Shown here: piece after piece, positions 1 through 64,000 of the stretch | How positions within the stretch are numbered: the stretch's first letter is position 1 | Layout of the letters: every line of letters starts with the position of its first letter | From: Pseudooceanicola endophyticus | GTDB lineage: Bacteria > Pseudomonadota > Alphaproteobacteria > Rhodobacterales > Rhodobacteraceae | NCBI RefSeq assembly: GCF_018760365.1 | Contig: NZ_JAHIAB010000001.1 | Span: 265,813-329,812 of the forward strand | DNA length: 64,000 nucleotides | Direction of reading: 5' to 3' | Notes under the pieces: generated by a model | What the model was told of the DNA's origin: nothing | The model's input: only the letters and a program-made list of their open reading frames with translations | Databases searched by the model: none | Made by a program: the position numbers and the translations under genes

Positions 1-2
1 TC

Positions 3-1508
3 CCCGGCCCGGCGCCTGATCCCGGCGAGCTGGTACCGCTCTGCGCCCGTTTCGCCCAGGGGAATGCCGCGCTGAGCGCCCGCTGGCCGGAGCTGGCACC
101 GGTGCTGACCCCGCCCGCCGACAGCAGCGGCGGTCGCCCCTGGCAGGAGGCCGACCCGGGCTTCGGCTTCCGCCCCTCGCCCTATCTGCTGGCCCTGCGC
201 TGGCACATCGACCATGGCGATCCGGAGGGCAAGACCGCCGAGGCCGAGGCCTTCCTGTCGGGGGCCGACAGCCTGCCCGCCAGCGCGAATCCCGAAAAGG
301 ACGGGCTTTCCCTGGCCGCACGCGCCCTGCTGCCCCCCGCGGCGCTCGCCCGCTACCACCAGCTGCGCCAGGGCCCCTTCGCGCCCCATGACCGGCTGGG
401 CAAGGTCCCGGAGGAGGCCGAGGCACCGCCCTATCGCCCCGCCCCCGCCCGCAGCCTGTCCCCCGGCTGCACCGGGCGCGTGGTCATCGCCTGCATGAAG
501 AACGAGGCGCCCTACATCCTGGAATGGATCGCCCATCACCGGGCCATCGGCTTTGACGCCTTCCTGATCTATTCCAACGACTGCACCGACGGCACCGCCC
601 AGATCCTGGAGCGGTTGCAGCAGATGGGGGTGATCGCGCACCGCAACAACGACGGCTGGCAGGGCAAGTCCCCGCAGCAATGGGCGCTTGATCGTGCCCT
701 GCAAGAGCCCCTGATCCGCGACGCCGAATGGATCGCGCATTTCGACGTCGACGAATTCGTCAACATCCGCTGCGGCAACGGCACGCTGGACGATCTTCTG
801 GCCCGCGTGCCCGGCGCCACCAACATCGCCATGACCTGGCGGCTGTTCGGCCATGACGGCGTGACCCGGCTGGAGGATCGCCCCGTCCTCGACCAGTTCA
901 CCCGCTGCGCCCCGAAATACTGCCCAAAGCCGCATACCTCCTGGGGATTCAAGACGCTTTACCGCAACATCGGCGCCTATCGGAAACTGTCCTGCCACCG
1001 CCCCAACAAGCTGGACGAGGGGCGCGCCGCGCAGGTCGCCTGGGTCAATGGATCGGGCCAGCCGATGCCCGAGGCGCTGCGCAGCGGCTGGCGCAACTCG
1101 CGCGCCTCGATCGGCTACGACCTGCTGCAACTGAACCATTACGCGCTGCGCTCGGCCGAAAGCTTTCTGGTCAAGCGCCAGCGCGGGCGCGCGCTGCATG
1201 TCGACCGCTCGATCGGGTATGCCTACTGGCTGCGGATGGACTGGAACGACCATCGCGATCTGACGATCCGGCGCAACCTGCCCCGGATGCAGGCCGAGCT
1301 GTCCCGGCTGAAGGCCGATCCCGCCCTGGCCGCGCTGCATGAGGCTGGCTTTGCCTGGCACCGCGCCAAGGTCGCGGCTCTGCTGGAACTGCCCGAGTTC
1401 CGGAAGCTCTACACCGAAGTGCTGCAGCTGAAGCTGAGCGCCACCGAACGCGCCGCCTACGCGCTGACGCTTGACCAGGACGGCCCCGCTGCACAGGCGC
1501 CGCCCTGA
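3..1508 (+). CDS. Glycosyltransferase family 2-like protein (5' end outside window)
   Basis: The reading frame is open from base 3, so the true start probably lies before the window; the first in-frame GTG inside is at 102. The C-terminal two thirds look like a GT-A fold glycosyltransferase of the Glyco_tranf_2_4 type: a CMKNEAPYILEW strand-helix at about 489-524, a SNDCTDGT segment after it, and the metal/nucleotide-binding HFDVDEF motif at 738-758. About 120 residues before this are an extra N-terminal region with no recognised motif. The stop overlaps the start of the next, related gene (TGATG), so the two are translationally coupled. The sugar donor and acceptor are unknown; a role in surface polysaccharide or glycoconjugate synthesis is an inference from the family. 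Confidence 0.8.
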   Translation, partial: PGPAPDPGELVPLCARFAQGNAALSARWPELAPVLTPPADSSGGRPWQEADPGFGFRPSPYLLALRWHIDHGDPEGKTAEAEAFLSGADSLPASANPEKDGLSLAARALLPPAALARYHQLRQGPFAPHDRLGKVPEEAEAPPYRPAPARSLSPGCTGRVVIACMKNEAPYILEWIAHHRAIGFDAFLIYSNDCTDGTAQILERLQQMGVIAHRNNDGWQGKSPQQWALDRALQEPLIRDAEWIAHFDVDEFVNIRCGNGTLDDLLARVPGATNIAMTWRLFGHDGVTRLEDRPVLDQFTRCAPKYCPKPHTSWGFKTLYRNIGAYRKLSCHRPNKLDEGRAAQVAWVNGSGQPMPEALRSGWRNSRASIGYDLLQLNHYALRSAESFLVKRQRGRALHVDRSIGYAYWLRMDWNDHRDLTIRRNLPRMQAELSRLKADPALAALHEAGFAWHRAKVAALLELPEFRKLYTEVLQLKLSATERAAYALTLDQDGPAAQAPP

Positions 1509-2557
1509 TGCGCCTCCTCGCGATCCTCTGCGTGAAGAACGAGGGCGCCTTCCTGCTGGAATGGCTGGCCCATCACCTGGCCTGCGGGGTGAGCGAAGTG
1601 CTGGCCTTCTCGAACGACTGCGCGGACGGCACCGATGCGATGCTGGAACGGCTCCAGCAGATGGGCCTGGTGCAGCACCGGCCGAACCCCGGCCCCTACG
1701 ACCGGCGCGGCATCCAGTTCACCGCGCTGAACGCCGCCGCGCAACACCCGGCCCTGGCCCGGGCCGACTGGATCCTGCCGCTCGATATCGACGAATTCGT
1801 CAATGTCCACATCGGCGATCACACCCTGCCGGCCCTGATCGCGGCCCTGCCCGAAGCCACCGCCATCACCCTGACCTGGCGGCTTTTCGGCAATGCCGGC
1901 GTGCAGCGCTACGCCGACCGCCCGGTGACCGAAACCTTCCGCCGCGCCGCGCCCCGCCGCCTGCCCTGGCCCTGGCGCGCCGCGATGTTCAAGACGCTCT
2001 ACCGCAACGACGGCACCTATGCCAAACCCGGCATCCACCGGCCCCGCGCCCCCGATCCCGCCCGGCTGGAGGGCGCGCGCTGGTTCGACGGCCAGGGCCG
2101 CCGCCTGCCCGATCTCTACCGCAGCGAACGGATCTTCTCGCCCTTCGGGCGCGACAATCACGCGCTGGTGCAGCTCAACCACTATGCCCTCGGTGCGATG
2201 GAAAGCTACCTGCTGAAAAGCGACCGCGGCCGCGCCGTCCATGCCCGCGACCAGCTGGGCCTGGACTACTGGAGCGAGCGGAACTTCAACCAGGAGGAAG
2301 ACCGCAGCATCGATGCCCTCGCGCCCGCCCGGGCCCAGCAACTGGCCCGCCTGCGGGCCGATCCGGAGCTGGCCCGCCTGCATTCCGCCGCCGTCGCCTG
2401 GCGCCAGGCCCGCTTTGACCAGCTGATGCGCCAGGAGCCGGCCCGGGCGCTGTTCGCCCGGCTGCTGATGACCCCGCCCAGCCGGGCGCTCAGCCCGGCG
2501 GAGGCCCGGTTTCTCTTCTCCCAGGCCCGCCCGGAGGCCGTTTCGCGGCCCGGATAG
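1508..2557 (+). CDS. Glycosyltransferase family 2-like protein (second of tandem pair)
   Basis: The protein has 349 residues and begins directly with the GT-A domain (LLAILCVKNEGAFLLEWLAHH), without the N-terminal extension of its upstream neighbour. It keeps the SNDCADGT segment and an LDIDEFVNV acidic motif near residue 100, which in GT-A enzymes holds the divalent metal and sugar nucleotide. It is clearly a paralogue of the preceding gene: both have TWRLFGN/H, FKTLYRN and QLNHYAL blocks in the same order. The ATG shares one base with the upstream TGA. No signal peptide or membrane segment is seen, so it is probably cytoplasmic. Its substrate is unknown. Confidence 0.8.
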   Translation: MRLLAILCVKNEGAFLLEWLAHHLACGVSEVLAFSNDCADGTDAMLERLQQMGLVQHRPNPGPYDRRGIQFTALNAAAQHPALARADWILPLDIDEFVNVHIGDHTLPALIAALPEATAITLTWRLFGNAGVQRYADRPVTETFRRAAPRRLPWPWRAAMFKTLYRNDGTYAKPGIHRPRAPDPARLEGARWFDGQGRRLPDLYRSERIFSPFGRDNHALVQLNHYALGAMESYLLKSDRGRAVHARDQLGLDYWSERNFNQEEDRSIDALAPARAQQLARLRADPELARLHSAAVAWRQARFDQLMRQEPARALFARLLMTPPSRALSPAEARFLFSQARPEAVSRPG

Positions 2558-2660
2558 CAAAATTTTTCGCCGCCCCTGCCGCTGCTGGAAACATCTGGTT
2601 AAGCTTGTTGAGGCGTGATGGGAGGGCCGCAGAAGGCGGACCGGATCTTCGGAGGAGCGG

Positions 2661-3614
2661 ATGGCCCCGGACAGAGACAGTGCGATGCTTCCTTCCCTGG
2701 CGGGGCTGGCCCCCGGCGCCTGGCTCAGGGAACTTGCCGCGACCTCGCGCAGGCGGGGCTTCTTCTACCCGCTCGGGCGGCGCCATTTCGCCAGCTTCCT
2801 GATGGGCAACCGCACCCTTCTGGTCAGTTTCGAAACGGTGCCGGCGATGCGCTCGCTCACCGAACGGGCGCAGCCGCTGGGCTGGAAGCTGGCAGAGGAG
2901 GCCGGCTGGTCCCACCTGTGCCTGGGCGCCGAACACGATACCTGGTTCCGCGCCCCCGAGATCGCCGATTTCTTCGATGCCCTGGACGAGGAAGCCTTCT
3001 TCGACCAGTTCGACACGGTGCTGTTCCACGGCGCCGGTCCCTGCGGCTATGCGGCCTGCGCCTATTCGGCGGCCAGCCCGGCGGCAACCGTGCTGGCGAT
3101 CCAGCCCCAGGCCACGCTCACCCCCGCGCGCGCCGGCTGGGACGACCGCTTTCCCCAGGCCCGCCGGATCGACTTCACCCACCGCTACGGCTATGCCCCC
3201 GAAATGCTGGACGCCGCGCGCCACGCCTTCATCCTCTACGACCCGGACGAACCGCTTGATGCCATGCATGCCGCGCTCTTCTCCTGCCCCCACGTGACCG
3301 AGCTCAGGCTGCGCCACATGGGCGACGCGCTGCAGGGCGCGCTGCTGTCGATGGAGCTGCTGCACCCGCTGCTGCGCGCCGCCGCCGAAGGCAGCCTGAG
3401 CCTGCGCAGCTTTGCCCGGGCCTACCGGATGCGCCGCAACCACGTGCCCTACCTGCGCCGCCTGATGGCCCGGCTGGACGAGGCCGGGCACATGCCGCGC
3501 GCCGATATCGTCGCCGCCAACGCGGCCCGCAGGCTCGACCTGCCCCGGTTCCGCGCCCGCGCCGGGCGCAGCCGGCCGCAGGACGCCCGCCTGGCGGCCC
3601 GGGTGGCCGAATAG
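2661..3614 (+). CDS. Conserved protein of unknown function, 317 aa
   Basis: I do not recognise a defined catalytic family. The ATG at 2661 is preceded by a strong GGAGGAG ribosome site. The protein is soluble, with no signal peptide. Its most striking block is FHGAGPCGYAACAYS near residues 121-135, a glycine-rich turn between predicted strand and helix, followed by VLAIQPQATL and a long basic, arginine-rich C-terminal helical region. Similar rhodobacterial proteins are often labelled phosphoadenosine phosphosulfate reductase, but I see no PAPS reductase P-loop or the C-terminal ECGxH motif, so I do not accept that name. It follows the glycosyltransferase pair in the same direction after about 100 bp and may belong to the same transcription unit. 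Confidence 0.7.
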   Translation: MAPDRDSAMLPSLAGLAPGAWLRELAATSRRRGFFYPLGRRHFASFLMGNRTLLVSFETVPAMRSLTERAQPLGWKLAEEAGWSHLCLGAEHDTWFRAPEIADFFDALDEEAFFDQFDTVLFHGAGPCGYAACAYSAASPAATVLAIQPQATLTPARAGWDDRFPQARRIDFTHRYGYAPEMLDAARHAFILYDPDEPLDAMHAALFSCPHVTELRLRHMGDALQGALLSMELLHPLLRAAAEGSLSLRSFARAYRMRRNHVPYLRRLMARLDEAGHMPRADIVAANAARRLDLPRFRARAGRSRPQDARLAARVAE

Positions 3615-3667
3615 CTGCGCCCGCGCGCCGGACCGGGGCATCCGCGCCAGTAAATCTCTTCCTCTCC

Positions 3668-3692
3668 GCGCCGCTTTGCCGTAAAGCGGCGC
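3668..3692 (+). promoter_or_regulatory. Perfect hairpin abutting the pyrC start codon
   Basis: GCGCCGCTTT (3668-3677) pairs perfectly with AAAGCGGCGC (3683-3692) around a 5-base GCCGT loop. The 3' arm ends one base before the pyrC ATG at 3694, so in mRNA the stem would cover the ribosome-binding region. A pyrimidine-rich tract lies just upstream, and TAAATC at about 3651 is a possible -10 box. In E. coli, pyrC is controlled by a leader hairpin that hides the ribosome site when CTP is plentiful; a similar control here is an inference. The structure itself is seen directly. Confidence 0.6.
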
Positions 3693-3693
3693 C

Positions 3694-4731
3694 ATGACCG
3701 ATACCCTCATCATTCGCCGCCCCGATGACTGGCACCTGCATCTGCGCGACGGCGCGATGCTGGAGGCCGTCCTGCCCGAAACCGCGCGCCATTTCGCCCG
3801 CGCGATCGTGATGCCGAACCTCGTGCCGCCGGTGGTGACCGGCGCCGATGCCGCAGCCTATCGCGACCGCATCCTGAAGGCCCTGCCCGAAGGCGGAACC
3901 TTCGAGCCGCTGATGACGCTCTACCTGACCGAGGACACGGACCCCGAGGATGTGGCAACAGCAGCCGCCTCCGGCCTCGTCCGGGCGGTCAAGCTTTACC
4001 CGGCCGGCGCCACCACCAATTCCCAGTCCGGGGTGCGCGATTTCCGCAAGGTGATCCCGGTGCTGGAAAAGATGGCCGAAATCGGCCTGCCGCTGTGCAC
4101 CCACGGCGAGGTCACCACCCCGGAGGTCGACATCTTCGACCGCGAGGCGGTCTTCATCGACACCGTGCTGGATCCGCTGCGCAAGGAGATCCCCGAGCTG
4201 CGCGTGGTGATGGAGCACATCACCACCTCCGATGCCGTCGACTACATCCGCGCCGCGCAGGCAAACCTTGCCGCGACGATCACCACGCACCACCTGGTGA
4301 TCAACCGCAACCACATCCTCGTGGGCGGGATCAAGCCGCATTACTACTGCCTGCCGGTGGCGAAACGCGCCACCCATCAGCAGGCGCTGCGCAAGGCCGC
4401 GACCAGCGGCGATGCCCGCTTCTTCCTCGGGACCGACAGCGCCCCCCACGTGGACCCGGCCAAGGAATGCGGCTGCGGCTGTGCCGGCTGCTTCACCGCC
4501 ACCAACACCATGGCGATCCTGGCCCATGTCTTCGAGGAGGAAGGCGCGCTCGACCGGCTCGAGAGCTTCACCTCGCTGCACGGTCCCGCCTACTACCGCC
4601 TGCCGGTCAACGAGGAAACGCTGACCCTGGTGCGCGGCCCGAAAGACTACCCCGCCAAGATCCTGGGCAAGGACGGCCCCGTCACCGTCTTCGACCCGGG
4701 CTTCGTGCCGGCCTGGCACGTGGCCGACTGA
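3694..4731 (+). CDS. pyrC: Dihydroorotase, class II (E. coli type)
   Basis: PyrC closes N-carbamoyl-L-aspartate to dihydroorotate in pyrimidine synthesis, in the cytoplasm. The 345 residues match the usual length of about 345-350 for the E. coli type. The binuclear zinc site is complete: H14 and H16 (HLHLR), the carbamylated lysine K100 in AVKLYPAG, H137 (CTHGE), H175 (MEHIT) and the catalytic D248 in LGTDSAPH. The start is immediately downstream of a 10-bp hairpin and has no clear Shine-Dalgarno sequence. pyrE follows after a repeat element of about 110 bp, so the two pyrimidine genes form a functional pair. Confidence 0.96.
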
Positions 4732-4735
4732 CCCA

Positions 4736-4847
4736 TTTTCTTGTTCCAAATACCTCCGCCGGAGGCTGGGACGCGCAGCGCGCGGCCCAATCCCCGGGCC
4801 AGAGGCCCGGGAACGCCTCCGGCGGGCATATTTGGAGAAAGATGAAA
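4736..4847 (+). repeat. Two-hairpin dispersed repeat, copy A (full length)
   Basis: The element starts 5 bp after the pyrC stop. Its outer arms are inverted: CAAATACCTCCGCCGGAGG (4747-4765) against CCTCCGGCGGGCATATTTG (4816-4834), with TTTCTTGTTC outside the left arm and GAGAAAGATGAAA outside the right arm. Inside are hairpin 1, CGC-GCA-GCG (4772-4780), and hairpin 2, CCCGGGCC-AGA-GGCCCGGG (4793-4811). Copies B, C and D2 share this plan. It may act as a transcript 3'-end or processing structure between pyrC and pyrE. Confidence 0.75.
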
Positions 4848-4869
4848 CAGACCTTCGAGAGGACTTCAG

Positions 4870-5547
4870 ATGATCCCCAGCGCCTACCCGAGCAAGGAAG
4901 AAATCGCGCGCCTGACCGCCGGCATGCTGCTGGACATCAAGGCCGTGCATTTCAATGCCGACGAACCCTTCACGCTTGCTTCCGGCCTGCCCTCGCCGAC
5001 CTATATCGACTGCCGCAAGCTGATCTCTTTCCCGCGCATCCGCTCGACGCTGATGGATTTCCTGGCCTGCACCGTGATGCGCAACGCCGGTCTTGAGGCC
5101 TTCGACAACATCGCCGGCGGCGAGACGGCGGGCATTCCCTTCGCCGCCCTGGTGGCCGAGCGCATGGCGCTGCCGATGACCTATGTGCGCAAGAAGCCCA
5201 AGGGCTATGGCCGCAACGCCCGCATCGAGGGTGCGATGAGCGAGGGCCAGCGCGTCCTGCTGGTCGAGGATCTGACCACCGACGGCGGCTCCAAGCTGTC
5301 CTTCGTCGATGCGATCCGTGACACCGGCGCGGAATGCGGCCACACGGCGGTGATCTTCTTCTACGACATCTTCGAAGGCACCCGCGAGAACCTGCGCGAG
5401 CATGGTGTCGAGCTGCACCACCTGTGCACCTGGTGGGACGTGCTGGCCGTCGCCCGCGAGCGTCAGGCCTTCAGCGCGGCGACCCTGGACGAGGTCGAGA
5501 AATTCCTGAACGCGCCGCGCGCCTGGCAGGACGCCCGCAAGGGCTGA
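4870..5547 (+). CDS. pyrE: Orotate phosphoribosyltransferase
   Basis: PyrE joins orotate to PRPP to make orotidine 5'-phosphate, the step after dihydroorotate oxidation. The 225-residue protein carries the PRPP-binding motif [14 protein letters not shown] around residues 129-142 and a mobile catalytic loop with [16 protein letters not shown] upstream of it; YIDCRKLI near residue 41 also fits the family. A GAGGA ribosome site precedes the ATG. It is separated from pyrC by repeat copy A, so either read-through or an internal promoter must drive it. Two hairpins follow the stop. Confidence 0.95.
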
Positions 5548-5563
5548 GCCTGCCGCGACGAAA

Positions 5564-5609
5564 GCAGCAAAAACTTGCTGCCGGGCCCCGGAGAAAGCAT
5601 CGGGGCCCG
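5564..5609 (+). terminator. Two hairpins downstream of pyrE
   Basis: The first hairpin is GCAGCAA-AAAC-TTGCTGC (5564-5581). The second is CGGGCCCCG (5582-5590) with CGGGGCCCG (5601-5609) around a 10-base loop. There is no clear U-run, so termination would need Rho or the strength of the stem. Together they probably separate pyrE from the dnaB promoter region. Confidence 0.5.
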
Positions 5610-5617
5610 CGCAGATC

Positions 5618-5693
5618 TTGACCCGAGGCCCCGCCTTCCCACAAGATAGGGGAAAAAGCGGCCCTCCACAGGTTTTCCACAGAGTTATACAAG
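5618..5693 (+). promoter_or_regulatory. Possible dnaB promoter with DnaA-box-like sites
   Basis: TTGACC (5618-5623) with CAAGAT (5642-5647) 18 bp later is a possible sigma-70 promoter. Just downstream, TTTTCCACA (5673-5681) differs by one base from the consensus DnaA box TTATCCACA, CTCCACA (5664-5670) matches only its 3' half, and TTATACAAG (5685-5693) is a weaker match. This stretch is AT-rich compared with its surroundings. DnaA control of dnaB is an inference. Confidence 0.35.
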
Positions 5694-5814
5694 TTGGCCG
5701 CACGCCCGGGTATCTGTAGAACCGGGCGATCAAGGGCATGCGGGTCCGGTCTGACCGGAACCGGCATCGGGGCGTCAGGCAGCGCCCGGCCCGGACAGGC
5801 AGAGCGGGGACGGC

Positions 5815-7299
5815 ATGAACGAGATCACGACTTTCAACGCCACGGGCGAGACCGGCGACGTCACGGAGGCGATGCCGCATTCGGTCGAGGCGGAACAGCA
5901 GCTGCTGGGCGCCATCCTGACCAACAACGACATCTACGACCGCATCGCGCAGATCATCAACGCGAAGCATTTCTACGACCCGGTCCATGCCCGCATCTTC
6001 GAGGTCGCCGCCGCCCGGATCGCGCGCAACAACCTGGCCTCTCCGGTCACGCTGAAGGCCTTCCTGGCCGATGACGAGGGCCTGAAGGAGCTCGGCGGAC
6101 CGGCCTATCTGGCGAAACTTGCCGGGGCCGCGGTCTCTTCCTATGCGGCGCGCGACTACGCGCAGATGATCTATGACCTGGCGGTGCGCCGCGAGCTGAT
6201 GAAGCTGGGACGCGACATTGCCGACCAGGCCAGCCGCGTCGCGGTGGAAAACGACCCCAAGGAACAGATCGTCCAGGCGGAACAGCGCCTTTACAAGCTG
6301 TCCGAACAGGGCCAGTCGGAATCGGGCTTCGTCTCGTTCCTGAAGGCCGTGACCGATGCGGTGAACGTCGCCAACGCCGCCTACCAGCGCGAGGGCGGCC
6401 TGGCCGGCGTCTCTACCGGGCTCATGGACATGGACCGCAAGCTGGGTGGCCTGCACCCGTCGGACCTTCTGATCCTCGCCGGTCGCCCCTCGATGGGGAA
6501 GACCTCGCTTGCGACCAACATCGCCTTCAACGTCGCCAAGGCCTACAAGCGCGGCATCAAGCATGACGGCACCGAGGGCGCCATCGACGGGGGCGTCGTC
6601 GGCTTCTATTCGCTGGAAATGAGCGCCGAGCAGCTGGCCGCCCGTATCCTTTCGGAAGCCGCCGAAGTGCCTTCGGAGCAGATCCGCAAGGGCGACATGA
6701 CCGAGGAGGAATTCCGCCGCTTCGTCGAGGCCGCCAAGCAGCTGGAAGCCTGCCCGCTTTACATCGACGACACCCCCGCCCTGCCGATCTCGCAGCTGGC
6801 GGCGCGGGCGCGGCGGCTGAAGCGGACCCATGGCCTGGACCTGCTGATCGTCGACTACCTCCAGCTTTGCCGCGGCACTGCCGACAACCGGGTGCAGGAA
6901 ATCGCCGAGATCTCCATGGGTCTGAAGGCCGTCGCCAAGGAGCTCAACATTCCCGTCATCGCCCTCTCGCAGCTGTCGCGTTCGGTGGAAAGCCGGGACG
7001 ACAAGCGGCCGCAGCTGTCGGACCTGCGGGAATCGGGCTCGATCGAACAGGATGCCGACGTGGTGATGTTCGTGTTCCGCGAGGAATACTATGTCGAACG
7101 CGAAAAGCCCTCGGACGACCGGCTGGAGGAAATGGCAGCCTGGCAGCAGCGCATGGAACGGCTGCATGGCAAGGCCGAGGTGATCATCGGCAAGCAGCGT
7201 CACGGGCCGATCGGCACCGTGGAACTCTCGTTCGAGGGCCGCTTCACCCGCTTCGGCAACCTCGTGAAGCCCTGGCAGAACGACCAGCCCGACTACTGA
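5815..7299 (+). CDS. dnaB: Replicative DNA helicase
   Basis: DnaB is the hexameric 5'-3' helicase that unwinds the replication fork and recruits primase. The 494 residues hold an N-terminal DnaB domain (PHSVEAEQQLLGAIL onward), a linker, and a RecA-like motor with Walker A GRPSMGKTS at residues 223-231, Walker B LLIVDYLQL and the DRRE-like SGSIEQDADVVMF segment with the arginine finger region. Length and motifs are normal and no intein is present. The gene stands alone between a possible promoter region and a hairpin. The assignment is secure. Confidence 0.97.
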   Translation: MNEITTFNATGETGDVTEAMPHSVEAEQQLLGAILTNNDIYDRIAQIINAKHFYDPVHARIFEVAAARIARNNLASPVTLKAFLADDEGLKELGGPAYLAKLAGAAVSSYAARDYAQMIYDLAVRRELMKLGRDIADQASRVAVENDPKEQIVQAEQRLYKLSEQGQSESGFVSFLKAVTDAVNVANAAYQREGGLAGVSTGLMDMDRKLGGLHPSDLLILAGRPSMGKTSLATNIAFNVAKAYKRGIKHDGTEGAIDGGVVGFYSLEMSAEQLAARILSEAAEVPSEQIRKGDMTEEEFRRFVEAAKQLEACPLYIDDTPALPISQLAARARRLKRTHGLDLLIVDYLQLCRGTADNRVQEIAEISMGLKAVAKELNIPVIALSQLSRSVESRDDKRPQLSDLRESGSIEQDADVVMFVFREEYYVEREKPSDDRLEEMAAWQQRMERLHGKAEVIIGKQRHGPIGTVELSFEGRFTRFGNLVKPWQNDQPDY

Positions 7300-7328
7300 T
7301 AGGCGAGCTCTTCGCAGATGCAGCACGG

Positions 7329-7356
7329 CCCGCCGCCTGAAAAACAGGCAGGCGGG
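7329..7356 (+). terminator. Hairpin downstream of dnaB
   Basis: CCCGCC plus GCCTG (7329-7339) pair with CAGGC plus GGCGGG (7345-7356) around an AAAAA loop, with one bulged A. There is no U-run after it. It lies 30 bp past the dnaB stop and is the likely end of that transcript. Confidence 0.55.
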
Positions 7357-7530
7357 TCGCAGTGATTCCCCGATCTCACAGGGCAAAAGGTCGAATGTCT
7401 CGGGCGGAAATCTCGCGTTAAGGTAAAATGGCTAGTTCCTTGAGCATCTTTTGCGGTCCCGGATCGCCCGGGCCGCTGCAGCGCAGCAATGTGCTGGACA
7501 GCCCTGCCACAGCGACCGGACACTTGCCCC

Positions 7531-8406
7531 ATGCCCCAGATCTTCCTGATCCTGCTTCTTTTGCTGCCGCTGCGGGCCGCCGCGCAGATGGCGGATTTCA
7601 GTTATGATCCCACCCGGGTCGAGGTTGATGTCGAACTGGCCCTGATGGTCGATGTCTCGCGCTCCATGACCGCCCACGAGCTGGAGATCCAGCGCCACGG
7701 CTATGCCGCCGCGCTGACCTCGGAGGATGTTCTGGGGGTGATCTCGGAGGGGCTGCTGGGACGGATCGCGGTGGCCTATGTGGAATGGGCGGGCCCGGGC
7801 AATCACCGCGTGGTGGTGGACTGGACCACCATCGGCACGCCGCAAGAAGCGCAGCGCGTCGCCGCCGTGCTGATGGACAACCGCCCCTACGGCATGCAGC
7901 GGACCTCGATCTCGGCGGCGCTGGACTATGCCGGACGCTTCATCGCCGAGAACCAGTACGAGGGGCTGCGCAAGGTCATCGACGTCTCGGGGGACGGGCC
8001 GAACAATGCCGGCGATCCGGTGACCCCGGCCCGCGACCGGGTTCTGGCCCAGGGCATCACCATCAACGGCCTGCCGCTGATGACCGACGAGGGCGTCGGC
8101 AGCCGCTGGACCGTCACCGACCTGGATGCCTATTACCGCGACTGCGTGATCGGCGGCCAGGGCGCCTTCGTGGTGGCCGTGCACGACTGGGCGGAATTCG
8201 CCAGCGCCGTGCGCCGCAAGCTGGTGATGGAGATCGCCGGGCTTGCCCCCGCGCCCGCCCCCTCTGCGCGTCCCACGGGTTTCCTCCCCGGCGACCTGCC
8301 CGCGGCCCGGATCGTTCCGGTCGCGGGCACGGCCCCCGGCGAAAGCTACGACTGCCTTGTCGGCGAAAAGACCTGGGACAATTTCCGCCGCGCCTGGGAA
8401 CCCTGA
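7531..8406 (+). CDS. DUF1194 (VWA-like) secreted protein
   Basis: The ATG at 7531 begins a clear signal peptide (MPQIFLILLLLLPLRAAA, cleavage near A18), which decides against the in-frame start 14 codons upstream. The mature protein has a von Willebrand A-like fold: a MIDAS motif DVSRS at residues 41-45, a TSISAALDYA block with the conserved Thr, and VIDVSGDGPNNAG holding the third metal-site Asp. This matches DUF1194, a family common in alphaproteobacteria with no known function. The protein probably lies in the periplasm and binds a divalent metal and a protein partner. It stands alone between dnaB and alr, with no chaperone ATPase next to it. Confidence 0.85.
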   Translation: MPQIFLILLLLLPLRAAAQMADFSYDPTRVEVDVELALMVDVSRSMTAHELEIQRHGYAAALTSEDVLGVISEGLLGRIAVAYVEWAGPGNHRVVVDWTTIGTPQEAQRVAAVLMDNRPYGMQRTSISAALDYAGRFIAENQYEGLRKVIDVSGDGPNNAGDPVTPARDRVLAQGITINGLPLMTDEGVGSRWTVTDLDAYYRDCVIGGQGAFVVAVHDWAEFASAVRRKLVMEIAGLAPAPAPSARPTGFLPGDLPAARIVPVAGTAPGESYDCLVGEKTWDNFRRAWEP

Positions 8407-8441
8407 GCATCCGCGGCGGCGGTGCCCCGCCCGGTCGTCAA

Positions 8442-8472
8442 CCCTGCAACGGCGGGCCTCTGCCGGGAACGG
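8442..8472 (+). repeat. Short dispersed repeat, copy 1 (upstream of alr)
   Basis: CCCTGCAACGG followed by GGGCCT and GGAAC recurs at 24062-24091 with about four differences over 27 bases. This copy lies about 70 bp upstream of the alr start. It contains a short CGGC/GCCG inverted repeat. Its function is unknown. Confidence 0.5.
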
Positions 8473-8498
8473 GGTGGCACCCGGTCGCGGCCTCTCAT

Positions 8499-8516
8499 AT
8501 TGTGCTTGCACATAAT
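8499..8516 (+). promoter_or_regulatory. AT-rich palindrome and possible -10 box of alr
   Basis: TTGTGC and GCACA form an inverted repeat around TT, running into CATAAT (8511-8516), which is a fair -10 box. No good -35 box is seen at the right distance. The position, 25-40 bp before the alr start, suits an operator over a promoter. Confidence 0.3.
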
Positions 8517-8540
8517 TGACCCGACTCCCAAAAAGCACGC

Positions 8541-9584
8541 ATGAGCACCGCATTCCTCTCCATCGACCTCGACGCCATCGCCGCCAACTGGCGCGCCCTT
8601 GACCAGGCCTCCTCCGACACTGTCGAGACGGCGGCCGTGGTGAAGGCCAACGCCTATGGGCTGGGTGTCGCGAGGGTCGCCACGCGACTGGCCGCCGAAG
8701 GCGCCCGCCGTTTCTTCGTCGCCGCAGCAGAGGAAGGCGTGAACCTGCGCCGTGCCCTCGGCCCCGGGCCCGAGATCAACATCCTTTCCGGTCACATGGA
8801 GGGCGACACCAAGCTGATCGCCGAAGCCCAGCTGACGCCGATGATCAACTCGGCCGACCAGCTGGTGCGGCAGCTCGAATCGCTGCCCGGCGCGCCCTTC
8901 GGCGTGCAGCTCGACACCGGGATGAACCGGCTGGGCATGGAACCGGCCGAATGGGCGGCGCTGCGCGACATCGCGCTGGCGCAGAACCCGACGCTGATCA
9001 TGTCGCACCTGGCCTGCGCGGACGAGCCCGATCACCCGATGAACCCGCACCAGCTGCGCATCTTCAAGGAGATGACCGCCGGCACCGCCGTGCCGCTGTC
9101 GCTCTCGGCCACCGGTGGCATCCTGCTGGGGCCGGAATATCACTTCAACGTCACCCGCCCGGGCATCGGCCTCTACGGCGGTCGCCCCTTCGAACAGGCG
9201 GCAACCGTGGTGCGCCTCGACCTGCCGGTGATCCAGCTGCGCGAGATCGACGCCGGCGAAACCGTGGGCTACGGCAATGCCTGGACCGCAGAGCGCCCCT
9301 CGCTGATCGCGACGCTGGCGGCGGGCTATGCCGACGGCATCCACCGCGCCATTGCCCGTGACACCGTGCTCTGGGCCGGCGAATATGCCGTGCCGCTGAT
9401 CGGGCGCATCTCCATGGACCTGATCACCGTCGATGTCACCGACCTGCCGGTCGAGGTCCCCTCGGCCCTGACGCTGCTGGGCGACCAGCAGGGCATCGAC
9501 GTGCTGGCCGACACCGCCGGCACCATCGGATACGAGTTCCTGACCGACCTCGGGAACCGCTACAAGAGGAGCTACCTCGGCTGA
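8541..9584 (+). CDS. alr: Alanine racemase
   Basis: Alr makes D-alanine for peptidoglycan. The 347-residue protein has the PLP lysine K35 in [10 protein letters not shown], the phosphate-binding region, and the second catalytic tyrosine in ETVGYGNAW, followed by [14 protein letters not shown] typical of the C-terminal domain. Length is slightly short but within the family range. Its stop codon overlaps the start of the MlaE-type permease gene by one base, so it probably forms an operon with that transporter. Confidence 0.95.
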
Positions 9585-10369
9585 TGACATTGCCCCTGCG
9601 CCTCCTTGGCGGGCTTGGCCACGCCGTGCTGAGCTTTCTTGCCCTCGTGGGGCGCGTGGTCCTGTTCCTGGCCGAGACGCTCTCTCACCTCGTGCGCCCG
9701 CCCTTCTACGGGCGGGAGTTCCTGAACGCGCTGTTCCAGGTCGGCTGGCTGTCGCTGCCCGTCGTGGGCCTGACCGCCATCTTCACCGGCGGCGCGCTGA
9801 CGCTGCAGATCTACGCCGGCGGCGCCCGTTTCGATGCCCAGGCCGTGGTGCCCCAGATCGTCGCCATCGGCATGGTGCGTGAACTGGGCCCGGTGCTGGT
9901 CGGGCTGATGATCGCCGCCCGCGTGACCTCCTCCATCGCCGCCGAGATCGCCACCATGAAGGTGACCGAGCAGATCGACGCGCTGGTGACGCTCTCCACC
10001 CACCCGATGAAGTACCTCACGGTGCCCCGTGTGCTGGCGGGGCTGATCACCGTGCCGCTGCTGGTGGGCCTGGGCGACATCATCGGCATCCTCGGCGGGT
10101 TCACCGTCGCGGTGAAGTCGCTGGGCTTCAACCCGGCGGTCTTCGTGCAGAACACGGTGAACTTCCTCGAACCGCTCGACATCATCTCCTCGCTGGTAAA
10201 GGGCGCCGCCTTCGGCGTGATCGCCACGCTGATGGGCTGCTATTCGGGCATGAACTCGGGCCGGGGCGCCCAGGGCGTGGGCGCCGCCACCAAATCCTCG
10301 GTCGAGGCCGCCTCCATCCTCATCCTCGCCGCCAACTTCCTGCTCACGGGGGCATTCTTCTCGGTATGA
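9584..10369 (+). CDS. MlaE-family lipid ABC transporter permease
   Basis: The 261-residue membrane protein has the MlaE (DUF140/permease) layout: an amphipathic N-terminal interfacial helix, then five or so membrane segments. Family blocks include GREFLNALFQVGWLSLP, a conserved VRELGPVLVGLMIAARV element that couples to the ATPase, and AEIATMKVTEQIDAL. MlaE homologues move phospholipids between inner and outer membrane with MlaF as ATPase. It overlaps alr by one base and the ATPase gene by four. No MCE-domain (MlaD) gene follows, so the substrate-binding partner must be encoded elsewhere or be absent. Confidence 0.9.
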   Translation: MTLPLRLLGGLGHAVLSFLALVGRVVLFLAETLSHLVRPPFYGREFLNALFQVGWLSLPVVGLTAIFTGGALTLQIYAGGARFDAQAVVPQIVAIGMVRELGPVLVGLMIAARVTSSIAAEIATMKVTEQIDALVTLSTHPMKYLTVPRVLAGLITVPLLVGLGDIIGILGGFTVAVKSLGFNPAVFVQNTVNFLEPLDIISSLVKGAAFGVIATLMGCYSGMNSGRGAQGVGAATKSSVEAASILILAANFLLTGAFFSV

Positions 10370-11112
10370 TCAGGCTGGAAAAAGTCGAAAAGACCTTCGG
10401 GTCCAATGCGGTGCTGCGCGGCGTCGACCTGGAGATCGCCAAGGGCAGCTCCATGGTGATCATCGGCGGCTCCGGCACCGGCAAGTCGGTGCTGCTGAAA
10501 TGCGTGCTGGGGCTGGTGCAGCAGGACGCGGGCCGGATCCTGGTCGATGGCCAGGACACCGCAAAGACCGACCGCGACGCCTTCCTGGCGCGCTTCGGGA
10601 TGTTGTTCCAGGGTGCCGCCCTGTTCGACAGCCTTCCCGTCTGGCAGAACGTCGCCTTCCGCCTGCTGCGCGGGTCGCTCAAACGGCCCAAGGCCGAGGC
10701 CCGCGAGATCGCGATCGAGAAGCTGCGCCGCGTCGGGCTGAAACCCGACGTCGCCGACCGCCTGCCCGCAGAGCTTTCGGGGGGGATGCAAAAGCGCGTC
10801 GGACTGGCCCGCGCCATCGCCGCCGACCCCGAGATCATCTTCTTCGATGAGCCCACCACCGGCCTAGATCCGATCATGTCCGGCGTCATCAACGACCTGA
10901 TCCGCGAGATCGTGACCGAGATGGGCGCCACCGCCATGACCATCACCCATGACATGACCTCGGTGCGCGCCATCGCCGATAACGTGGCGATGCTGCATGG
11001 CGGCAAGATCCGCTGGACCGGCCCGGTCAGCCAGCTGGACACTTCGGGCGATCCCTACGTGGCACAGTTCATCTCCGGCTCCGCCGAGGGCCCGATCGAG
11101 GCGGTCAGGTGA
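10366..11112 (+). CDS. MlaF-type ABC transporter ATP-binding protein
   Basis: The 248-residue protein is a complete ABC ATPase: Walker A GGSGTGKS (about residues 35-42), a Q-loop MLFQGAALFDSL, signature LSGGMQKRVGLARA, Walker B IIFFDEPTTGLDP and a switch histidine in MTITHDM. The SGGMxKR signature and GAALFDS Q-loop are typical of MlaF/Ttg2A-type ATPases. Its start overlaps the permease gene by four bases, and its stop overlaps the next small gene (GTGA), so all three are co-translated. Confidence 0.92.
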   Translation: MIRLEKVEKTFGSNAVLRGVDLEIAKGSSMVIIGGSGTGKSVLLKCVLGLVQQDAGRILVDGQDTAKTDRDAFLARFGMLFQGAALFDSLPVWQNVAFRLLRGSLKRPKAEAREIAIEKLRRVGLKPDVADRLPAELSGGMQKRVGLARAIAADPEIIFFDEPTTGLDPIMSGVINDLIREIVTEMGATAMTITHDMTSVRAIADNVAMLHGGKIRWTGPVSQLDTSGDPYVAQFISGSAEGPIEAVR

Positions 11113-11450
11113 ACGCCCCGCTGCCCATGATCTCCATGGTGCAGCTGACGGCCCTCGGATTGATCCCGCTGCTGGCGGGGCTGGCGCTCTGGCGGCGCGG
11201 CCCCCGCCCGCGCCCCGGGCTGATCGCCGCCCCGCTCTGGCTGGCGTTTTGCGCGGCGGGGCTGGCAGGCCTGCTGCCCGATCCCCTTCTGACCCCGGGA
11301 CCGCGCCTTGCGGGCCTGGTGCTGTTTGCCCTGGTGATCTGGGACTGGGGCCGCAGCCTGCGCGGCCATCGCCCCGCCCCGACCGACATCGCGGTCTGCG
11401 CCCTTGGCGCCGTTCTCGCGGCCACCCAGATCACCCTCTGGTTGTCCTGA
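11109..11450 (+). CDS. Small membrane protein in the MlaEF operon
   Basis: The GTG start overlaps the ATPase stop codon by two bases (GTGA), strong evidence for a real, coupled gene. The 113-residue product is very hydrophobic, with about four membrane segments (residues roughly 10-27, 37-55, 65-80 and 92-112) joined by short Arg/Pro-rich loops. I do not recognise a family. The position suggests an accessory part of the MlaEF transporter, which is an inference; it has no MCE domain and cannot replace MlaD. Confidence 0.7.
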   Translation: MNAPLPMISMVQLTALGLIPLLAGLALWRRGPRPRPGLIAAPLWLAFCAAGLAGLLPDPLLTPGPRLAGLVLFALVIWDWGRSLRGHRPAPTDIAVCALGAVLAATQITLWLS

Positions 11451-11621
11451 AAGCCACAGCTTTCGCATTTCGCACAAATACGAGGCTGATTCGTTCATTT
11501 TCGGATATATATTGACCTAGGGTAAGCGGAACCTGCGCAGGATGGGAACCCGGCGGTATCCTGCCCCGTTTGACCCTCAGCACGGCGGAAACACGCCGCC
11601 CCGTCCGATGAGGAGCCGTCA

Positions 11622-12398
11622 ATGTCCAAAGTCACTGCGGACCATCCCCTCCGCGCCATCGCCACCAGCACCCTGCAACTGGCAAGCCTTGCCTTTCTTG
11701 CCCTCACCGCCGCCGCGCTTGGCACGGCCAGCCTGCTGGCCGCCTTCGGCCTGCTGCCCTGGCCCGAACTGACGCTGGGCTACGGCGGCGAAAGCTACCA
11801 GGCCGGCATGGCCGCGCAGCTGGTATTGACCGCCCTGGCCTTTGCGCTCTGCGCCTACATCCCCGCCAATGGCCGGATCCTGGCACTGGAAACCTCGCAC
11901 CGACGCTTCTCGATCTCGATGCGCGACGTGCAGCGCGCCTACATGGCCGCCCATGCCGCCGACCGGGCCGGCCTGTTCCATGTCGCCGAACAATATGACG
12001 AGGTGCGCGAGCGGCTGCTCTGGCTGCGCAGCCATCCCGACCTTGGCGCCCTCGAACCCGGCATCCTCGAGGCCGCCGCGCAGATGTCGGAGGTTTCCCA
12101 AGACCTTGCCCATGTCTATTCGGACGAGGCCATGGCCCGCGCCCAGGCCTTCCTGGCCGAGCGCCAGCAGGAACTGAGCAGCTTCGAACAGCGCCTGGCC
12201 GAGGCCAAGCGCCGCACGGAGGACCTGCGCCGCTACACCGAGGCGGTCGAGATGGACGAAAGCGTCGCCCGCGCCCAGATCAGACGCCTGCGCGACGAAC
12301 TGGCCGAGATCCTGCCCGAACTGGCAGAACGCGGTCTGGTGACCTCGGTCGATCCGCGCCTGCACCGGGCCAGCGCGAACCGGGTGCCGGCCGAATAG
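11622..12398 (+). CDS. Membrane-anchored coiled-coil protein of unknown function
   Basis: The protein has 258 residues. Two N-terminal membrane segments (about 20-45 and 62-82) are followed by a cytoplasmic or periplasmic helical region rich in charged residues, with long coiled-coil stretches from about 165 to 245. An AGGAG ribosome site lies before the ATG. Related rhodobacterial proteins are sometimes called DNA repair proteins, but I see no nuclease, helicase or DNA-binding motif, so that name has no support here. It sits alone between the MlaEF operon and radA. Confidence 0.7.
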   Translation: MSKVTADHPLRAIATSTLQLASLAFLALTAAALGTASLLAAFGLLPWPELTLGYGGESYQAGMAAQLVLTALAFALCAYIPANGRILALETSHRRFSISMRDVQRAYMAAHAADRAGLFHVAEQYDEVRERLLWLRSHPDLGALEPGILEAAAQMSEVSQDLAHVYSDEAMARAQAFLAERQQELSSFEQRLAEAKRRTEDLRRYTEAVEMDESVARAQIRRLRDELAEILPELAERGLVTSVDPRLHRASANRVPAE

Positions 12399-12400
12399 GC

Positions 12401-12458
12401 TTTCATCTTTCCGCAAATATGGCGGGGGAGTCGCGCAGCGACGGGGGCAGAGCCCCCC
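12401..12458 (+). repeat. Two-hairpin dispersed repeat, copy B
   Basis: The element starts 3 bp after the stop codon of the coiled-coil gene. It begins TTTCATCTTTCCGCAAATAT and continues with GGGGGAG, then hairpin 1, TCGC-GCA-GCGA (12431-12441), and hairpin 2, CGGGGGC-AGA-GCCCCCCG (12442-12459). Its left end is the reverse complement of the right end of copy A. It lies about 70 bp before radA. Confidence 0.75.
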
Positions 12459-12529
12459 GCCCCCCTGCGGCTTGGGCGGACGGCGCAATTCCTTTGACGG
12501 CCCTCCTCCGCTCGGGCACAACGCCGGCC

Positions 12530-13897
12530 ATGGCCAAGCCCGTCACCTCCTTCTCCTGCGCCGAATGCGGCGCCTCCTTCACCAAGTGGTCCGGGCGCTG
12601 CGACGCCTGCGGCGCCTGGAATTCCATTACCGAGGACGTCCCCCTGTCCACCGGCCCTGCCGGCAAGGGCCTGGGCGCCGCGCGCGGGCGCAAGGTCGCT
12701 CTCACGGATCTCTCCTCCAAGGAAACCCCGCCGCCGCGCACCTCCTGCGGCCTCGACGAACTCGACCGGGTCTTGGGCGGCGGTCTGGTGCCGGCCTCGG
12801 CGATCCTGGTCGGCGGCGATCCCGGCATCGGCAAGTCGACCCTGCTGCTGCAGGCCGCCGCCGCCTTCGCCAACCGCGGGCTGAAGACCTTCTATATCTC
12901 CGGCGAAGAGGCCTCGGCGCAGGTGCGAATGCGCGCCGGGCGGCTGGGGCTGGAAAACGCGCCGGTGAAACTGGGCGCAGATACCGCGCTGCGCGATATC
13001 CTCACCACCCTGGACGAGGAACGCCCCGACCTGGTGATCATCGACTCGATCCAGACCATGTGGTCGGACACGGTCGACAGCGCCCCGGGCTCGGTCTCCC
13101 AGGTGCGTGCCGCCGCCCATGAGCTGACCACCTTCGCCAAGCGGCGCGGCGCGGCCGTGATCCTGGTGGGCCACGTCACGAAAGAAGGCCAGATCGCCGG
13201 CCCCCGCGTGGTCGAACACATGGTCGACACCGTGCTCTATTTCGAGGGCGAGCGCGGCCACCAGTTCCGCATCCTGCGCGCGGTCAAGAACCGCTTCGGC
13301 CCCGCAGATGAGATCGGCGTCTTCGAAATGACCGGTGGCGGCCTGGCCGAGGTCTCCAACCCCTCCGCCCTCTTCCTGTCGGAGCGCGGCCAGCCCAGCC
13401 CCGGCTCCGTGGTCTTTGCCGGCATCGAAGGCACCCGCCCCGTGCTGGTCGAGATCCAGGCCCTCGTCGCCCCCTCGCCGCTGTCGCAGCCGCGCCGCTC
13501 GACCGTGGGCTGGGACGGCGGGCGGCTCGCCATGATCATGGCCGTGCTGGAGGCGCGCTGCGGCATTCCCTTCGCCGGGCTTGATGTCTACCTGAACGTG
13601 GCCGGTGGCATGAAGGTCAGCGAACCCGCGGCGGACCTTGCGGTGGCGGCGGCTTTGCTTTCCGCCCGCGAGGACACCGCACTGCCCGCCGAATGCGTGG
13701 TCTTCGGAGAGATTTCGCTCTCCGGGGCGCTGCGGCCCGTGGGGCAGACGGAAAACAGGTTGAAAGAGGCGGCGAAACTTGGTTTCTCGTCGGCGATCGC
13801 TCCGGCGGGCGGCAAGCCCGGCGCCGGAGCTGGGCTGAAGCTGACCCGCATGGCGGATCTGACAAGCTTCGTAGGCGAAATTTTCGGCGCCGGTTAA
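12530..13897 (+). CDS. radA: DNA repair protein RadA
   Basis: RadA is a RecA-related, ring-forming motor that drives branch migration in recombination. The start at 12530 gives the normal N-terminal zinc finger (CAECG ... CDACG); a longer frame upstream is non-coding. The 455 residues contain Walker A GGDPGIGKST (95-104), the RadA-specific KNRFG motif (253-257), and a C-terminal Lon-protease-like domain that lacks a protease active site. cvpA follows 28 bp later on the same strand, so co-transcription is likely. Confidence 0.96.
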   Translation: MAKPVTSFSCAECGASFTKWSGRCDACGAWNSITEDVPLSTGPAGKGLGAARGRKVALTDLSSKETPPPRTSCGLDELDRVLGGGLVPASAILVGGDPGIGKSTLLLQAAAAFANRGLKTFYISGEEASAQVRMRAGRLGLENAPVKLGADTALRDILTTLDEERPDLVIIDSIQTMWSDTVDSAPGSVSQVRAAAHELTTFAKRRGAAVILVGHVTKEGQIAGPRVVEHMVDTVLYFEGERGHQFRILRAVKNRFGPADEIGVFEMTGGGLAEVSNPSALFLSERGQPSPGSVVFAGIEGTRPVLVEIQALVAPSPLSQPRRSTVGWDGGRLAMIMAVLEARCGIPFAGLDVYLNVAGGMKVSEPAADLAVAAALLSAREDTALPAECVVFGEISLSGALRPVGQTENRLKEAAKLGFSSAIAPAGGKPGAGAGLKLTRMADLTSFVGEIFGAG

Positions 13898-13925
13898 GAG
13901 CGCAGCAGGACGGAGCAAGGCAGGC

Positions 13926-14498
13926 ATGGAAGGCTTTACCATCATCGACGCGATCGTGGCGGCGGTCATTTTCCTCTCGGCGATCCTGGCGTATTCGCGC
14001 GGTTTCCTGCGCGAGGTGCTGGCCATCGTCGGCTGGGTGGCCGCAGCCATCGTGGCCTTCGCCTTCGCGCCCGAGGTGGTTCCGCTGGTCAAGGAGATCC
14101 CGGTTCTGGGCGATTTCCTGTCCGACAGCTGTGAACTTTCCGTGATCGCCTCCTTCGGGATCCTGTTCGCCGTGGTGCTGGCCATCGTGTCGCTTTTCGT
14201 GCCGCTGTTCTCTTCCGCCGTGCAGCGCTCGGTGGTGGGCGGCCTCGACCAGGCGGCGGGCTTCGTCTTCGGCATCGCCCGCGGCATCCTGCTGGTGGCC
14301 ATCGGTTTCTTCGTCTACAACACCGTGCTGCCCGCCCAGGACATCGCGCTGGTGGAACAGTCGCGCTCTGCCGTGGTCTTCGCCAACCTGACGCAGAAGA
14401 TCCAGGCCGAGAACCCCGAGCGAGCGCTTGGCTGGGTCACCTCGCAGTACGAAACCCTGACCGGCTATTGCAGCGCCCCCGCTGGCACCCCGTCCTGA
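13926..14498 (+). CDS. cvpA: CvpA family membrane protein
   Basis: CvpA was named for colicin V production and is linked to envelope homeostasis; its exact function is not settled. The 190-residue protein has four membrane segments (about 6-25, 30-48, 72-95 and 106-128) and the family N-terminus (IDAIVAAVIFLSAILAYSRG with FLREVLAIVGW). A polar tail of about 60 residues follows. It precedes purF, as in many proteobacteria, but a strong hairpin separates them here. Confidence 0.88.
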   Translation: MEGFTIIDAIVAAVIFLSAILAYSRGFLREVLAIVGWVAAAIVAFAFAPEVVPLVKEIPVLGDFLSDSCELSVIASFGILFAVVLAIVSLFVPLFSSAVQRSVVGGLDQAAGFVFGIARGILLVAIGFFVYNTVLPAQDIALVEQSRSAVVFANLTQKIQAENPERALGWVTSQYETLTGYCSAPAGTPS

Positions 14499-14567
14499 GC
14501 ACGCGCCCCCTTGAACAGCGGCGCCGGATCGTCCATCTAGCGCCCAAGGGTTACCGAAAATCGAGAA

Positions 14568-14602
14568 AGACGCGCACCGCAGCAGCTGCGGCCGGCGCGT
14601 CT
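14568..14602 (+). terminator. Stem-loop between cvpA and purF
   Basis: AGACGCGC (14568-14575) pairs with GCGCGTCT (14595-14602), and inside them CCGCAG pairs with CTGCGG around CAG, with a small asymmetric internal loop. There is no U-run. It may end the radA-cvpA transcript or act in the purF leader. Confidence 0.5.
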
Positions 14603-14648
14603 CGTCATTGGATGTGATCCTTTCGTGACACTTGCCGCGGAGGCGCGT

Positions 14649-16241
14649 ATGAGAAGCGCGTCGGAAATGACCGGATTCGGAGCAACGCCCTTGCCCAGCC
14701 AGCACCCAGACCAGCAGCCCCAGCAACCAAGTCAGGCCCAGCACGACATGAAGAAAGCCGCGATCGCCGCCTCTCTCGAGGACGCCCCGCGCTTCCTCGC
14801 GCATCCCTTCGACGATGACAAACTGAAGGAGGAATGCGGCATCTTCGGCGTGCTCGGCGTCGCCGATGCGTCGAACTTCGTCGCCCTTGGCCTGCACGCG
14901 CTGCAGCACCGGGGCCAGGAGGCGGGCGGGATCGTCTGCCACCATCCCGAACATGGCTTCAACTCGGCCCGCCGCTTCGGCTATGTCCGCGACAACTTCA
15001 CCTCGCAGGACATCATGCAGACGCTGCCGGGCCCGATTGCCATCGGCCACGTGCGCTATTCCACCGCCGGCAAGAAGGCCGCGGTGATCCGCGACGTGCA
15101 GCCCTTCTTCGGCGAATTCTCGATGGGCGGCGCGGCCATCGCGCATAACGGCAACATCACCAACGCCGAGGCCCTGCGCAAGGAACTGATCGAGCGCGGC
15201 TCGATCTTCCAGTCCTCCTCGGACAGCGAATGCATCATTCACCTGATGGCCCGTTCGCTGCAAAAGGGCATCGCCGACCGCCTGGAAGACGCGCTGCGCC
15301 GCGTCGAGGGCGCCTTCTCGGTCATCGCCATGACGCGCTCCAAGCTGATCGGCGTGCGCGACCCGCTGGGCGTGCGTCCGCTGGTGCTGGGCAAGGTGGC
15401 CGACGGCTGGGTGCTGAGTTCGGAGACCTGCGCGCTCGACATCATCGGCGCCGAGTTCGTCCGCGAGATCCAGCCGGGCGAGATGGTGGTGATTTCCGAC
15501 AAGGGCGTGGAAAGCAGCTTCCCGTTCCGTCCGCAGCCCTCGAAGTTCTGCATCTTCGAACATGTCTACTTCTCGCGTCCCGACAGCATCATCGGTGGCC
15601 GGTCCGTCTATGAAAGCCGCCGTCAGATCGGCGTGGAACTGGCGCGCGAAGCCCCGGTGGATGCGGATCTGGTCTGCCCGGTGCCCGACAGCGGCACTCC
15701 AGCGGCCATCGGCTTCAGCCAGGAAAGCGGCATTCCCTTCGCGCTCGGCATCACCCGCAACCAGTACATGGGCCGGACCTTCATCGAGCCGACCGAGCAG
15801 ATCCGCAACATGGGCGTGCGTCTGAAGCTGAACGTGAACCGCGCCCTGATCCGCGGCAAGCGCGTCATCCTGGTCGACGACTCGGTCGTGCGCGGCACCA
15901 CCTCGCGCAAGATCAAGGAGATGATCCTGGATGCCGGCGCCGCCGAGGTGCACTTCCGCATCGCCTCCCCGCCGACCGCCTGGCCCTGCTTCTACGGCGT
16001 CGACACGCCGCAGCGCGAAAAGCTGCTGGCGGCCACGATGTCCGAGGACGAGATGCGCGACTACCTTCAGGTCGACAGCCTCAAGTTCATCTCGCTCGAC
16101 GGGCTCTATCGCGCCGTGGGCGAGGCGACGGGCCGTTCGAACAGCTGCCCGCAATATTGCGATGCCTGCTTCTCGGGCGAATATCCGGTTGCGCCCAGCG
16201 ACATGATCGAGAAGGGCTTCCAGCTGAAGGCGGCGGAATAA
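14649..16241 (+). CDS. purF: Amidophosphoribosyltransferase
   Basis: PurF makes phosphoribosylamine from PRPP and glutamine, the first committed step of purine synthesis. The glutaminase nucleophile is the Cys of EECGIFGVLG, exposed by removal of a propeptide; the PRPP loop VILVDDSVVRGTTSRK is intact. The start is uncertain. The ATG at 14649 has a GGAGG site 5 bp upstream but adds a Gln/Pro-rich leader, giving a 62-residue propeptide; the ATG at 14748 would give 29 residues and looks more usual, but has a poor ribosome site. The C-terminal cysteines (CPQYCDACFSG) fit the Bacillus-type enzyme with an iron-sulfur cluster. Confidence 0.95.
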   Translation: MRSASEMTGFGATPLPSQHPDQQPQQPSQAQHDMKKAAIAASLEDAPRFLAHPFDDDKLKEECGIFGVLGVADASNFVALGLHALQHRGQEAGGIVCHHPEHGFNSARRFGYVRDNFTSQDIMQTLPGPIAIGHVRYSTAGKKAAVIRDVQPFFGEFSMGGAAIAHNGNITNAEALRKELIERGSIFQSSSDSECIIHLMARSLQKGIADRLEDALRRVEGAFSVIAMTRSKLIGVRDPLGVRPLVLGKVADGWVLSSETCALDIIGAEFVREIQPGEMVVISDKGVESSFPFRPQPSKFCIFEHVYFSRPDSIIGGRSVYESRRQIGVELAREAPVDADLVCPVPDSGTPAAIGFSQESGIPFALGITRNQYMGRTFIEPTEQIRNMGVRLKLNVNRALIRGKRVILVDDSVVRGTTSRKIKEMILDAGAAEVHFRIASPPTAWPCFYGVDTPQREKLLAATMSEDEMRDYLQVDSLKFISLDGLYRAVGEATGRSNSCPQYCDACFSGEYPVAPSDMIEKGFQLKAAE

Positions 16242-16270
16242 GCCTGCCGACACCGCCGAAAACCTTGACA

Positions 16271-16294
16271 CGCCAGCCCCTTCGGGCTGGCGTT
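16271..16294 (+). terminator. Intrinsic terminator after purF
   Basis: CGCCAGCCC (16271-16279) pairs perfectly with GGGCTGGCG (16284-16292) around a stable CTTC tetraloop, followed by TTCG. It lies 29 bp after the purF stop. Confidence 0.7.
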
Positions 16295-16322
16295 CGCATG
16301 TCCGCCGTGGAAGGGAGGCCCC

Positions 16323-16877
16323 ATGAACCTGTTGCAGCTTGACGCCCGCTGGCGCCGTTTCACCGATCCCGATTTCCGCAGCCCGATCGACGGGCGCGGC
16401 TTCTCGGGGCTATACGACCTGGGCTTCGAGGCCCCCGACGACTGGCCCCATGCCACGCCCGAGGGCGACGCGGTGGTCGAGGTCGGCCAGCATCGCCTGG
16501 CCTCGGAGCTGTGCCGCATCGGAGAGCACCGCTACCTGCGCTGCGTGATCCCGCTGGCGCTGCGCGGCGCCGGCGACGAGGTGTTCTGGTTCGCCCCCTG
16601 GGCCGAGGTCGCCAGTGCCGATTTCTACGCCTTCCTCGACAGTCTCGACAGCGGGGCGCCCTTCGCCGGCTGCACGGCGCGGCTGGCCAACGCCCTGCCC
16701 GGCTTCGGCGACGCCCTGGAGGGCCGCTTGCTGGGCGGCGAGGACGGCGAGCGCCCCCGTTTCCAGCCTGATGGCGGCCCGCTGGCCGAAGCCGTGGCCG
16801 AGGGGCTGTCCTTCGACACCCTGCTCGACATCTACGCCGCTGCCGGCGACGACATCCGCCCGCATCTGGGCCGCTGA
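16323..16877 (+). CDS. DUF2199-like protein
   Basis: The protein has 184 residues with no signal peptide. The ATG follows a GGGAGG ribosome site. The middle of the protein (DYxxxFEAPDDW-like beginning, then a conserved ELCRIGEHRYLRCVIPLAL segment and VFWFAPWAEVASADFYAF) resembles DUF2199. The CxxC element expected at the start of that family is not present, so the match is partial. The protein is flanked by hairpin terminators on both sides and therefore is probably its own transcription unit. Function unknown. Confidence 0.6.
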   Translation: MNLLQLDARWRRFTDPDFRSPIDGRGFSGLYDLGFEAPDDWPHATPEGDAVVEVGQHRLASELCRIGEHRYLRCVIPLALRGAGDEVFWFAPWAEVASADFYAFLDSLDSGAPFAGCTARLANALPGFGDALEGRLLGGEDGERPRFQPDGGPLAEAVAEGLSFDTLLDIYAAAGDDIRPHLGR

Positions 16878-16900
16878 GGCCTGCGCAACCTCTTGCCGAG

Positions 16901-16929
16901 GCCCCCTCACGTCCGCGTGCGGGGGCTTT
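16901..16929 (+). terminator. Intrinsic terminator after the DUF2199-like gene
   Basis: GCCCCC (16901-16906) pairs with GGGGGC (16921-16926), with an inner CACG/CGTG stem, followed by TTTC. It lies 24 bp after the upstream stop. Confidence 0.65.
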
Positions 16930-16984
16930 CGCCTGCGCCGGTTCCGTGGCACCCCGCGCCCTCCACAACCGCCAGGAGATCGCC

Positions 16985-17251
16985 TTGCCCAGCCCGACCA
17001 CGCCCACCCCCGCCATCGTCGCGCAGCAGGCCACCCAGGCCGATGCGCTGCCGCTGAACGGCATGACGCTGCTCGGCACCCGGGTCAACAACAGCGGGGC
17101 CTCTGCGCTGGTGCGTGACGGGCGCGGCGGGGTCTCTCGCGTGACCCCCGGCGACAAGCTGGATGGCTATGTGGTTGCGGCCATCGGCAACGGGCAGATC
17201 CACCTGGCCCGGGGCAGCGAGGCGCAGGTCCTCGCGATTGCCGGGTCCTGA
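16985..17251 (+). CDS. Small GspC-N-like protein
   Basis: I choose the TTG at 16985 because AGGAG lies 6 bp before it; a GTG at 16946 is the alternative. The product has 88 residues. The segment MTLLGTRVNNSGASALV ... VTPGDKLDGYVVAAIGNGQIHLARG resembles the homology region of type II secretion protein GspC, a small beta fold in which a stored value such as ALVRDG is followed by PGD and a hydrophobic strand. There is no membrane anchor and no other secretion gene nearby, so its role is unknown. The 24-residue N-terminus is Thr/Pro/Gln-rich and probably disordered. Confidence 0.6.
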   Translation: MPSPTTPTPAIVAQQATQADALPLNGMTLLGTRVNNSGASALVRDGRGGVSRVTPGDKLDGYVVAAIGNGQIHLARGSEAQVLAIAGS

Positions 17252-17687
17252 GGCTGGCCCCGGACGCGCCACGGCCCCATGGTGGGATCATGCGCGCGTC
17301 TTCCCATGATCCCAACCTCGCAGGCTGTCCCGCCGATCACCGCGAGGTGCTTCAGGTGCTGCGCCTCCCCGGGGTTCGAGGTCCGGGGCGGCCATGTCGT
17401 TGCCGGCTATGCCTCCGGAACGGGGCATCTGTCGCTCTCTCCCTTCTCGCTTGCCGTCATCCCCGATGATCCCGGACGGGCTGGAGGGCCGCGCCTTCCG
17501 ATGGCGCATTGCATCCGACCAGATCGTGCCGGACGCGATCCTGAACCGCGTGCTGGAACCCCGCCTGGGTCAGTCGCGCGCGCTCTGCCCGCCGCCGCAG
17601 GCGCACCCGGCCCCTGCGGCAACGCGACCACCTGCCGGGCCGGAGCGACGCTTGACCGGTGCCTGAAAAGGCCGCAAGACGCTGGAC
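17252..17687. other. Intergenic region of 436 bp
   Basis: No convincing gene is seen. An inverted repeat, TGGGATCATG (17283-17292) and CATGATCCCA (17305-17314), with a 12-base loop may end the upstream transcript. The rest is GC-rich with short shadow frames only. A promoter-like pair lies at the right end. Confidence 0.6.
17652..17680 (+). promoter_or_regulatory. Possible promoter giving a leaderless SDR transcript
   Basis: TTGACC (17652-17657) is followed after 17 bp by CAAGAC (17675-17680). Transcription would begin about 7 bp later, at or next to the ATG at 17688, so the mRNA would have almost no leader. The -10 box is weak. Confidence 0.3.
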
Positions 17688-18350
17688 ATGAGCGAGAATG
17701 ACCTGTCCTCCCGTCCCGTCGCGCTGATCACCGGCGCCTCCCGTGGCCTTGGTGCCGCGCTGGCGTTGGAACTGGCGCAAAGCTTCCATGTGGTTGCCGT
17801 CGCCCGCACCGTCGGCGCGCTTGAGGAACTGGACGACCGGCTGCGCGCCGCCGGTGGCAGCGCCACCCTGGCCCCCATGGACGTCACAATCCCCGAGGCG
17901 ATGGCGCAGCTCTGCCGCTCGATCCACGACCGCTGGGGCGGGCTGGCGCTCTGGGCGCATACGGCGGTGCATGTGGCCCCGCTGACCCCGGCCGCCCATG
18001 TGGATGCCAAGGACTGGGCCAAGTCGATTGCCACCAACGTGACCGCCATGGGCCATCTTGTGCCCTATGTCGCACCGCTGCTGGGCCGCGAGGGCCGCGC
18101 CCTGTTCTTTGCCGATGACGACATGAGCGGGGCCAAGTTCGCCTCCTCCTACGGGGCCACCAAGGCCGCGCAGATCGCCATGGCGCGCTCCTGGGCTGCC
18201 GAGACGGTGCGCACCGGCCCCCATGTCCATGTCCTGAGCCCCCGCCCCATGCCCACCGCCACCCGCGCCCGCTTCTACCCCGGCGAAGACCGCGCCGCCC
18301 TGACCCCGGTGCAGGACGAGGCCCGCCGCCTGCTCTCCGGGCTGGTCTGA
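17688..18350 (+). CDS. Short-chain dehydrogenase/reductase
   Basis: The protein has 220 residues, slightly short for the family. It has the Rossmann motif TGASRGLG at residues 15-22 and the catalytic YGATK (Tyr-x-x-x-Lys), so it should be an active NAD(P)-dependent oxidoreductase. The C-terminal substrate-binding part is reduced, ending soon after the LSPRPMPTATRARF segment. The substrate is unknown. No Shine-Dalgarno sequence is seen before the ATG. It stands before surE on the same strand, with about 100 bp between. Confidence 0.85.
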   Translation: MSENDLSSRPVALITGASRGLGAALALELAQSFHVVAVARTVGALEELDDRLRAAGGSATLAPMDVTIPEAMAQLCRSIHDRWGGLALWAHTAVHVAPLTPAAHVDAKDWAKSIATNVTAMGHLVPYVAPLLGREGRALFFADDDMSGAKFASSYGATKAAQIAMARSWAAETVRTGPHVHVLSPRPMPTATRARFYPGEDRAALTPVQDEARRLLSGLV

Positions 18351-18452
18351 GGCCACCTGCCGCAGCGGCAGGCCAGCGGCCCGGGCGGGTGTCTTGCCCC
18401 GCCCCTCCGCCTCCCCTATGCATGGGGCCGGACAGTTTCGAGGGGGCCCGAC

Positions 18453-19238
18453 ATGCGCATTCTGATCACCAACGACGACGGCATCAACGCGCCGGGCCTG
18501 GCCACGCTGGAAGCCATCGCGGCCGAGGTCGCCGGCCCCGAAGGCGAAGTCTGGGTGGTTGCCCCCGCCTTCGAACAGTCGGGCGTCGCGCATTGCATCT
18601 CCTATACCCATCCCACGATGATCTCCCAGATGGGCGAGCGCCGCTTCGCCGCCGAGGGGTCTCCGGCGGATTGCGTGCTGGCCGGGGTGCATGACGTGCT
18701 GGAGGGCCAGCAGATCGACCTGGTGCTTTCCGGGGTGAACCGGGGCAACAACTCGGGCGAGAATGCCGTCTATTCGGGCACCCTTGGCGGAGCCATGGAA
18801 GGCGCGCTGCAGGGCCTGCCGGCGATTGCGCTGTCGCAGTATTTCGGCGCCGGCAACCGCGACCTCGACGATCCGTTCGAAGCCGCCGCCGCGCATGGTG
18901 CCGCCCTGGTACGAGAGATCCTCGCGCTGCACCGTCCCGCCGGAGAGAAGGACTACAACACCTTCTACAACGTGAACTTTCCCGCCTGCCCGGCGGATCA
19001 GGTCAAGGGCCGCAAGGTCACGCCGCAGGGGCTGCGCACCGATTTCAGCTTTGCCGTTTCGCCGCAGGTCGCCCCCTCGGGGCGGCGCTTCCTGTGGGCG
19101 CGCAGCGGCAACCAGCAATCCGCCGCCCTGCCCGGATCGGACGTGGAGGCGAACCTCTCGGGCTACATCTCGGTGACGCCGATGCGGGCGGACCTGACCG
19201 CCCATGACCTTCTGGACGGGCTGAAAGGCCTCGAATGA
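18453..19238 (+). CDS. surE: 5'/3'-nucleotidase SurE
   Basis: SurE is a metal-dependent phosphatase acting on nucleoside monophosphates and short polyphosphates, linked to stationary-phase survival. The 261-residue protein starts [10 protein letters not shown], with the metal ligands D8 and D9, and has the further conserved [10 protein letters not shown] block with the metal-site Asn. A GAGGG ribosome site precedes the ATG. The order surE, pcm, M23 lipoprotein is the classic proteobacterial arrangement; rpoS, which follows in gammaproteobacteria, is absent as expected. Confidence 0.95.
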
Positions 19239-19356
19239 ACCCCGATTGCGGCGCGGGACGATCTGGCCCCTTCCCTAGCGGCACGGATTGCGCAATCCTC
19301 TGCCCGACGCCCTCCGCTGCCGCCTCCCGAACGTTTCCCGGATCCGCCCGAGCCTG

Positions 19357-20013
19357 ATGCACAGCCATGATGTGACCCTCGCCGAACGCAAGATGCAGTT
19401 CCTGTTCGCCCTGCGCAGTGCCGGGGTGACCGACACCCGTGTCCTGGAGGCGATGGAGAAGGTCGACCGGGGCGCCTTCATCAAGGGGCTGTTCTCTGAG
19501 CGCGCCTACGAGGATACGCCGCTGCCGATCGCCTGCGGCCAGACCATCTCCCAGCCCTCCATCGTCGGGCTGATGACCCAGGCGCTGGAGGTGCAGCCGC
19601 GCGACAAGGTGCTGGAGATCGGCACCGGATCGGGCTACCAGGCCGCCGTGCTGAGCCACCTGGCGCGCCGGGTCTACACCATGGACCGCCACCGCGAACT
19701 GGTGCGCGAGGCCAAGGTGGTGCTGGATGCCGAGGGTCTGTCGAACGTGACGACCTTTGCCGCCGACGGCTCTTTCGGATTGCCGGAACAGGCGCCCTTT
19801 GATCGCATTCTCGTGACCGCCGCGGCGGAGGACCCTCCGGGGCCGCTCTTGGCGCAGCTCAAGACCGGCGGTATCATGGTGCTGCCTGTCGGACAGTCCG
19901 ATACCGTCCAGCACCTGATCCGGGTGCGCAAGACCGAGACCGGACTGGATTACGACGAACTCTGCCCCGTGCGCTTCGTGCCGTTGCTCGAAGGCATGGG
20001 ACGGGACAGCTGA
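19357..20013 (+). CDS. pcm: Protein-L-isoaspartate O-methyltransferase
   Basis: Pcm methylates abnormal isoaspartyl residues so that damaged proteins can be repaired, using S-adenosylmethionine. The ATG at 19357 gives 218 residues, the usual size; a TTG further upstream would add an atypical leader. The SAM-binding motif [15 protein letters not shown], the upstream family block [19 protein letters not shown] and the later GGIMVLPVG segment are all present. No good ribosome site lies before the ATG, so the start is likely but not certain. It is the middle gene of surE-pcm-nlpD. Confidence 0.93.
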
Positions 20014-20081
20014 AAGCCCGGCGCCAGACCGGGAGGGGGAGGCGGATGCCGCCCCCCCGTGAGCGGATGAGGATCTAACCG

Positions 20082-21344
20082 ATGACCGAGACGACGAGCC
20101 CGCGCCCTGCGGCCCCCGCCCTGCCTGCGGTGCGCATCACGCGCCTGCTGCTGGGTGCCAGCCTGCTGGGCCTGATGGCCGCCTGCACCAATTTCGACAG
20201 CGACCTGCGGGGCGGCTTCGGCCAGTTCTCGACCGCCGATGCCGCCCGCGCGGTGACGGCGACGCGCCCGCAGCCCGACAACCGCGGCATCATCTCCTAT
20301 CCGAACTACCAGGTCGCGGTGGCCCGGCGCGGCGATACCGTGGCCAGCGTCGCCCAGCGGATCGGCATGAATGCCCAGACCCTGGCCGGCTACAACGGCC
20401 TTCAGCCCGGCGACCAGCTGCGCGACGGAGAGATCCTGTCGCTGCCCTCGCGGGTGGCGGAACCCTCCATGGCGACCGGGGCCGCGGGCGTCGGACCGAT
20501 CATCTCTCCGGATGATTCGAGCCTGACCACCATGGCCGGGGACGCGATCAACCGCGCCGCCGACAACGAGGTCTCGGTCACCACCCTGCCGCCGGCCACC
20601 CCCGACAAGGAGCCCGTGCAGGTCGGCCACGAGCCGATCCGCCACAAGGTCCAGCGCGGCGAAACCGCCTATTCCATCGCGCGCCTCTACGGCGTCTCGG
20701 TGCGCTCTCTGGCGGACTGGAACAGCCTGGACAGCAACTTCACCATCCGCGAGGGCCAGTACCTGCTGATCCCGCTGGTCAACCAGCAGGGCGGCAGTGC
20801 CGCCCCGGTCGCCACGGCCGCCGCCAGCACCACGCTGCCCGGCCAGCCCTCGCCGACGCCGCTGCCGCCCTCGGCCTCCAAGCCGCTGCCGGCCGACAAT
20901 CCCGAGGCGATCACCGCGCCGCCCAGCAAGACCGAGCAGCAGGCCGCCAAGGCGGCCACCCCGGACCTGTCGAAGGAACAGGCGCCCTCGGGGGCGCTGA
21001 TGGGCTACCCGGTGCGCGGCAGCATCGTGCGCACCTACCAGAAGGGCAAGAGCGACGGCATCGACCTGTCGGCCGAACCCGGCGCGCCGGTGAAGGCCGC
21101 CGCCGCCGGCACCGTGGCCGCGATCCTGCAGGACACCGACAACCAGAGCGTCATCGTGCTGAAGCACGAGGGCACGCTGCTGACGCTCTATTCCAACGTC
21201 AGCAACATCGTGGTGGCCAAGGGCGACACGGTCGAGCGCGGCCAGCAGCTGGCGCAGGTGCCCACGGGCGCCAATGCCTTCCTGCATTTCGAAGTCCGCA
21301 AGGGGCTCGAGACCGTCGATCCGATGCAGTACCTGTCGCAGTGA
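20082..21344 (+). CDS. NlpD-like LysM/M23 lipoprotein
   Basis: The 420-residue protein begins with a lipoprotein signal ending in LMAAC, with Cys35 as the lipidation site. Two LysM peptidoglycan-binding domains follow (about residues 66-112 and 187-235), then a Pro/Ala-rich linker and a C-terminal M23 lysostaphin-like domain (about 305-418). The M23 zinc site is broken: the first histidine is replaced (SDGIDLS) and the HxH motif reads LYSNV, although LHFEV remains. E. coli NlpD is degenerate in the same places and works as an amidase activator at the septum, so the same role is likely here. It is the last gene of the surE-pcm group. Confidence 0.85.
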   Translation: MTETTSPRPAAPALPAVRITRLLLGASLLGLMAACTNFDSDLRGGFGQFSTADAARAVTATRPQPDNRGIISYPNYQVAVARRGDTVASVAQRIGMNAQTLAGYNGLQPGDQLRDGEILSLPSRVAEPSMATGAAGVGPIISPDDSSLTTMAGDAINRAADNEVSVTTLPPATPDKEPVQVGHEPIRHKVQRGETAYSIARLYGVSVRSLADWNSLDSNFTIREGQYLLIPLVNQQGGSAAPVATAAASTTLPGQPSPTPLPPSASKPLPADNPEAITAPPSKTEQQAAKAATPDLSKEQAPSGALMGYPVRGSIVRTYQKGKSDGIDLSAEPGAPVKAAAAGTVAAILQDTDNQSVIVLKHEGTLLTLYSNVSNIVVAKGDTVERGQQLAQVPTGANAFLHFEVRKGLETVDPMQYLSQ

Positions 21345-21357
21345 AGCCGGGTCGGGA

Positions 21358-21425
21358 GGGGGCGCTGCCCCCTCTTGCGCCTGCGGCGCAATTCACCCCC
21401 GGGATATTTCCGGCCAGATGATGAA
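21358..21425 (-). repeat. Two-hairpin dispersed repeat, copy C (reverse orientation)
   Basis: On the plus strand the order is GGGGGC-GCT-GCCCCC (21358-21372), TTGCGCC-TGC-GGCGCAA (21375-21391), then CACCCCCGGGATATTTCC and CCAGATGATGAA. Read on the minus strand it has the same plan as copy B: AT-rich end, GGGGG, a stem with a GCA loop, and a stem with an AGC loop. It begins 14 bp after the stop of the NlpD-like gene. Confidence 0.7.
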
Positions 21426-21454
21426 GAGCCGCCCCAGAGGCGAAAGAGCCATTG

Positions 21455-21480
21455 AAAAAGCGCCCCGCGGGGCGCTTTTT
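21455..21480. terminator. Bidirectional intrinsic terminator
   Basis: AAAAAGCGCCCCG and its exact reverse complement form a 26-bp perfect palindrome with A- and T-runs at the ends, so it can stop transcription from both sides. It lies between the convergent NlpD-like gene and the DUF815 ATPase gene. Confidence 0.88.
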
Positions 21481-21489
21481 CGGTCCGGA

Positions 21490-22329
21490 TCAGCCCAGGG
21501 AGACGCCGTGGCGACCCGCCAGATCGGTGAAGAACTGCCAGGCGACGCGGCCAGAGCGGGCGCCCCGGGTGGCCTGCCATTCCAGCGCCTCGGCGCGCAG
21601 GGTGTCGGGGTCGACGCTGAGACCATGGGCGGCGCAGTAGCCGTCGATCATCGCGAGATACTCGTCCTGGCCACAGGGATGGAAGCCGAGCCAGAGGCCG
21701 AAACGGTCGGAGAGCGAGACCTTCTCCTCCACCGCCTCGGCGGGGTTGATGGCCGATGAACGCTCGTTCTCGATCATGTCGCGGGGCATCAGGTGGCGCC
21801 GGTTCGAGGTGGCGTAGAACAGCACGTTGTCGGGCCGCCCGGCGATGCCGCCGTCGAGCACGGCCTTCAGCGACTTGTAGTGCTGGTCGTCATGGCTGAA
21901 CGAAAGGTCATCGCAGAACAGCAGGAAACGGTGCGTGCTGGCGCCCAGCAGCTGCATGAGGCGGGCCACGGTGGGCAGGTCCTCGCGCTGGAGCTCGACG
22001 ATCTTCAGGGGCAGGCCCTGGCGCAGCACCTCGGCATGGATCGCCTTCACCAGGGAAGACTTGCCCATGCCGCGCGCGCCCCACAGGAGCGCATTGTTGG
22101 CACCATGACCGCGGGCGAACTGAAGCGTGTTCGCCAGCAGCGTGTCGCGGGAGCGGTCCACCCCGACCAGCAGGCCGATATCGACGCGGCTGACCTTCGT
22201 CACGGGGGTCAGCCGCTCGGGGGCGGTCTGCCAGATGAAGGCCTGCGCGCTGTCGAAATCGGGGGCCTCAAGCGGCGCCGGGGCCATGCGCTCCAGCGCG
22301 GCGGCGATGCGGGTCAGCTCTTCGGACAT
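21490..22329 (-). CDS. DUF815 family AAA-type ATPase
   Basis: The start at 22329 (MSEELTRIAAALERM) is chosen because it lies directly after the tatC stop and the longer frame has no family similarity. The 279-residue protein has Walker A GARGMGKSS, Walker B FLLFCDDLSF and sensor-1-like VLFYATSNRRHLMP, which together match the DUF815 (YpfJ-like) ATPases. Their cellular role is not established. It is the last gene of the tatABC operon here. A link with Tat export would be an inference from position only. Confidence 0.85.
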   Translation of the reverse strand: MSEELTRIAAALERMAPAPLEAPDFDSAQAFIWQTAPERLTPVTKVSRVDIGLLVGVDRSRDTLLANTLQFARGHGANNALLWGARGMGKSSLVKAIHAEVLRQGLPLKIVELQREDLPTVARLMQLLGASTHRFLLFCDDLSFSHDDQHYKSLKAVLDGGIAGRPDNVLFYATSNRRHLMPRDMIENERSSAINPAEAVEEKVSLSDRFGLWLGFHPCGQDEYLAMIDGYCAAHGLSVDPDTLRAEALEWQATRGARSGRVAWQFFTDLAGRHGVSLG

Positions 22330-22330
22330 C

Positions 22331-23194
22331 TTACTCGGTCTTTGCGGGCGGTGTCGGTTCCTCGTCCTCGTCGTCATAATAGCCTTCGGCGCGCAGCTGC
22401 GCCTCGCGCTTGCGATCGACACGGCGCACCAGCCAGATCGAGACCTCGTAGAGGCCGTAGACCACGACGAAGAGGATCACCTGGCTGATCACGTCCGGCG
22501 GCGTCACCACGGCGGCCAGCACCAGGATGGCGACGACGGCGTATTTGCGCACCGCGCCCAGCCCCTCGGCCGTCACCAGCCCCGCCTTGCCCATCAGCGT
22601 CAGCAGCACCGGCAGCTGGAAGCAGAGGCCGAAGGCGACGATGAACTTGATGGTCAGCGACAGGTAGGCCTGGGCCGAGCCCTGGAAGGCGATCGAGGCC
22701 GCCTTGTGGTTGATATCCACGTCGCCGGTCAGCGTGCCCGGCTGCTGGAAGCCCAGGAAGAAGTCGAAGGCCATCGGGGTGATGACGTAATAGGCGAAGG
22801 CCGCGCCCAGGATGAACATGAACGGCGAGGCGATCATGAAGGGCAGGAAGGCGTTCTTTTCCGACTTGTAGAGCCCCGGCGCCACGAACCGCCACATCTG
22901 GTAGGAGATGTAGGGGAAGGACAGCACCAGCCCGCCCAGCATCGAGATCGAGACGGCGACGAAGAAGCCTTCCTGAAGCTTGATCAGGATCAGGCCGCAA
23001 TCCTCGCCCATGGCGCTACGCGCGGTGCAGAGCGGCTCGGTCAGGAAGTTGAAGATCGGGTTCCAGACCGTGAAGCACAGCAGCATGCCGACCATGAAGG
23101 CGGCAATGCAGTGGATGAGCCGCGTGCGCAGCTCTGCCAGGTGTTCGATCAGGGGCGCGGAGCTGTCTTCCAGCTCGTCCGTCTCGTCGGTCAT
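22331..23194 (-). CDS. tatC: Sec-independent protein translocase TatC
   Basis: TatC binds the twin-arginine signal peptide and is the core of the Tat translocon. The 287-residue protein has six membrane segments and the family N-terminal motif [13 protein letters not shown], in which the Glu of HLxELR is needed for signal recognition. [17 protein letters not shown] is the conserved first periplasmic loop region. The C-terminus is a long acidic tail with several Glu/Asp residues. The gene is spaced 2 bp from tatB and 1 bp from the ATPase gene. Confidence 0.97.
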
Positions 23195-23196
23195 TC

Positions 23197-23829
23197 TCAG
23201 TTCTTCCTGCTGGGCAGACGGCTGGAACGGGCGGCGCGGCCCTTGGCGGCGGGCTTGGCGGCCCGGCCTCCGGAGGCGCGCTGCGCGGCGGTCTGGTGCA
23301 GCCCGGCCTGGGGCTGCGGTGCCGGCTGCGGCGCAGGGGCGGCGGGCGTGGCGGCAGCCTTCGGCGGCAGCTTCACATCCGGCACGGCCAGCGCGCTTTC
23401 GACCTCATCGGCGGCCTGCTCGGCGTCCTTTGCTGCCTCGGCCTCAAGGCGGTTGGTCGCGGCCTGGGCGGTCGCTTCCTGGATTTTCTTCGCCGTCTCC
23501 GTGCGCTCGGCGGTCATCGCGGCGCTGGAGGTCGACGTCGAGGACGGCGCGGGCGTCATCGGCCGGGTGACGGAATCCGCAGCTTCCTTGACCTTGTCGA
23601 GCCCGAATTTCTTCGGGTTCGCCATGCCTTTCAGCATCTGGTTGGTCTCTTTCATGCCCGACTGGTCAGCCGCGTCCTCCATCGCGCGGGTAAACTCCCG
23701 CGCCATGCCGCGTGCCTTGCCGACGAACTGCCCGACCGTGCGGAACAGGTTCGGCAATTCCTTGGGCCCGACCACGATCAGAGCCACGATCCCGATCAAC
23801 AGGATCTCCGTCCACCCCATACCGAACAT
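23197..23829 (-). CDS. tatB: Sec-independent protein translocase TatB
   Basis: TatB forms the receptor complex with TatC. The protein has one N-terminal membrane segment with the conserved Glu and Gly-Pro hinge ([23 protein letters not shown]), an amphipathic helix (about 22-60), and a long Pro/Ala/Lys-rich tail. At 210 residues it is longer than the E. coli protein (about 170) because of this tail, which is probably disordered. The gene lies 7 bp downstream of tatA and 2 bp upstream of tatC. Confidence 0.95.
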
Positions 23830-23835
23830 GGGTTA

Positions 23836-24051
23836 TCAGACCTTGTCCTTGGTCTCTTCCGGGCTGACGTCGCGCGCCTTCGAGACCTTCTCTTCCTCGA
23901 TCTCTTTCTCAGAGTCGTTCACGCCCTTCTTGAAGGCGGTGATGCCCTTGCCGACCTCGCCCATCAGGTTCGAGATCTTGCCGCGTCCGAACAGGACGAG
24001 GACCACGACAGCGATCAGAAGAAGGCCCATGGGACCGATATTGTTCAGCAT
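23836..24051 (-). CDS. tatA: Sec-independent protein translocase TatA
   Basis: TatA forms the protein-conducting part of the Tat system. The start at 24051 gives 71 residues, with the N-terminal membrane helix ([20 protein letters not shown]), the FGRGKI hinge and an amphipathic helix with [13 protein letters not shown], all typical. A longer start upstream would add a polar leader and is rejected. A GGGGAG ribosome site lies before the ATG. The gene starts the tatA-tatB-tatC-ATPase operon. Confidence 0.95.
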
Positions 24052-24061
24052 AGCAGCTCTC

Positions 24062-24091
24062 CCCTGCAACGGTGGGCCTGTTCCCGGAACC
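24062..24091 (+). repeat. Short dispersed repeat, copy 2 (tatA leader)
   Basis: CCCTGCAACGG, GGGCCT and CCGGAAC match the element at 8442-8472 with about four differences. On the tatA strand this copy lies directly in the leader, and its end supplies part of the GGGGAG ribosome site. GTTCC-G-GGAAC within it is an inverted repeat. Confidence 0.5.
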
Positions 24092-24228
24092 CACATCTTC
24101 AAGTCACTGCGTATCTAAAGGCTCCCTGCCCTGCCGAAAAGGACCAAAGCACCGCGCACCCGAATTTTTGATCGCCCCGCAGGGCCAAACCCCCTTGACC
24201 GGGGCTTTGCACCGACCCGGCCGTCGGG

Positions 24229-26076
24229 CTATGGACCGCTCAGTCGGGCCAGGGTCTCGTCCTGCCAGGCGCGGATCGCGGCTGAGATCTGGGCGTGGAA
24301 TTCCGCCCGGTTCTGAAGCTCTTCGAGCTTGAGAAGCAGGTAATCGGTGCCAACGGCGACACCGGCACCGAAGGCCATGCCGACCGCGCCGCCGATCACC
24401 GTGCCCAGCCCCGGGACCACGCTGCCCGCCGCCGCGCCGGCAGCGCCCCCCGCCGCCGCGCCACCGAAGGCCGAGGCGGTTTTCGAGGAGGCGACTTTCA
24501 CCAGCGCTTTTGCCGCAATTTTAAGCACACCCTTGGCGACCAGCTTCTTGACCACCACCCCGGCCACCAGACCAGCCGCCGCACCACTGCCCCCGCGCAG
24601 CGCGATGCGGCCCGAAAGCCCGGCCTCCATCTGCCGCGCCACTGCCGCCAGATCGAGGCAGGGCGCCTGTGCGCAGCTTTGCAGCACGTCGATCCGGGCG
24701 CCCTCGGGCGGGCTCAGCCGGCGGTCCGAGAGGATGGCGGCATAGGCCGCATCGCGGGCCGCCCGGCCTTCTGAGAGACGCGCCTGAAGATCCGCCTGCT
24801 CCAGCAGCCGCTCCAGCGGGGCGGTCGGATCGCCCCGGCCCAGGGCCTCGCTCAGCTGGCGGCCCAGGCGGCTTTCCAGCTGGCCGGTCAGCATCAACCC
24901 CAGCCGCGTGTAATCGGCGGGCAGGCTGTAATAATGATCCAGGAAGGGATCGACATTGGCCTCCATCCCGGCGGCGGCTGTGCGCACCGCCTGCTGCAGG
25001 GCGGAACGGCTGTCGGCCTCAAGCCGGTCGAGGTCGCGCTGCGCCACGTCCTGAAGCGCCGCGATGGTACCGGGGCGGTAATCCTGCGCGCCGATCCGTT
25101 CCACCTGCATCACCAGAAGCTGCAGGGTGCGCGCGGCCTCGGGCACCGGGCGATGGGTGGGCGGCAGCAGCGCCAGCCGGGCATCGGAGGCGGCCATCAG
25201 CGGCAGCCACAGGAACCCGAGCAGGATCGTCAGCACCGCCGAGAGCAACGCGACCTCGGCCGGGCCTGCGCGGGGCGGATCGCTGAGCACGCTGCGGCGC
25301 AGGGCACGCCGCGCCAGATCGCGGGGCAGTGCCGCCCAGCAGGCCATGCCGGAGGCCAGCGCCGCCACCGCCCCGCCCCCCAGCCCATAGGCCAGCACAA
25401 GACCCAGCAGGCGATTGCCGGTCACCGCCTCGCTGCGGAAGAACAGGTAGCCGCGGATGTTCTCCATCAGCCGGGCGGCGGCAAGAAGTTGCTCCAGCAG
25501 GGCGCTTTGCGGCGCCTGTCCGGGCGCCAGCCCCGCCAGCCCGGCCAGCCCGGCCAGCCCCGCCGCCGTCACCGGGGCCGGGGCGTCAATCCCGGCCAGG
25601 GAGAGCAGCAGCGGCAGCAGGACCAGCACGAGGACCGTGCCCGCCCCCGCCCAGCGGATCGTCAGGGCAGCCCGGAAGGGCTCGGCCAGGTGCGGGGCCG
25701 CCCAGCGCGACAGGCCCGCGCGCAGCAGAACGAAGATCGGGAAGGCCGAAAGGAACAGCGCCAGATCAGGGGGACCCGCCAGCATCAGCTGCGGCAGCGC
25801 CAGCCCCACCACGATCATCGCAAGGGCCAGCGCCAGAACCACCCGCCAGGTGATCCCGGCCAGAACCCCGGCCAGCGCGCTGTCGCGACTGAGCCGGGAC
25901 AGCCGGTGCGCCCGCTGCACGGCGATCAGCGCCGCCCCCACCCGGGCCAGCGGCAGCGACAGCACCGGCACCGCCAGAACCAGCCCCCAGACCGGCAGGT
26001 GCGGCAGCACCAGAAGCACCAGTGCCAGAAGCGACACCAGCGCCAGCGCGCGCAGCAGGAAGGGCAGCAAGGGCAT
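24229..26076 (-). CDS. Large orphan membrane protein with Gly/Ala-rich C-terminus
   Basis: I do not recognise this 615-residue protein. It has six or more membrane segments in the first half (about 7-25, 29-50, 75-95, 103-120, 143-163, 222-250 and 274-294), then a soluble helical region (about 300-490) with two Cys (468 and 473), and a Gly/Ala-rich hydrophobic tail (about 495-580) built of GGAAAGG and GxGxxIGG patterns like glycine-zipper membrane domains. A short AGL tandem repeat lies at 172-184. The upstream DNA has an exact 12-bp tandem repeat. No neighbours give a clue to function. Confidence 0.65.
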   Translation of the reverse strand: MPLLPFLLRALALVSLLALVLLVLPHLPVWGLVLAVPVLSLPLARVGAALIAVQRAHRLSRLSRDSALAGVLAGITWRVVLALALAMIVVGLALPQLMLAGPPDLALFLSAFPIFVLLRAGLSRWAAPHLAEPFRAALTIRWAGAGTVLVLVLLPLLLSLAGIDAPAPVTAAGLAGLAGLAGLAPGQAPQSALLEQLLAAARLMENIRGYLFFRSEAVTGNRLLGLVLAYGLGGGAVAALASGMACWAALPRDLARRALRRSVLSDPPRAGPAEVALLSAVLTILLGFLWLPLMAASDARLALLPPTHRPVPEAARTLQLLVMQVERIGAQDYRPGTIAALQDVAQRDLDRLEADSRSALQQAVRTAAAGMEANVDPFLDHYYSLPADYTRLGLMLTGQLESRLGRQLSEALGRGDPTAPLERLLEQADLQARLSEGRAARDAAYAAILSDRRLSPPEGARIDVLQSCAQAPCLDLAAVARQMEAGLSGRIALRGGSGAAAGLVAGVVVKKLVAKGVLKIAAKALVKVASSKTASAFGGAAAGGAAGAAAGSVVPGLGTVIGGAVGMAFGAGVAVGTDYLLLKLEELQNRAEFHAQISAAIRAWQDETLARLSGP

Positions 26077-26088
26077 GGTCTTGTCCGG

Positions 26089-26112
26089 CTCAGGGGGCTT
26101 CTCAGGGGGCTT
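26089..26112. repeat. Exact tandem duplication of a 12-mer
   Basis: CTCAGGGGGCTT occurs twice, directly abutting, at 26089-26100 and 26101-26112. It lies 12 bp upstream of the start of the orphan membrane protein gene on the minus strand. It is in frame with that gene, but no start codon precedes it before an in-frame stop, so it is probably leader sequence. Confidence 0.6.
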
Positions 26113-26184
26113 GGCCCGACACTAGCCTGTCTCGGCGGCCCCGAACATGGGGCGGCCCTGGCACGGGCGATCCTGTGCCGGCCC

Positions 26185-27270
26185 TCAGGCCGGGAAGACG
26201 AAGCAGCGGTCGCGCCGGATCGTCAGCCAGAGCGGCTTGCCCGGGCGCGGCAGGAAGACATTCGGCACCGTGGCCTTCAGGATCGAGCCATCGTGGTCCA
26301 TGCGGAACTCCACCAGGCTCTCGTTGCCCATGAAGCGCGCGCGCTGGACGATGCCGCGCGCCGGCGTGCCCCGCGCGGCAGTGGGCAGCGGACCGGTGCC
26401 GCCCCGATCAAAGTCGATCGACAGGTGCTGGGGGCGGATCACGATCTCGACCTCCGCACCATCGGGCAGGCCGGGGGCCAGGAACTGGCCGAAGGGCGTT
26501 TCCGTCAGCGCCCCCTGCACGCGCCCCCGGATCACGTTGATGTCGCTGAAGAAGGCCACGGCCTCTCGGTCCACGGGGGCGTTGTAGATATTGTAGGGCG
26601 CGCCCTGCTGGACGATGCGGCCGCCCCGCATCAGCGCGATCTCGTCTGCCATGCGCATCGCTTCCTCGGGCTCGTGGGTGACCAGCAGCACCGCCGTCCC
26701 CTCCTCCTTCAGCAGGTCGAGCGTCTGGTCGCGGATGCCGTCGCGCAGCCGGTTGTCGAGCCCCGAGAACGGTTCGTCCATCAGCATGACGCGGGGCTTG
26801 GGCGCCAGGGCGCGGGCCAGCGCCACGCGCTGCTGCTCGCCGCCCGAAAGCCCGTGGGGATAGTCGTCGATGTAGCGGATCAGGTCGACACGGGTCAGCA
26901 GTTCCTCGACGCGGGCACGCTTTTCGGCGCGCGAACCTGTCAGGCCGAAGGCCACGTTCTCGGCCACGCTCAGGTGCGGGAACAGGGCGAAATCCTGGAA
27001 CATCAGCCCGATCCGGCGCTTTTCGGCGGGCAGGTGGCGGCCCGGGCCGCTGATCCGCTCGCCGTCCACAAGGATCTCTCCGGCATCCTGGTGCTCCACC
27101 CCGGCGACCATGCGCAGCGTGGTGGACTTGCCGCAGCCCGAGGGGCCCAGCAGGCAGCAGACCTCTCCGGCCCGGATCGTCAGCGACACGCCCGAGACGA
27201 CCTCCCGGCCCTCGTAGCTGCGGTGCAGGGCGCGCAGGTCGAGGCGCGGCGGGGTCTGGATCTGCGGCAT
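26185..27270 (-). CDS. ABC transporter ATP-binding protein (FbpC-like)
   Basis: The 361-residue protein has a full ABC domain: Walker A GPSGCGKST (about residues 41-49), Q-loop LMFQDFALFPHL, signature LSGGEQQRVALARAL, Walker B VMLMDEPFSGLD and switch His in LLVTHEP. A C-terminal TOBE-type domain (about 260-360) follows. This layout is that of importer ATPases for iron(III), thiamine or polyamines; the best resemblance is FbpC-like. No permease or binding-protein gene lies next to it, so the substrate is not known. It ends about 100 bp from the next gene and may be its own unit. Confidence 0.85.
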   Translation of the reverse strand: MPQIQTPPRLDLRALHRSYEGREVVSGVSLTIRAGEVCCLLGPSGCGKSTTLRMVAGVEHQDAGEILVDGERISGPGRHLPAEKRRIGLMFQDFALFPHLSVAENVAFGLTGSRAEKRARVEELLTRVDLIRYIDDYPHGLSGGEQQRVALARALAPKPRVMLMDEPFSGLDNRLRDGIRDQTLDLLKEEGTAVLLVTHEPEEAMRMADEIALMRGGRIVQQGAPYNIYNAPVDREAVAFFSDINVIRGRVQGALTETPFGQFLAPGLPDGAEVEIVIRPQHLSIDFDRGGTGPLPTAARGTPARGIVQRARFMGNESLVEFRMDHDGSILKATVPNVFLPRPGKPLWLTIRRDRCFVFPA

Positions 27271-27369
27271 CGGCTTTCCGGCAAGGATGGGGTCCGCCGG
27301 GGTGTAGCAGCGCGCCCCGGCCCGCGCAACCGCAGGCAGAGCCGCCGAAACGGCCCTGCCGCGAAGGGC

Positions 27370-28149
27370 TTAGAAGGTGCTGTTGAAGGCGCCGCCATCC
27401 AGTAGCACGTTCTGCCCGATCATGAAGGCCGCATGTTCCGAGCACATGAAGGCGCAGGTCTTGCCGAAACCCTCGGCGGTGCCGTAGCTGCGCGCCGGAA
27501 TGGTCGCGGCGCGAGCCGCGCGGGCCTCCTCCAGGGTGATGCCCTGCTGGTTTGCAACCCCGGTATCAAGCGACAGCGCCCGGTCGGTGTCGTGGATGCC
27601 CGGCAGCAGGTTGTTGATCACCACCCCATGAGGGGCCACCTGGCGCGCGGTCCCCGCGACATAACCGGTCAGCCCGGCACGGGCCGAATTCGACAGGCCA
27701 AGCACGCCGATCGGCGATTTCACCGATTGCGATGTGATGTTGACCACCCGGCCCCAGCCCTGCGCGATCATCCCCGGCAGCTGCGCCTTCATCAGCGCGA
27801 TCGGGGTCAGCATGTTGGAATCGAGCGCCTTGAGGAAATCCTCGCGCTCCCAGTCGGACCACATGCCCGGCGGCGGACCGCCCGCGTTGGTCACCAGGAT
27901 GTCGACCTGGCCTGCGGCCTCCAGCACCCGGGCACGGCCCTCCTCGCTGACGATATCGGCGGCGATCGCCGTGACCTCGACGCCGTAGGTGGCGCGGATC
28001 GCCGCGGCGGTGGCCTCCAGCGCCTCGGCGCCACGGGCGTTCAGCACCAGGTTGACGCCCGCCTCGGCCAGCGCCTCGGCACAGCCCTTGCCCAGCCCCT
28101 TCGAAGAGGCCGTCACCAGCGCCCGCCGGCCCTTGATTCCCAGGTCCAT
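27370..28149 (-). CDS. SDR-like protein lacking the standard catalytic residues
   Basis: The 259-residue protein has a Rossmann fold close to 3-oxoacyl-ACP reductases. The cofactor motif reads TASSKGLG instead of TGxxxGxG. The active-site segment reads SNSARAG where YxxxK is expected, so both catalytic Tyr and Lys are missing. This agrees with the BKR-like SDR subgroup that is known to lack perfect cofactor and tetrad motifs. NTNAGG-like TNAGGPPP and the C-terminal LLDGGAFNSTF are kept. Its reaction, if any, is unknown. It is divergent from the Hint gene across a palindrome. Confidence 0.85.
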   Translation of the reverse strand: MDLGIKGRRALVTASSKGLGKGCAEALAEAGVNLVLNARGAEALEATAAAIRATYGVEVTAIAADIVSEEGRARVLEAAGQVDILVTNAGGPPPGMWSDWEREDFLKALDSNMLTPIALMKAQLPGMIAQGWGRVVNITSQSVKSPIGVLGLSNSARAGLTGYVAGTARQVAPHGVVINNLLPGIHDTDRALSLDTGVANQQGITLEEARAARAATIPARSYGTAEGFGKTCAFMCSEHAAFMIGQNVLLDGGAFNSTF

Positions 28150-28194
28150 GGATCACTCCTTCCCTTGTCCTGCCGGAGGCCCGCGCCCCGTAAC

Positions 28195-28209
28195 GCCGGT
28201 TTAACCGGC
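28195..28209. promoter_or_regulatory. Palindrome in a divergent promoter region
   Basis: GCCGGTT and AACCGGC form a perfect inverted repeat around one T. The site lies between the SDR-like gene (minus) and the Hint gene (plus), so it is well placed as an operator for either. No regulator gene is adjacent. Confidence 0.4.
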
Positions 28210-28262
28210 CCGGGTGCACAGTGCTCCTCCTGTCCGACGCGAAGAGACCACCCCGAGGGAAG

Positions 28263-29306
28263 ATGCACAAGGGCACAGACAAGGGCACAGACATCGGCAA
28301 AGACATGGCCATGGGCCCGGGTCCGACCGCGGCGCCGCCGGCGACCGCCGTCGCCGTGCTGCCCGCCCCGGCGCTCGAGGTCGTCCATGGCGTCAACGAG
28401 GGGGACATCCTGTCCTTCGCGGCCGAGCTTGTGCCCGACGACATCTATCACCGGGCCGAAGGCGTGCGCCCGCTGCGGCTGATGGTGCGGGCAGAGGCGT
28501 CGGGCCTGCTGCGGCTGGCCGAGGGATCGGACCGGGGCCGGCCCGGGGCGCGGCTGCTGCTGGACAGCCTGCTGACCTTCATGACCCCCGATGCCGCCAT
28601 GGCAGAGGTGCTGGTGCTGGTCGAGCTTGATCCGCTCGGCAATGTCGCGGATCTCCATGCCCTGCCGCTGGGCGACCTGCCGCCGGACACCGACCTGCGG
28701 CTGGTGGGGATCGACACAGAGACGGCGGCACGGCGCTTTGCCCAGCTCGGCTGCGTCTCCTTCGCCCGGGGCACCCGGATCACCCTGGCCTCCGGGGCTC
28801 AGCGCCCGATCGAGGCGCTGCGCCCGGGCGACCGGGTCCTGACCCGCGATACCGGGCCGCAGGCGGTGCGCTGGATCGGCCACAGCCTGCACCGCGCCAC
28901 CGGGGCCATGGCCCCGGTGCTGATCCGGGCCGGTGTCCTGGCCAATGCCGGCGACCTGCTGCTCTCCCCCGACCACCGGCTGTTCTTCTACCAGCGCGAG
29001 GACCGCCTGGGCGTCGGTCGCCGGGCGCTGCTGGTCCGCGCCCGCCACCTGGTCGACGGCGAGCGGGTGATCCGGGCCGAGGGCGGCTACGTGGAATATT
29101 ACCAGCTGCTCTTCGACCGCCACCAGATCATCTACGCAGAGGGGATCGCGGCGGAATCGCTGCTGCTCGACCACCGCAACCGCGCCGCCCTGCCCAAGGG
29201 GCTGGCCGATCTGCCCGGTCATGATCCCACTCTGCCGCCCCCCTACGAACTCAAGCGCGAGGACCTGAAACGCCCGGGCGCACTGGACCTGCTCGCCCGC
29301 CCCTGA
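28263..29306 (+). CDS. Hint-domain (hedgehog/intein-like) protein
   Basis: The ATG at 28263 follows GAGGGA and gives 347 residues; a GTG 14 codons upstream is possible. The first 150 residues are a beta-rich domain with no recognised family. A Hint domain begins at Cys164 (CVSFARGTRITLASG), continues with PIEALRPGDRVLT and carries SPDHRLFF, the histidine block used in N-S acyl shift. No second splice junction or C-extein is seen, so cleavage rather than splicing is possible. Such proteins are frequent in Rhodobacterales and their role is not known. The leader of the protein has a repeated KGTD motif. Confidence 0.8.
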   Translation: MHKGTDKGTDIGKDMAMGPGPTAAPPATAVAVLPAPALEVVHGVNEGDILSFAAELVPDDIYHRAEGVRPLRLMVRAEASGLLRLAEGSDRGRPGARLLLDSLLTFMTPDAAMAEVLVLVELDPLGNVADLHALPLGDLPPDTDLRLVGIDTETAARRFAQLGCVSFARGTRITLASGAQRPIEALRPGDRVLTRDTGPQAVRWIGHSLHRATGAMAPVLIRAGVLANAGDLLLSPDHRLFFYQREDRLGVGRRALLVRARHLVDGERVIRAEGGYVEYYQLLFDRHQIIYAEGIAAESLLLDHRNRAALPKGLADLPGHDPTLPPPYELKREDLKRPGALDLLARP

Positions 29307-29364
29307 CCCGCGTCCGACCCGATCATCCTCCTGCCCCCCTCAGCGCGGCCTTCAGCCGAATGAA

Positions 29365-29392
29365 ATGCATATTTTCGGAAAGATGAAACTGG
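29365..29392 (+). repeat. Dispersed repeat, isolated right end (D1)
   Basis: GCATATTTTCGGAAAGATGAAA matches the right end of copy A, without hairpins on its left. It lies 17 bp before the left end of copy D2. Confidence 0.55.
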
Positions 29393-29409
29393 CCGCCCGC
29401 CCCTGTCAC

Positions 29410-29467
29410 TTTCTTGTTCCAAATACCTCGGGGGAGCAGGTCGCAGACCTGCGGGGGCAGAGCCCCC
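29410..29467 (+). repeat. Two-hairpin dispersed repeat, copy D2
   Basis: The element starts TTTCTTGTTCCAAATACC, as in copy A, then CGGGGGAG. Hairpin 1 is GCAGGTC-GCA-GACCTGC (29436-29452) and hairpin 2 is GGGGGC-AGA-GCCCCC (29453-29467). Hairpin 1 differs in sequence from copies A, B and C but keeps pairing and the GCA loop. Confidence 0.75.
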
Positions 29468-29620
29468 AGCCACGCCCGTTCCCGGGCCGCCTCCGATCCG
29501 GCGCCAGACCCCGGGGGGCCCTTCTGCACACGGTTCCCCCGCCTGCAAAGCCTGTTCTGCAAGGCCATCCTCCGCCCGCCGAGGCTTGCCCTTTTCCCAA
29601 GGGGTGCTATACGCCGCGAC

Positions 29621-31228
29621 ATGCTCGACACCGCCTCCAACCGCCCCGCCCTGCCCCCCGAGATCGCCCGCCGGCGTACCTTCGCGATCATCTCGCACCC
29701 GGATGCGGGCAAGACGACGCTGACCGAAAAATTCCTCCTTTACGGGGGCGCCATCCAGATGGCCGGACAGGTGCGCGCCAAGGGCGAGGCGCGGCGCACG
29801 CGCTCGGACTTCATGCAGATGGAAAAGGACCGCGGCATCTCGGTCTCGGCCTCGGCGATGAGCTTCGATTTCGGCAAGTTCCGCTTCAACCTGGTCGACA
29901 CCCCCGGCCACTCGGACTTTTCCGAGGACACCTATCGCACGCTGACGGCGGTGGATGCGGCGATCATGGTGATCGACGGGGCGAAGGGCGTGGAAAGCCA
30001 GACCCAGAAGCTGTTCGAGGTCTGCCGCCTGCGCGATCTGCCGATCCTGACCTTCTGTAACAAGATGGACCGCGAGAGCCGCGACACCTTCGAGATCATC
30101 GACGAGATCCAGGAGAACCTGGCGATCGACGTGACGCCGGCCTCCTGGCCGATCGGCGTCGGCAGGGATTTCCTGGGCTGCTACGACATGCTGCACGACC
30201 GGCTGGAACTGATGGACCGCGCCGACCGCAACAAGGTCGCGGAATCGATCAAGCTGAACGGCCTCGACGATCCGAAGATGGCCGACCACATCCCCGCCGA
30301 CCAGCTTGCCAAGCTGCGCGAGGAGGTCGAGATGGCCCGAGAGCTGTTGCCGGCCTTCGACCAGCAGGCGCTGCTGGAGGGCACCATGACGCCGATCTGG
30401 TTCGGCTCCGCCATCAACAGCTTCGGCGTCAAGGAGCTGATGGACGGCATCGGCGAATTCGGTCCCGAGCCCCAGCCCCAGCAGGCCGATCCGCGCCAGA
30501 TCGCGCCCGAGGAAACCAGGGTCGCGGGCTTCGTCTTCAAGGTGCAGGCCAACATGGACCCCAAGCACCGCGACCGGGTGGCCTTCGTGCGCCTTGCCTC
30601 GGGGCATTTCAAGCGCGGCATGAAGCTGACCCATGTGCGCACGAAAAAACCGATGGCGATCTCCAACCCCGTGCTGTTCCTGGCCTCGGACCGGGAACTG
30701 GCCGAGGAGGCCTGGGCCGGCGACATCATCGGCATTCCGAACCACGGCCAGCTGCGCATCGGCGACACGCTGACCGAGGGCGAAATGCTGCGCGCCAAGG
30801 GCATCCCGAGCTTTGCCCCCGAACTGCTGCAAGGCGTGCGTGCGGGCGATCCGATGAAGGCCAAGCACCTGGAAAAGGCGCTGATGCAATTCGCCGAGGA
30901 AGGCGCGGCCAAGGTCTTCAAGCCCTCCATCGGCTCGGGCTTCATCGTCGGCGTCGTCGGTGCCCTGCAGTTCGAGGTGCTGGGCAGCCGGATCGAGCTG
31001 GAATACGGCCTGCCGGTGCGTTTCGAGGCCTCGCAGTTCACCTCGGCCCGCTGGGTCCATGGCCCCAAGGCGGCGGTCGAGAAGCTGGTGAACGCCAACA
31101 AGCAGCATATCGGCTACGACCATGACGGCGACATCGTCTACCTGACGCGCCTGCAATGGGACATCGACCGGGTGGTGCGCGACTATCCGGAGGTCAAGCT
31201 GACGGCGACCAAGGAAATGATGACCTGA
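29621..31228 (+). CDS. prfC: Peptide chain release factor 3
   Basis: RF3 is a GTPase that removes RF1/RF2 from the ribosome after peptide release. The ATG at 29621 gives 535 residues, the normal size; a longer frame upstream is not family-like. It has the G1 motif AIISHPDAGKTTLTEK, the switch and G3 region DTPGHSDFSEDTYRT, and G4 NKMDRE. A further block, AQFTSARWVHGPKAA-like at the C-terminus, matches RF3 rather than EF-G. A strong intrinsic terminator follows. Confidence 0.95.
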   Translation: MLDTASNRPALPPEIARRRTFAIISHPDAGKTTLTEKFLLYGGAIQMAGQVRAKGEARRTRSDFMQMEKDRGISVSASAMSFDFGKFRFNLVDTPGHSDFSEDTYRTLTAVDAAIMVIDGAKGVESQTQKLFEVCRLRDLPILTFCNKMDRESRDTFEIIDEIQENLAIDVTPASWPIGVGRDFLGCYDMLHDRLELMDRADRNKVAESIKLNGLDDPKMADHIPADQLAKLREEVEMARELLPAFDQQALLEGTMTPIWFGSAINSFGVKELMDGIGEFGPEPQPQQADPRQIAPEETRVAGFVFKVQANMDPKHRDRVAFVRLASGHFKRGMKLTHVRTKKPMAISNPVLFLASDRELAEEAWAGDIIGIPNHGQLRIGDTLTEGEMLRAKGIPSFAPELLQGVRAGDPMKAKHLEKALMQFAEEGAAKVFKPSIGSGFIVGVVGALQFEVLGSRIELEYGLPVRFEASQFTSARWVHGPKAAVEKLVNANKQHIGYDHDGDIVYLTRLQWDIDRVVRDYPEVKLTATKEMMT

Positions 31229-31234
31229 TCGAAG

Positions 31235-31262
31235 CGCGGCCCCCGGGGGCCGCGTTTTCGTT
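31235..31262 (+). terminator. Intrinsic terminator after prfC
   Basis: CGCGGCCCCC and GGGGGCCGCG (31235-31254) form a perfect palindrome followed by TTTTCGTT. It lies 6 bp after the prfC stop. Confidence 0.85.
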
Positions 31263-31336
31263 TCGCCTTCACGGCAAATCCACCATGGCGTGCATAACCC
31301 CTTGCCGCAAAACCGCCCTGCGCGCATTCTGCCGCC

Positions 31337-33064
31337 ATGATGCGCGACAGCACCTATGGCGGGTTCGACAGCCTCCTGGCCCGGATGGAAGCCCGGCAGG
31401 ATCCGCTGTCCTTCGATCCCGGAGAGGCGCTGCCGCCGCTCGATCTGGATCTGGCACCGTTGCGCAGCCGGCGCGTCGCGGCGCCCGACGGTCCGGCCCC
31501 GCGCTCGGGCCACGGGCGCAAGGCGCATGAGCTGGCCGGGGAATTCGCCGGCGCCCCCGAGCTCTGCCACCTGCATGGCCTGCTGATCGCCCATCTGCGC
31601 CGCCGGGCGCAGCCGCCACAGGCCGCGCCGCTGTTCCTGCGGCTCTGGCGGGAAGAAGCGGACGTCCTGCTGGCCCGGCTCTCGCCGCGCTGGCTGGTCT
31701 CGGCGGTGACGACCTTCGCCGATCATGGCGCGACCGAGGCGCAGCGACGCTCCGGGCTGGCGCTGAGCGTGCTGTTCGGCACGATGAAGCTGTATGAGAG
31801 CGAGCGGTTGCATTCCGGTCTGGTGCCGGAGGCCCCCTTTCCCGGTCCGCGCAAGCGCCGTCGCCTGCCGCTGGACATGGCGCCCTATGCGCTGAAATCC
31901 GGCGGGCTGGACGTGAACCTGCTGGGGCGCCTCTGGCAGGAGGCCGGCGCGGACCCGGGGATCGCGCCGCTGGCGCGCCACCTGCTGGCACTTCTGGACG
32001 GCGATCCGCGCACCGTCTTCCGCCGCCTCGCGCTGATGCGCGGAGAGCTGACGCCGCCCCCCGAAAATGATGCCTTCCGCCTGCTGCCCCTGCCCGAAGG
32101 CGCCGAGCCCGCGCTCAGCACCCGGCCCGTGGCCGATCCGGCCCGGCCGGGCTGGGGGATCGTGGCGACCCTGGACGGCGAGCTGCACGACATCGCCCAC
32201 TTTGCCGCCCATCACCTGCTGACCGGGGCCGACCGGCTGTTTCTTTACCTCGATCCGCCCGATCACGGCATGGCCGCCGTGCTGGCGCGCCACCCGAAGA
32301 TCGAGGTGATCCAATGCGATGACGCCCACTGGCAGCGGCTGGGCACGGCGCGCCCCGACAGCGCCGAACGCCGTCAGGCCCGCAATGCCAGCGCCTGCTA
32401 CCATGGCTGCGATCTGGACTGGCTGGTGCATCTGGACGGCGACGACCGGCTGCTGCCCGACCGTCCCTTCGGCGCGGTGCTGGCGGCGCTGCCCCGCCAG
32501 GTCGCCGTGCTGGACCTGCCTCCGGTGGAACAGCTGTCGGGCCCCGCCCCGGTCTACCGCCTGCCGACCCCCGACACCCCCGCCGGAGAGGCCCTGCTGG
32601 CCGCGCTCTATCCGACCTTCGGACTGCATCTGCCGCAGGGCCGGCTGGGGCCGGCGCAGGGACGTCCGGCAGTGCGCACCGGGATCCGGGACTGCCGGCT
32701 GGGGCTGCATTACCTGATCCGGCGGGGCGCTCCGGTGCCGAACCGGGCGCTCTGGCAGGCCGGCTGGCTGGGGCGCACCCTGTCACGCGGCGCGCAGGAT
32801 TTCCACGCCGGCCTCGAGGCGCGCCTGGCCCGGGGCCTCTATCCGCGCGGCAAGGACCGCTTCGGCCCCGGCGACCTGCTGGAATACCTGGCCGGCACGG
32901 AGGGCGAGGCGGCGCTGCGCCTGTTCCACGAAGAGGTCCTGGCCGACACGCCCGACATGCGCGCCCGGCTGGCCGCCCAGGGGCTGCTGCTGGATCCCGG
33001 GATCGACCCCGAAGCCCAGGTCCGCGCCGTCTTCGGCCCGCTGCCGGAAGGATCCCCCGCATGA
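31337..33064 (+). CDS. Glycosyltransferase family 2-like protein with long N-terminal region
   Basis: The 575-residue protein has an N-terminal helical region of about 270 residues with no recognised motif, followed by a Glyco_tranf_2-like domain (about 275 onward: GWGIVATLDGELHDIAHFAAHHLL). The acidic motif reads HLDGDDRLLP where related proteins have HxDVDEF, so the metal site is altered but still acidic. The end overlaps the next gene by four bases. The pair mirrors the one at the start of the window: a long first gene and a short second gene of the same family. Substrate unknown. Confidence 0.75.
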   Translation: MMRDSTYGGFDSLLARMEARQDPLSFDPGEALPPLDLDLAPLRSRRVAAPDGPAPRSGHGRKAHELAGEFAGAPELCHLHGLLIAHLRRRAQPPQAAPLFLRLWREEADVLLARLSPRWLVSAVTTFADHGATEAQRRSGLALSVLFGTMKLYESERLHSGLVPEAPFPGPRKRRRLPLDMAPYALKSGGLDVNLLGRLWQEAGADPGIAPLARHLLALLDGDPRTVFRRLALMRGELTPPPENDAFRLLPLPEGAEPALSTRPVADPARPGWGIVATLDGELHDIAHFAAHHLLTGADRLFLYLDPPDHGMAAVLARHPKIEVIQCDDAHWQRLGTARPDSAERRQARNASACYHGCDLDWLVHLDGDDRLLPDRPFGAVLAALPRQVAVLDLPPVEQLSGPAPVYRLPTPDTPAGEALLAALYPTFGLHLPQGRLGPAQGRPAVRTGIRDCRLGLHYLIRRGAPVPNRALWQAGWLGRTLSRGAQDFHAGLEARLARGLYPRGKDRFGPGDLLEYLAGTEGEAALRLFHEEVLADTPDMRARLAAQGLLLDPGIDPEAQVRAVFGPLPEGSPA

Positions 33065-34026
33065 GCCCGCGTTGGGGAATCGTCTGCACGCTGAAGGCGC
33101 CGCCCGAGCGGGTGCTGGACTTTGCCGCCTGGCACCTGGAGCTGGGGGCCACGCGGCTGCACCTGCATTTCGACGATCCCGCGGACCCGGCCCTGCCACT
33201 GCTGAGGGCCCATCCCCGCATCCGCACCGTGGCCTGCGACAGCGGCTGGTGGCGACGCATCAGCGGCTTTCGCCCGAAACGCCACCAGGCCAGGCAGACG
33301 GCCAATGCCACCCACTGCTACCGGCACAAGTGTCGGCTGGACTGGCTTGCACATATCGACGTGGACGAATTCCTGCTGCCCGAAGCACCGCTGCCCGGGC
33401 TGCTGGCCGCCCTGCCCGGCGATTGCCACAGTGCCCGGGTCCATGCCATCGAGGCGCTCTGGTCCGCCGTGCCCGAAGGCGACACCGTGCATTTCCGCGC
33501 CGCCCACCGCGATCCCGCCGCCCGCCGGGCCAGTAGTGCGCGCAGCGATCCCGAATTCGGGGCCTGGCTGACCGGCGGCCTGCTGAGCCACACCAACGGC
33601 AAGATCTTCGCCCGTCCCGGCCTGCCCGAGGCAGAGTTCCGCATCCACAACCTGCTGACGCCCGCAGGCCCGAACCCCGGAGAGGTCGTGCTCGGACGCT
33701 GCGCCCTGGGCCATTTCCACGCCGGCGCCCCGGCGCACTGGCTGGCGCAGTTCCGCTTCCGCCATGCCCGGGGCTCCTACCGGGCCGAGCTGCGCCCCCC
33801 CCGCCCCGGCACGCCCAACCTGCATGCCCATCTGGCCGCACTGGAGGCCCGAGAGGGAGAGGCCGGCCTGCTGCGCTTCCACGCCGCCACCTGCCGGGAC
33901 ACGCCAGAGTTGCGGAGGCGACTCGCGGCCGAAGGATTGCTGCGATGCCACGAAATGCCCCTCACGGCCCTGCGACAGCGCCATTTTCCGCATATCAGCA
34001 TGGCACCCCCGGAAAACGGCCCTTGA
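33061..34026 (+). CDS. Glycosyltransferase family 2-like protein (second of tandem pair 2)
   Basis: The 321-residue protein starts directly with the GT-like domain (RWGIVCTLKAPPERVLDFAAWHLELG) and has the complete acidic motif HIDVDEFLLP near residue 100. The C-terminus (RDTPELRRRLAAEGLL) resembles the end of its upstream neighbour (ADTPDMRARLAAQGLL), showing common descent. Its ATG overlaps the preceding stop (ATGA), so translation is coupled. A small GGGCA-TT-TGCCC hairpin lies 5 bp after its stop. It is probably cytoplasmic; the substrate is unknown. Confidence 0.78.
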   Translation: MSPRWGIVCTLKAPPERVLDFAAWHLELGATRLHLHFDDPADPALPLLRAHPRIRTVACDSGWWRRISGFRPKRHQARQTANATHCYRHKCRLDWLAHIDVDEFLLPEAPLPGLLAALPGDCHSARVHAIEALWSAVPEGDTVHFRAAHRDPAARRASSARSDPEFGAWLTGGLLSHTNGKIFARPGLPEAEFRIHNLLTPAGPNPGEVVLGRCALGHFHAGAPAHWLAQFRFRHARGSYRAELRPPRPGTPNLHAHLAALEAREGEAGLLRFHAATCRDTPELRRRLAAEGLLRCHEMPLTALRQRHFPHISMAPPENGP

Positions 34027-34031
34027 AAACA

Positions 34032-34043
34032 GGGCATTTGCCC
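34032..34043 (+). terminator. Short hairpin after glycosyltransferase pair 2
   Basis: GGGCA and TGCCC pair around TT, followed by GTTTCG. It is small but well placed at the end of the operon and just before the next promoter. Confidence 0.4.
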
Positions 34044-34050
34044 GTTTCGA

Positions 34051-34079
34051 TTGACCTTTTTGAAAGGCTCTAGTAAGAG
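34051..34079 (+). promoter_or_regulatory. Promoter of the DEAD-box helicase gene
   Basis: TTGACC (34051-34056) and TAAGAG (34074-34079) are 17 bp apart. The ATG follows at 34183, so the leader is about 97 bases, long for this region. A long leader is common for cold-regulated RNA helicase genes, which is only an inference here. Confidence 0.5.
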
Positions 34080-34182
34080 CGCACTCCATGAGGCGACGGT
34101 CGACCTGCTCGCCCGGGCCCTGTCGGCCCCCCTTCACGGATACGCTACGGGCCAAGATGTGTCCGTAAACCTACGGATGCAC

Positions 34183-35811
34183 ATGACCAAGTTTTCTGAT
34201 CTCGACCTGGACCCCAAGGTCCTGAAAGCCATCGCCGAAGCAGGCTATGAATCGCCGACGCCGATTCAGGCCGGCGCGATTCCCCCTGCCCTGGCAGGCA
34301 AGGACGTCCTGGGGATTGCCCAGACCGGGACCGGCAAGACCGCCAGCTTCACGCTGCCGATGATCACCCGTCTGGCCAAGGGCCGCGCCCGCGCGCGGAT
34401 GCCGCGCTCGCTGGTGCTGTGCCCGACCCGCGAACTGGCCGCCCAGGTCGCCGAGAACTTCGACACCTATACCAAGCACATGAAGCTGACCAAGGCGCTG
34501 CTGATCGGCGGCGTCAGCTTCAAGGAGCAGGAAGCGCTGATCGACCGCGGCGTCGACGTGCTGATCGCCACCCCCGGCCGTCTGCTCGACCATTTCGAGC
34601 GCGGCAAGCTGCTGCTGACCGGCGTGCAGATCATGGTGGTGGACGAAGCCGACCGGATGCTCGACATGGGCTTCATTCCGGATATCGAGCGCATCTTCTC
34701 TCTGACGCCCTTCACCCGGCAGACGCTGTTCTTCTCGGCCACCATGGCGCCGGAAATCGAACGCATCACCAACACCTTCCTCTCCGCCCCCGAGCGGATC
34801 GAGGTCGCGCGCCAGGCCACCACCTCCGAGAACATCGAGCAGAGCGTCGTCATGTTCAAGGCGTCGCGCAAGGACCGCGAGGGCTCCGAGAAGCGCCGCA
34901 TCCTGCGCCAGCTGATCGACATGGAAGGCGAGACGCTGACCAACGCGATCATCTTCTGCAACCGCAAGACCGATGTCGACGTGACCGCCAAGTCGCTGAA
35001 GAAATACGGCTATGACGCGGCGCCGATCCATGGCGACCTGGACCAGTCGACCCGGATGCGGACGCTGGACGGCTTCCGCGATGGCTCTCTCAAGATCCTG
35101 TGCGCCTCCGACGTGGCGGCGCGCGGCCTCGACGTGCCCTCCGTGTCCCATGTCTTCAATTTCGACGTGCCGACCCATTCCGAGGACTACGTGCACCGCA
35201 TCGGCCGGACCGGCCGCGCCGGGCGCAAGGGCAAGACGATCATGATCTGCGTCCCCCGCGACGAAAAGAACCTGGCCGATATCGAAAAGCTGGTCGGCAA
35301 GGAGATCCCGCGTCTTGAGCTGCCGGGCGTGAAGGCCCCGGTGCGCAGCGAGGAAACCGCCGCCGCCCCCGAGGCCAAGGAAAAGCCGCGCCGCACCCGG
35401 ACCCGCAAGCCGAAGGCCGAAAAGGTCACCGAAGCCGCCGCCCCCGAGGCCGTGCAGGAGGTGAAGGCCGACAAGGTCACCGCCGCCGCCGTGGAGGCGC
35501 CCGAGAAGGCCGTGCAGGAAACCGCCGCGCCCGTCGAGAAGGCCCCCGCCGCCGAGAAGCCTGCCGAAAAGCCCGCCCGCAAGGCGGCGCCGAAAGCGGC
35601 CGAAAAGGTTGCCAAGCTCGACAAGGCCGAGAAGGCCCCCGAGCAGGTCGCCGACAAGACCGAGAAAGCCGAAAAGGCCGATGCCAAGCCCCGCGGCAAC
35701 CGCGAGCGCGGCGGCAAGGGCCGTGGCGGCAACGATCGCGTCATCGTCGGCATGGGCGATCACATGCCCAGCTTCATCGCGCTGTCCTTCGAGCAGCGCC
35801 GCGCCGGCTGA
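34183..35811 (+). CDS. DEAD-box ATP-dependent RNA helicase (RhlE-like)
   Basis: The ATG at 34183 starts MTKFSDLDLDPKVLKAIAEAG, the normal N-terminus; earlier in-frame codons overlap the promoter. The core has motif Q, Walker A AQTGTGKT (46-53), PTRELAAQ, VDEADRMLDMGF, FFSAT and HRIGRTGRAG. The closest type is RhlE. A tail of about 130 residues from residue 390 is Ala/Lys/Glu-rich, low in complexity and ends in an Arg/Gly patch (RGNRERGGKGRGG), typical of RNA-binding tails in ribosome or mRNA helicases. Total length is 542 residues. Confidence 0.92.
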   Translation: MTKFSDLDLDPKVLKAIAEAGYESPTPIQAGAIPPALAGKDVLGIAQTGTGKTASFTLPMITRLAKGRARARMPRSLVLCPTRELAAQVAENFDTYTKHMKLTKALLIGGVSFKEQEALIDRGVDVLIATPGRLLDHFERGKLLLTGVQIMVVDEADRMLDMGFIPDIERIFSLTPFTRQTLFFSATMAPEIERITNTFLSAPERIEVARQATTSENIEQSVVMFKASRKDREGSEKRRILRQLIDMEGETLTNAIIFCNRKTDVDVTAKSLKKYGYDAAPIHGDLDQSTRMRTLDGFRDGSLKILCASDVAARGLDVPSVSHVFNFDVPTHSEDYVHRIGRTGRAGRKGKTIMICVPRDEKNLADIEKLVGKEIPRLELPGVKAPVRSEETAAAPEAKEKPRRTRTRKPKAEKVTEAAAPEAVQEVKADKVTAAAVEAPEKAVQETAAPVEKAPAAEKPAEKPARKAAPKAAEKVAKLDKAEKAPEQVADKTEKAEKADAKPRGNRERGGKGRGGNDRVIVGMGDHMPSFIALSFEQRRAG

Positions 35812-35923
35812 CGCCGGTGCCGCGCGGGCGCCGGGCTCGATGCCCGGCCCCGCGCGCCCTCTCTTCAGCCTTTCGCAACAGATCCGGTCCTAGCCTGCTC
35901 CTGTCAGCCACAGGGGTCAGGCC

Positions 35924-36316
35924 ATGCATGTCGTTCTACCGCAGCCGCCATCGCTTGCGAATCGCCGCAGACACGCGCGCTACGCGCTCTCCCGCCCCTG
36001 TGAGCTGATCCTGGAGGACAAGGTCCTCACCGCCCGTCTGCTGGATATCTCCGCCGGCGGCGCCCGCCTGCTGCTGCCCCTTGCGGCCAGCGGCTACGGT
36101 CCCCTGCCCCAGCTGCGCTTCCGCCTGCCGCAGATCTGCACCTTCCGGGCCGATCTGCGCTGGAGCGCGCATCATCATGTGGGTCTTCAGTTCGACGAGC
36201 TCTCAGCGCGCCAGTCCGGCGCGCTGAGATCGCTTCTGTCGGAACTTGAGCGGCGCGATCAGGCCAGCCGGGAGATCACGACCGTGACCTCGGGCTTCTT
36301 GCCGATCTCGCCCTGA
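35924..36316 (+). CDS. PilZ-domain protein
   Basis: The 130-residue protein has the two c-di-GMP-binding elements of PilZ: RRRHARYALS (the RxxxR block) near residue 14 and DISAGGARL (DxSxxG) near residue 42. It has no other domain, so it should act as a small c-di-GMP receptor in the cytoplasm. The pathway it controls cannot be told from its neighbours. Its last 19 codons overlap the 3' end of the convergent rnj gene. Confidence 0.8.
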   Translation: MHVVLPQPPSLANRRRHARYALSRPCELILEDKVLTARLLDISAGGARLLLPLAASGYGPLPQLRFRLPQICTFRADLRWSAHHHVGLQFDELSARQSGALRSLLSELERRDQASREITTVTSGFLPISP

Positions 36317-37932
36317 GCCGAGTTGCGCACGACGCGCCGCAGGGCTTCTTCCAGCTTGTCGTCGTCGCGCATGGTCTTGGCATCGGCCCGGCCCAGGAAC
36401 TGGCTCAGGTCCTGTTCCAGCACGTCCACCAGCGTCACACCCGAGCGACCGGTTTCCGGCAGGCCCATGACGTCGCACCAGGGATCGCCAAGCGCCTCGT
36501 CGTCCTCGTCGATGACCGCCGTCACCGTGACATGGCCGTTCAGCGCCATGCGGATCCGGTCCCGCACGATGCCGTCCAGCGCGCCGATCTGGATCGAACC
36601 GTCCAGGTAGGTGCGCCCGGTCTCGATGTACTCGGCCACCTTCGGGGCATTGCCCGTCAGCTCCAGCATCATGCCGTTGACGGCGACGAAGGACATGCGG
36701 CCCTTCTCCATGCTCATCTTGGCATGTTCGCGCAGGTGGCGGTGCTCGCCATGCATCGGGATGACGATCTGCGGGTTCACGATGTCCTGCAGGCGCGCCA
36801 GGTCGGGACGGTTCGCGTGCCCGGAAACGTGGTAGCGCCCGGCGGTATCGTCGATCACGTCCACGCCCATCTGGCTGAAGTTGTTGATGATCGAGATCAC
36901 CGACTTCTCGTTGCCCGGGATGGTCTTGGAAGAGAACAGGAAGGTGTCGCCCTCGCCCAGGGTGATGCCGTGGTGCTTGCCCCGGGCCAGCTGGGCCGCC
37001 GCCGCGCGGCGTTCGCCCTGGCTGCCGGTGACGATCATCATCAGGTTCTCGCGCGGGATCTCGCGCGCATCCTCGATGCTGATCACCTTGGGGAAGCCCG
37101 ACAGGATGCCGGTTTCCTGGCCCGCCTCGATCATGCGGCGCATGGCGCGGCCCAGCAGGCAGACCGACCGGCCCGCCTTGTCGCCCGCCACCGCCAGCGA
37201 TTTCACCCGCGCGATGTTCGACGCAAAGGTCGTCGCCACGAAGATGCCGGTATCACAGGAGGCTACCAGCTTCTCGACCTCCGGCTCCACCTCGGATTCC
37301 GAGCGGCCGGGATTGGGCGAGAAGACGTTGGTGCTGTCGCAGATCAGGGCGCGCACGCCATCCTTCGACACCTCGCGCCAGAGCGCCTCGTCGAAGGGTT
37401 CGCCGACGATCGGGGTCTCGTCCAGCTTGAAATCGCCCGAGTGGATGATCCGACCCGCCGGCGTGTCGATGACCAGCGCGCTGCTTTCGGGGATCGAATG
37501 CGACATCGGCAGGAAGCCCACCCGGAAGGGGCCGGCCTTGATGGTCTCGGGCCAGGCGCTTGCGGTGGTCACCACGTGATCGCCCAGACCGTATTCCGCC
37601 AGCTTGCCGCGCGCGATATTGGCCGTGAAGGCCCGCGCATAGATGATCGGCGCCCCGAGGCGTTCGAACAGATGGCCGACGGCGCCCACGTGGTCCTCGT
37701 GGGCATGGGTGATGAACACCGCTTCCAGCCGGTCGCGGTTCTCTTTCAGCCAGGTGATGTCGGCAAAGATCAGATCCACCCCCGGCGTGGTATCCATGTC
37801 GGGGAAGGCGACGCCCAGGTCCACGAGGATCAGCCGTTCCTTGCCGGCCGGCCCATACCCGTAGACATAGGCGTTCATCCCAATTTCCCCGGCACCGCCG
37901 AGCGGAAGATAGATGAGCCGATCGGTTGTCAT
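36259..37932 (-). CDS. rnj: Ribonuclease J
   Basis: RNase J is a metallo-beta-lactamase fold nuclease with 5'-3' exonuclease and endonuclease activity in RNA maturation and decay. The 557 residues contain the zinc motif H76-A-H78-E-D80-H81, the beta-CASP domain and the conserved ISGHAN-like VSGHANRPD segment. The gene overlaps the upstream coaX by four bases on the same strand. Its 3' end overlaps the convergent PilZ gene by 58 bp. Confidence 0.95.
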   Translation of the reverse strand: MTTDRLIYLPLGGAGEIGMNAYVYGYGPAGKERLILVDLGVAFPDMDTTPGVDLIFADITWLKENRDRLEAVFITHAHEDHVGAVGHLFERLGAPIIYARAFTANIARGKLAEYGLGDHVVTTASAWPETIKAGPFRVGFLPMSHSIPESSALVIDTPAGRIIHSGDFKLDETPIVGEPFDEALWREVSKDGVRALICDSTNVFSPNPGRSESEVEPEVEKLVASCDTGIFVATTFASNIARVKSLAVAGDKAGRSVCLLGRAMRRMIEAGQETGILSGFPKVISIEDAREIPRENLMMIVTGSQGERRAAAAQLARGKHHGITLGEGDTFLFSSKTIPGNEKSVISIINNFSQMGVDVIDDTAGRYHVSGHANRPDLARLQDIVNPQIVIPMHGEHRHLREHAKMSMEKGRMSFVAVNGMMLELTGNAPKVAEYIETGRTYLDGSIQIGALDGIVRDRIRMALNGHVTVTAVIDEDDEALGDPWCDVMGLPETGRSGVTLVDVLEQDLSQFLGRADAKTMRDDDKLEEALRRVVRNSAQGEIGKKPEVTVVISRLA

Positions 37933-38708
37933 GTAGCCCCTAGCGTTTGATTGTAGTCATAGATGACCCTGAGCCCATGGATGGTCAGGTTTTCGTCGAA
38001 ATGGTCGAACAGCGTATCGCCCTGTCCGAAGAGGGGCGCAAGCCCCCCGGTCGAGATAATTCTCATGGGTCGGGCATATTCGGCGCGGATCCGGTCACAG
38101 ATCCCGCGCACCAGCCCCACATAGCCCCAGAACACGCCGCTCTGCATGCAGGCCACGGTATTGGTGCCGATCACATGGGCAGGCCTGGTCACATCCACGT
38201 GCGGCAGCGCGGCGGCGCTCTCGTGCAGGGCCTGAAGCGACAGGTTCACCCCCGGCGCGATCACGCCGCCCACATAGGCGCCGTCCTCGGCCACCACGTC
38301 GAAGGTCGTGGCGGTGCCGAAATCCACCACCACCAGATCGCCGCCATAGCGGTCGAAGGCGCCGGCGGCATTGACCAGCCGGTCGGGGCCCACCTGGGTC
38401 CCGGCATCGACGCGCGGCTTGTTGGGCAGCGCGCATTCCGGTTTGCCGACCACGAAGGGACGGCAGTTGAAGTAGCGGTCCGCCAGGACGCGCAGGTTGA
38501 ACACCACCCGCGGCACGGTGGACGAGATGATCACCGCGTCGATGTCCATCGGGATCTTGTTGTGCGCCAGAAGCGCGGCCAGCCAGACGTAATACTGATC
38601 GGCGGTGCGCTGATGTTCGGTCGAGGTGCGCAGGGTGCAGAGGAATTCCTGGCCGTCCCAGATCGAAAAGACAGTGTTTGTGTTGCCGCAATCAATGGTC
38701 AGCAGCAT
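37929..38708 (-). CDS. coaX: Type III pantothenate kinase
   Basis: CoaX phosphorylates pantothenate, the first step of coenzyme A synthesis. The 259-residue protein has the P-loop-like DCGNTNTVF at residues 6-14, GPDRLVNAAGA in the pantothenate site and VVVDFGTATTFDVV. Unlike type I kinases, type III kinases are not inhibited by CoA. Its stop overlaps the rnj start, and the birA gene lies 33 bp upstream, so birA-coaX-rnj form the end of the nuo transcription direction. Confidence 0.95.
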   Translation of the reverse strand: MLLTIDCGNTNTVFSIWDGQEFLCTLRTSTEHQRTADQYYVWLAALLAHNKIPMDIDAVIISSTVPRVVFNLRVLADRYFNCRPFVVGKPECALPNKPRVDAGTQVGPDRLVNAAGAFDRYGGDLVVVDFGTATTFDVVAEDGAYVGGVIAPGVNLSLQALHESAAALPHVDVTRPAHVIGTNTVACMQSGVFWGYVGLVRGICDRIRAEYARPMRIISTGGLAPLFGQGDTLFDHFDENLTIHGLRVIYDYNQTLGAT

Positions 38709-38741
38709 GCAGTCGTCCTCCCTGGAGTGACTGTCGGGTCG

Positions 38742-39512
38742 TCAGAAGTAGACGTCGGCGGCGGCGATCGCATGTCGCTGGCCGTCGACCGTCAGGACGA
38801 GGTGTCCGTTGTCGTCGATGGTCTCAAAGCGCCCGGTCAGGCTGTCGGAACCGAACCGCGCGGTGATCTCCTGCCCCAGACGGGTGGCGCGGTCCAGCCA
38901 TGCCCTGCGGATCGGGGCGAAACCCTGGGTGCGGAACATGTCCTCAAGCCGGGCATAGGACGCGGCGAGGGCCGTCAGGAAGTCCTCCGTGCTGACCTGG
39001 ACACCGGCCTCGGACAGCAGAGAGACGGGGCGCAGGGCGCGCGCCTCCAGCTGCTCGGGCTGCGGCGCCTCGGCCAGATTGACGCCGATGCCGATCATCA
39101 GCCCCTCGACCCGGTTCCGGCGCAGCACGCTTTCCAGCAGGATGCCCGCCAGCTTGCCGCCGTTCATCAGCACGTCGTTGGGCCATTTCAGCGCGAAGGG
39201 ATCGGTGCGCCCGCTGACCAGCACCAGCGCGTCGTAAAGCGCCAGCGCGGCCACGAAGCTGCGCAGGGCGATGCGGTCGGGGCTTTCGCCCGCAACCGGC
39301 AGCACCAGCGTACCGGCAAAGTTGCCGGTCGGGTTGGCCCAGGCGCGGCCCCGCCGCCCCCGTGCCTTGGTCTGAAGGCCCGCTGAAATCCACAGCGGGC
39401 CGGTCAGGGTGTCGAAGCGACGCGCCCCCTCGTCGAGGGTGCTGTCCACTTCCGCAAGCTCCAGCCGGTCGTAACCGGCGGGCCAGGCCTTCGGCAGGTC
39501 GCTCAAGATCAC
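38742..39512 (-). CDS. birA: Biotin-protein ligase
   Basis: BirA attaches biotin to acetyl- and other CoA carboxylases. The GTG start at 39512 overlaps the nuoN stop (GTGA), which is better than a long upstream frame inside nuoN. The 256-residue protein has [25 protein letters not shown] and a C-terminal SH3-like part. The N-terminal helix-turn-helix of E. coli BirA is absent, so it is a ligase only and not a repressor. It is coupled to nuoN in translation. Confidence 0.92.
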
Positions 39513-40948
39513 TGCACCAGGGAGGCCGCGGCGGCCTGCGCCACGCCTTCCAGGCCGAACAGGTTGACCACGCCGATCAGCATGATCGCGGCGGACACCG
39601 TCAGGAAGCCCAGCAGCACGGGGTTCTTCGACTCGTCCAGCGGCTCTTCCGAGGATTTGCCGAAGTACATGAAGTAGACCACGCGCAGGTAGTAGAAGGC
39701 GCCCACCACCGAGGCCAGCACCGCCATGATCGCCAGCCACACCAGGCCGCCTTCATAGGCCGCGCGCAGCACATAGATCTTGGCGAAGAAGCCGATGAAG
39801 GGCGGCACGCCGGCCATGGAGAACAGCAGCAGCAGCAGCGCCAGCGCCCGCCCCGGAGAGGCCGAGGCATAGACGTTGAGCGAGCGGATGTCGGTCACAG
39901 GCTGGCCGTCGCGTTCCATCGACATGATGAAGGCGAAGGCGCCGATGTTCATGGTCACGTAGATCGAGAGATACAGCAGCATCGACTGCACCCCGAAGGC
40001 CGTCCCCGCCGACAGCCCCATGAGCGCGTAGCCCATGTGCGCAATCGAGGAATAGGACATCAGGCGCTTGATGTTGGTCTGCCCGATGGCCGCGACCGAA
40101 CCCACCACCATCGACAGGAAGGCGATCATCGCCGTGACCTGCTGCCAGTCGCCCACGACACCGCCGAAGGCATCATAAAGCAGCCGGGCGAACAGGCCCA
40201 TGGCGGCGAACTTGGGCGCGGTGGCGAAGAAGGCGGTGACCGGCGTCGGAGAACCCTCGTAGACATCCGGGGTCCACATGTGGAACGGCACGGCCGAGAT
40301 CTTGAACGCCAGGCCCGCGATCATGAAGACGATGCCGAACAGCAGGCCGACGGGGGCATGGCCCTGCCCTGCCGCCTCGATGATCCCCGAGAACAGCGTG
40401 GTGCCCGAGAAGCCGTAGACCAGCGAGGCGCCATACAGCAGCATCCCCGAGGAGAGCGAGCCCAGCACGAAGTACTTCAGGCCCGCCTCGGTCGACTTCA
40501 GGAAGTCGCGGCGGATCGAGGCCAGCACGTAGAGCGCCAGCGATTGCAGCTCCACGCCCATGTAGAGCGTGATCAGGTCCCCGGCCGAGACCATGACCAG
40601 CATGCCCAGCACCGCCAGCGCGATCAGCACCGGGAATTCGAAGTGCAGGACCTTGCGGCGGGCCATGTGTTCAAGGCCCATGACCAGCACGGCGGCGGCC
40701 GAGAACAGGATGCCGACCTGCGCGTATTGCGCGAAGGCATCGTTGTTGTACATGCCGTGGAACGCGGTGGTCCCGGTGGGCCGGATCGAGATCCAGAGCC
40801 CCAGCAGCACGAAGACGGCGGCCGTTGCCCAGGAGAGGATGCCTGCGACCTTGTCCTTGCCGAGGTAGACCCCGAGGACCAGGGCCACCATCGCGTAGAT
40901 CGCCAGGACGATCTCCGGAAGGATGATGTTCAGGTCAGACTGAAGCAT
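39509..40948 (-). CDS. nuoN: NADH-quinone oxidoreductase subunit N
   Basis: NuoN is one of three antiporter-like proton-pumping membrane subunits of complex I. The 479-residue protein has about 14 membrane segments and conserved TM lysines in the proton channel. [20 protein letters not shown] is the family block around TM5, and [16 protein letters not shown] is the broken-helix region. It is the last nuo gene, overlapping birA. Confidence 0.96.
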
Positions 40949-40967
40949 GTTGAAGGGTCCTCCGGGT

Positions 40968-42533
40968 TCAGTGCGATGCGGCCGGCGCTTCGGCGGTGGC
41001 GGTGGCCGCTTCGGTGCGGCCCGCCTCCTTCAGCGCGGTCTGGTTATGCTCGACGAGGGCGGCGATCGTGGGGCCGACGCGGTCGGTCACGAAGCTCGGG
41101 TAGACGCCGAGGAACAGGGTCATGGCGACCAGCGGGCCCATGATGAGCTTTTCGCGCAGGTCGAGATCCTTGATGGTTTTCAGGCTTTCCTTCAGCAGCG
41201 GGCCCATGACCACGCGGCGGTAGAGGTAAAGCGCATAGGCCGCCGACAGGATGACGCCGGTAGCCGCGACCATCGCGATCCAGGTGTTGACCTGGAAGAT
41301 GCCGATCATGGTCAGGAATTCCCCGATGAAGCCCGAGGTGCCGGGCAGGCCGACATTGGCCATGGTGAAGAACATGAAGATCAGCGCATAGGCCGGCATC
41401 CGGTTCACCAGGCCGCCGTAGGCCTCGATCTCACGGGTGTGCATCCGGTCGTAGATGAAGCCCACGGACAGGAAGAGGCCGGCAGAGATGAAGCCGTGGC
41501 TCAGCATCTGGAACATCGCGCCGTCCATGCCCTGCTGGTTCACCGCGAAGATGCCCATGGTGACAAAGCCCATGTGCGCGACGGACGAATAGGCGATCAG
41601 CTTCTTCATGTCGGTCTGCACCAGCGCCACCAGCGAGGTGTAGACGATGGCGATCACCGAGAGCCACAGCACGAAGGGCGTCATCACGTCGGCGCCCACC
41701 GGGAACATCGGCAGAGAGAAGCGCAGGAAGCCGTAGCCGCCCATCTTCAGCAGGATCGCCGCAAGGTCGACCGAGCCCGCCGTCGGCGCCTGGACGTGGG
41801 CGTCAGGCAGCCAGGTATGGACCGGCCACATCGGCGTCTTGACGGCGAAGCCCACGAAGAAGCCGAAGAACAGCAGCGTCTGTAGCCCTCCCGGGATCAC
41901 GAAGCCGAACAGCTTTATCGGATCGGAACTGAAGTCGAAATTCATCAGCGCCACGATGTCGGTGGTCTGCGCATGTTCGTAGATGACGATCATCGAGATC
42001 AGCATCATGACCGAGCCGAGGAAGGTGTAGAGGAAGAACTTGAAGGTCGCGTAGATCCGGTTCGGGCCGCCCCAGATGCCGATGATCAGGAACATCGGGA
42101 TCAGGCCGGCTTCGAAGAAGACGTAGAACAGGATCAGGTCCAGGGACATGAACACGCCGAGCATCAGCGTTTCCAGGATCAGGAAGGCGATCATGTATTC
42201 CTTCACCCGCCGCTTCACCCGCCAGGAGGCGGCGATGGTGATCGGCATCATGAAGGTGGTCAGCATCACGAACAGGACCGAGATCCCGTCGACGCCCATC
42301 TTGTAGCGCAGCCCGCCCAGCCAGGGACGGTCCTCGACCATCTGGAAGCCGGTGTTGGCGCTGTCGAACTGGAACAGGATGAAGAGCGACACCAGGAAGG
42401 TCAGCGAGGTGGCGATCAGCGCCACCCACTTGGCATTGCGCTGAGAGGCCCGGTCCTCGCCCCGCAGGAAAATCGCCAGGATCAGCGCCGCGATGGACGG
42501 CATGAAGGTGACGATGGACAGAAGGTTGTTCAT
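40968..42533 (-). CDS. nuoM: NADH-quinone oxidoreductase subunit M
   Basis: NuoM is the second antiporter-like subunit. The 521-residue protein has about 14 membrane segments, and [18 protein letters not shown] and [20 protein letters not shown]-like [13 protein letters not shown] are family signatures. Its ATG shares one base with the nuoL stop. A short Ala/Thr-rich tail follows the last TM. Gap to nuoN is 19 bp. Confidence 0.97.
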
Positions 42534-44551
42534 TAGTGGGCCCCTCCGATGAGCGTCATCCAGGTCACAAGGGCCGCGATGCCGATCACCATCGTGAATG
42601 CATAGGTAAAGATGTAACCGCTCTGCCAGCGTCCGATCAGGCGCACGAAGGCGGGCACGATGCCAAGGGCGACGCCGTTGACGGTGCCGTCGATGATGGT
42701 GCCGTCACCGCGCTTCCAGAACAGCCGCCCGACGGCGAAGGCCGGACGCACGAAGAGGAAGTCGTAGATCTCGTCGAAATACCACTTGTTCAGCAGGAAC
42801 AGGTACAGCGGACGGTTGGCATCGGCCAGGCGCTTGGGCAGGGTCGTGTCCTTGATGTACATGACCCAGGCGATCCCGAAACCGATCAGCATGGCGATGA
42901 AGGGGCTGACCTTGACCCAGGCCGGCGCTTCGTGGGCGGTCTCGATCACGTGGTTCTCGGGGCCGGTGTAGATCGCGCCGTACTGGATCGCGGCATGGTC
43001 CGCCGCGGCCTCTGCATGGTGCGCCGGCATCGAGAAGAAGGCCGCCATCCTGTCATGGTCTCCGAAGAAGGGACCATACCAGATCATCCCCGCCAGGATC
43101 GCGCCCAGCGACAGCACGCCGAGCGGGATCAGCATGACCTTCGGGCTTTCATGGGCGTGCTCATGGGCATGTTTGTCGCCGCGCGCCTCGCCGAAGAAGG
43201 TCATGAAGATCAGCCGCCAGGAGTAGAAGGAGGTGAACAGCGCCGCGATCACCAGCATCCAGAAGGCATAGCCGCCCATGGTGCCAGCCCAGACGCTCTC
43301 GATGATGGCGTCCTTCGACAGGAAGCCCGCAAAGCCGATATGGGTGAAGGGGATGCCGACGCCGGTGATGGCCAGCGTGCCGATCACCATGGCCCAGAAG
43401 GTCATCGGGATCTTGTCCTTCAGCCCGCCGTAATTGCGCAGATCCTGCTCGTGGTGCATCGCGGTGATGACCGAGCCCGCCGAGAGGAAGAGCAGCGCCT
43501 TGAAGAAGGCATGGGTGAAGAGGTGGAACATCGCCGGCCCGTAGGCGCCGACACCCGCCGCCGCGAACATGTAGCCCAGCTGCGAGCAGGTCGAATAGGC
43601 AATGACGCGCTTGATGTCGTTCTGCACCAGGCCGACCGTCGCGGCGAAGAAGGCCGTCGTCGCGCCGATGAAGGTGATGAAGGCCATGGTTTCGGGCGCG
43701 CTTTCCATCAGCGGCGACATCCGGCAGATCAGGAAGACGCCGGCGGTGACCATGGTCGCCGCGTGGATCAGCGCCGACACCGGGGTCGGGCCTTCCATGG
43801 CGTCCGGCAGCCAGGTGTGCAGGAACAGCTGCGCCGACTTGCCCGCCGCACCGATGAACAGCAGGAAGGCCAGCAGGTTCGCCGCGTTCCAGTCACGCCA
43901 CAGGAAGTGCAGCTCGGTATCCGCGATGTGGGGGACCTGGCTGAAGATCGTGTCGAAGTCGATGGCATCGGTCAGGAAGAACAGGCCAAGGATCCCCAGC
44001 AGGAAGCCGAAGTCGCCGATCCGGTTGACCACGAAGGCCTTGATCGACGCCGCACCCGCCGAGGGCTTCTTGTAGTAGAAGCCGATCAGCAGGTAGGAGG
44101 CCAGGCCCACGCCTTCCCAGCCGAAGAACATCTGCACGATGTTGTCGGAGGTGACCAGCGCCAGCATCGCGAAGGTGAAGAGCGACAGGTAGGCGAAGAA
44201 GCGGGGGCGGTATTCCTCGGTCTCCAGGAAGTTCTCGTCATGGGCCATGTAGCCGATCGAGTAGAGGTGCACGAAGGCCGAGACCGTCGTGACCACCACC
44301 AGCATGATCGTCGTCAGCCGGTCGACCCGCACGCCCCAGGAGGCGTTCAACGTGCCGCTTTCGATCCAGCGCATGATCTCGACGTGCTGGGCGGTGTCGG
44401 GGGTGGTGAAGAAGGCGATCCAGCTCAGCAGGCAGACGAAGAACAGGACCCCGGTGGTGAGGTACTGCGCCCCTTTCACGGAGATCACGCGCCAGCCGAA
44501 GCCCGCGATGACCGCCGAGATCAGCGGCAGCAGGAGGATGATGGGGACCAT
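42533..44551 (-). CDS. nuoL: NADH-quinone oxidoreductase subunit L
   Basis: NuoL is the distal antiporter-like subunit, with the long lateral helix. The 672-residue protein shows the family blocks [48 protein letters not shown] and a His-rich loop near residue 460 ([11 protein letters not shown]). The His-rich stretch is common in this subunit in alphaproteobacteria and its function is not known to me. The gene ends at the nuoM start with a one-base overlap. Confidence 0.97.
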
Positions 44552-44555
44552 GGGT

Positions 44556-44861
44556 TCAGCCTTTCATCACGTTGACGTCTTCCACGGCGATGGAGCCGCG
44601 GTTGCGGAAGAAGCAGACCAGGATGGCGAGGCCGATCGCCGCCTCGGCGGCGGCCACCGTCAGCACGAAGAGCGAGAAGACCTGCCCCGCGAGATCCCCG
44701 AGATAGCTGGAGAAGGTGACAAGGTTGATGTTCACCGACAGCAGGATCAGTTCGATGCTCATCAGCAGGATGATGATGTTCTTCCGGTTCAGGAAGATCC
44801 CGAAAATCCCGATGACGAACAGCACGGCCGCCACTGTCAGGTAATGTTCGATTCCGATCAT
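44556..44861 (-). CDS. nuoK: NADH-quinone oxidoreductase subunit K
   Basis: NuoK has three membrane segments and two membrane glutamates needed for proton transfer; [14 protein letters not shown] and [13 protein letters not shown] show these. The start at 44861 (MIGIEHYL) gives 101 residues, the normal size; a longer frame is rejected. About 150 bp separate it from nuoJ on the 5' side, longer than most gaps in this operon. Confidence 0.97.
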
Positions 44862-45011
44862 GTGCCTCGGTCCCTCACGTTTCGCAGCGGACGACCGCAT
44901 GGGCGGGGCCTTGCACCCCGGCGGCGGCGGTCCGTCTTGTTTTATCCTCCCGCGCGCCAAGGGCGCACGGCCTCCCCGCGGTGCGGGCCATGGCGGTCGC
45001 GGCGACCGGCC

Positions 45012-45620
45012 TCACAGCCCCTGCCCCGGCTTCACGTCCTTCATCTTCAGCTGGACCTTCGGATCGCGCCACATCTGCTCAAGCACGTTCTGGCGCTTGA
45101 CGTCCTTGCGGTGGCGCAGCGTCAGCACGATGGCCCCGATCATCGCGACCAGCAGGACCATGCCGGCCAGCTGGAAGGGCAGGAAGTAGCGGTCGAAGAT
45201 CAGCATCCCGAGCGCGTTGGTGTTGTGCATGTCGGTGGGCGTCACGGCGGTCCGCGCGGCCTCGGCCGTCGAAGCCTCGTGCCAGGAGCCGTAGGCCAGG
45301 CCGAACTGCATCAGCAGGATCAGCCCGATCAGCAGCGCCAGCGGCATGTACTTGGCCATCTCCGCCTTCAGCTCGGCGAAGTCGACGTCCAGCATCATGA
45401 CCACGAAGAGGAACAGCACCATGACGGCGCCGACGTAGACGATGACCAACAGCATGGCGACGAATTCCGCCCCCAGCAGAACGAAGAGCCCCGCCGCGGA
45501 AAGGAAGGTCAGGATCAGCCAGAGCACGGAGTGAACCGGGTTCCGGGAGATCACCGTGAAGAGGCCCCCTGCAATCGCGCAGAGCGCGAAGAGGTAGAAG
45601 GAGAAAGCGGCGACGGTCAT
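45012..45620 (-). CDS. nuoJ: NADH-quinone oxidoreductase subunit J
   Basis: NuoJ is a five-TM membrane subunit whose TM3 takes part in the redox-to-proton coupling. The 202-residue protein shows the family block LNAEFVAM-like [30 protein letters not shown]. Its ATG overlaps the stop of the carboxymuconolactone decarboxylase-like gene by four bases, so that extra gene and nuoJ are co-translated. Confidence 0.96.
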
Positions 45621-46024
45621 GTCTCATCATCCTCTGGTGCGTCCATGACCTCCTTGGCGAGCGCGGCGGCCCGGGTCATGGCGGGTATGCCGGCGAACAT
45701 CGACATCTGTGCGATGGCCTCGGCGATTTCCTGTTTCGTGGCGCCGACCTCTAGCAGGTGGCGCACGGTGAGGCGCAGCTGGCTTTCCGCCTGCGCGCCG
45801 TGCATGGTCAGACCCGCAAGGGTCAGGAAGAGGCGGGTCTTGGCGTCCAGCCCCTCCTTGTTGAAGGCCTTGCCGAAGGCCATCTCCATCCAGTCCTTGG
45901 GCATCACCGGCCAGAGCGTCTCGAAGCCCTTGGGGGTGAAGGTCTCAAGCGAGGGGTTCATGGCCTTCGCCATGTCCTGGGCCTGCGCCATGAAGAACTC
46001 GAACGGGTTCTTCGGATCGCTCAT
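45617..46024 (-). CDS. Carboxymuconolactone decarboxylase-like protein inside the nuo cluster
   Basis: The 135-residue protein has the CMD (AhpD-like) fold: [43 protein letters not shown] is its core. The CxxC of AhpD is missing (the position reads HGAQ), so peroxidase activity is not expected. An N-terminal helical part precedes it. It overlaps both neighbours by four bases, which ties it firmly to the complex I operon. It matches one of the unidentified frames known inside Paracoccus nuo clusters in position; its role is unknown. Confidence 0.82.
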
Positions 46025-46440
46025 GCCGCCTCCCCTTCCGCCGCGATCACGCGGGCCAGATCCTGGAGCGTCGCCATGTAACCGGCGATCTCCTGCGGGT
46101 CCTGGCCCAGCTCTTCCAGCAGGTCGGGGGCCTTGACGGCGACCATCTGCGCCAGGCGCACCAGCGGTCCGCGCGGCAGAGCGCGGATCTCGGACTGGAT
46201 GGGCGCGGGCAGCGCGGCCCGGGTCGCCTGCGCCTCGGGCGCGGCAGGATCAAGCGCACCGGCCACGATGACGAGGATGGCCAGGCCATCTTCCAGCTCG
46301 CTGTCGGTAAAGTCGTCATCGGCCCAGGCATCGTCGCAGACCGCCAGGATCTCGCGGATCACCGGAACGCCGACCTCGGCCACGCCAGAGAGCAGCTCCT
46401 GCGCGGTTTCGTTGTCGTAAAGGCCGGTCGTCGCGGTCAT
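46021..46440 (-). CDS. Acidic protein of unknown function inside the nuo cluster
   Basis: The ATG at 46440 gives 139 residues; a longer frame upstream runs into nuoI and is rejected. The protein is acidic and all-helical (SELEDGLAILVIVAGALDPAAPEAQATRAALPAPIQSEI, no signal peptide), and no family is recognised. Its stop overlaps the start of the CMD-like gene by four bases and the gene lies 10 bp after nuoI. The tight packing suggests an assembly or regulatory role for complex I, but this is only an inference. Confidence 0.75.
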   Translation of the reverse strand: MTATTGLYDNETAQELLSGVAEVGVPVIREILAVCDDAWADDDFTDSELEDGLAILVIVAGALDPAAPEAQATRAALPAPIQSEIRALPRGPLVRLAQMVAVKAPDLLEELGQDPQEIAGYMATLQDLARVIAAEGEAA

Positions 46441-46450
46441 CGGGGGGTCC

Positions 46451-46945
46451 TCAGCGGTAGGGGGCGTCAAGCTCGAGGTTGCGGGCGATCTCGGCTTCCC
46501 AGCGGGCGCCGTTCTCGAGCAGCTTCTGCTTGTCGTAGTAAAGTTCTTCGCGGGTCTCGGTGGAGAACTCGAAATTCGGGCCTTCGACGATGGCATCCAC
46601 CGGGCAGGCTTCCTGGCAGAAGCCGCAGTAGATGCATTTCGTCATGTCGATGTCGTAGCGCGTGGTCCGGCGAGAGCCGTCATCACGCGGTTCGGCATCG
46701 ATGGTGATGGCCTGCGCCGGGCAGATCGCCTCGCAGAGCTTGCAGGCGATGCAGCGCTCTTCCCCGTTGGGGTAGCGGCGCAGCGCGTGTTCGCCGCGGA
46801 AGCGGGGCGACAGGCGGCCCTTTTCATGCGGGTAATCCAGCGTGGGCTTGGGCGTGAAGAAGTACTTGAAGCCCAGCTTGAAGCCCTTGAAGAAATCGAC
46901 CAGCAGGAAGTACTTGGCCGCGCGGGTATAGTCGACGCTTGCCAT
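46451..46945 (-). CDS. nuoI: NADH-quinone oxidoreductase subunit I
   Basis: NuoI carries two [4Fe-4S] clusters, N6a and N6b, in the peripheral arm. Both motifs are complete: [16 protein letters not shown] and [16 protein letters not shown]. The 164-residue protein has the N-terminal amphipathic helix that lies on the membrane. It is 3 bp from nuoH. Confidence 0.98.
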
Positions 46946-46948
46946 GGA

Positions 46949-47989
46949 TCAGCCTCCAATCATCCAGCGGGCCCAGGCGCCGCCGAAAAGCTCGAATTTC
47001 GCGAGGAATGCCACCAGCACGACCCAGCCGAGCGACATCGGCAGGAAGACCTTCCAGCCGATCCGCATCAGCTGGTCGTAGCGGTAGCGCGGGGTGATCG
47101 CCTTCACCATGGCGAAGACGAAGAACACCAGGACGCATTTCAGGATGAACCACAGCACGCCGTCGGGCAGGCCCGGGATCGGCGACAGCCAGCCGCCGAA
47201 GAACAGCGTGGTCATCAGCGCGCACATCAGCACGATGGCGACATATTCCCCGATCATGAACAGCAGGAACGGGGTCGAGGAATATTCCACCTGGTAGCCC
47301 GCCACCAGTTCCGATTCCGCTTCCGGAAGGTCGAAGGGGGGGCGGTTGGTCTCGGCCAGGGCCGAGATCAGGAACAGGAAGACCATCGGCAGGTGCGGCA
47401 GCCAGTACCAGGAGAACAGGCCGAAGCGGCCGTCCTGGGCATGGACGATGTCGGTGAAGTTCATCGAACCGGTCGAGATGATGATGCCGATGATGATCAG
47501 GCCAATCGACACCTCGTAGGAGATCATCTGCGCCGCAGAGCGCAGCGAACCGAGGAACGGATATTTCGAGTTCGACGCCCAGCCGCCCATGATCACGCCG
47601 TAAACCTCAAGCGAGGAGACCGCGAAGACGTAGAGGATGGCGACGTTGATGTTCGACACCACCCAGCCGTCGTTGAACGGGATCACCGCCCAGGCCACCA
47701 TCGCCAGCACGAAGCTGAGCAGCGGCGCCAGGAAGAAGACGAACCGGTCGGCGCCCGCCGGCACCACGATTTCCTTGGTGATGTACTTGCCGAAGTCGGC
47801 GAAGCTTTGCAGCAGGCCGAAGACGCCCACCACGTTCGGGCCCTTGCGCAGCTGCACGGCCGCCCAGACCTTGCGGTCGCCGTAAAGCAGGAAGGCCAGC
47901 GCCACCAGAAGCGGCACGACAACCAGTAGCACCTGGCCGATGATGACCAGAAGGATGCCTATCGGGTTGGTGGTGAAAAACTCAGCCAT
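46949..47989 (-). CDS. nuoH: NADH-quinone oxidoreductase subunit H
   Basis: NuoH forms the quinone channel between the two arms of complex I. The 346-residue protein has eight membrane segments and the conserved block [20 protein letters not shown], with acidic residues of the quinone site. [17 protein letters not shown] is the typical N-terminal loop. The 276-bp gap upstream of it is the largest inside the cluster. Confidence 0.97.
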
Positions 47990-48126
47990 ATGTCCTCACA
48001 CCGTCGGTATTCCGTTGTCCCGCGCGATGCGCGGCGATGACGTCCGTCCGGGTCATTCCGTCTCCTCCGTGCCGGGCTGACAGTTCGGTATAAACCGCAT
48101 CTGCCGTTGCGACACCAGAGCCGCCG

Positions 48127-48139
48127 GGAACAATTCCCA
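48127..48139. promoter_or_regulatory. Short palindrome in the nuoG-nuoH gap
   Basis: GGGAA-CAA-TTCCC lies in the only gap of more than 250 bp inside the operon (47990-48265). It could mark a processing site or an internal operator. A second small hairpin, CCGCGC-GAT-GCGCGG, lies nearer nuoH. No gene is seen in the gap. Confidence 0.3.
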
Positions 48140-48265
48140 ACGGACGTCTTGAAAATCTTTCACCGCATCCCAGAGGCCCTTCCGCCCCCCGCAGGACCGG
48201 GCCCGAAGACGCCTTCGCGCCCCCTGCCCGGTGCGGGATATGAAGGGTCCGGGCCACTGCGAACC

Positions 48266-50281
48266 TCACTCTGCCGCCATCGGCGCGGCGGCGCGTTGTG
48301 CCGCCAGACGCGACAGTTCCGCCATCACCTGGGACGCCCGGGCAATCGGGTTGGTCAGGTAGAAATCGCCGACCGGCTTGGCGAAGGCGCCCTCGAAGAC
48401 CGTGCCCGCGGCCTCTGCCGTCCAGGCGTTTGCCGGCACCCGGTCGACCTGTGCCAGCAGCGGCTGGGCGGCGATCATCTTGCGGCGCAGCTGCGCCAGG
48501 CTGTCCCAGGGAAGGGCCTGGCCCAGCTCTGCCGAAAGCGCCCGCAGGATCGCCCAATTCTCCTTGGCCTCGCCCGGCGCATAGGCCGCGCGCATGGCCA
48601 GCTGGGGCCGGCCTTCGGTGTTCACGAACAGGCCGTTTTCCTCGGTATAGGCGGCGCCCGGCAGGATCACGTCGGCGCGGTGCGCGCCCCGGTCGCCGTG
48701 GCTGCCCTGGTAGATCACGAAGGGACCCGCCGGGATCTCGATCTCGTCGGCGCCCATGTTGTAGATCACGTCGGCCTTCAGCGCGGCCTCGATGCCGCCC
48801 TCGCAGACCGCGCCCACGTCCAGCGCACCGACCCGGCCCGCAGCGGTGTGCAGCACCAGGAATTTCGACCCCGCCTTCTCGGCCAGGTATTGCGCGGCGG
48901 CCAGCACGGCGGCGCCGTCCGGACCCGTCAGCGCGCCCATGCCAAGCACGACCACGGAGGGTTTTTCGGCCAGCGCAGAGAAGTCCTGCTCCATGAGGCG
49001 CAGCAGGTCGGCCCGGTCAGAGCCGAAATGGGTGTAGGGGAAGGTCAGGTCGGCGGCTTCGCCCACCAGCGTGACCTCGGCGCCCTTCGACCAGGCCTTG
49101 CGGATGCGGGCGTTCAGCACCGGCATCTCGACCGCCGGGTTGGCACCGATGATGTGGATCGCCTGGGCGGTGTCCAGATCCTCGATCGCGGCGGTGCCGA
49201 CATAGGCCGAGCGGTTGGCGGCGGGCAGCTTGGCGCCATCGGTGCGCGCCTCGACCATGCCGCCCAGCCCCTCGATCAGGGTCTTGAGCGAGAAGGCGGC
49301 CTCCACCGGGGCAAGATCCCCGACCAGGCCGGCCACCTTGGCACCTTTCATGGCAGCGGCAGCGGCGGCCAGCGCCTCGGCCCAGGTGGCGGGCTTGAGC
49401 TTGCCGGCGACGCGGACATAGGGCTGGTCCAGGCGCTGGCGGCGCAGGCCGTCCCAGATGAAGCGCGTCTTGTCGGAAATCCATTCCTCGTTCACGCCAT
49501 CATGGTTGCGCGGGATGATCCGCTTCACTTCGCGGCCCTTGGTATCGACGCGGATATTGGCGCCCATGGCGTCCATCACGTCGATGGTCTCGGTCTTGGT
49601 CAGCTCCCAGGGGCGGGCGGTGAAGGCATAGGGCTTGGAGGTCAGCGCGCCGACCGGGCACAGGTCGATGATGTTGCCCTGCAGGTTCGAGCTGAGCGTC
49701 TGGTTCAGATACGAGGTGATCTCGGCATCCTCGCCGCGCCCGGTCTGGCCCATCTGGGTGCTGCCCGCGACCTCGGTGGTGAAGCGGACGCAGCGCGTGC
49801 AGGAGATGCAGCGCGTCATGTGGGTTTCGACCAGCGGGCCGAGGTTCAGGTCGTCGCTGGCGCGCTTGGCCTCGCGGTAGCGCGAGAAATCGACACCATA
49901 GGCCATGGCCTGATCCTGAAGATCGCATTCCCCGCCCTGGTCACAGATCGGGCAGTCCAGCGGGTGGTTGATGAGCAGGAACTCCATCACCCCCTCGCGG
50001 GCCTTCTTGACCATCGGCGACTTGGTCTTGACCACCGGCGGCTGGCCTTCCGGCCCCGGACGCAGGTCCTTGACCTGCATCGCGCAGGAGGCGGTGGGCT
50101 TGGGCGGGCCGCCGACGACCTCGACCAGGCACATGCGGCAGTTGCCGGCAATCGACAGACGCTCGTGGTAGCAGAAGCGGGGCACTTCGACGCCCGCCTG
50201 CTCGCATGCCTGCAGCAGCGTCAGGGCCGGATCCACCTCGATCTCGTTGTCGTCGATGATGATCTTGCGAAGGTCAGACAT
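48266..50281 (-). CDS. nuoG: NADH-quinone oxidoreductase subunit G
   Basis: NuoG is the large iron-sulfur subunit. The N-terminus has a [2Fe-2S] ferredoxin domain (CYHERLS ... CRMCLVE), the His-ligated [4Fe-4S] N5 site ([19 protein letters not shown]) and [11 protein letters not shown] molybdopterin-oxidoreductase-like part (about 220-620) follows, without cofactor ligands. Length 671 is close to the Paracoccus Nqo3 subunit. It lies 7 bp after the DUF5333 gene. Confidence 0.97.
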
Positions 50282-50287
50282 GGGTGC

Positions 50288-50713
50288 TCACTTTTCTCTC
50301 AGAAGGACACCGATCTGGCTGCCCCGTGCGATCTCTTGCTTGCCGAGCGTGCACAGGTCAGCGGTCTTGGTCGGGTCCAGACCCTGGGATTTGACGTAAC
50401 TCTCGCCCAGCTTGCGGATGCGGGCCTTCTCCGCCTTGCTGGTGATGTATTCCTTGATCTCGGTGCGCGTGTAGCCCATGGCCAGCGCCTGGTTCTTGAG
50501 CTCGTTCAGGAACAGCAGGCCCTTCACGGTGCGCGCATCGATGCTGTCGCACTTGTTGCTGATCTCGATGGCGATCCCGACCCAGAGCATGGGCCGGTCG
50601 AGCGAGGCCACCTCGCGCAGCGGCAGTTTCGGATTGGCGGCCAGGGCCGGCGCGGCCAGCGCGACGGCTCCGGCCAGCACCGCGCCGCGCAGCCAGCGGC
50701 GGCGATGGCGCAT
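50288..50713 (-). CDS. DUF5333 protein inside the nuo cluster
   Basis: The ATG at 50713 begins a signal peptide (RRRWLRGAVLAGAVALAAPALAA, cleavage near A25). The 141-residue protein is helical and matches DUF5333 (CDSIDARTVKGLLFLNELKNQA, AEKARIRKLGESYV, EIARGSQIGVLL), a rhodobacterial family with no known function. It has two conserved Cys (about 56 and 122 in this start) that could form a disulfide in the periplasm. Its position, between nuoF and nuoG, is as in other members of the order. Confidence 0.8.
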   Translation of the reverse strand: MRHRRRWLRGAVLAGAVALAAPALAANPKLPLREVASLDRPMLWVGIAIEISNKCDSIDARTVKGLLFLNELKNQALAMGYTRTEIKEYITSKAEKARIRKLGESYVKSQGLDPTKTADLCTLGKQEIARGSQIGVLLREK

Positions 50714-50796
50714 CAGGGCGCGCAGATGTCCCCGCACCGGACGCAGCGCGACCCGGCGGCTGGGCGCCAGGGGCGCCCGGGGATATGCGCGCAGGC

Positions 50797-51159
50797 TCAC
50801 CATCCGGCGCAGGTCCCGCGCAGGGTCATGACATTGCCCGAGATCAGCTGCGCATCCGTGGCATCCGGACCCAGAGACCAGCTGTGGTCGGAGGTGCCGA
50901 ACTGCTGGATGCAGTAGCCGACGGCCTCGTAATCCCCGGCGGCACGGGCGCCCTTGGGGCTGCGCGCCGGATCCTTCACGGTCACCACGAACTGCTTGTT
51001 GTCGCCATCGACGCCCTCGACCCCGGCCAGGAAGTACTGCCCGTCGAAAGAGGGCGCGCCGCTCTTGGCCATCTGCGACAGCTTGCCGGCCGTGCAGGAG
51101 GCCAGCCCCAGCACCAGAACCGTCAGGGCAAGCCCCCGGAGAGCGTTTTGTTTCGTCAT
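50797..51159 (-). CDS. Small lipoprotein inside the nuo cluster
   Basis: The ATG at 51159 gives 120 residues with a lipoprotein signal ending LGLASC (Cys22). The mature part has a VGYCIQQFGTSDHSW core and a second pair of Cys (83 and 117), which suggests a small disulfide-bonded periplasmic fold. I do not recognise a family. It lies 14 bp after nuoF and is co-directional. A longer frame starting inside nuoF is rejected because it lacks the signal. Confidence 0.75.
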   Translation of the reverse strand: MTKQNALRGLALTVLVLGLASCTAGKLSQMAKSGAPSFDGQYFLAGVEGVDGDNKQFVVTVKDPARSPKGARAAGDYEAVGYCIQQFGTSDHSWSLGPDATDAQLISGNVMTLRGTCAGW

Positions 51160-51173
51160 GATAGTCACCGTCT

Positions 51174-52478
51174 TCAGCTGGCCTTGGGCATCAGGATGGA
51201 TGCGGATCGGCCGGTCTTCTGTTTCTTGATGCGGTCCTCGATCTCGCCACGGAAGTGGCGGACAAGGCCCTGGATCGGCCAGGCGGCCGCGTCGCCGAGG
51301 GCACAGATCGTGTGCCCCTCGACCTGTTTGGTCACCGACAGCAGCATGTCGATTTCCTCGACCTCGGCCTCGCCCGTGACGAGGCGGTCCATGACGCGGC
51401 TCATCCAGCCGGTGCCTTCGCGGCAGGGCGTGCACTGGCCGCAGCTCTCATGCTTGAAGAACTTGGCCAGGCGCCACACGGCTTTCACCACGTCGGTGTT
51501 CTGATCCATGATGATCATGCAGCCGGTGCCGAAGCTGGACTGGTTGGCGCGCATCCAGTCGAAATCGAAGATCGCGTCTTCCAGCTTGTCCTTCGGCAGC
51601 ACCGGGCAGGAGGCGCCGCCGGGGATGATGGCCTTGAGGTTGTCCCAGCCGCCGCGCACGCCGCCGCCGTGCTTCTCGATGATCTCGCGGACCGAAAGGC
51701 CCATCTGTTCCTCGAAGACGCAGGGGGTGTTCACGTGGCCGGTCAGCGCCATCAGCTTGGTGCCGACGTTGTTGGGCCGCCCGAAGGAGCTGAACCATTC
51801 CGCGCCGCGCCGGATGATCGTCGGCACGACCGAGATAGATTCCACGTTGTTCACCGTGGTCGGGCAGCCATAGAGGCCCGCGCCCGCCGGGAAGGGCGGC
51901 TTCATCCGGGGCATCCCCTTCTTGCCTTCCAGGCTTTCCAGCAGCGCGGTTTCCTCGCCGCAGATATAGGCCCCTGCCCCATGGGTCAGGTAAAGGTCGA
52001 ACTTCCAGCCCGACCCGCAGGCATTGTCGCCGATCAGGCCGGCATCATAGGCCTCGTTGATGGCGGTTTGCAGGGCTTCGCGTTCGCGGATGTATTCGCC
52101 GCGGATATAGATGTAGGCGGCATGGGCCCCCATCGCGAAGGAGGCGATCAGCGCGCCCTCCACCAGGTGGTGGGGGTCGTGGCGCATGATCTCGCGGTCC
52201 TTGCAGGTCGCGGGCTCGGATTCGTCGGCGTTGATCACCAGATAGGAGGGACGACCGTCGGTCTCCTTCGGCATGAAGGACCACTTGAGGCCGGTCGGGA
52301 AGCCCGCGCCGCCCCGGCCCCGCAGGCCCGAGTCCTTGACCTGCTGGATGATCCAGTCGCGGCCATTGGCAAGGATGCCGCCGGTGTTGTCCCAAAGGCC
52401 GCGCGCCTGCGCGCCTTTCAGGGAGCGGTCCTTCATCCCGTAGAGGTTCGTGAAGATACGGTCCTGATCCTGGAGCAT
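51174..52478 (-). CDS. nuoF: NADH-quinone oxidoreductase subunit F
   Basis: NuoF binds NADH and FMN and holds the N3 [4Fe-4S] cluster. The 434-residue protein has [16 protein letters not shown] (FMN/NADH region), [17 protein letters not shown] and the cluster motif [14 protein letters not shown]. It follows the DUF5337 gene by 3 bp. Confidence 0.98.
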
Positions 52479-52481
52479 GTC

Positions 52482-52712
52482 TTACCCTTTGTCATCCCGG
52501 CGCGCGCGCCAGATCCGTGTCGCCTCCACCAGCACCCAGACAAGGGCGACGATGGCCGCGAAATCCAACAGGAAGGCATACCGACCCGGCAGCCCCATCT
52601 TTCCCCCGAGAAGCTGAAGACCCATCCACGCCAGCATCGTCACCGCGATGACAATCGCCAGTTGCCGGCTTTTCCGAGCCCGGGCGATCTGCGTGGAACG
52701 GTCTCCCGTCAT
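52482..52712 (-). CDS. DUF5337 small membrane protein inside the nuo cluster
   Basis: The 76-residue protein has two membrane segments (about 17-35 and 46-64) with charged ends: RARKSRQLAIVIAV ... LLDFAAIVALVWVL. It matches DUF5337, a family of unknown function found in this position in Rhodobacterales. It starts about 95 bp after nuoE and is 3 bp from nuoF. It could help assembly of the membrane or peripheral arm, which is an inference. Confidence 0.78.
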   Translation of the reverse strand: MTGDRSTQIARARKSRQLAIVIAVTMLAWMGLQLLGGKMGLPGRYAFLLDFAAIVALVWVLVEATRIWRARRDDKG

Positions 52713-52807
52713 CTCCTCTCCTCATCCGGCAGGCTCCGCCACCTGCCTTCGGGGTCTCCTAACCCTGGCCGCGCCCGCCCTCGGGCACGCCCCTCGTCAA
52801 CGGATGC

Positions 52808-53518
52808 TCAGCGCATCCAGGGCGCGACGATGGGCACCTCGGTCCCGTCGATGCGCTTGATCGTCTCGCCGATGTCGACGGCCCGCTGGGCGCTGGCATT
52901 GTGCGGCGCGCGCTCGGCCGCGTCGAAATCGGTCAGCACCTTCGGGCCGCCCAGCGGCTCGGCGGCGTAGCGGCCGTTCTGGGGCCCCGGCACCGGCACC
53001 TCACCGGCGGCCAGCTTGTCCAGCAGCGCGGCAAAGCCCTCGACCGTCAGGTCTTCGTAATAGTCCTTGCCGATGGCGGCCATGGGCGCGTTGGTGCAGG
53101 CGCCCAGGCACTCCACCTCTTCCCAGGAGAACTTGCCATCGGCAGAGAGCGTCATCGCCTTCGGCGCGATCTTCTCCTTGCAGACGGCGATCAGATCCTC
53201 GGCGCCGCAGATCATGCAGGTGGTGGTGCCGCAGACCTGGATATGCGCCACGCTGCCAACCGGCTGAAGCTGGAACATGAAGTAGAAGGTCGCCACCTCG
53301 AGCACGCGGATATAGGCCATGTCCAGCATCTGGGCCACGGTCTCGATCGCGGGCTTGCTCAGCCAGCCTTCCTGTTCCTGCGCGCGCCAGAGCAGCGAAA
53401 TGCAGGCGCTGGCCTGACGGCCTTCGGGGAATTTTGCGATCTGCGTCTTGGCCCATTGGAGATTGGCCTCGGTGAAGGCGAAGCTCTCGGGCTGTTCGTG
53501 GTGCAGGCGTCTCAGCAT
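52808..53518 (-). CDS. nuoE: NADH-quinone oxidoreductase subunit E
   Basis: NuoE is the 24-kDa [2Fe-2S] subunit. The thioredoxin-like fold has the ligands in CGTTTC (CX4C) and CLGAC (CX3C). The 236-residue protein is longer than the E. coli form (166) because of an extra C-terminal part of about 60 residues, Pro/Ala-rich, as in alphaproteobacterial and mitochondrial forms. A 137-bp gap with two strong hairpins lies before it. Confidence 0.97.
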
Positions 53519-53556
53519 CGGCTCAGGTCCCGTCCTTCTTTCGTGTCTCTGACAAG

Positions 53557-53598
53557 GCCCCCAGGGGGCGCTCCTCGCTCTGCCCGGGCGTCCCGGGC
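53557..53598. promoter_or_regulatory. Hairpins between the lipoprotein gene and nuoE
   Basis: GCCCCC-A-GGGGGC (53557-53569) and GCCCGGG-CGT-CCCGGGC (53582-53598) lie in the 137-bp gap (53519-53655). They may stabilise or cut the polycistronic RNA between nuoD and nuoE. Neither has a U-run. Confidence 0.4.
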
Positions 53599-53655
53599 GG
53601 GTGGCCGTTCGGCGGCCTCAGGTCTCCGGCATTGACGGGGCCGGTCCCGCATTCT

Positions 53656-53961
53656 TCACGACTTCGGCGCGCAGGCCCCGGTGGTCAGGCGCACGCCGCC
53701 GCCTTCAAGCCCGACGGCCTGCTTAGCAGCCATCCGGTAGCGCGCCATGGCAATCGCCTGGTCGCGGCTCAGCCCGGTCTGAAGCTCTACCGGCAGGTAG
53801 TCGCGCTCGGTGCGCAGCTCGCAGCCGACAGAGGCGACGGCCTGATCGAAGGCCAGCCCCTGCGCCTCGCTCACGTCCTGCGGGCGCATCGTGCAGGCCG
53901 ACAGCGCCCCTGCCCCGGTCAGGACAAGGGCCGCGATCAGACGGGCGCGCGGCGCCGCCAT
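53656..53961 (-). CDS. Small lipoprotein after nuoD
   Basis: The 101-residue protein has a lipoprotein signal ending GALSAC (Cys23). The mature part has two more Cys (47 and 97) and no recognised family. Its ATG overlaps the nuoD stop by one base (TGATG), so it is co-translated with nuoD. It is the second lipoprotein in this cluster. Confidence 0.72.
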   Translation of the reverse strand: MAAPRARLIAALVLTGAGALSACTMRPQDVSEAQGLAFDQAVASVGCELRTERDYLPVELQTGLSRDQAIAMARYRMAAKQAVGLEGGGVRLTTGACAPKS

Positions 53962-55178
53962 CAGCGGTCCACCTCGCCGAAGACGATATCCATGGAGCCC
54001 AGGATCGCCGCCACGTCGGCCAGCTGGTGCCCGGAGGCCACGTGGTCCATCGCCTGCAGGTGCAGATACCCCGGAGCGCGGATCTTGGCGCGGTAGGGCT
54101 TGTTGGAGCCATCGGCCACCAGATAGACGCCGAATTCGCCCTTCGGCGCTTCGACGGCGGCATAGACCTGCCCCTCGGGGACGTGGAAACCTTCGGTGTA
54201 AAGCTTGAAGTGGTGGATCAGGCTTTCCATCGAGGTCTTCATGTCGCTGCGCTTGGGCGGCGTCAGCTTGCCGCGCACCAGAACGTCGCCGGGGGTCTCG
54301 CGCAGCTTCACGAGGGCCTGGCGGATGATCTTGGTGCTTTCGCGCATCTCGGCCATGCGGCAGAGGTAGCGGTCATAGCAATCGCCATTGGTGCCGACGG
54401 GGATCTGGAACTCGAACTCGTCGTAGCATTCGTAGGGCTGGGCGCGCCGCAGGTCCCAGGCCAGGCCCGTGCCCCGCGCCATCACGCCCGAGAAGCCGCG
54501 CTGCTGGATGTCCTCTTCGGTCACCAGACCGATGTTGACGTTGCGCTGCTTGAAGATGCGGTTTTCCGTCAGCAGCTCGTCGATGTCATCCAGCTTGGCG
54601 GGGAATTCGATCGCCCATTCCTCGATGTCGTCGATCAGCTTGTCGGTCAGGTCCTGGTGGACGCCGCCGGGGCGGAAATAGGCGGCGTGGAAGCGCGCCC
54701 CCGAGGCGCGTTCGTAGAACATCACCAGCTTTTCGCGTTCGACGAAGCCCCAGAGCGGCGGCGTCAGCGCGCCCACGTCCATGGCCTGGGTCGTGACGTT
54801 CAGCAGGTGGTTCAGCACGCGACCGATCTCGCAGAACAGCACCCGGATCAGCGAGGCGCGCTTGGTGATCTCGGTTCCGGTCAGCCGTTCGATGGCCAGG
54901 CACCAGGCATGTTCCTGATTCATCGGCGCCACGTAATCGAGGCGGTCGAAATACGGCAGGTTCTGCAGGTAGGTGCGGCTTTCCATCAGCTTCTCGGTGC
55001 CGCGGTGCAGCAGGCCGATATGGGGATCGGCACGCTCGACGATCTCGCCGTCGAGTTCCAGCACCATGCGCAGCACGCCGTGGGCTGCCGGGTGCTGGGG
55101 CCCGAAGTTGATGTTGAAGTTGCGGATCTTCTGTTCGCCGGTCAGCGCGTCTTCGAAGCCTTTGGACCCGTCCATCAT
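53961..55178 (-). CDS. nuoD: NADH-quinone oxidoreductase subunit D
   Basis: NuoD (49-kDa subunit) forms the quinone site with NuoB. The 405-residue protein has [18 protein letters not shown] at the N-terminus, with the His and Tyr region that contacts quinone, and [29 protein letters not shown]. It is separate from nuoC, unlike the fused NuoCD of E. coli, and overlaps nuoC by four bases. Confidence 0.98.
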
Positions 55179-55783
55179 TTCGCCTCCGCTTTCTTCTCGT
55201 CGCCGGGCAGGATGTACTCGGCGCCCTCCCAGGGCGACATGAAGTCGAACTGGCGGTATTCCTGCACCAGCTTGATCGGCTCGTAGACGACGCGCTTGGC
55301 GGTCTCGTCATAGCGGACCTCGGTGTAGCCCGAGGTCGGGAAGTCCTTGCGCAGCGGATGGCCGCGGAAACCGTAGTCGGTCAGCAGGCGGCGCAGGTCC
55401 GGGTGCCCCGAGAACAGGATCCCGAACATGTCGAAGACCTCGCGCTCGAACCAGTTGGCCGAGGGGTGGACGGAGGTGATCGAGGGCACCATCTCGTCTT
55501 CGCGGATCGCGGCGCGCAGGCGGATGCGCTGGTTCTGGTACATCGACAGGAAGTGGTAGATCACGTCAAAGCGCCTGGGGCGCTCCGGCCAGTCGATGGC
55601 GGTGATGTCGACCAGGCTGGAGAAGCGGCAGGACGGATCCACGCGCAGGAATTCCACGAAGGCCACCAGGGCCGAGGGCGTCACGTCCAGCGTCAGCTCA
55701 CCGAAGGCGACCTCCCAGCCCGAGACGGCTTCGGGGTGCTTCGATTCGATATAGGCGCCGAGTTCTTTCAGGGCTTCGCTCAT
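55175..55783 (-). CDS. nuoC: NADH-quinone oxidoreductase subunit C
   Basis: NuoC (30-kDa subunit) is a structural part of the peripheral arm. The 202-residue protein has the family signature ERE(A/V)FDMFGI as [37 protein letters not shown]. It overlaps nuoD by four bases and is 12 bp from nuoB. Confidence 0.97.
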
Positions 55784-55795
55784 CGGGCCGTCTCC

Positions 55796-56329
55796 TCAGC
55801 GGACCAGTGTGCCGGTGCGGCGGATCTTCCGCGCCAGTTGCAGGATGCCGTACAGCAGCGCCTCTGCGGTGGGCGGGCAGCCGGGGACGTAGATGTCGAC
55901 GGGAACGATCCGGTCGCAGCCGCGCACCACGGAATAGCTGTAGTGGTAGTACCCTCCCCCGTTCGCGCAGGAGCCCATCGAGATCACGTAGCGGGGCTCG
56001 GGCATCTGATCGTAGACCTTGCGCAGCGCGGGGGCCATCTTGTTGGTCAGCGTGCCCGCGACGATCATCACGTCGGACTGGCGCGGCGAGGCGCGCGGCG
56101 CGATGCCATACCGTTCCGCATCGTAATGCGGCATCGAGGTATGCATCATCTCGACCGCGCAGCAGGCCAGGCCGAAGGTCATCCAGTGCAGAGAGCCGGT
56201 GCGCGCCCAGGTGATCAGGTCTTCGCTGGTGGTCAGCAGGAACCCCTTGTCCTGAAGCTCCCGGTTCAGGGCCTGGGTGGCGACCTCACGGTCGGCACCC
56301 GCGGTATTGGATCCTGCCATCACTCCCAT
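55796..56329 (-). CDS. nuoB: NADH-quinone oxidoreductase subunit B
   Basis: NuoB holds the N2 [4Fe-4S] cluster next to the quinone. The ligands lie in [25 protein letters not shown] and [15 protein letters not shown] choose the ATG at 56329 (MGVMAGSN), with GGGAG 7 bp upstream, giving 177 residues; the ATG at 56320 overlaps the nuoA stop and is a second option. The gene overlaps nuoA by 10 bp at this start. Confidence 0.97.
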
Positions 56330-56685
56330 TCCAGCGCTCCCTTCTTCCATTCATAGAGAAAGCCCACGGTCAGCACGGCCAGGAAGACCATCATCGACCA
56401 GAAGCCCGTCATCGAGAGATCCTTGAAGGCGACCGCCCAGGGGAACAGCATCGCGATTTCAAGATCGAAGATGATGAACAGGATCGAGACCAGGTAGAAC
56501 CGGACGTCGAATTTCATCCGCGCATCGTCGAAGGCGTTGAACCCGCATTCGTAGGCACTGACCTTTTCCGGATCCGGGTTGCGAACGGCGATCAGCAGAG
56601 CGGAGAGGATAAAGAACAGACCCAGGGCAACTGCGACTGCCAGAAAGATGAGGATGGGAAGATATTCCCGCAGCATCTCTTCCAC
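56320..56685 (-). CDS. nuoA: NADH-quinone oxidoreductase subunit A
   Basis: NuoA is a three-TM membrane subunit; its TM1-2 loop ([24 protein letters not shown]) closes the quinone site. The 121-residue protein is of normal size. It is the first gene of the nuo operon, 60 bp downstream of a promoter. Confidence 0.97.
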
Positions 56686-57066
56686 GAATGGCTCCTTTCA
56701 TGGGCGGCGGGGTCCGGAGGGGCCCCGCAGGGCTGTTCCGGGTTTACTCTGGCCCTCCGGCAGGGTCAACCGAGGCACGACGATTTCAACACCGTATCGG
56801 GCGTCTTCGCCAAGGTTGTAAAGGTAATCTTTTCAGTAAGTTATTTAAAAAATACATCCCTGATGCCGCATTGCCGCAGCAAGGTTCTAACCTGACTGAA
56901 ATGGTCAGGAACAAAGTCGGGAATCGCTGCGCGCCCTGGCCTGTCAAAATGCCGCAGGATGGAACCGTCTGCGACGTTACGCCGCACAGCCTGCGCACGC
57001 CCCTGACGTTGGGAACGCTCCCAAAGAAGAAAATTTTCCCGCAGACCTCCGGGAAGCCCAGTAAAA
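56686..57066. other. Intergenic region of 381 bp upstream of nuoA
   Basis: No gene is seen. It holds the nuo promoter (56741-56769), an AT-rich stretch at about 56815-56860 unusual for this DNA, and a small hairpin TTGGGA-ACGC-TCCCAA (57009-57024) downstream of the glutathione transferase gene. Confidence 0.65.
56741..56769 (-). promoter_or_regulatory. Promoter of the nuo operon
   Basis: On the minus strand TTGACC (56769-56764) and TAAACC (56746-56741) are 17 bp apart. Transcription would start near 56734, about 50 bases before the nuoA ATG at 56685. This is the only good promoter-like pair found close to nuoA. Confidence 0.55.
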
Positions 57067-57750
57067 TCAGGCGACTTCGGACGCTTCGGAAGGCAACCCA
57101 AGCGTGTAAAACGGCTCCGGAAACTGGCCGGTGCCCGGTTCCGGACGGCAGGCATCAAAGCCCGCACGGGCGGTGATCGCCTCGAACCAGGCCCGGGTTT
57201 CGGGGAAATCGTCCAGCGTCAGGAAGTGGCAGCCCATCCAGACGGCCTGCCCCACCGCGATATCGGCCGCCGAAAAGCCCGAGGTCAGAAGATAGGCACG
57301 GTTTTCCACCGGCGTGGACAGCCGCCCCTCGATCGCCTCGAAACAGCGCCGCAGCCCGGCCAGCGCATGGGCTATGACCGGCGCCGAACGCGCCGCCTCT
57401 TCCAGCCGCAGCCGCTGGAAGCACAGCGTGTCGACATATTGCGTCAGCGTTTCCGAGAACTGCACCCAGACCAGCCAGTCGGGACGGTCGAAATCGCCCT
57501 CGAAGCGGCCCAGCGCCTGGTTGCGGAACCGCTCGCAGAGGATCTGCAGGATCGCCAGGCTCTCGAAGTAGTTCTCGCCGTCAACCTGCAGCGCGGGCAC
57601 CAGCCCGACCGGGGAATAGACCCGCAGCTCGGGCGTCTGCAGCATCTCGTCCAGGGGATGGATGACCACTTCGAAGGGCACGTCCAGCTCATTCAGCAGC
57701 CACAGGATCCGCATGGAACGGCTGCCGGCACAGTGATGCAGGGTGATCAT
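57067..57750 (-). CDS. Glutathione S-transferase family protein
   Basis: The 227-residue protein has the N-terminal thioredoxin-like GST domain (ITLHHCAGSRSMRILWLL, with CAGSRS at the glutathione site, and VPALQVDGENYFES, where ES binds the gamma-glutamyl part) and an all-helical C-terminal domain. No catalytic Tyr is seen in the first strand; the Cys or Ser of the CAGSRS loop may serve instead. Substrate unknown. It is probably its own unit. Confidence 0.88.
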   Translation of the reverse strand: MITLHHCAGSRSMRILWLLNELDVPFEVVIHPLDEMLQTPELRVYSPVGLVPALQVDGENYFESLAILQILCERFRNQALGRFEGDFDRPDWLVWVQFSETLTQYVDTLCFQRLRLEEAARSAPVIAHALAGLRRCFEAIEGRLSTPVENRAYLLTSGFSAADIAVGQAVWMGCHFLTLDDFPETRAWFEAITARAGFDACRPEPGTGQFPEPFYTLGLPSEASEVA

Positions 57751-57905
57751 GGGCGCTCCTCCGGGCCGGAGAGCGGGAAAACCACGGGAGAGGCGGGGCG
57801 GACGCACGCGGGTTCGATGATCATGCCCCAAGCATGGCCTGTCGGAGCGACGGCGGCAAGCGGCCCGGGACGCACGCTGCGTCACCCCGGGCGGGGAACC
57901 GCCCG

Positions 57906-58403
57906 TCAGGAACCAAGCACCGCCCGCAGCAGCGCCGCCTGGGAGGCATCGAAGGCGGCCAGCGTCACCTCCATGTCCGGGCATCCCTTCAGGGCCTCGC
58001 GCAGGGTCGCCACCGCAATCGCGGCGGCCTCTGGCGCCGGGTAGCGATAGACCCCGGTCGAGATCGCGGGGAAGGCAATGCTGCGATCCCCCGCCTCGTA
58101 CGCCAGGCGGAAGGCGTTGCGGTAGCAGGCGGCCAGCAGCGCGGGCTCGCCCCTTGTGCCGCCCTGCCAGACCGGCCCGACGGTGTGGATCACGTGGCGC
58201 GCCGGCAGGTCGTAGGCGCCGCTCAGGCGGGCCTCTCCGGTCGGGCAGCCGCCCAGGGTCCGGCATTCCGCCAAGAGCCCCGGCCCGGCGGCGCGGTGAA
58301 TGGCGCCATCCACCCCGCCCCCGCCCAGCAGAGAGCTGTTCGCGGCATTCACGATGGCATCCACCGCGAAGGTGGTGATGTCGCCCTCCCGGACCGCGAT
58401 CAT
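57906..58403 (-). CDS. Macrodomain protein (O-acetyl-ADP-ribose deacetylase-like)
   Basis: The 165-residue protein is a single macrodomain of the MacroD/YmdB type: [26 protein letters not shown] holds the ADP-ribose-binding and catalytic Asn/Asp residues, and [13 protein letters not shown] the distal loop. It should hydrolyse O-acetyl-ADP-ribose or mono-ADP-ribose on proteins. Its ATG overlaps the aminotransferase stop by four bases, an unusual pairing. Confidence 0.9.
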
Positions 58404-59596
58404 GCCCGCGCCTGCCAGACCGCGCCGACCTCGGCCCGGATGATCCGGGCGATCAGGGCGCAGTCCTCAAGGGTGAACGTCAGCGGCAGGCGCATGTCGA
58501 TCAGCCCCCTCAGGATGCGGTCGCTTTCGGGCAGGCGCTGCGCGGGGGCATAGCGCCAGCTGTCATAGCGCGAGGTGAAGCCGCGCGGCTCGGCCTCACC
58601 GAACCATTTCAGCTCCACCCCCCGGGCGGCGCAGCGGTGCAGCACCTCGGCAATGTCATCCTCGGACCAATCCGGCAGCAGGAACTGGATGGAAGAGCCG
58701 ACGTAACGTTCCTGCTCCGGGCGCGGGATGGTCGCAAGACCCGGCGTGCCCGCAATGCCGGCCTCGACCACCCGGTAGCGGGCGTTCCAGGCGGCGCATT
58801 GCGCTTCAAGGCGGCGCAGCTGGGGCCGCAGGATCGCCGCGCGCAGGTTGTCCATCCGCCCCGAGATATTGGGGGTGTCGTATTTCACCTGTTCGAAGAC
58901 CTCTGCCCCCGGCGCCGCGAGGTGACGATCATAGAGCATGTAGCTGCCCGAGAGCATGATCGCGCGGGCCGCCAGATCCTCGTCATCGGTGATGAGAAAC
59001 CCGCCCTCGCCCGAGTTCACATGCTTGTAGGTCTGGGTGGAAAAGCACCCCGCCAGCCCGTGCCGTCCGCTGGGCGTGCCGTTCCAGGCCGCCCCCATGG
59101 TATGGGCGCAATCCTCGATCACCCGGACGCCGGCAGCATCGCAAAGCGCCATCAGCCGGTCCATGTCGCACAGGTGCCCGCGCATGTGCGACAGCAGCAG
59201 AACCTTCGCGCGGGGCAGCTTGACCGCCAGATCGTCAAGGTCGATCACCAGCCCCTCGGTGACGCCGACGTAGACCGGCACGCCGCCGACGGCGGCAATG
59301 GCGCCGGGCACCGGGGCCAGCGTGAAGACATTGGTCAGCACCGGATCGGCCGGCCCCACCCCCGCCGCCCTGAGCGCGGTCGAGATCGCATGACCGCCCG
59401 AGGCGATGGCCAGCGCAAAGCGCGCACCGGTCAGCGCGGCGAATTCGCGCTCCAGCTCAGCCACCTCTCCGGCTTCTCCGGGCAGGGTGTTGTAGCGGTG
59501 CAGCCGGCCATGGCGCAGCACCGCGACGGCGGCCTCGATGGCGTCCTCGGGGATGGGCTCCTGCTGGGTGAAGCTGCCGGTGAATACGTCGCGCAT
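58400..59596 (-). CDS. DegT/DnrJ/EryC1/StrS-type aminotransferase
   Basis: The 398-residue protein is a PLP enzyme of the sugar aminotransferase group. The PLP lysine is in [16 protein letters not shown] (near 190), with EDCAHTMGA upstream as the Asp that holds the pyridine N. Members usually aminate keto-sugars for surface glycans or antibiotics, although some act on other substrates. No sugar-nucleotide genes are adjacent except glmU/glmS a few kb away. It overlaps the macrodomain gene. Confidence 0.85.
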
Positions 59597-59683
59597 GGGC
59601 TGTCCTTCACGCCGGAACGGCGCGGCCCCATAACGTCCCGCCCGGCCCGGCCCGTCAAGCGCCCGGCGCGCAAGGGCGGCCCC

Positions 59684-60355
59684 TCAGCCGATGCGGGGGC
59701 CGAGGCCGGCCACCACGCAGGGCAGCATGTCGTAATCCTCCAGCAGCACCTCGGGCTCCAGCGCGGCCATGTCGGCGCCCGAAGGCCCGAAGGTCACCAG
59801 GATCGAGGGCACGCCGGCAGCGCGCGCGGTGTTGCGGTCGGTGTCGCTGTCGCCCACCAGGCAGGCATAGGCCGGATCGCCCCCCGCCAGGCGCACCGCC
59901 TCGCGCAGCGGCGCCGGGTCGGGTTTCTTCACCGGCAGGGTATCGGCCCCGACCAGCGCCGCGAAATCGCCCAGCACGCCCAGCTCCTCCAGAAGCATCC
60001 GCGCCAGCCCCTCGGGCTTGTTGGTGCAGATGGCGACCGGATGGCCGGCGTCCTTCAGCGCGCCGACCGCCTCCATCGCGCCGGGAAACAGCACGGTGTG
60101 GCGGGCGATGTCACGCTCATAGGCCTTCAGCAGCACCGGATAGAGGCGGTCGATCTCGGACTGATCCGCCGCGCGGCCGAGCCGGGAAAACCCGAGCGTC
60201 AGCATCGCGCGCCCACCGCGCAGCGCGGTGCCGGCATCCGCCGCCGTCAGCACATCCCCCGCGCCGATCTCGCGGAAGCAGGCATTCGCGGCCTCCAGCA
60301 GATCGCCACTTGTATCGGCCAGCGTTCCATCCAGATCAAAGACAACACTACGCAT
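59684..60355 (-). CDS. gph: Phosphoglycolate phosphatase
   Basis: Gph removes phosphate from 2-phosphoglycolate arising from DNA repair or oxygenation of RuBP. The 223-residue HAD-superfamily protein has DxDGT as VVFDLDGTLADT at residues 4-15, CTNKPEGLA as motif II (Thr) and KKPDPAPL with VGDSDTDRNTA as motifs III and IV. Substrate identity in HAD enzymes is never certain from sequence alone; other small phosphates are possible. It is divergent from glmU. Confidence 0.85.
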   Translation of the reverse strand: MRSVVFDLDGTLADTSGDLLEAANACFREIGAGDVLTAADAGTALRGGRAMLTLGFSRLGRAADQSEIDRLYPVLLKAYERDIARHTVLFPGAMEAVGALKDAGHPVAICTNKPEGLARMLLEELGVLGDFAALVGADTLPVKKPDPAPLREAVRLAGGDPAYACLVGDSDTDRNTARAAGVPSILVTFGPSGADMAALEPEVLLEDYDMLPCVVAGLGPRIG

Positions 60356-60435
60356 GATTCATCCTATCGGCGAAAATCCGCGGGACATGTTGCGCCCCGA
60401 AACCCAAGTTGATCCGACGTTCCGGCGCGTGGACT

Positions 60436-60463
60436 TGCGCCGGGGTCACATCCGATTAAAACG
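60436..60463 (+). promoter_or_regulatory. Possible promoter of glmU
   Basis: TTGCGC (60436-60441) and TAAAAC (60458-60463) are 16 bp apart in the 192-bp divergent gap between gph and glmU. The -35 box is weak, and the leader would be about 78 bases. Confidence 0.35.
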
Positions 60464-60547
60464 GCCCGGAAAAAGACACAATGCCCTTTCACCCTTTCCC
60501 GCATCTGTTCAGAAAGCGCGAGAAAACAAAAAGATGACGAGGTTGTC

Positions 60548-61894
60548 ATGAGTACCGCGCTGATTGTTCTGGCCGCCGGCATGGGCACGCGAATGAATTC
60601 CGACCTGCCCAAGGTCCTGCACGAGATCGCCGGCGCCCCCATGCTGCACCATGCCATCGCCTCGGGTCTGTCGCTGGAGCCCGAGGAGGTGATCGTGGTC
60701 GCGGGCCATGGCGCCAAGCAGGTCTCGGAGGCGGCAGCCGACAGTTTCGAGGGCGCCCGCATCGTCATCCAGGCCGAGCAGAACGGCACCGCCCATGCCG
60801 TCGGCAAGGCCAGCGCCCTGCTGGCGCAGTTCGAGGGCGACGTGATCGTGCTTTACGGCGACACGCCCTTCATCCGCTCGGAAACCCTGGCGGCGATGAA
60901 GGCCGCGCGCGACCGTCACGACGTGGTGGTGCTGGGCTTCGAGGCCGCCGATCCGGGCCGCTACGGGCGTCTGGTGATGGACGGCGAGGCGCTGGAGCGC
61001 ATCGTCGAATTCAAGGACGCCACCGAGGAAGAGCGCGCGATCACGCTTTGCAATTCCGGCGTGCTCTGTGCCGACCGCAAGGTGCTGTTCGATCTGGTCG
61101 CCAAGGTCGGCAACGACAATGCCGCCGGGGAATACTACCTGACCGACGTCATCGCGCTGGCGCAGGAGGCCGGGCTGTCCGCCGGGGCTGTCACCTGCCC
61201 CGAAGAAGAGACGATGGGCGTGAACTCGCGCCAAGAGCTGGCCCGCGCCGAGGCGGAATTCCAGGCCCGCGCCCGCGCCGAGGCGATGGAGAACGGCGTC
61301 ACGCTGGTCGCCCCCGAAACCGTGCAGTTCGCCCATGACACGGTGATCGGTCGCGACACGGTGATCGAGCCCAACGTGGTCTTCGGCCCCGATGTCACCA
61401 TCGAAAGCGGCTGCCGCATCCGCGCCTTCAGCCATCTGGAGGGCTGCCATGTCAGCCGTGGCGGCCTGATCGGCCCCTATGCCCGCCTGCGCCCCGGCGC
61501 CGAGCTGGCCGAGGAGGTCCATATCGGCAACTTCGTCGAGGTGAAGGCCTCCTCCATCGACCAGGGTGCAAAGATCAACCACCTTTCCTATATCGGGGAC
61601 GCCCATGTGGGCGAGGCGACCAACATCGGCGCAGGCACCATCACCTGCAACTATGACGGCGTCCTCAAGCACCGCACCGAAATCGGCGCGCGGGCCTTCA
61701 TCGGCTCCAACACCATGCTGGTGGCGCCGGTGACGATCGGGGACGAGGCGATGACGGGCTCGGGCTCGGTCATCACCTCGGACGTGGAGGCGGGCGCCAT
61801 GGCCATCGGGCGGGCGCGGCAGGTGACGAAACCGGGCATGGCCCGCAAGCTGATGGAATACCTGCGCTCGAAGAAGGCGCAAAAGGCAGAGTAG
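60548..61894 (+). CDS. glmU: Bifunctional GlmU: N-acetyltransferase and UDP-GlcNAc pyrophosphorylase
   Basis: GlmU makes UDP-GlcNAc from glucosamine-1-P in two steps, feeding peptidoglycan and LPS. The 448-residue protein has the N-terminal uridylyltransferase motif LAAGMGTRMNSDLPKVLHE and a C-terminal left-handed beta-helix with the hexapeptide repeats GAGTITCNYDG. GAGG lies 5 bp before the ATG. glmS follows after 10 bp, so both steps of the branch are co-transcribed. Confidence 0.96.
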   Translation: MSTALIVLAAGMGTRMNSDLPKVLHEIAGAPMLHHAIASGLSLEPEEVIVVAGHGAKQVSEAAADSFEGARIVIQAEQNGTAHAVGKASALLAQFEGDVIVLYGDTPFIRSETLAAMKAARDRHDVVVLGFEAADPGRYGRLVMDGEALERIVEFKDATEEERAITLCNSGVLCADRKVLFDLVAKVGNDNAAGEYYLTDVIALAQEAGLSAGAVTCPEEETMGVNSRQELARAEAEFQARARAEAMENGVTLVAPETVQFAHDTVIGRDTVIEPNVVFGPDVTIESGCRIRAFSHLEGCHVSRGGLIGPYARLRPGAELAEEVHIGNFVEVKASSIDQGAKINHLSYIGDAHVGEATNIGAGTITCNYDGVLKHRTEIGARAFIGSNTMLVAPVTIGDEAMTGSGSVITSDVEAGAMAIGRARQVTKPGMARKLMEYLRSKKAQKAE

Positions 61895-61904
61895 GACCAG
61901 GCAC

Positions 61905-63728
61905 ATGTGCGGAATCATCGGCTATCTGGGCAAGCACGAAGCGGCCCCCTTCCTTGTCGAGGCGCTGAAGCGTCTGGAATATCGCGGCTATGATTCCGCC
62001 GGGATCGCCACGGTGAACGACGGCGCGCTGGACCGCCGCCGCGCCGTCGGCAAGCTGGTGAACCTCTCGGATGTGCTGGTGCACAATCCGCTGGCCGGCA
62101 AGTCCGGGATCGGCCACACCCGCTGGGCCACCCATGGCGAACCGACCGAGAAGAACGCCCACCCGCATCGCTCGGGCCCCGTCGCCGTGGTCCACAACGG
62201 CATCATCGAGAACTTCCGCGAGCTGCGCGGAGAGCTGAAGGACCGCGGCATCACCGCCGTGTCGGACACCGATACCGAGGTCGTGGCGATGCTGACCGCC
62301 GCCTATCTCTCGGACGGGATGACCCCGGTCGAGGCGGTGCGCACCTGCCTGCACAAGCTGGAAGGCGCCTTCGCGCTGCTCTTCCTTTTCGAGGGTGAAA
62401 ACGACCTGATGATCGCCGCCCGCAAGGGCTCTCCTCTGGCCGTGGGGCTGGGGGAGGGCGAGAACTACGTGGGATCGGACGCGCTGGCGCTGGCGCCGCT
62501 GACCGACCGCGTGGTCTATCTGGAAGAGGGCGACTGGGCCGTCGTCACCCGCGAAAGCGTGCAGATCTTCGACAAGGCCGACCGGCTGGTGAACCGCCCC
62601 GTGAAGGTGGTGACGCTGGACAATGCCCGCGTCGACAAGGCCGGCCACAAGCACTTCATGGCCAAGGAGATCGCCGAGCAGCCGCAGGTCATCGGCGATG
62701 CGATCAAGCATTACCTGGGCGAAAGCGGCGCGACCATCACCCTGCCCGGAGAGGGCCTTGATTTCACGAAGATCGACCGGCTGGTCATGGTCGCCTGCGG
62801 CACCGCCTACTACGCCTGCCTGACCGCGAAATACTGGTTCGAGCAGCTGGCCCGCATCCCGGTCGAGGTCGACGTGGCCTCGGAGTTCCGCTACCGCGAG
62901 CCGCCGATCACCCCCGGCACCGTGGCCCTGTTCGTCTCCCAATCGGGCGAGACCGCCGATACCCTGGCCGCGCTGCGCTACTGCACGGGCAAGGCGGAAA
63001 AGATCGTCTCGGTGGTCAATGCGCCGGAAAGCTCCATCGCGCGGGAAAGCGACATCGCCCTGCCGATCCTGGCGGGGACCGAGATCGGCGTCGCCTCGAC
63101 CAAGGCGTTCTCCTGCCAGCTGACGGTGCTGCTGGTGCTGGCGCTGGAAGCCGCGCGCCAGAAGGGCACCCTTGACGCGGAGCGCTACCAGTCGCTCGTC
63201 AGCGCGCTGCGCGCCCTGCCCTCGGTCTTCGGCGGCGCGCTGGATCGCAACGCGGTTGCCGAAACCCTGTCGCTGCAACTGGCAGAGGCGCAGGACATCC
63301 TGTTCCTGGGCCGGGGCGTCATGTACCCGCTGGCGCTGGAAGGCGCGCTGAAGATGAAGGAAATCAGCTATATCCACGCCGAGGCCTATGCCTCTGGCGA
63401 GCTGAAGCACGGCCCCATCGCGCTGATCGACAAGCATGTCCCCGTGGTCGTCATGGCGCCGCGCGACGGGCTGTTCGACAAGACCGTCTCGAACATGCAG
63501 GAGGTCATGGCGCGCGGTGGCCGCGTCCTGCTGATCTCGGACAGCAAGGGGCTGGAGGAGGCAGGCGAAGGCATCTGGCGCGCGATCGAGATGCCGCGCG
63601 TCGATCCGGTGCTGTCCCCGATCCTTTACGCCCTGCCGGCGCAGCTCATGGCCTATCACACCGCCGTCGCCAAGGGCACCGATGTCGACCAGCCACGCAA
63701 CCTCGCCAAGTCGGTCACGGTAGAGTAA
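61905..63728 (+). CDS. glmS: Glucosamine-fructose-6-phosphate aminotransferase
   Basis: GlmS makes glucosamine-6-phosphate from fructose-6-phosphate and glutamine. Cys2 is the glutaminase nucleophile (MCGIIGYLG), and the C-terminal isomerase has the SIS domains with SQSGETADT and CGTAYYACLTAK, plus the C-terminal LAKSVTVE. Length 607 is normal. No glmS ribozyme or leader structure is seen, as expected in Gram-negative bacteria. Confidence 0.97.
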   Translation: MCGIIGYLGKHEAAPFLVEALKRLEYRGYDSAGIATVNDGALDRRRAVGKLVNLSDVLVHNPLAGKSGIGHTRWATHGEPTEKNAHPHRSGPVAVVHNGIIENFRELRGELKDRGITAVSDTDTEVVAMLTAAYLSDGMTPVEAVRTCLHKLEGAFALLFLFEGENDLMIAARKGSPLAVGLGEGENYVGSDALALAPLTDRVVYLEEGDWAVVTRESVQIFDKADRLVNRPVKVVTLDNARVDKAGHKHFMAKEIAEQPQVIGDAIKHYLGESGATITLPGEGLDFTKIDRLVMVACGTAYYACLTAKYWFEQLARIPVEVDVASEFRYREPPITPGTVALFVSQSGETADTLAALRYCTGKAEKIVSVVNAPESSIARESDIALPILAGTEIGVASTKAFSCQLTVLLVLALEAARQKGTLDAERYQSLVSALRALPSVFGGALDRNAVAETLSLQLAEAQDILFLGRGVMYPLALEGALKMKEISYIHAEAYASGELKHGPIALIDKHVPVVVMAPRDGLFDKTVSNMQEVMARGGRVLLISDSKGLEEAGEGIWRAIEMPRVDPVLSPILYALPAQLMAYHTAVAKGTDVDQPRNLAKSVTVE

Positions 63729-63759
63729 GGGCTGGGGCGACCAAGCCCCGGAGAGCCCC

Positions 63760-64000
63760 ATGGACCTAGAAGCCGCCCTCGGCGCCCTGACCGCCGCCGC
63801 CGAGCCCGACCGGATCGAAGGTGTCGCCGCCTATCACAAGGCGGCGCGCAGCTATCTGGGCACGCCCAACCCGGCGATCAACGACCTGGCAACGGACTGG
63901 CGCCGCTCCCTGCCGCTGGACGAGCGCCTGAGCCTGGCGCAGGCCCTGTGGGAGACCGACATCCACGAGGCCCGCATCGCCGCCGCCAAGCTGCTGACCC
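63760..64000 (+). CDS. DNA alkylation repair protein (AlkD-like, 3' end outside window)
   Basis: The ATG at 63760 lies 31 bp after glmS. The first 80 residues are present and end at the window edge. AYHKAARSYLGTPNPAINDLATDWRRSL resembles the N-terminus of the HEAT-repeat alkylpurine glycosylases (AlkC/AlkD). This is a family match from a fragment, so the exact class cannot be told. Confidence 0.75.
   Translation, partial: MDLEAALGALTAAAEPDRIEGVAAYHKAARSYLGTPNPAINDLATDWRRSLPLDERLSLAQALWETDIHEARIAAAKLLT

What the first reader, a model, noticed from the sequence alone, without database searches (positions are those of the whole stretch)
4736..4847. Dispersed two-hairpin element with covarying stems and fixed triloops
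Four copies (4736-4847, 12401-12458, 21358-21425 in reverse, 29410-29467) share the plan: AT-rich end with CAAATA, a GGGGGAG-type box, a stem with a GCA loop, and a stem with an AGA (or AGC) loop. The first stem differs in every copy (CGC/GCG, TCGC/GCGA, TTGCGCC/GGCGCAA, GCAGGTC/GACCTGC) but still pairs, and the second stem changes in copy A (CCCGGGCC/GGCCCGGG) yet keeps AGA. Stem changes that keep pairing suggest selection on structure. Three copies begin within 15 bp after a stop codon, so a role in 3' ends of mRNAs, like REP elements of enterobacteria, is possible. I know of no formal description of this element.
Basis: partly seen in the sequence, partly recalled or inferred. Interest (0 to 1): 0.75.

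Follow-up and report, generated by a model that had tools for sequence, protein, structure and literature searches.

The report
Dispersed repeats tagged by guide RNAs
The hairpin repeats in this window belong to a family with hundreds of copies in this genome, and their short end tags match the guide part of small RNA genes that lie beside copies of the same repeats, which suggests (it is not yet shown) that an RNA, instead of a transposase protein, tells the cell which repeats belong together.

Summary
The four copies are real; a fifth half-copy lies beside copy D. They belong to a modular family (105 heads in 826 kb of this genome): a 10-12 nt pyrimidine-rich TAG, two free bases, AAATA, then GC-rich hairpins. 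This genome has three tags (H1, H2, H3); congeners have others. Copies sit mostly at gene 3' ends, in either orientation.

New here: a small RNA gene beside or between tag copies: a 29-nt hairpin core with strong covariation, an 11-nt guide, then a GC hairpin. The core occurs in 259 of 292 Rhodobacterales genomes. The guide is the complement of the tag: of 56 RNA loci 47 match the left tag and 38 the right, against 2.5 on average with swapped guides. It also matches tags away from the RNA: 96 of 121 heads in nine species, swapped mean 9. In the window's genome two RNAs match all 41 H2 and 35 H3 heads examined; no H1 RNA was found. Guide and tags change together between sister species.

It resembles REPIN/RAYT with a guide RNA in place of the transposase gene. 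No protein partner was found. Whether the RNA acts on DNA or transcripts is unresolved; random orientation favours DNA. Rfam and nine paper searches gave no description.

The parts
4734..4766 (+). Copy A, left half: tag H1 (4734-4745), free CC, AAATA (4748-4752), module CCTCCGCCGGAGGC
   Evidence: 2 nt after the stop of gene 3694-4731 (amidohydrolase, PF01979; pyrC-like by position)
4815..4847 (-). Copy A, right half: tag H2 reversed (4847-4836, one mismatch), free bases, AAATA, module with GCCGGAGGC; upstream of gene 4870-5547 (phosphoribosyltransferase, PF00156; pyrE-like)
12401..12457 (+). Copy B: tag H2, free GC, AAATA, GGGGGAG, stem TCGC-GCA-GCGA, hairpin GGGGGC-AGA-GCCCCC; 2 nt after the stop of called gene 11622-12398
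21358..21421 (-). Copy C: tag H3 (21421-21412), free GG, AAATA, GGGGG box, stem with GCA loop, hairpin with AGC loop; between convergent LysM/M23 and DUF815 genes
   Evidence: in congener G248 the guide-RNA cassette L255 lies between the same pair of gene families
29407..29467 (+). Copy D: tag H1 (one mismatch), free CC, AAATA, GGGGGAG, stem CAGGTC-GCA-GACCTG, hairpin GGGGGC-AGA-GCCCCC
29370..29388 (-). Fifth half-copy: tag H2 + free GA + AAATA, head-to-head with copy D (18-nt spacer)

Best explanation
The copies are members of a REP-like repeat family whose identity tag is the target of a guide RNA. Shown by comparison: the unit is TAG(10-12 nt)-NN-AAATA-(GC hairpins). A small RNA gene (29-nt covarying hairpin core, 11-nt guide, following GC hairpin) lies beside one unit or between two inverted units. 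Its guide is complementary to that tag at the locus and at many other places of the same genome, usually with one G.U/G.T wobble near guide position 5-6. Guide and tags change together between species. Inferred: the RNA, with a protein not yet found, base-pairs to tags beside the TATTT/AAATA motif, two bases away, in the manner of a guide plus an adjacent motif. This recognition keeps tags uniform and lets copies be rewritten or spread, as RAYT transposases are thought to do for REPINs. Copies are found at gene 3' ends because there they do least harm. Whether pairing is to DNA (favoured, because orientation to genes is random) or to transcripts is not shown.
For: Guide against other tags of the genome: 96 of 121 heads in 9 species, swapped mean 9.1, max 23. 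Own genome: 41/41 H2 and 35/35 H3 heads reach 9 of 11 with the two own guides; letter-shuffled guides give mean 6.7, max 45 of 103. Of 107 letter differences in matched pairs, 92 are guide G against tag-complement A, the direction that keeps pairing; 57 of 107 fall at guide position 6. RNA core: 99% of cells paired, 6 of 9 pairs with changes on both sides, 0 of 500 shuffles as high on any of five measures. Core in 21/22 congeners, no reversed-pattern hit, and in 259/292 order genomes, reversed-pattern hits in 6 (up to 3 mismatches, so some single hits are chance). Sister species G248/G250: at one orthologous locus left tag, guide and right tag all switch; at another guide and right tag switch and the left tag stays. 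In 12 of 56 loci the left tag matches but the right does not. Outside the order 5 of 14 loci match at >=10.5/12 (swapped mean 0.27, max 2), all five with TATTT upstream.
Against: No protein partner was found; neighbours are ordinary genes (9 proteins at 6 loci) or, outside the order, conjugation, replication and other genes. No target-site duplication or clean insertion site was shown. H1 (27 of 103 heads) has no RNA in the held genome (46 contigs). In nine species 25 of 121 heads are unexplained, and the explained ones include 12 pair-breaking transitions beside 78 wobble-compatible differences. Tags are all pyrimidine-rich, so weak matches arise easily (one shuffled guide pair reached 45 of 103). 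Outside the order 9 of 14 loci missed the cut-off. Predicted folds of both own RNAs pair the guide within the RNA, and in L254 the guide pairs with the tag behind its own terminator; the fold of the own H3 RNA is no better than shuffles. Transcription is inferred from sequence only; 23 of 57 loci have at least 4 T in the 8 bases after the hairpin.
Confidence: 0.55

Rival explanations
1. A trans-acting regulatory small RNA (Hfq type) whose seed pairs with tags in the 3' untranslated regions of many mRNAs; the repeats are its spread-out target sites and the hairpins behind the tag protect or expose the RNA end.
For: The RNA looks like an sRNA: folded core, guide, GC hairpin, in 23 of 57 loci followed by a T-rich stretch. 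G.U-tolerant pairing suits RNA-RNA duplexes. In the forward orientation many tags begin within 20 nt of a stop codon.
Against: Orientation to the gene is random in tandem gaps (22:23 over all heads; 11:12 in single-head gaps) and reverse copies are as intact. RNA core and GC boxes occur together on plasmids of another class. Tag switching at both ends of one locus is hard to explain by regulation alone.
Confidence: 0.27
2. An ordinary REP-like or MITE-like repeat mobilised by an unknown transposase; the RNA gene is a passenger, and guide-tag matching reflects a cis stem (guide pairs with a tag in or beside its own transcript) copied around the genome with the tag.
For: Guide and right tag flank a hairpin, so they can form one long stem, and in L254 are predicted to; the own RNAs fold the guide onto other parts of the RNA. 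A quasi-palindrome can copy one arm from the other. Head-to-head pairs 15-25 nt apart (11 of 13) resemble short derivatives.
Against: 12 of 56 loci have a left match without a right match. Right tags lie at variable distance. The relation holds for tags far from any known RNA locus. No Y1 transposase (PF01797) in the genome; other transposase families were not searched genome-wide.
Confidence: 0.14
3. A family of intrinsic transcription terminators or mRNA 3'-end stabilisers, with no link to a guide.
For: Location at 3' ends: heads lie in 37 convergent, 34 tandem and 6 divergent gaps, where 77, 279 and 125 gaps of at least 40 bp exist.
Against: Copy A lies between co-directional genes; copy C stands beside a separate canonical hairpin + T-run; no T run follows the hairpins of the four window copies; orientation is random.
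Confidence: 0.04

Closest known systems
REP sequences / REPINs with RAYT transposases (Bertels and Rainey 2011, PMC3116915, passages read)
   Same: Short palindromic repeats in extragenic DNA, many per genome, inverted pairs, several types per genome, a master locus flanked by the same repeats, co-evolution of repeat type and master gene.
   Different: The master locus holds an RNA gene, not a Y1 transposase; specificity appears to be base-pairing with an 11-nt guide; a two-base gap and AAATA follow the tag; no Y1 transposase found in this genome.
IS110 bridge RNAs (PMC11208160, passages read)
   Same: A noncoding RNA whose guide matches short DNA sites, some of them in REP elements.
   Different: Bridge RNAs are encoded in an insertion sequence with its recombinase and carry target- and donor-binding loops; here one guide and no recombinase seen next door.
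TIGR-Tas (PMC12045711, passages read) and TnpB omega RNA (recalled)
   Same: RNA-guided recognition with short guides; for TnpB a scaffold 5' of the guide and a short motif 5' of the target (recalled).
   Different: No array, no dual spacers, no Tas or TnpB gene seen beside the RNA.
Rhizobium RIME / ABC intergenic mosaic elements (recalled, not tested)
   Same: Mosaic palindromic intergenic elements of Alphaproteobacteria.
   Different: No guide RNA reported, as far as recalled.

Membership tests
REP/REPIN-RAYT | repetitive, extragenic, palindromic, often as inverted pairs | tested here: met
   101 of 104 outside called genes; 13 of 18 two-head gaps head-to-head; 55 of 76 occupied gaps hold one head only
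REP/REPIN-RAYT | REP-associated Y1 transposase in the genome | tested here: not met
   PF01797: 0 matches at E<=1 in G000; the control rang in 10 of 14 genomes
IS110 bridge RNA | RNA adjacent to a DEDD recombinase gene | tested here: not met
   none among the flanking proteins scanned (9 at 6 loci; 10 at 7 loci) or the annotated plasmid neighbours; presence elsewhere in the genome not tested
TIGR-Tas | tandem array of dual-spacer guides with a Nop-domain protein | tested here: not met
   one guide per locus; no Nop-domain protein among those scanned
TnpB / omega RNA | TnpB gene overlapping or next to the RNA | tested here: not met
   genome-wide presence not tested
Hfq-type trans sRNA | structured 5' part, unpaired seed, terminator hairpin | tested here: inconclusive
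   core hairpin and following GC hairpin met; T-rich tail in 23 of 57; guide predicted free in L292 but partly or wholly paired in L255, L254, L313, L314
Hfq-type trans sRNA | target sites in sense orientation in mRNAs | tested here: not met
   22 forward, 23 reverse in tandem gaps
intrinsic terminator | hairpin followed by a T run, in the gene's orientation | tested here: not met
any Rfam family | match at gathering score | tested here: not met
   window 0; loci L190 and L179 0; L313, L278, L328, L331, L334 up to E=1: 3 weak matches, below gathering score and none at the RNA

The most novel reading that the evidence does not exclude
An RNA-guided mobile-repeat system without a gene for its own enzyme: a roughly 100-nt RNA directs a host or shared protein to 11-16 nt tags beside a TATTT/AAATA motif and thereby spreads, rewrites or marks hundreds of intergenic repeats, with guide and tags switching together; a nucleic-acid-only analogue of REPIN/RAYT that also travels on conjugative plasmids.
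Probability: 0.33. Interest if true: 0.95.

Novelty: categorically new. Interest (0 to 1): 0.87.

Why it matters
Bacterial genomes carry many short palindromic repeats whose spread is explained by RAYT transposases only where these exist. A guide RNA gene that matches the repeat tag, with its core in most Rhodobacterales sampled, gives a directly testable answer for a major marine and soil order. It points to an RNA-guided process for which the protein is still to be found, and it predicts a genome's repeat tags from a short RNA.

Tried and rejected
Rfam: nothing at gathering score. Y1 transposase / RAYT in the own genome: none. Target-site duplication across the two free bases of head-to-head pairs: not equal in the few pairs looked at by eye. 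Terminator reading: rejected on orientation and missing T runs. Partner protein next to the RNA: the proteins scanned and the annotated neighbours show no family common to all; outside the order RNAs lie near TraN/TraF, MobA/MobL, Rep3 and an rve transposase, which may only reflect plasmid backbones. Viral contigs: strict core 0; loose core 32 contigs, not examined; one weak phage hit. Tag pattern in genome contigs: 19 loci; those outside Roseovarius and Phaeobacter look like chance. (a plasmid search with an own-genome stretch) and one search added nothing. One search used a wrong spacing (7 instead of 6 bases) and is discarded; searches failed. The gene callers were contaminated by shadow ORFs and were replaced; rests on the first and is not used. 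A P. denitrificans sRNA ('Intergenic 134', PMC5107571, passages read) lies at a nearby coordinate, but identity could not be shown and its reported Streptomyces homologues make it doubtful.

Rows dropped or capped before counts: one search used the 60 loci fetched (30 each, the cap), minus L268 and L271 (coding-like) and two near-duplicates, leaving 56. One search used 9 of the 10 genomes whose heads one search listed (its list was cut); G259 (2 listed heads) was left out, four RNA-adjacent heads were dropped, only 9 of the 32 listed G000 heads were used (one of these lies beside the H3 RNA, found later; G000 scored 0 of 9 because only the H2 guide was known then). One search used 10 of the 22 places listed (the 2-mismatch coding-like ones, the own-family ones and the near-duplicate L390 left out) plus four plasmid loci.

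Full report
WHAT IS IN THE WINDOW. The four copies exist. The joint patterns are well above chance; the second hairpin alone is not. They are built from modules: a 10-12 nt pyrimidine-rich tag, two free bases, AAATA, then either a GGGGG box with two hairpins or a short CGCCGGAGGC module. Three tags occur in this genome: H1 CATTTTCTTGTT, H2 TTTCATCTTTCC and H3 TCATCTGGCC, each with its own letters after AAATA. In 105 heads from 826 kb of the own genome (about a sixth of it) the gap between tag and AAATA is two bases in 104 (the finder allowed 0-5). Copy A is an H1 half and an H2 half facing each other. Copy D is head-to-head with a fifth half-copy at 29370-29388. Genome-wide, an H1/H2 head pattern with up to 3 mismatches gives 366 hits against 11 for the reversed pattern.

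HAIRPINS. In 52 parsable two-hairpin copies the second loop is AGA (30) or AGC (20). The first stem has many sequences but pairs: mean 6.3 bp in 38 unique stems, against 3.0 (max 3.7) when halves are swapped between copies.

PLACE. With gene calls from my own script, 104 heads fall 48 in convergent gaps, 45 in tandem, 8 in divergent and 3 inside called genes. Heads lie in 37 convergent, 34 tandem and 6 divergent gaps; gaps of at least 40 bp number 77, 279 and 125. In tandem gaps 34 of 44 heads lie nearer the upstream stop than the downstream start. Orientation is 22 forward to 23 reverse, and reverse copies are as intact. In 17 plasmid records with a similar element the match carries no annotated feature, but this says little: two are marked as unannotated, and three opened records hold only 2-4 features in all.

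TAGS DIFFER BY SPECIES. One form of the core (AAATAYCYCCGCCGGAGGC) is in 17 of 22 congeners, with no reversed-pattern hit; in the ten whose places were listed, the tags differ from species to species, with one to about four per genome. In the pyrC-pyrE gap of 21 genomes (own included) the element is present in one or both orientations with different tags, or, in three by eye, absent; most two-sided copies carry the same tag inverted at both ends, whereas window copy A carries two different tags. Over the order, an H1/H2-like pattern is found in 38 of 244 genomes with no reversed-pattern hit.

THE GUIDE RNA. Comparing two syntenic congeners (aligned blocks mostly 89-96% identical), one head-to-head pair had changed tags at both ends, and a tag-like word between them had changed too. 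That word follows a conserved sequence GCGGTACAGGCNNNNNNGCCGATGACCGC. With up to 3 mismatches this core is in 21 of 22 congeners with no reversed-pattern hit, and in 259 of 292 genomes and 106 of 112 genera of the order, with reversed-pattern hits in 6 genomes. Some single hits will be chance. On 55 distinct sequences its two stems pair in 99% of cells; 6 of 9 pairs change on both sides; no measure was reached by 500 shuffles, and slid structures pair in at most 55%. A GC hairpin follows the guide in all 57 loci looked at, by a lax test, and 23 of 57 have at least 4 T in the next 8 bases. Folds of five examples show the core hairpin in all. The guide is free in one (L292) and partly or wholly paired within the RNA in the others; three of five fold clearly better than shuffles, the own H2 RNA weakly (z -1.4) and the own H3 RNA not at all.

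GUIDE MATCHES TAG. At 56 unique RNA loci (misses included) the guide matches the left tag in 47 and the right tag in 38 (score at least 9.5 of 11, wobble counted half); swapped guides give 2.5 on average and at most 7. Without wobble credit, 92 of 107 differences are guide G against tag-complement A, which keeps a wobble pair; 57 of 107 are at guide position 6. For tags elsewhere in nine species, 96 of 121 are matched by a guide of the same genome; swapping guide sets gives mean 9.1 and at most 23; in the matches 78 differences are wobble-compatible and 12 pair-breaking. In the own genome a covariance search found two RNAs, C12:206877-206917 (guide for H2) and C1:388145-388185 (guide for H3, lying between two H3 heads); H1 has none. 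Away from the C1 RNA these guides match all 41 H2 and all 35 H3 heads (score at least 9) and 1 of 27 H1 heads; letter-shuffled guides give mean 6.7 and at most 45 of 103. The H2 and H3 heads had been collected by their tags, so the test is of the guides, which were found through the core. In congener G248 an RNA cassette lies between LysM/M23 and DUF815 genes, the same pair of families that flanks window copy C.

GUIDE AND TAG CHANGE TOGETHER. At the first G248/G250 locus left tag, guide and right tag all differ in the same way; at the second the guide and right tag differ and the left tag is unchanged. Elsewhere in the same alignment one site keeps its outer hairpin while tag and first stem are replaced.

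BEYOND THE ORDER. The core with 0-1 mismatches occurs in 6 of 237 other Alphaproteobacteria sampled (at up to 2 mismatches 3 genomes have a reversed-pattern hit) and on plasmids of Rhizobiales and Legionella. Several carry, by eye, the same AAATATCCC-GGGG module with an AGA/AGC-type hairpin. Five of 14 such loci match their guide at 10.5 of 12 or better, all with TATTT next to the site; swapped guides give 0.27 on average, at most 2. Neighbours include relaxase, F-type transfer and replication genes. The strict core was not found in viral contigs, and phage records gave one weak hit.

HOW IT MAY WORK. Shown by comparison: RNA gene, guide, tag agreement, co-change. Inferred: the RNA pairs with the tag beside the TATTT/AAATA motif, two bases away, through an unknown protein, and this recognition holds the family together. 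DNA is favoured over mRNA as the partner because orientation to genes is random. The wobble at position 5-6 is unexplained. The regulatory-RNA rival remains serious, and a cis stem cannot be excluded for part of the loci.

KNOWN OR NOT. No Rfam match at gathering score. Searches of the held open-access library for the sequences and for repeats, sRNAs and RNA-guided REP systems gave no description in the listings; subscription papers, bioRxiv and supplements were not searched. Passages of PMC12306157, PMC3116915, PMC11208160, PMC12045711, PMC5107571 and PMC4809877 were read. It fails the REPIN membership test on the transposase but resembles that system in plan.

Noticed in passing
G000:C1:388145-388185 (L314) and G000:C12:206877-206917 (L313), outside the window: The two guide RNAs of the window's genome; tag H1, with 27 heads in the sampled 826 kb, has no RNA found: an orphan family, a diverged RNA, or one in a gap of the 46-contig assembly.
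   Followed up: partly
L328 and L334 (Legionella plasmids), L329/L330 (Rhizobiales), L331 (Cereibacter sphaeroides): The RNA core, 26 of 26 aligned bases identical to the query in L. longbeachae, sits on plasmids across two proteobacterial classes, several typed as conjugative.
   Followed up: partly
L259, L270, L272, L284, L294: A subfamily of the RNA (guide like GAAAGGTGAAAG) with a similar left flank and a longer downstream structure, in several genomes; perhaps one ancient locus (by eye).
   Followed up: no
RNA loci, about 27-28 nt upstream of the core: A TTAAC word (in 34 of 57 loci, mostly at -27/-28); could be promoter or regulator site (CtrA boxes look similar, recalled).
   Followed up: no
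window 28305-29306: A Hint-domain protein (PF13403) ends upstream of copy D and the fifth half-copy.
   Followed up: no
window 21455-21480: A canonical A-run/hairpin/T-run bidirectional terminator stands beside copy C in the same convergent gap.
   Followed up: partly
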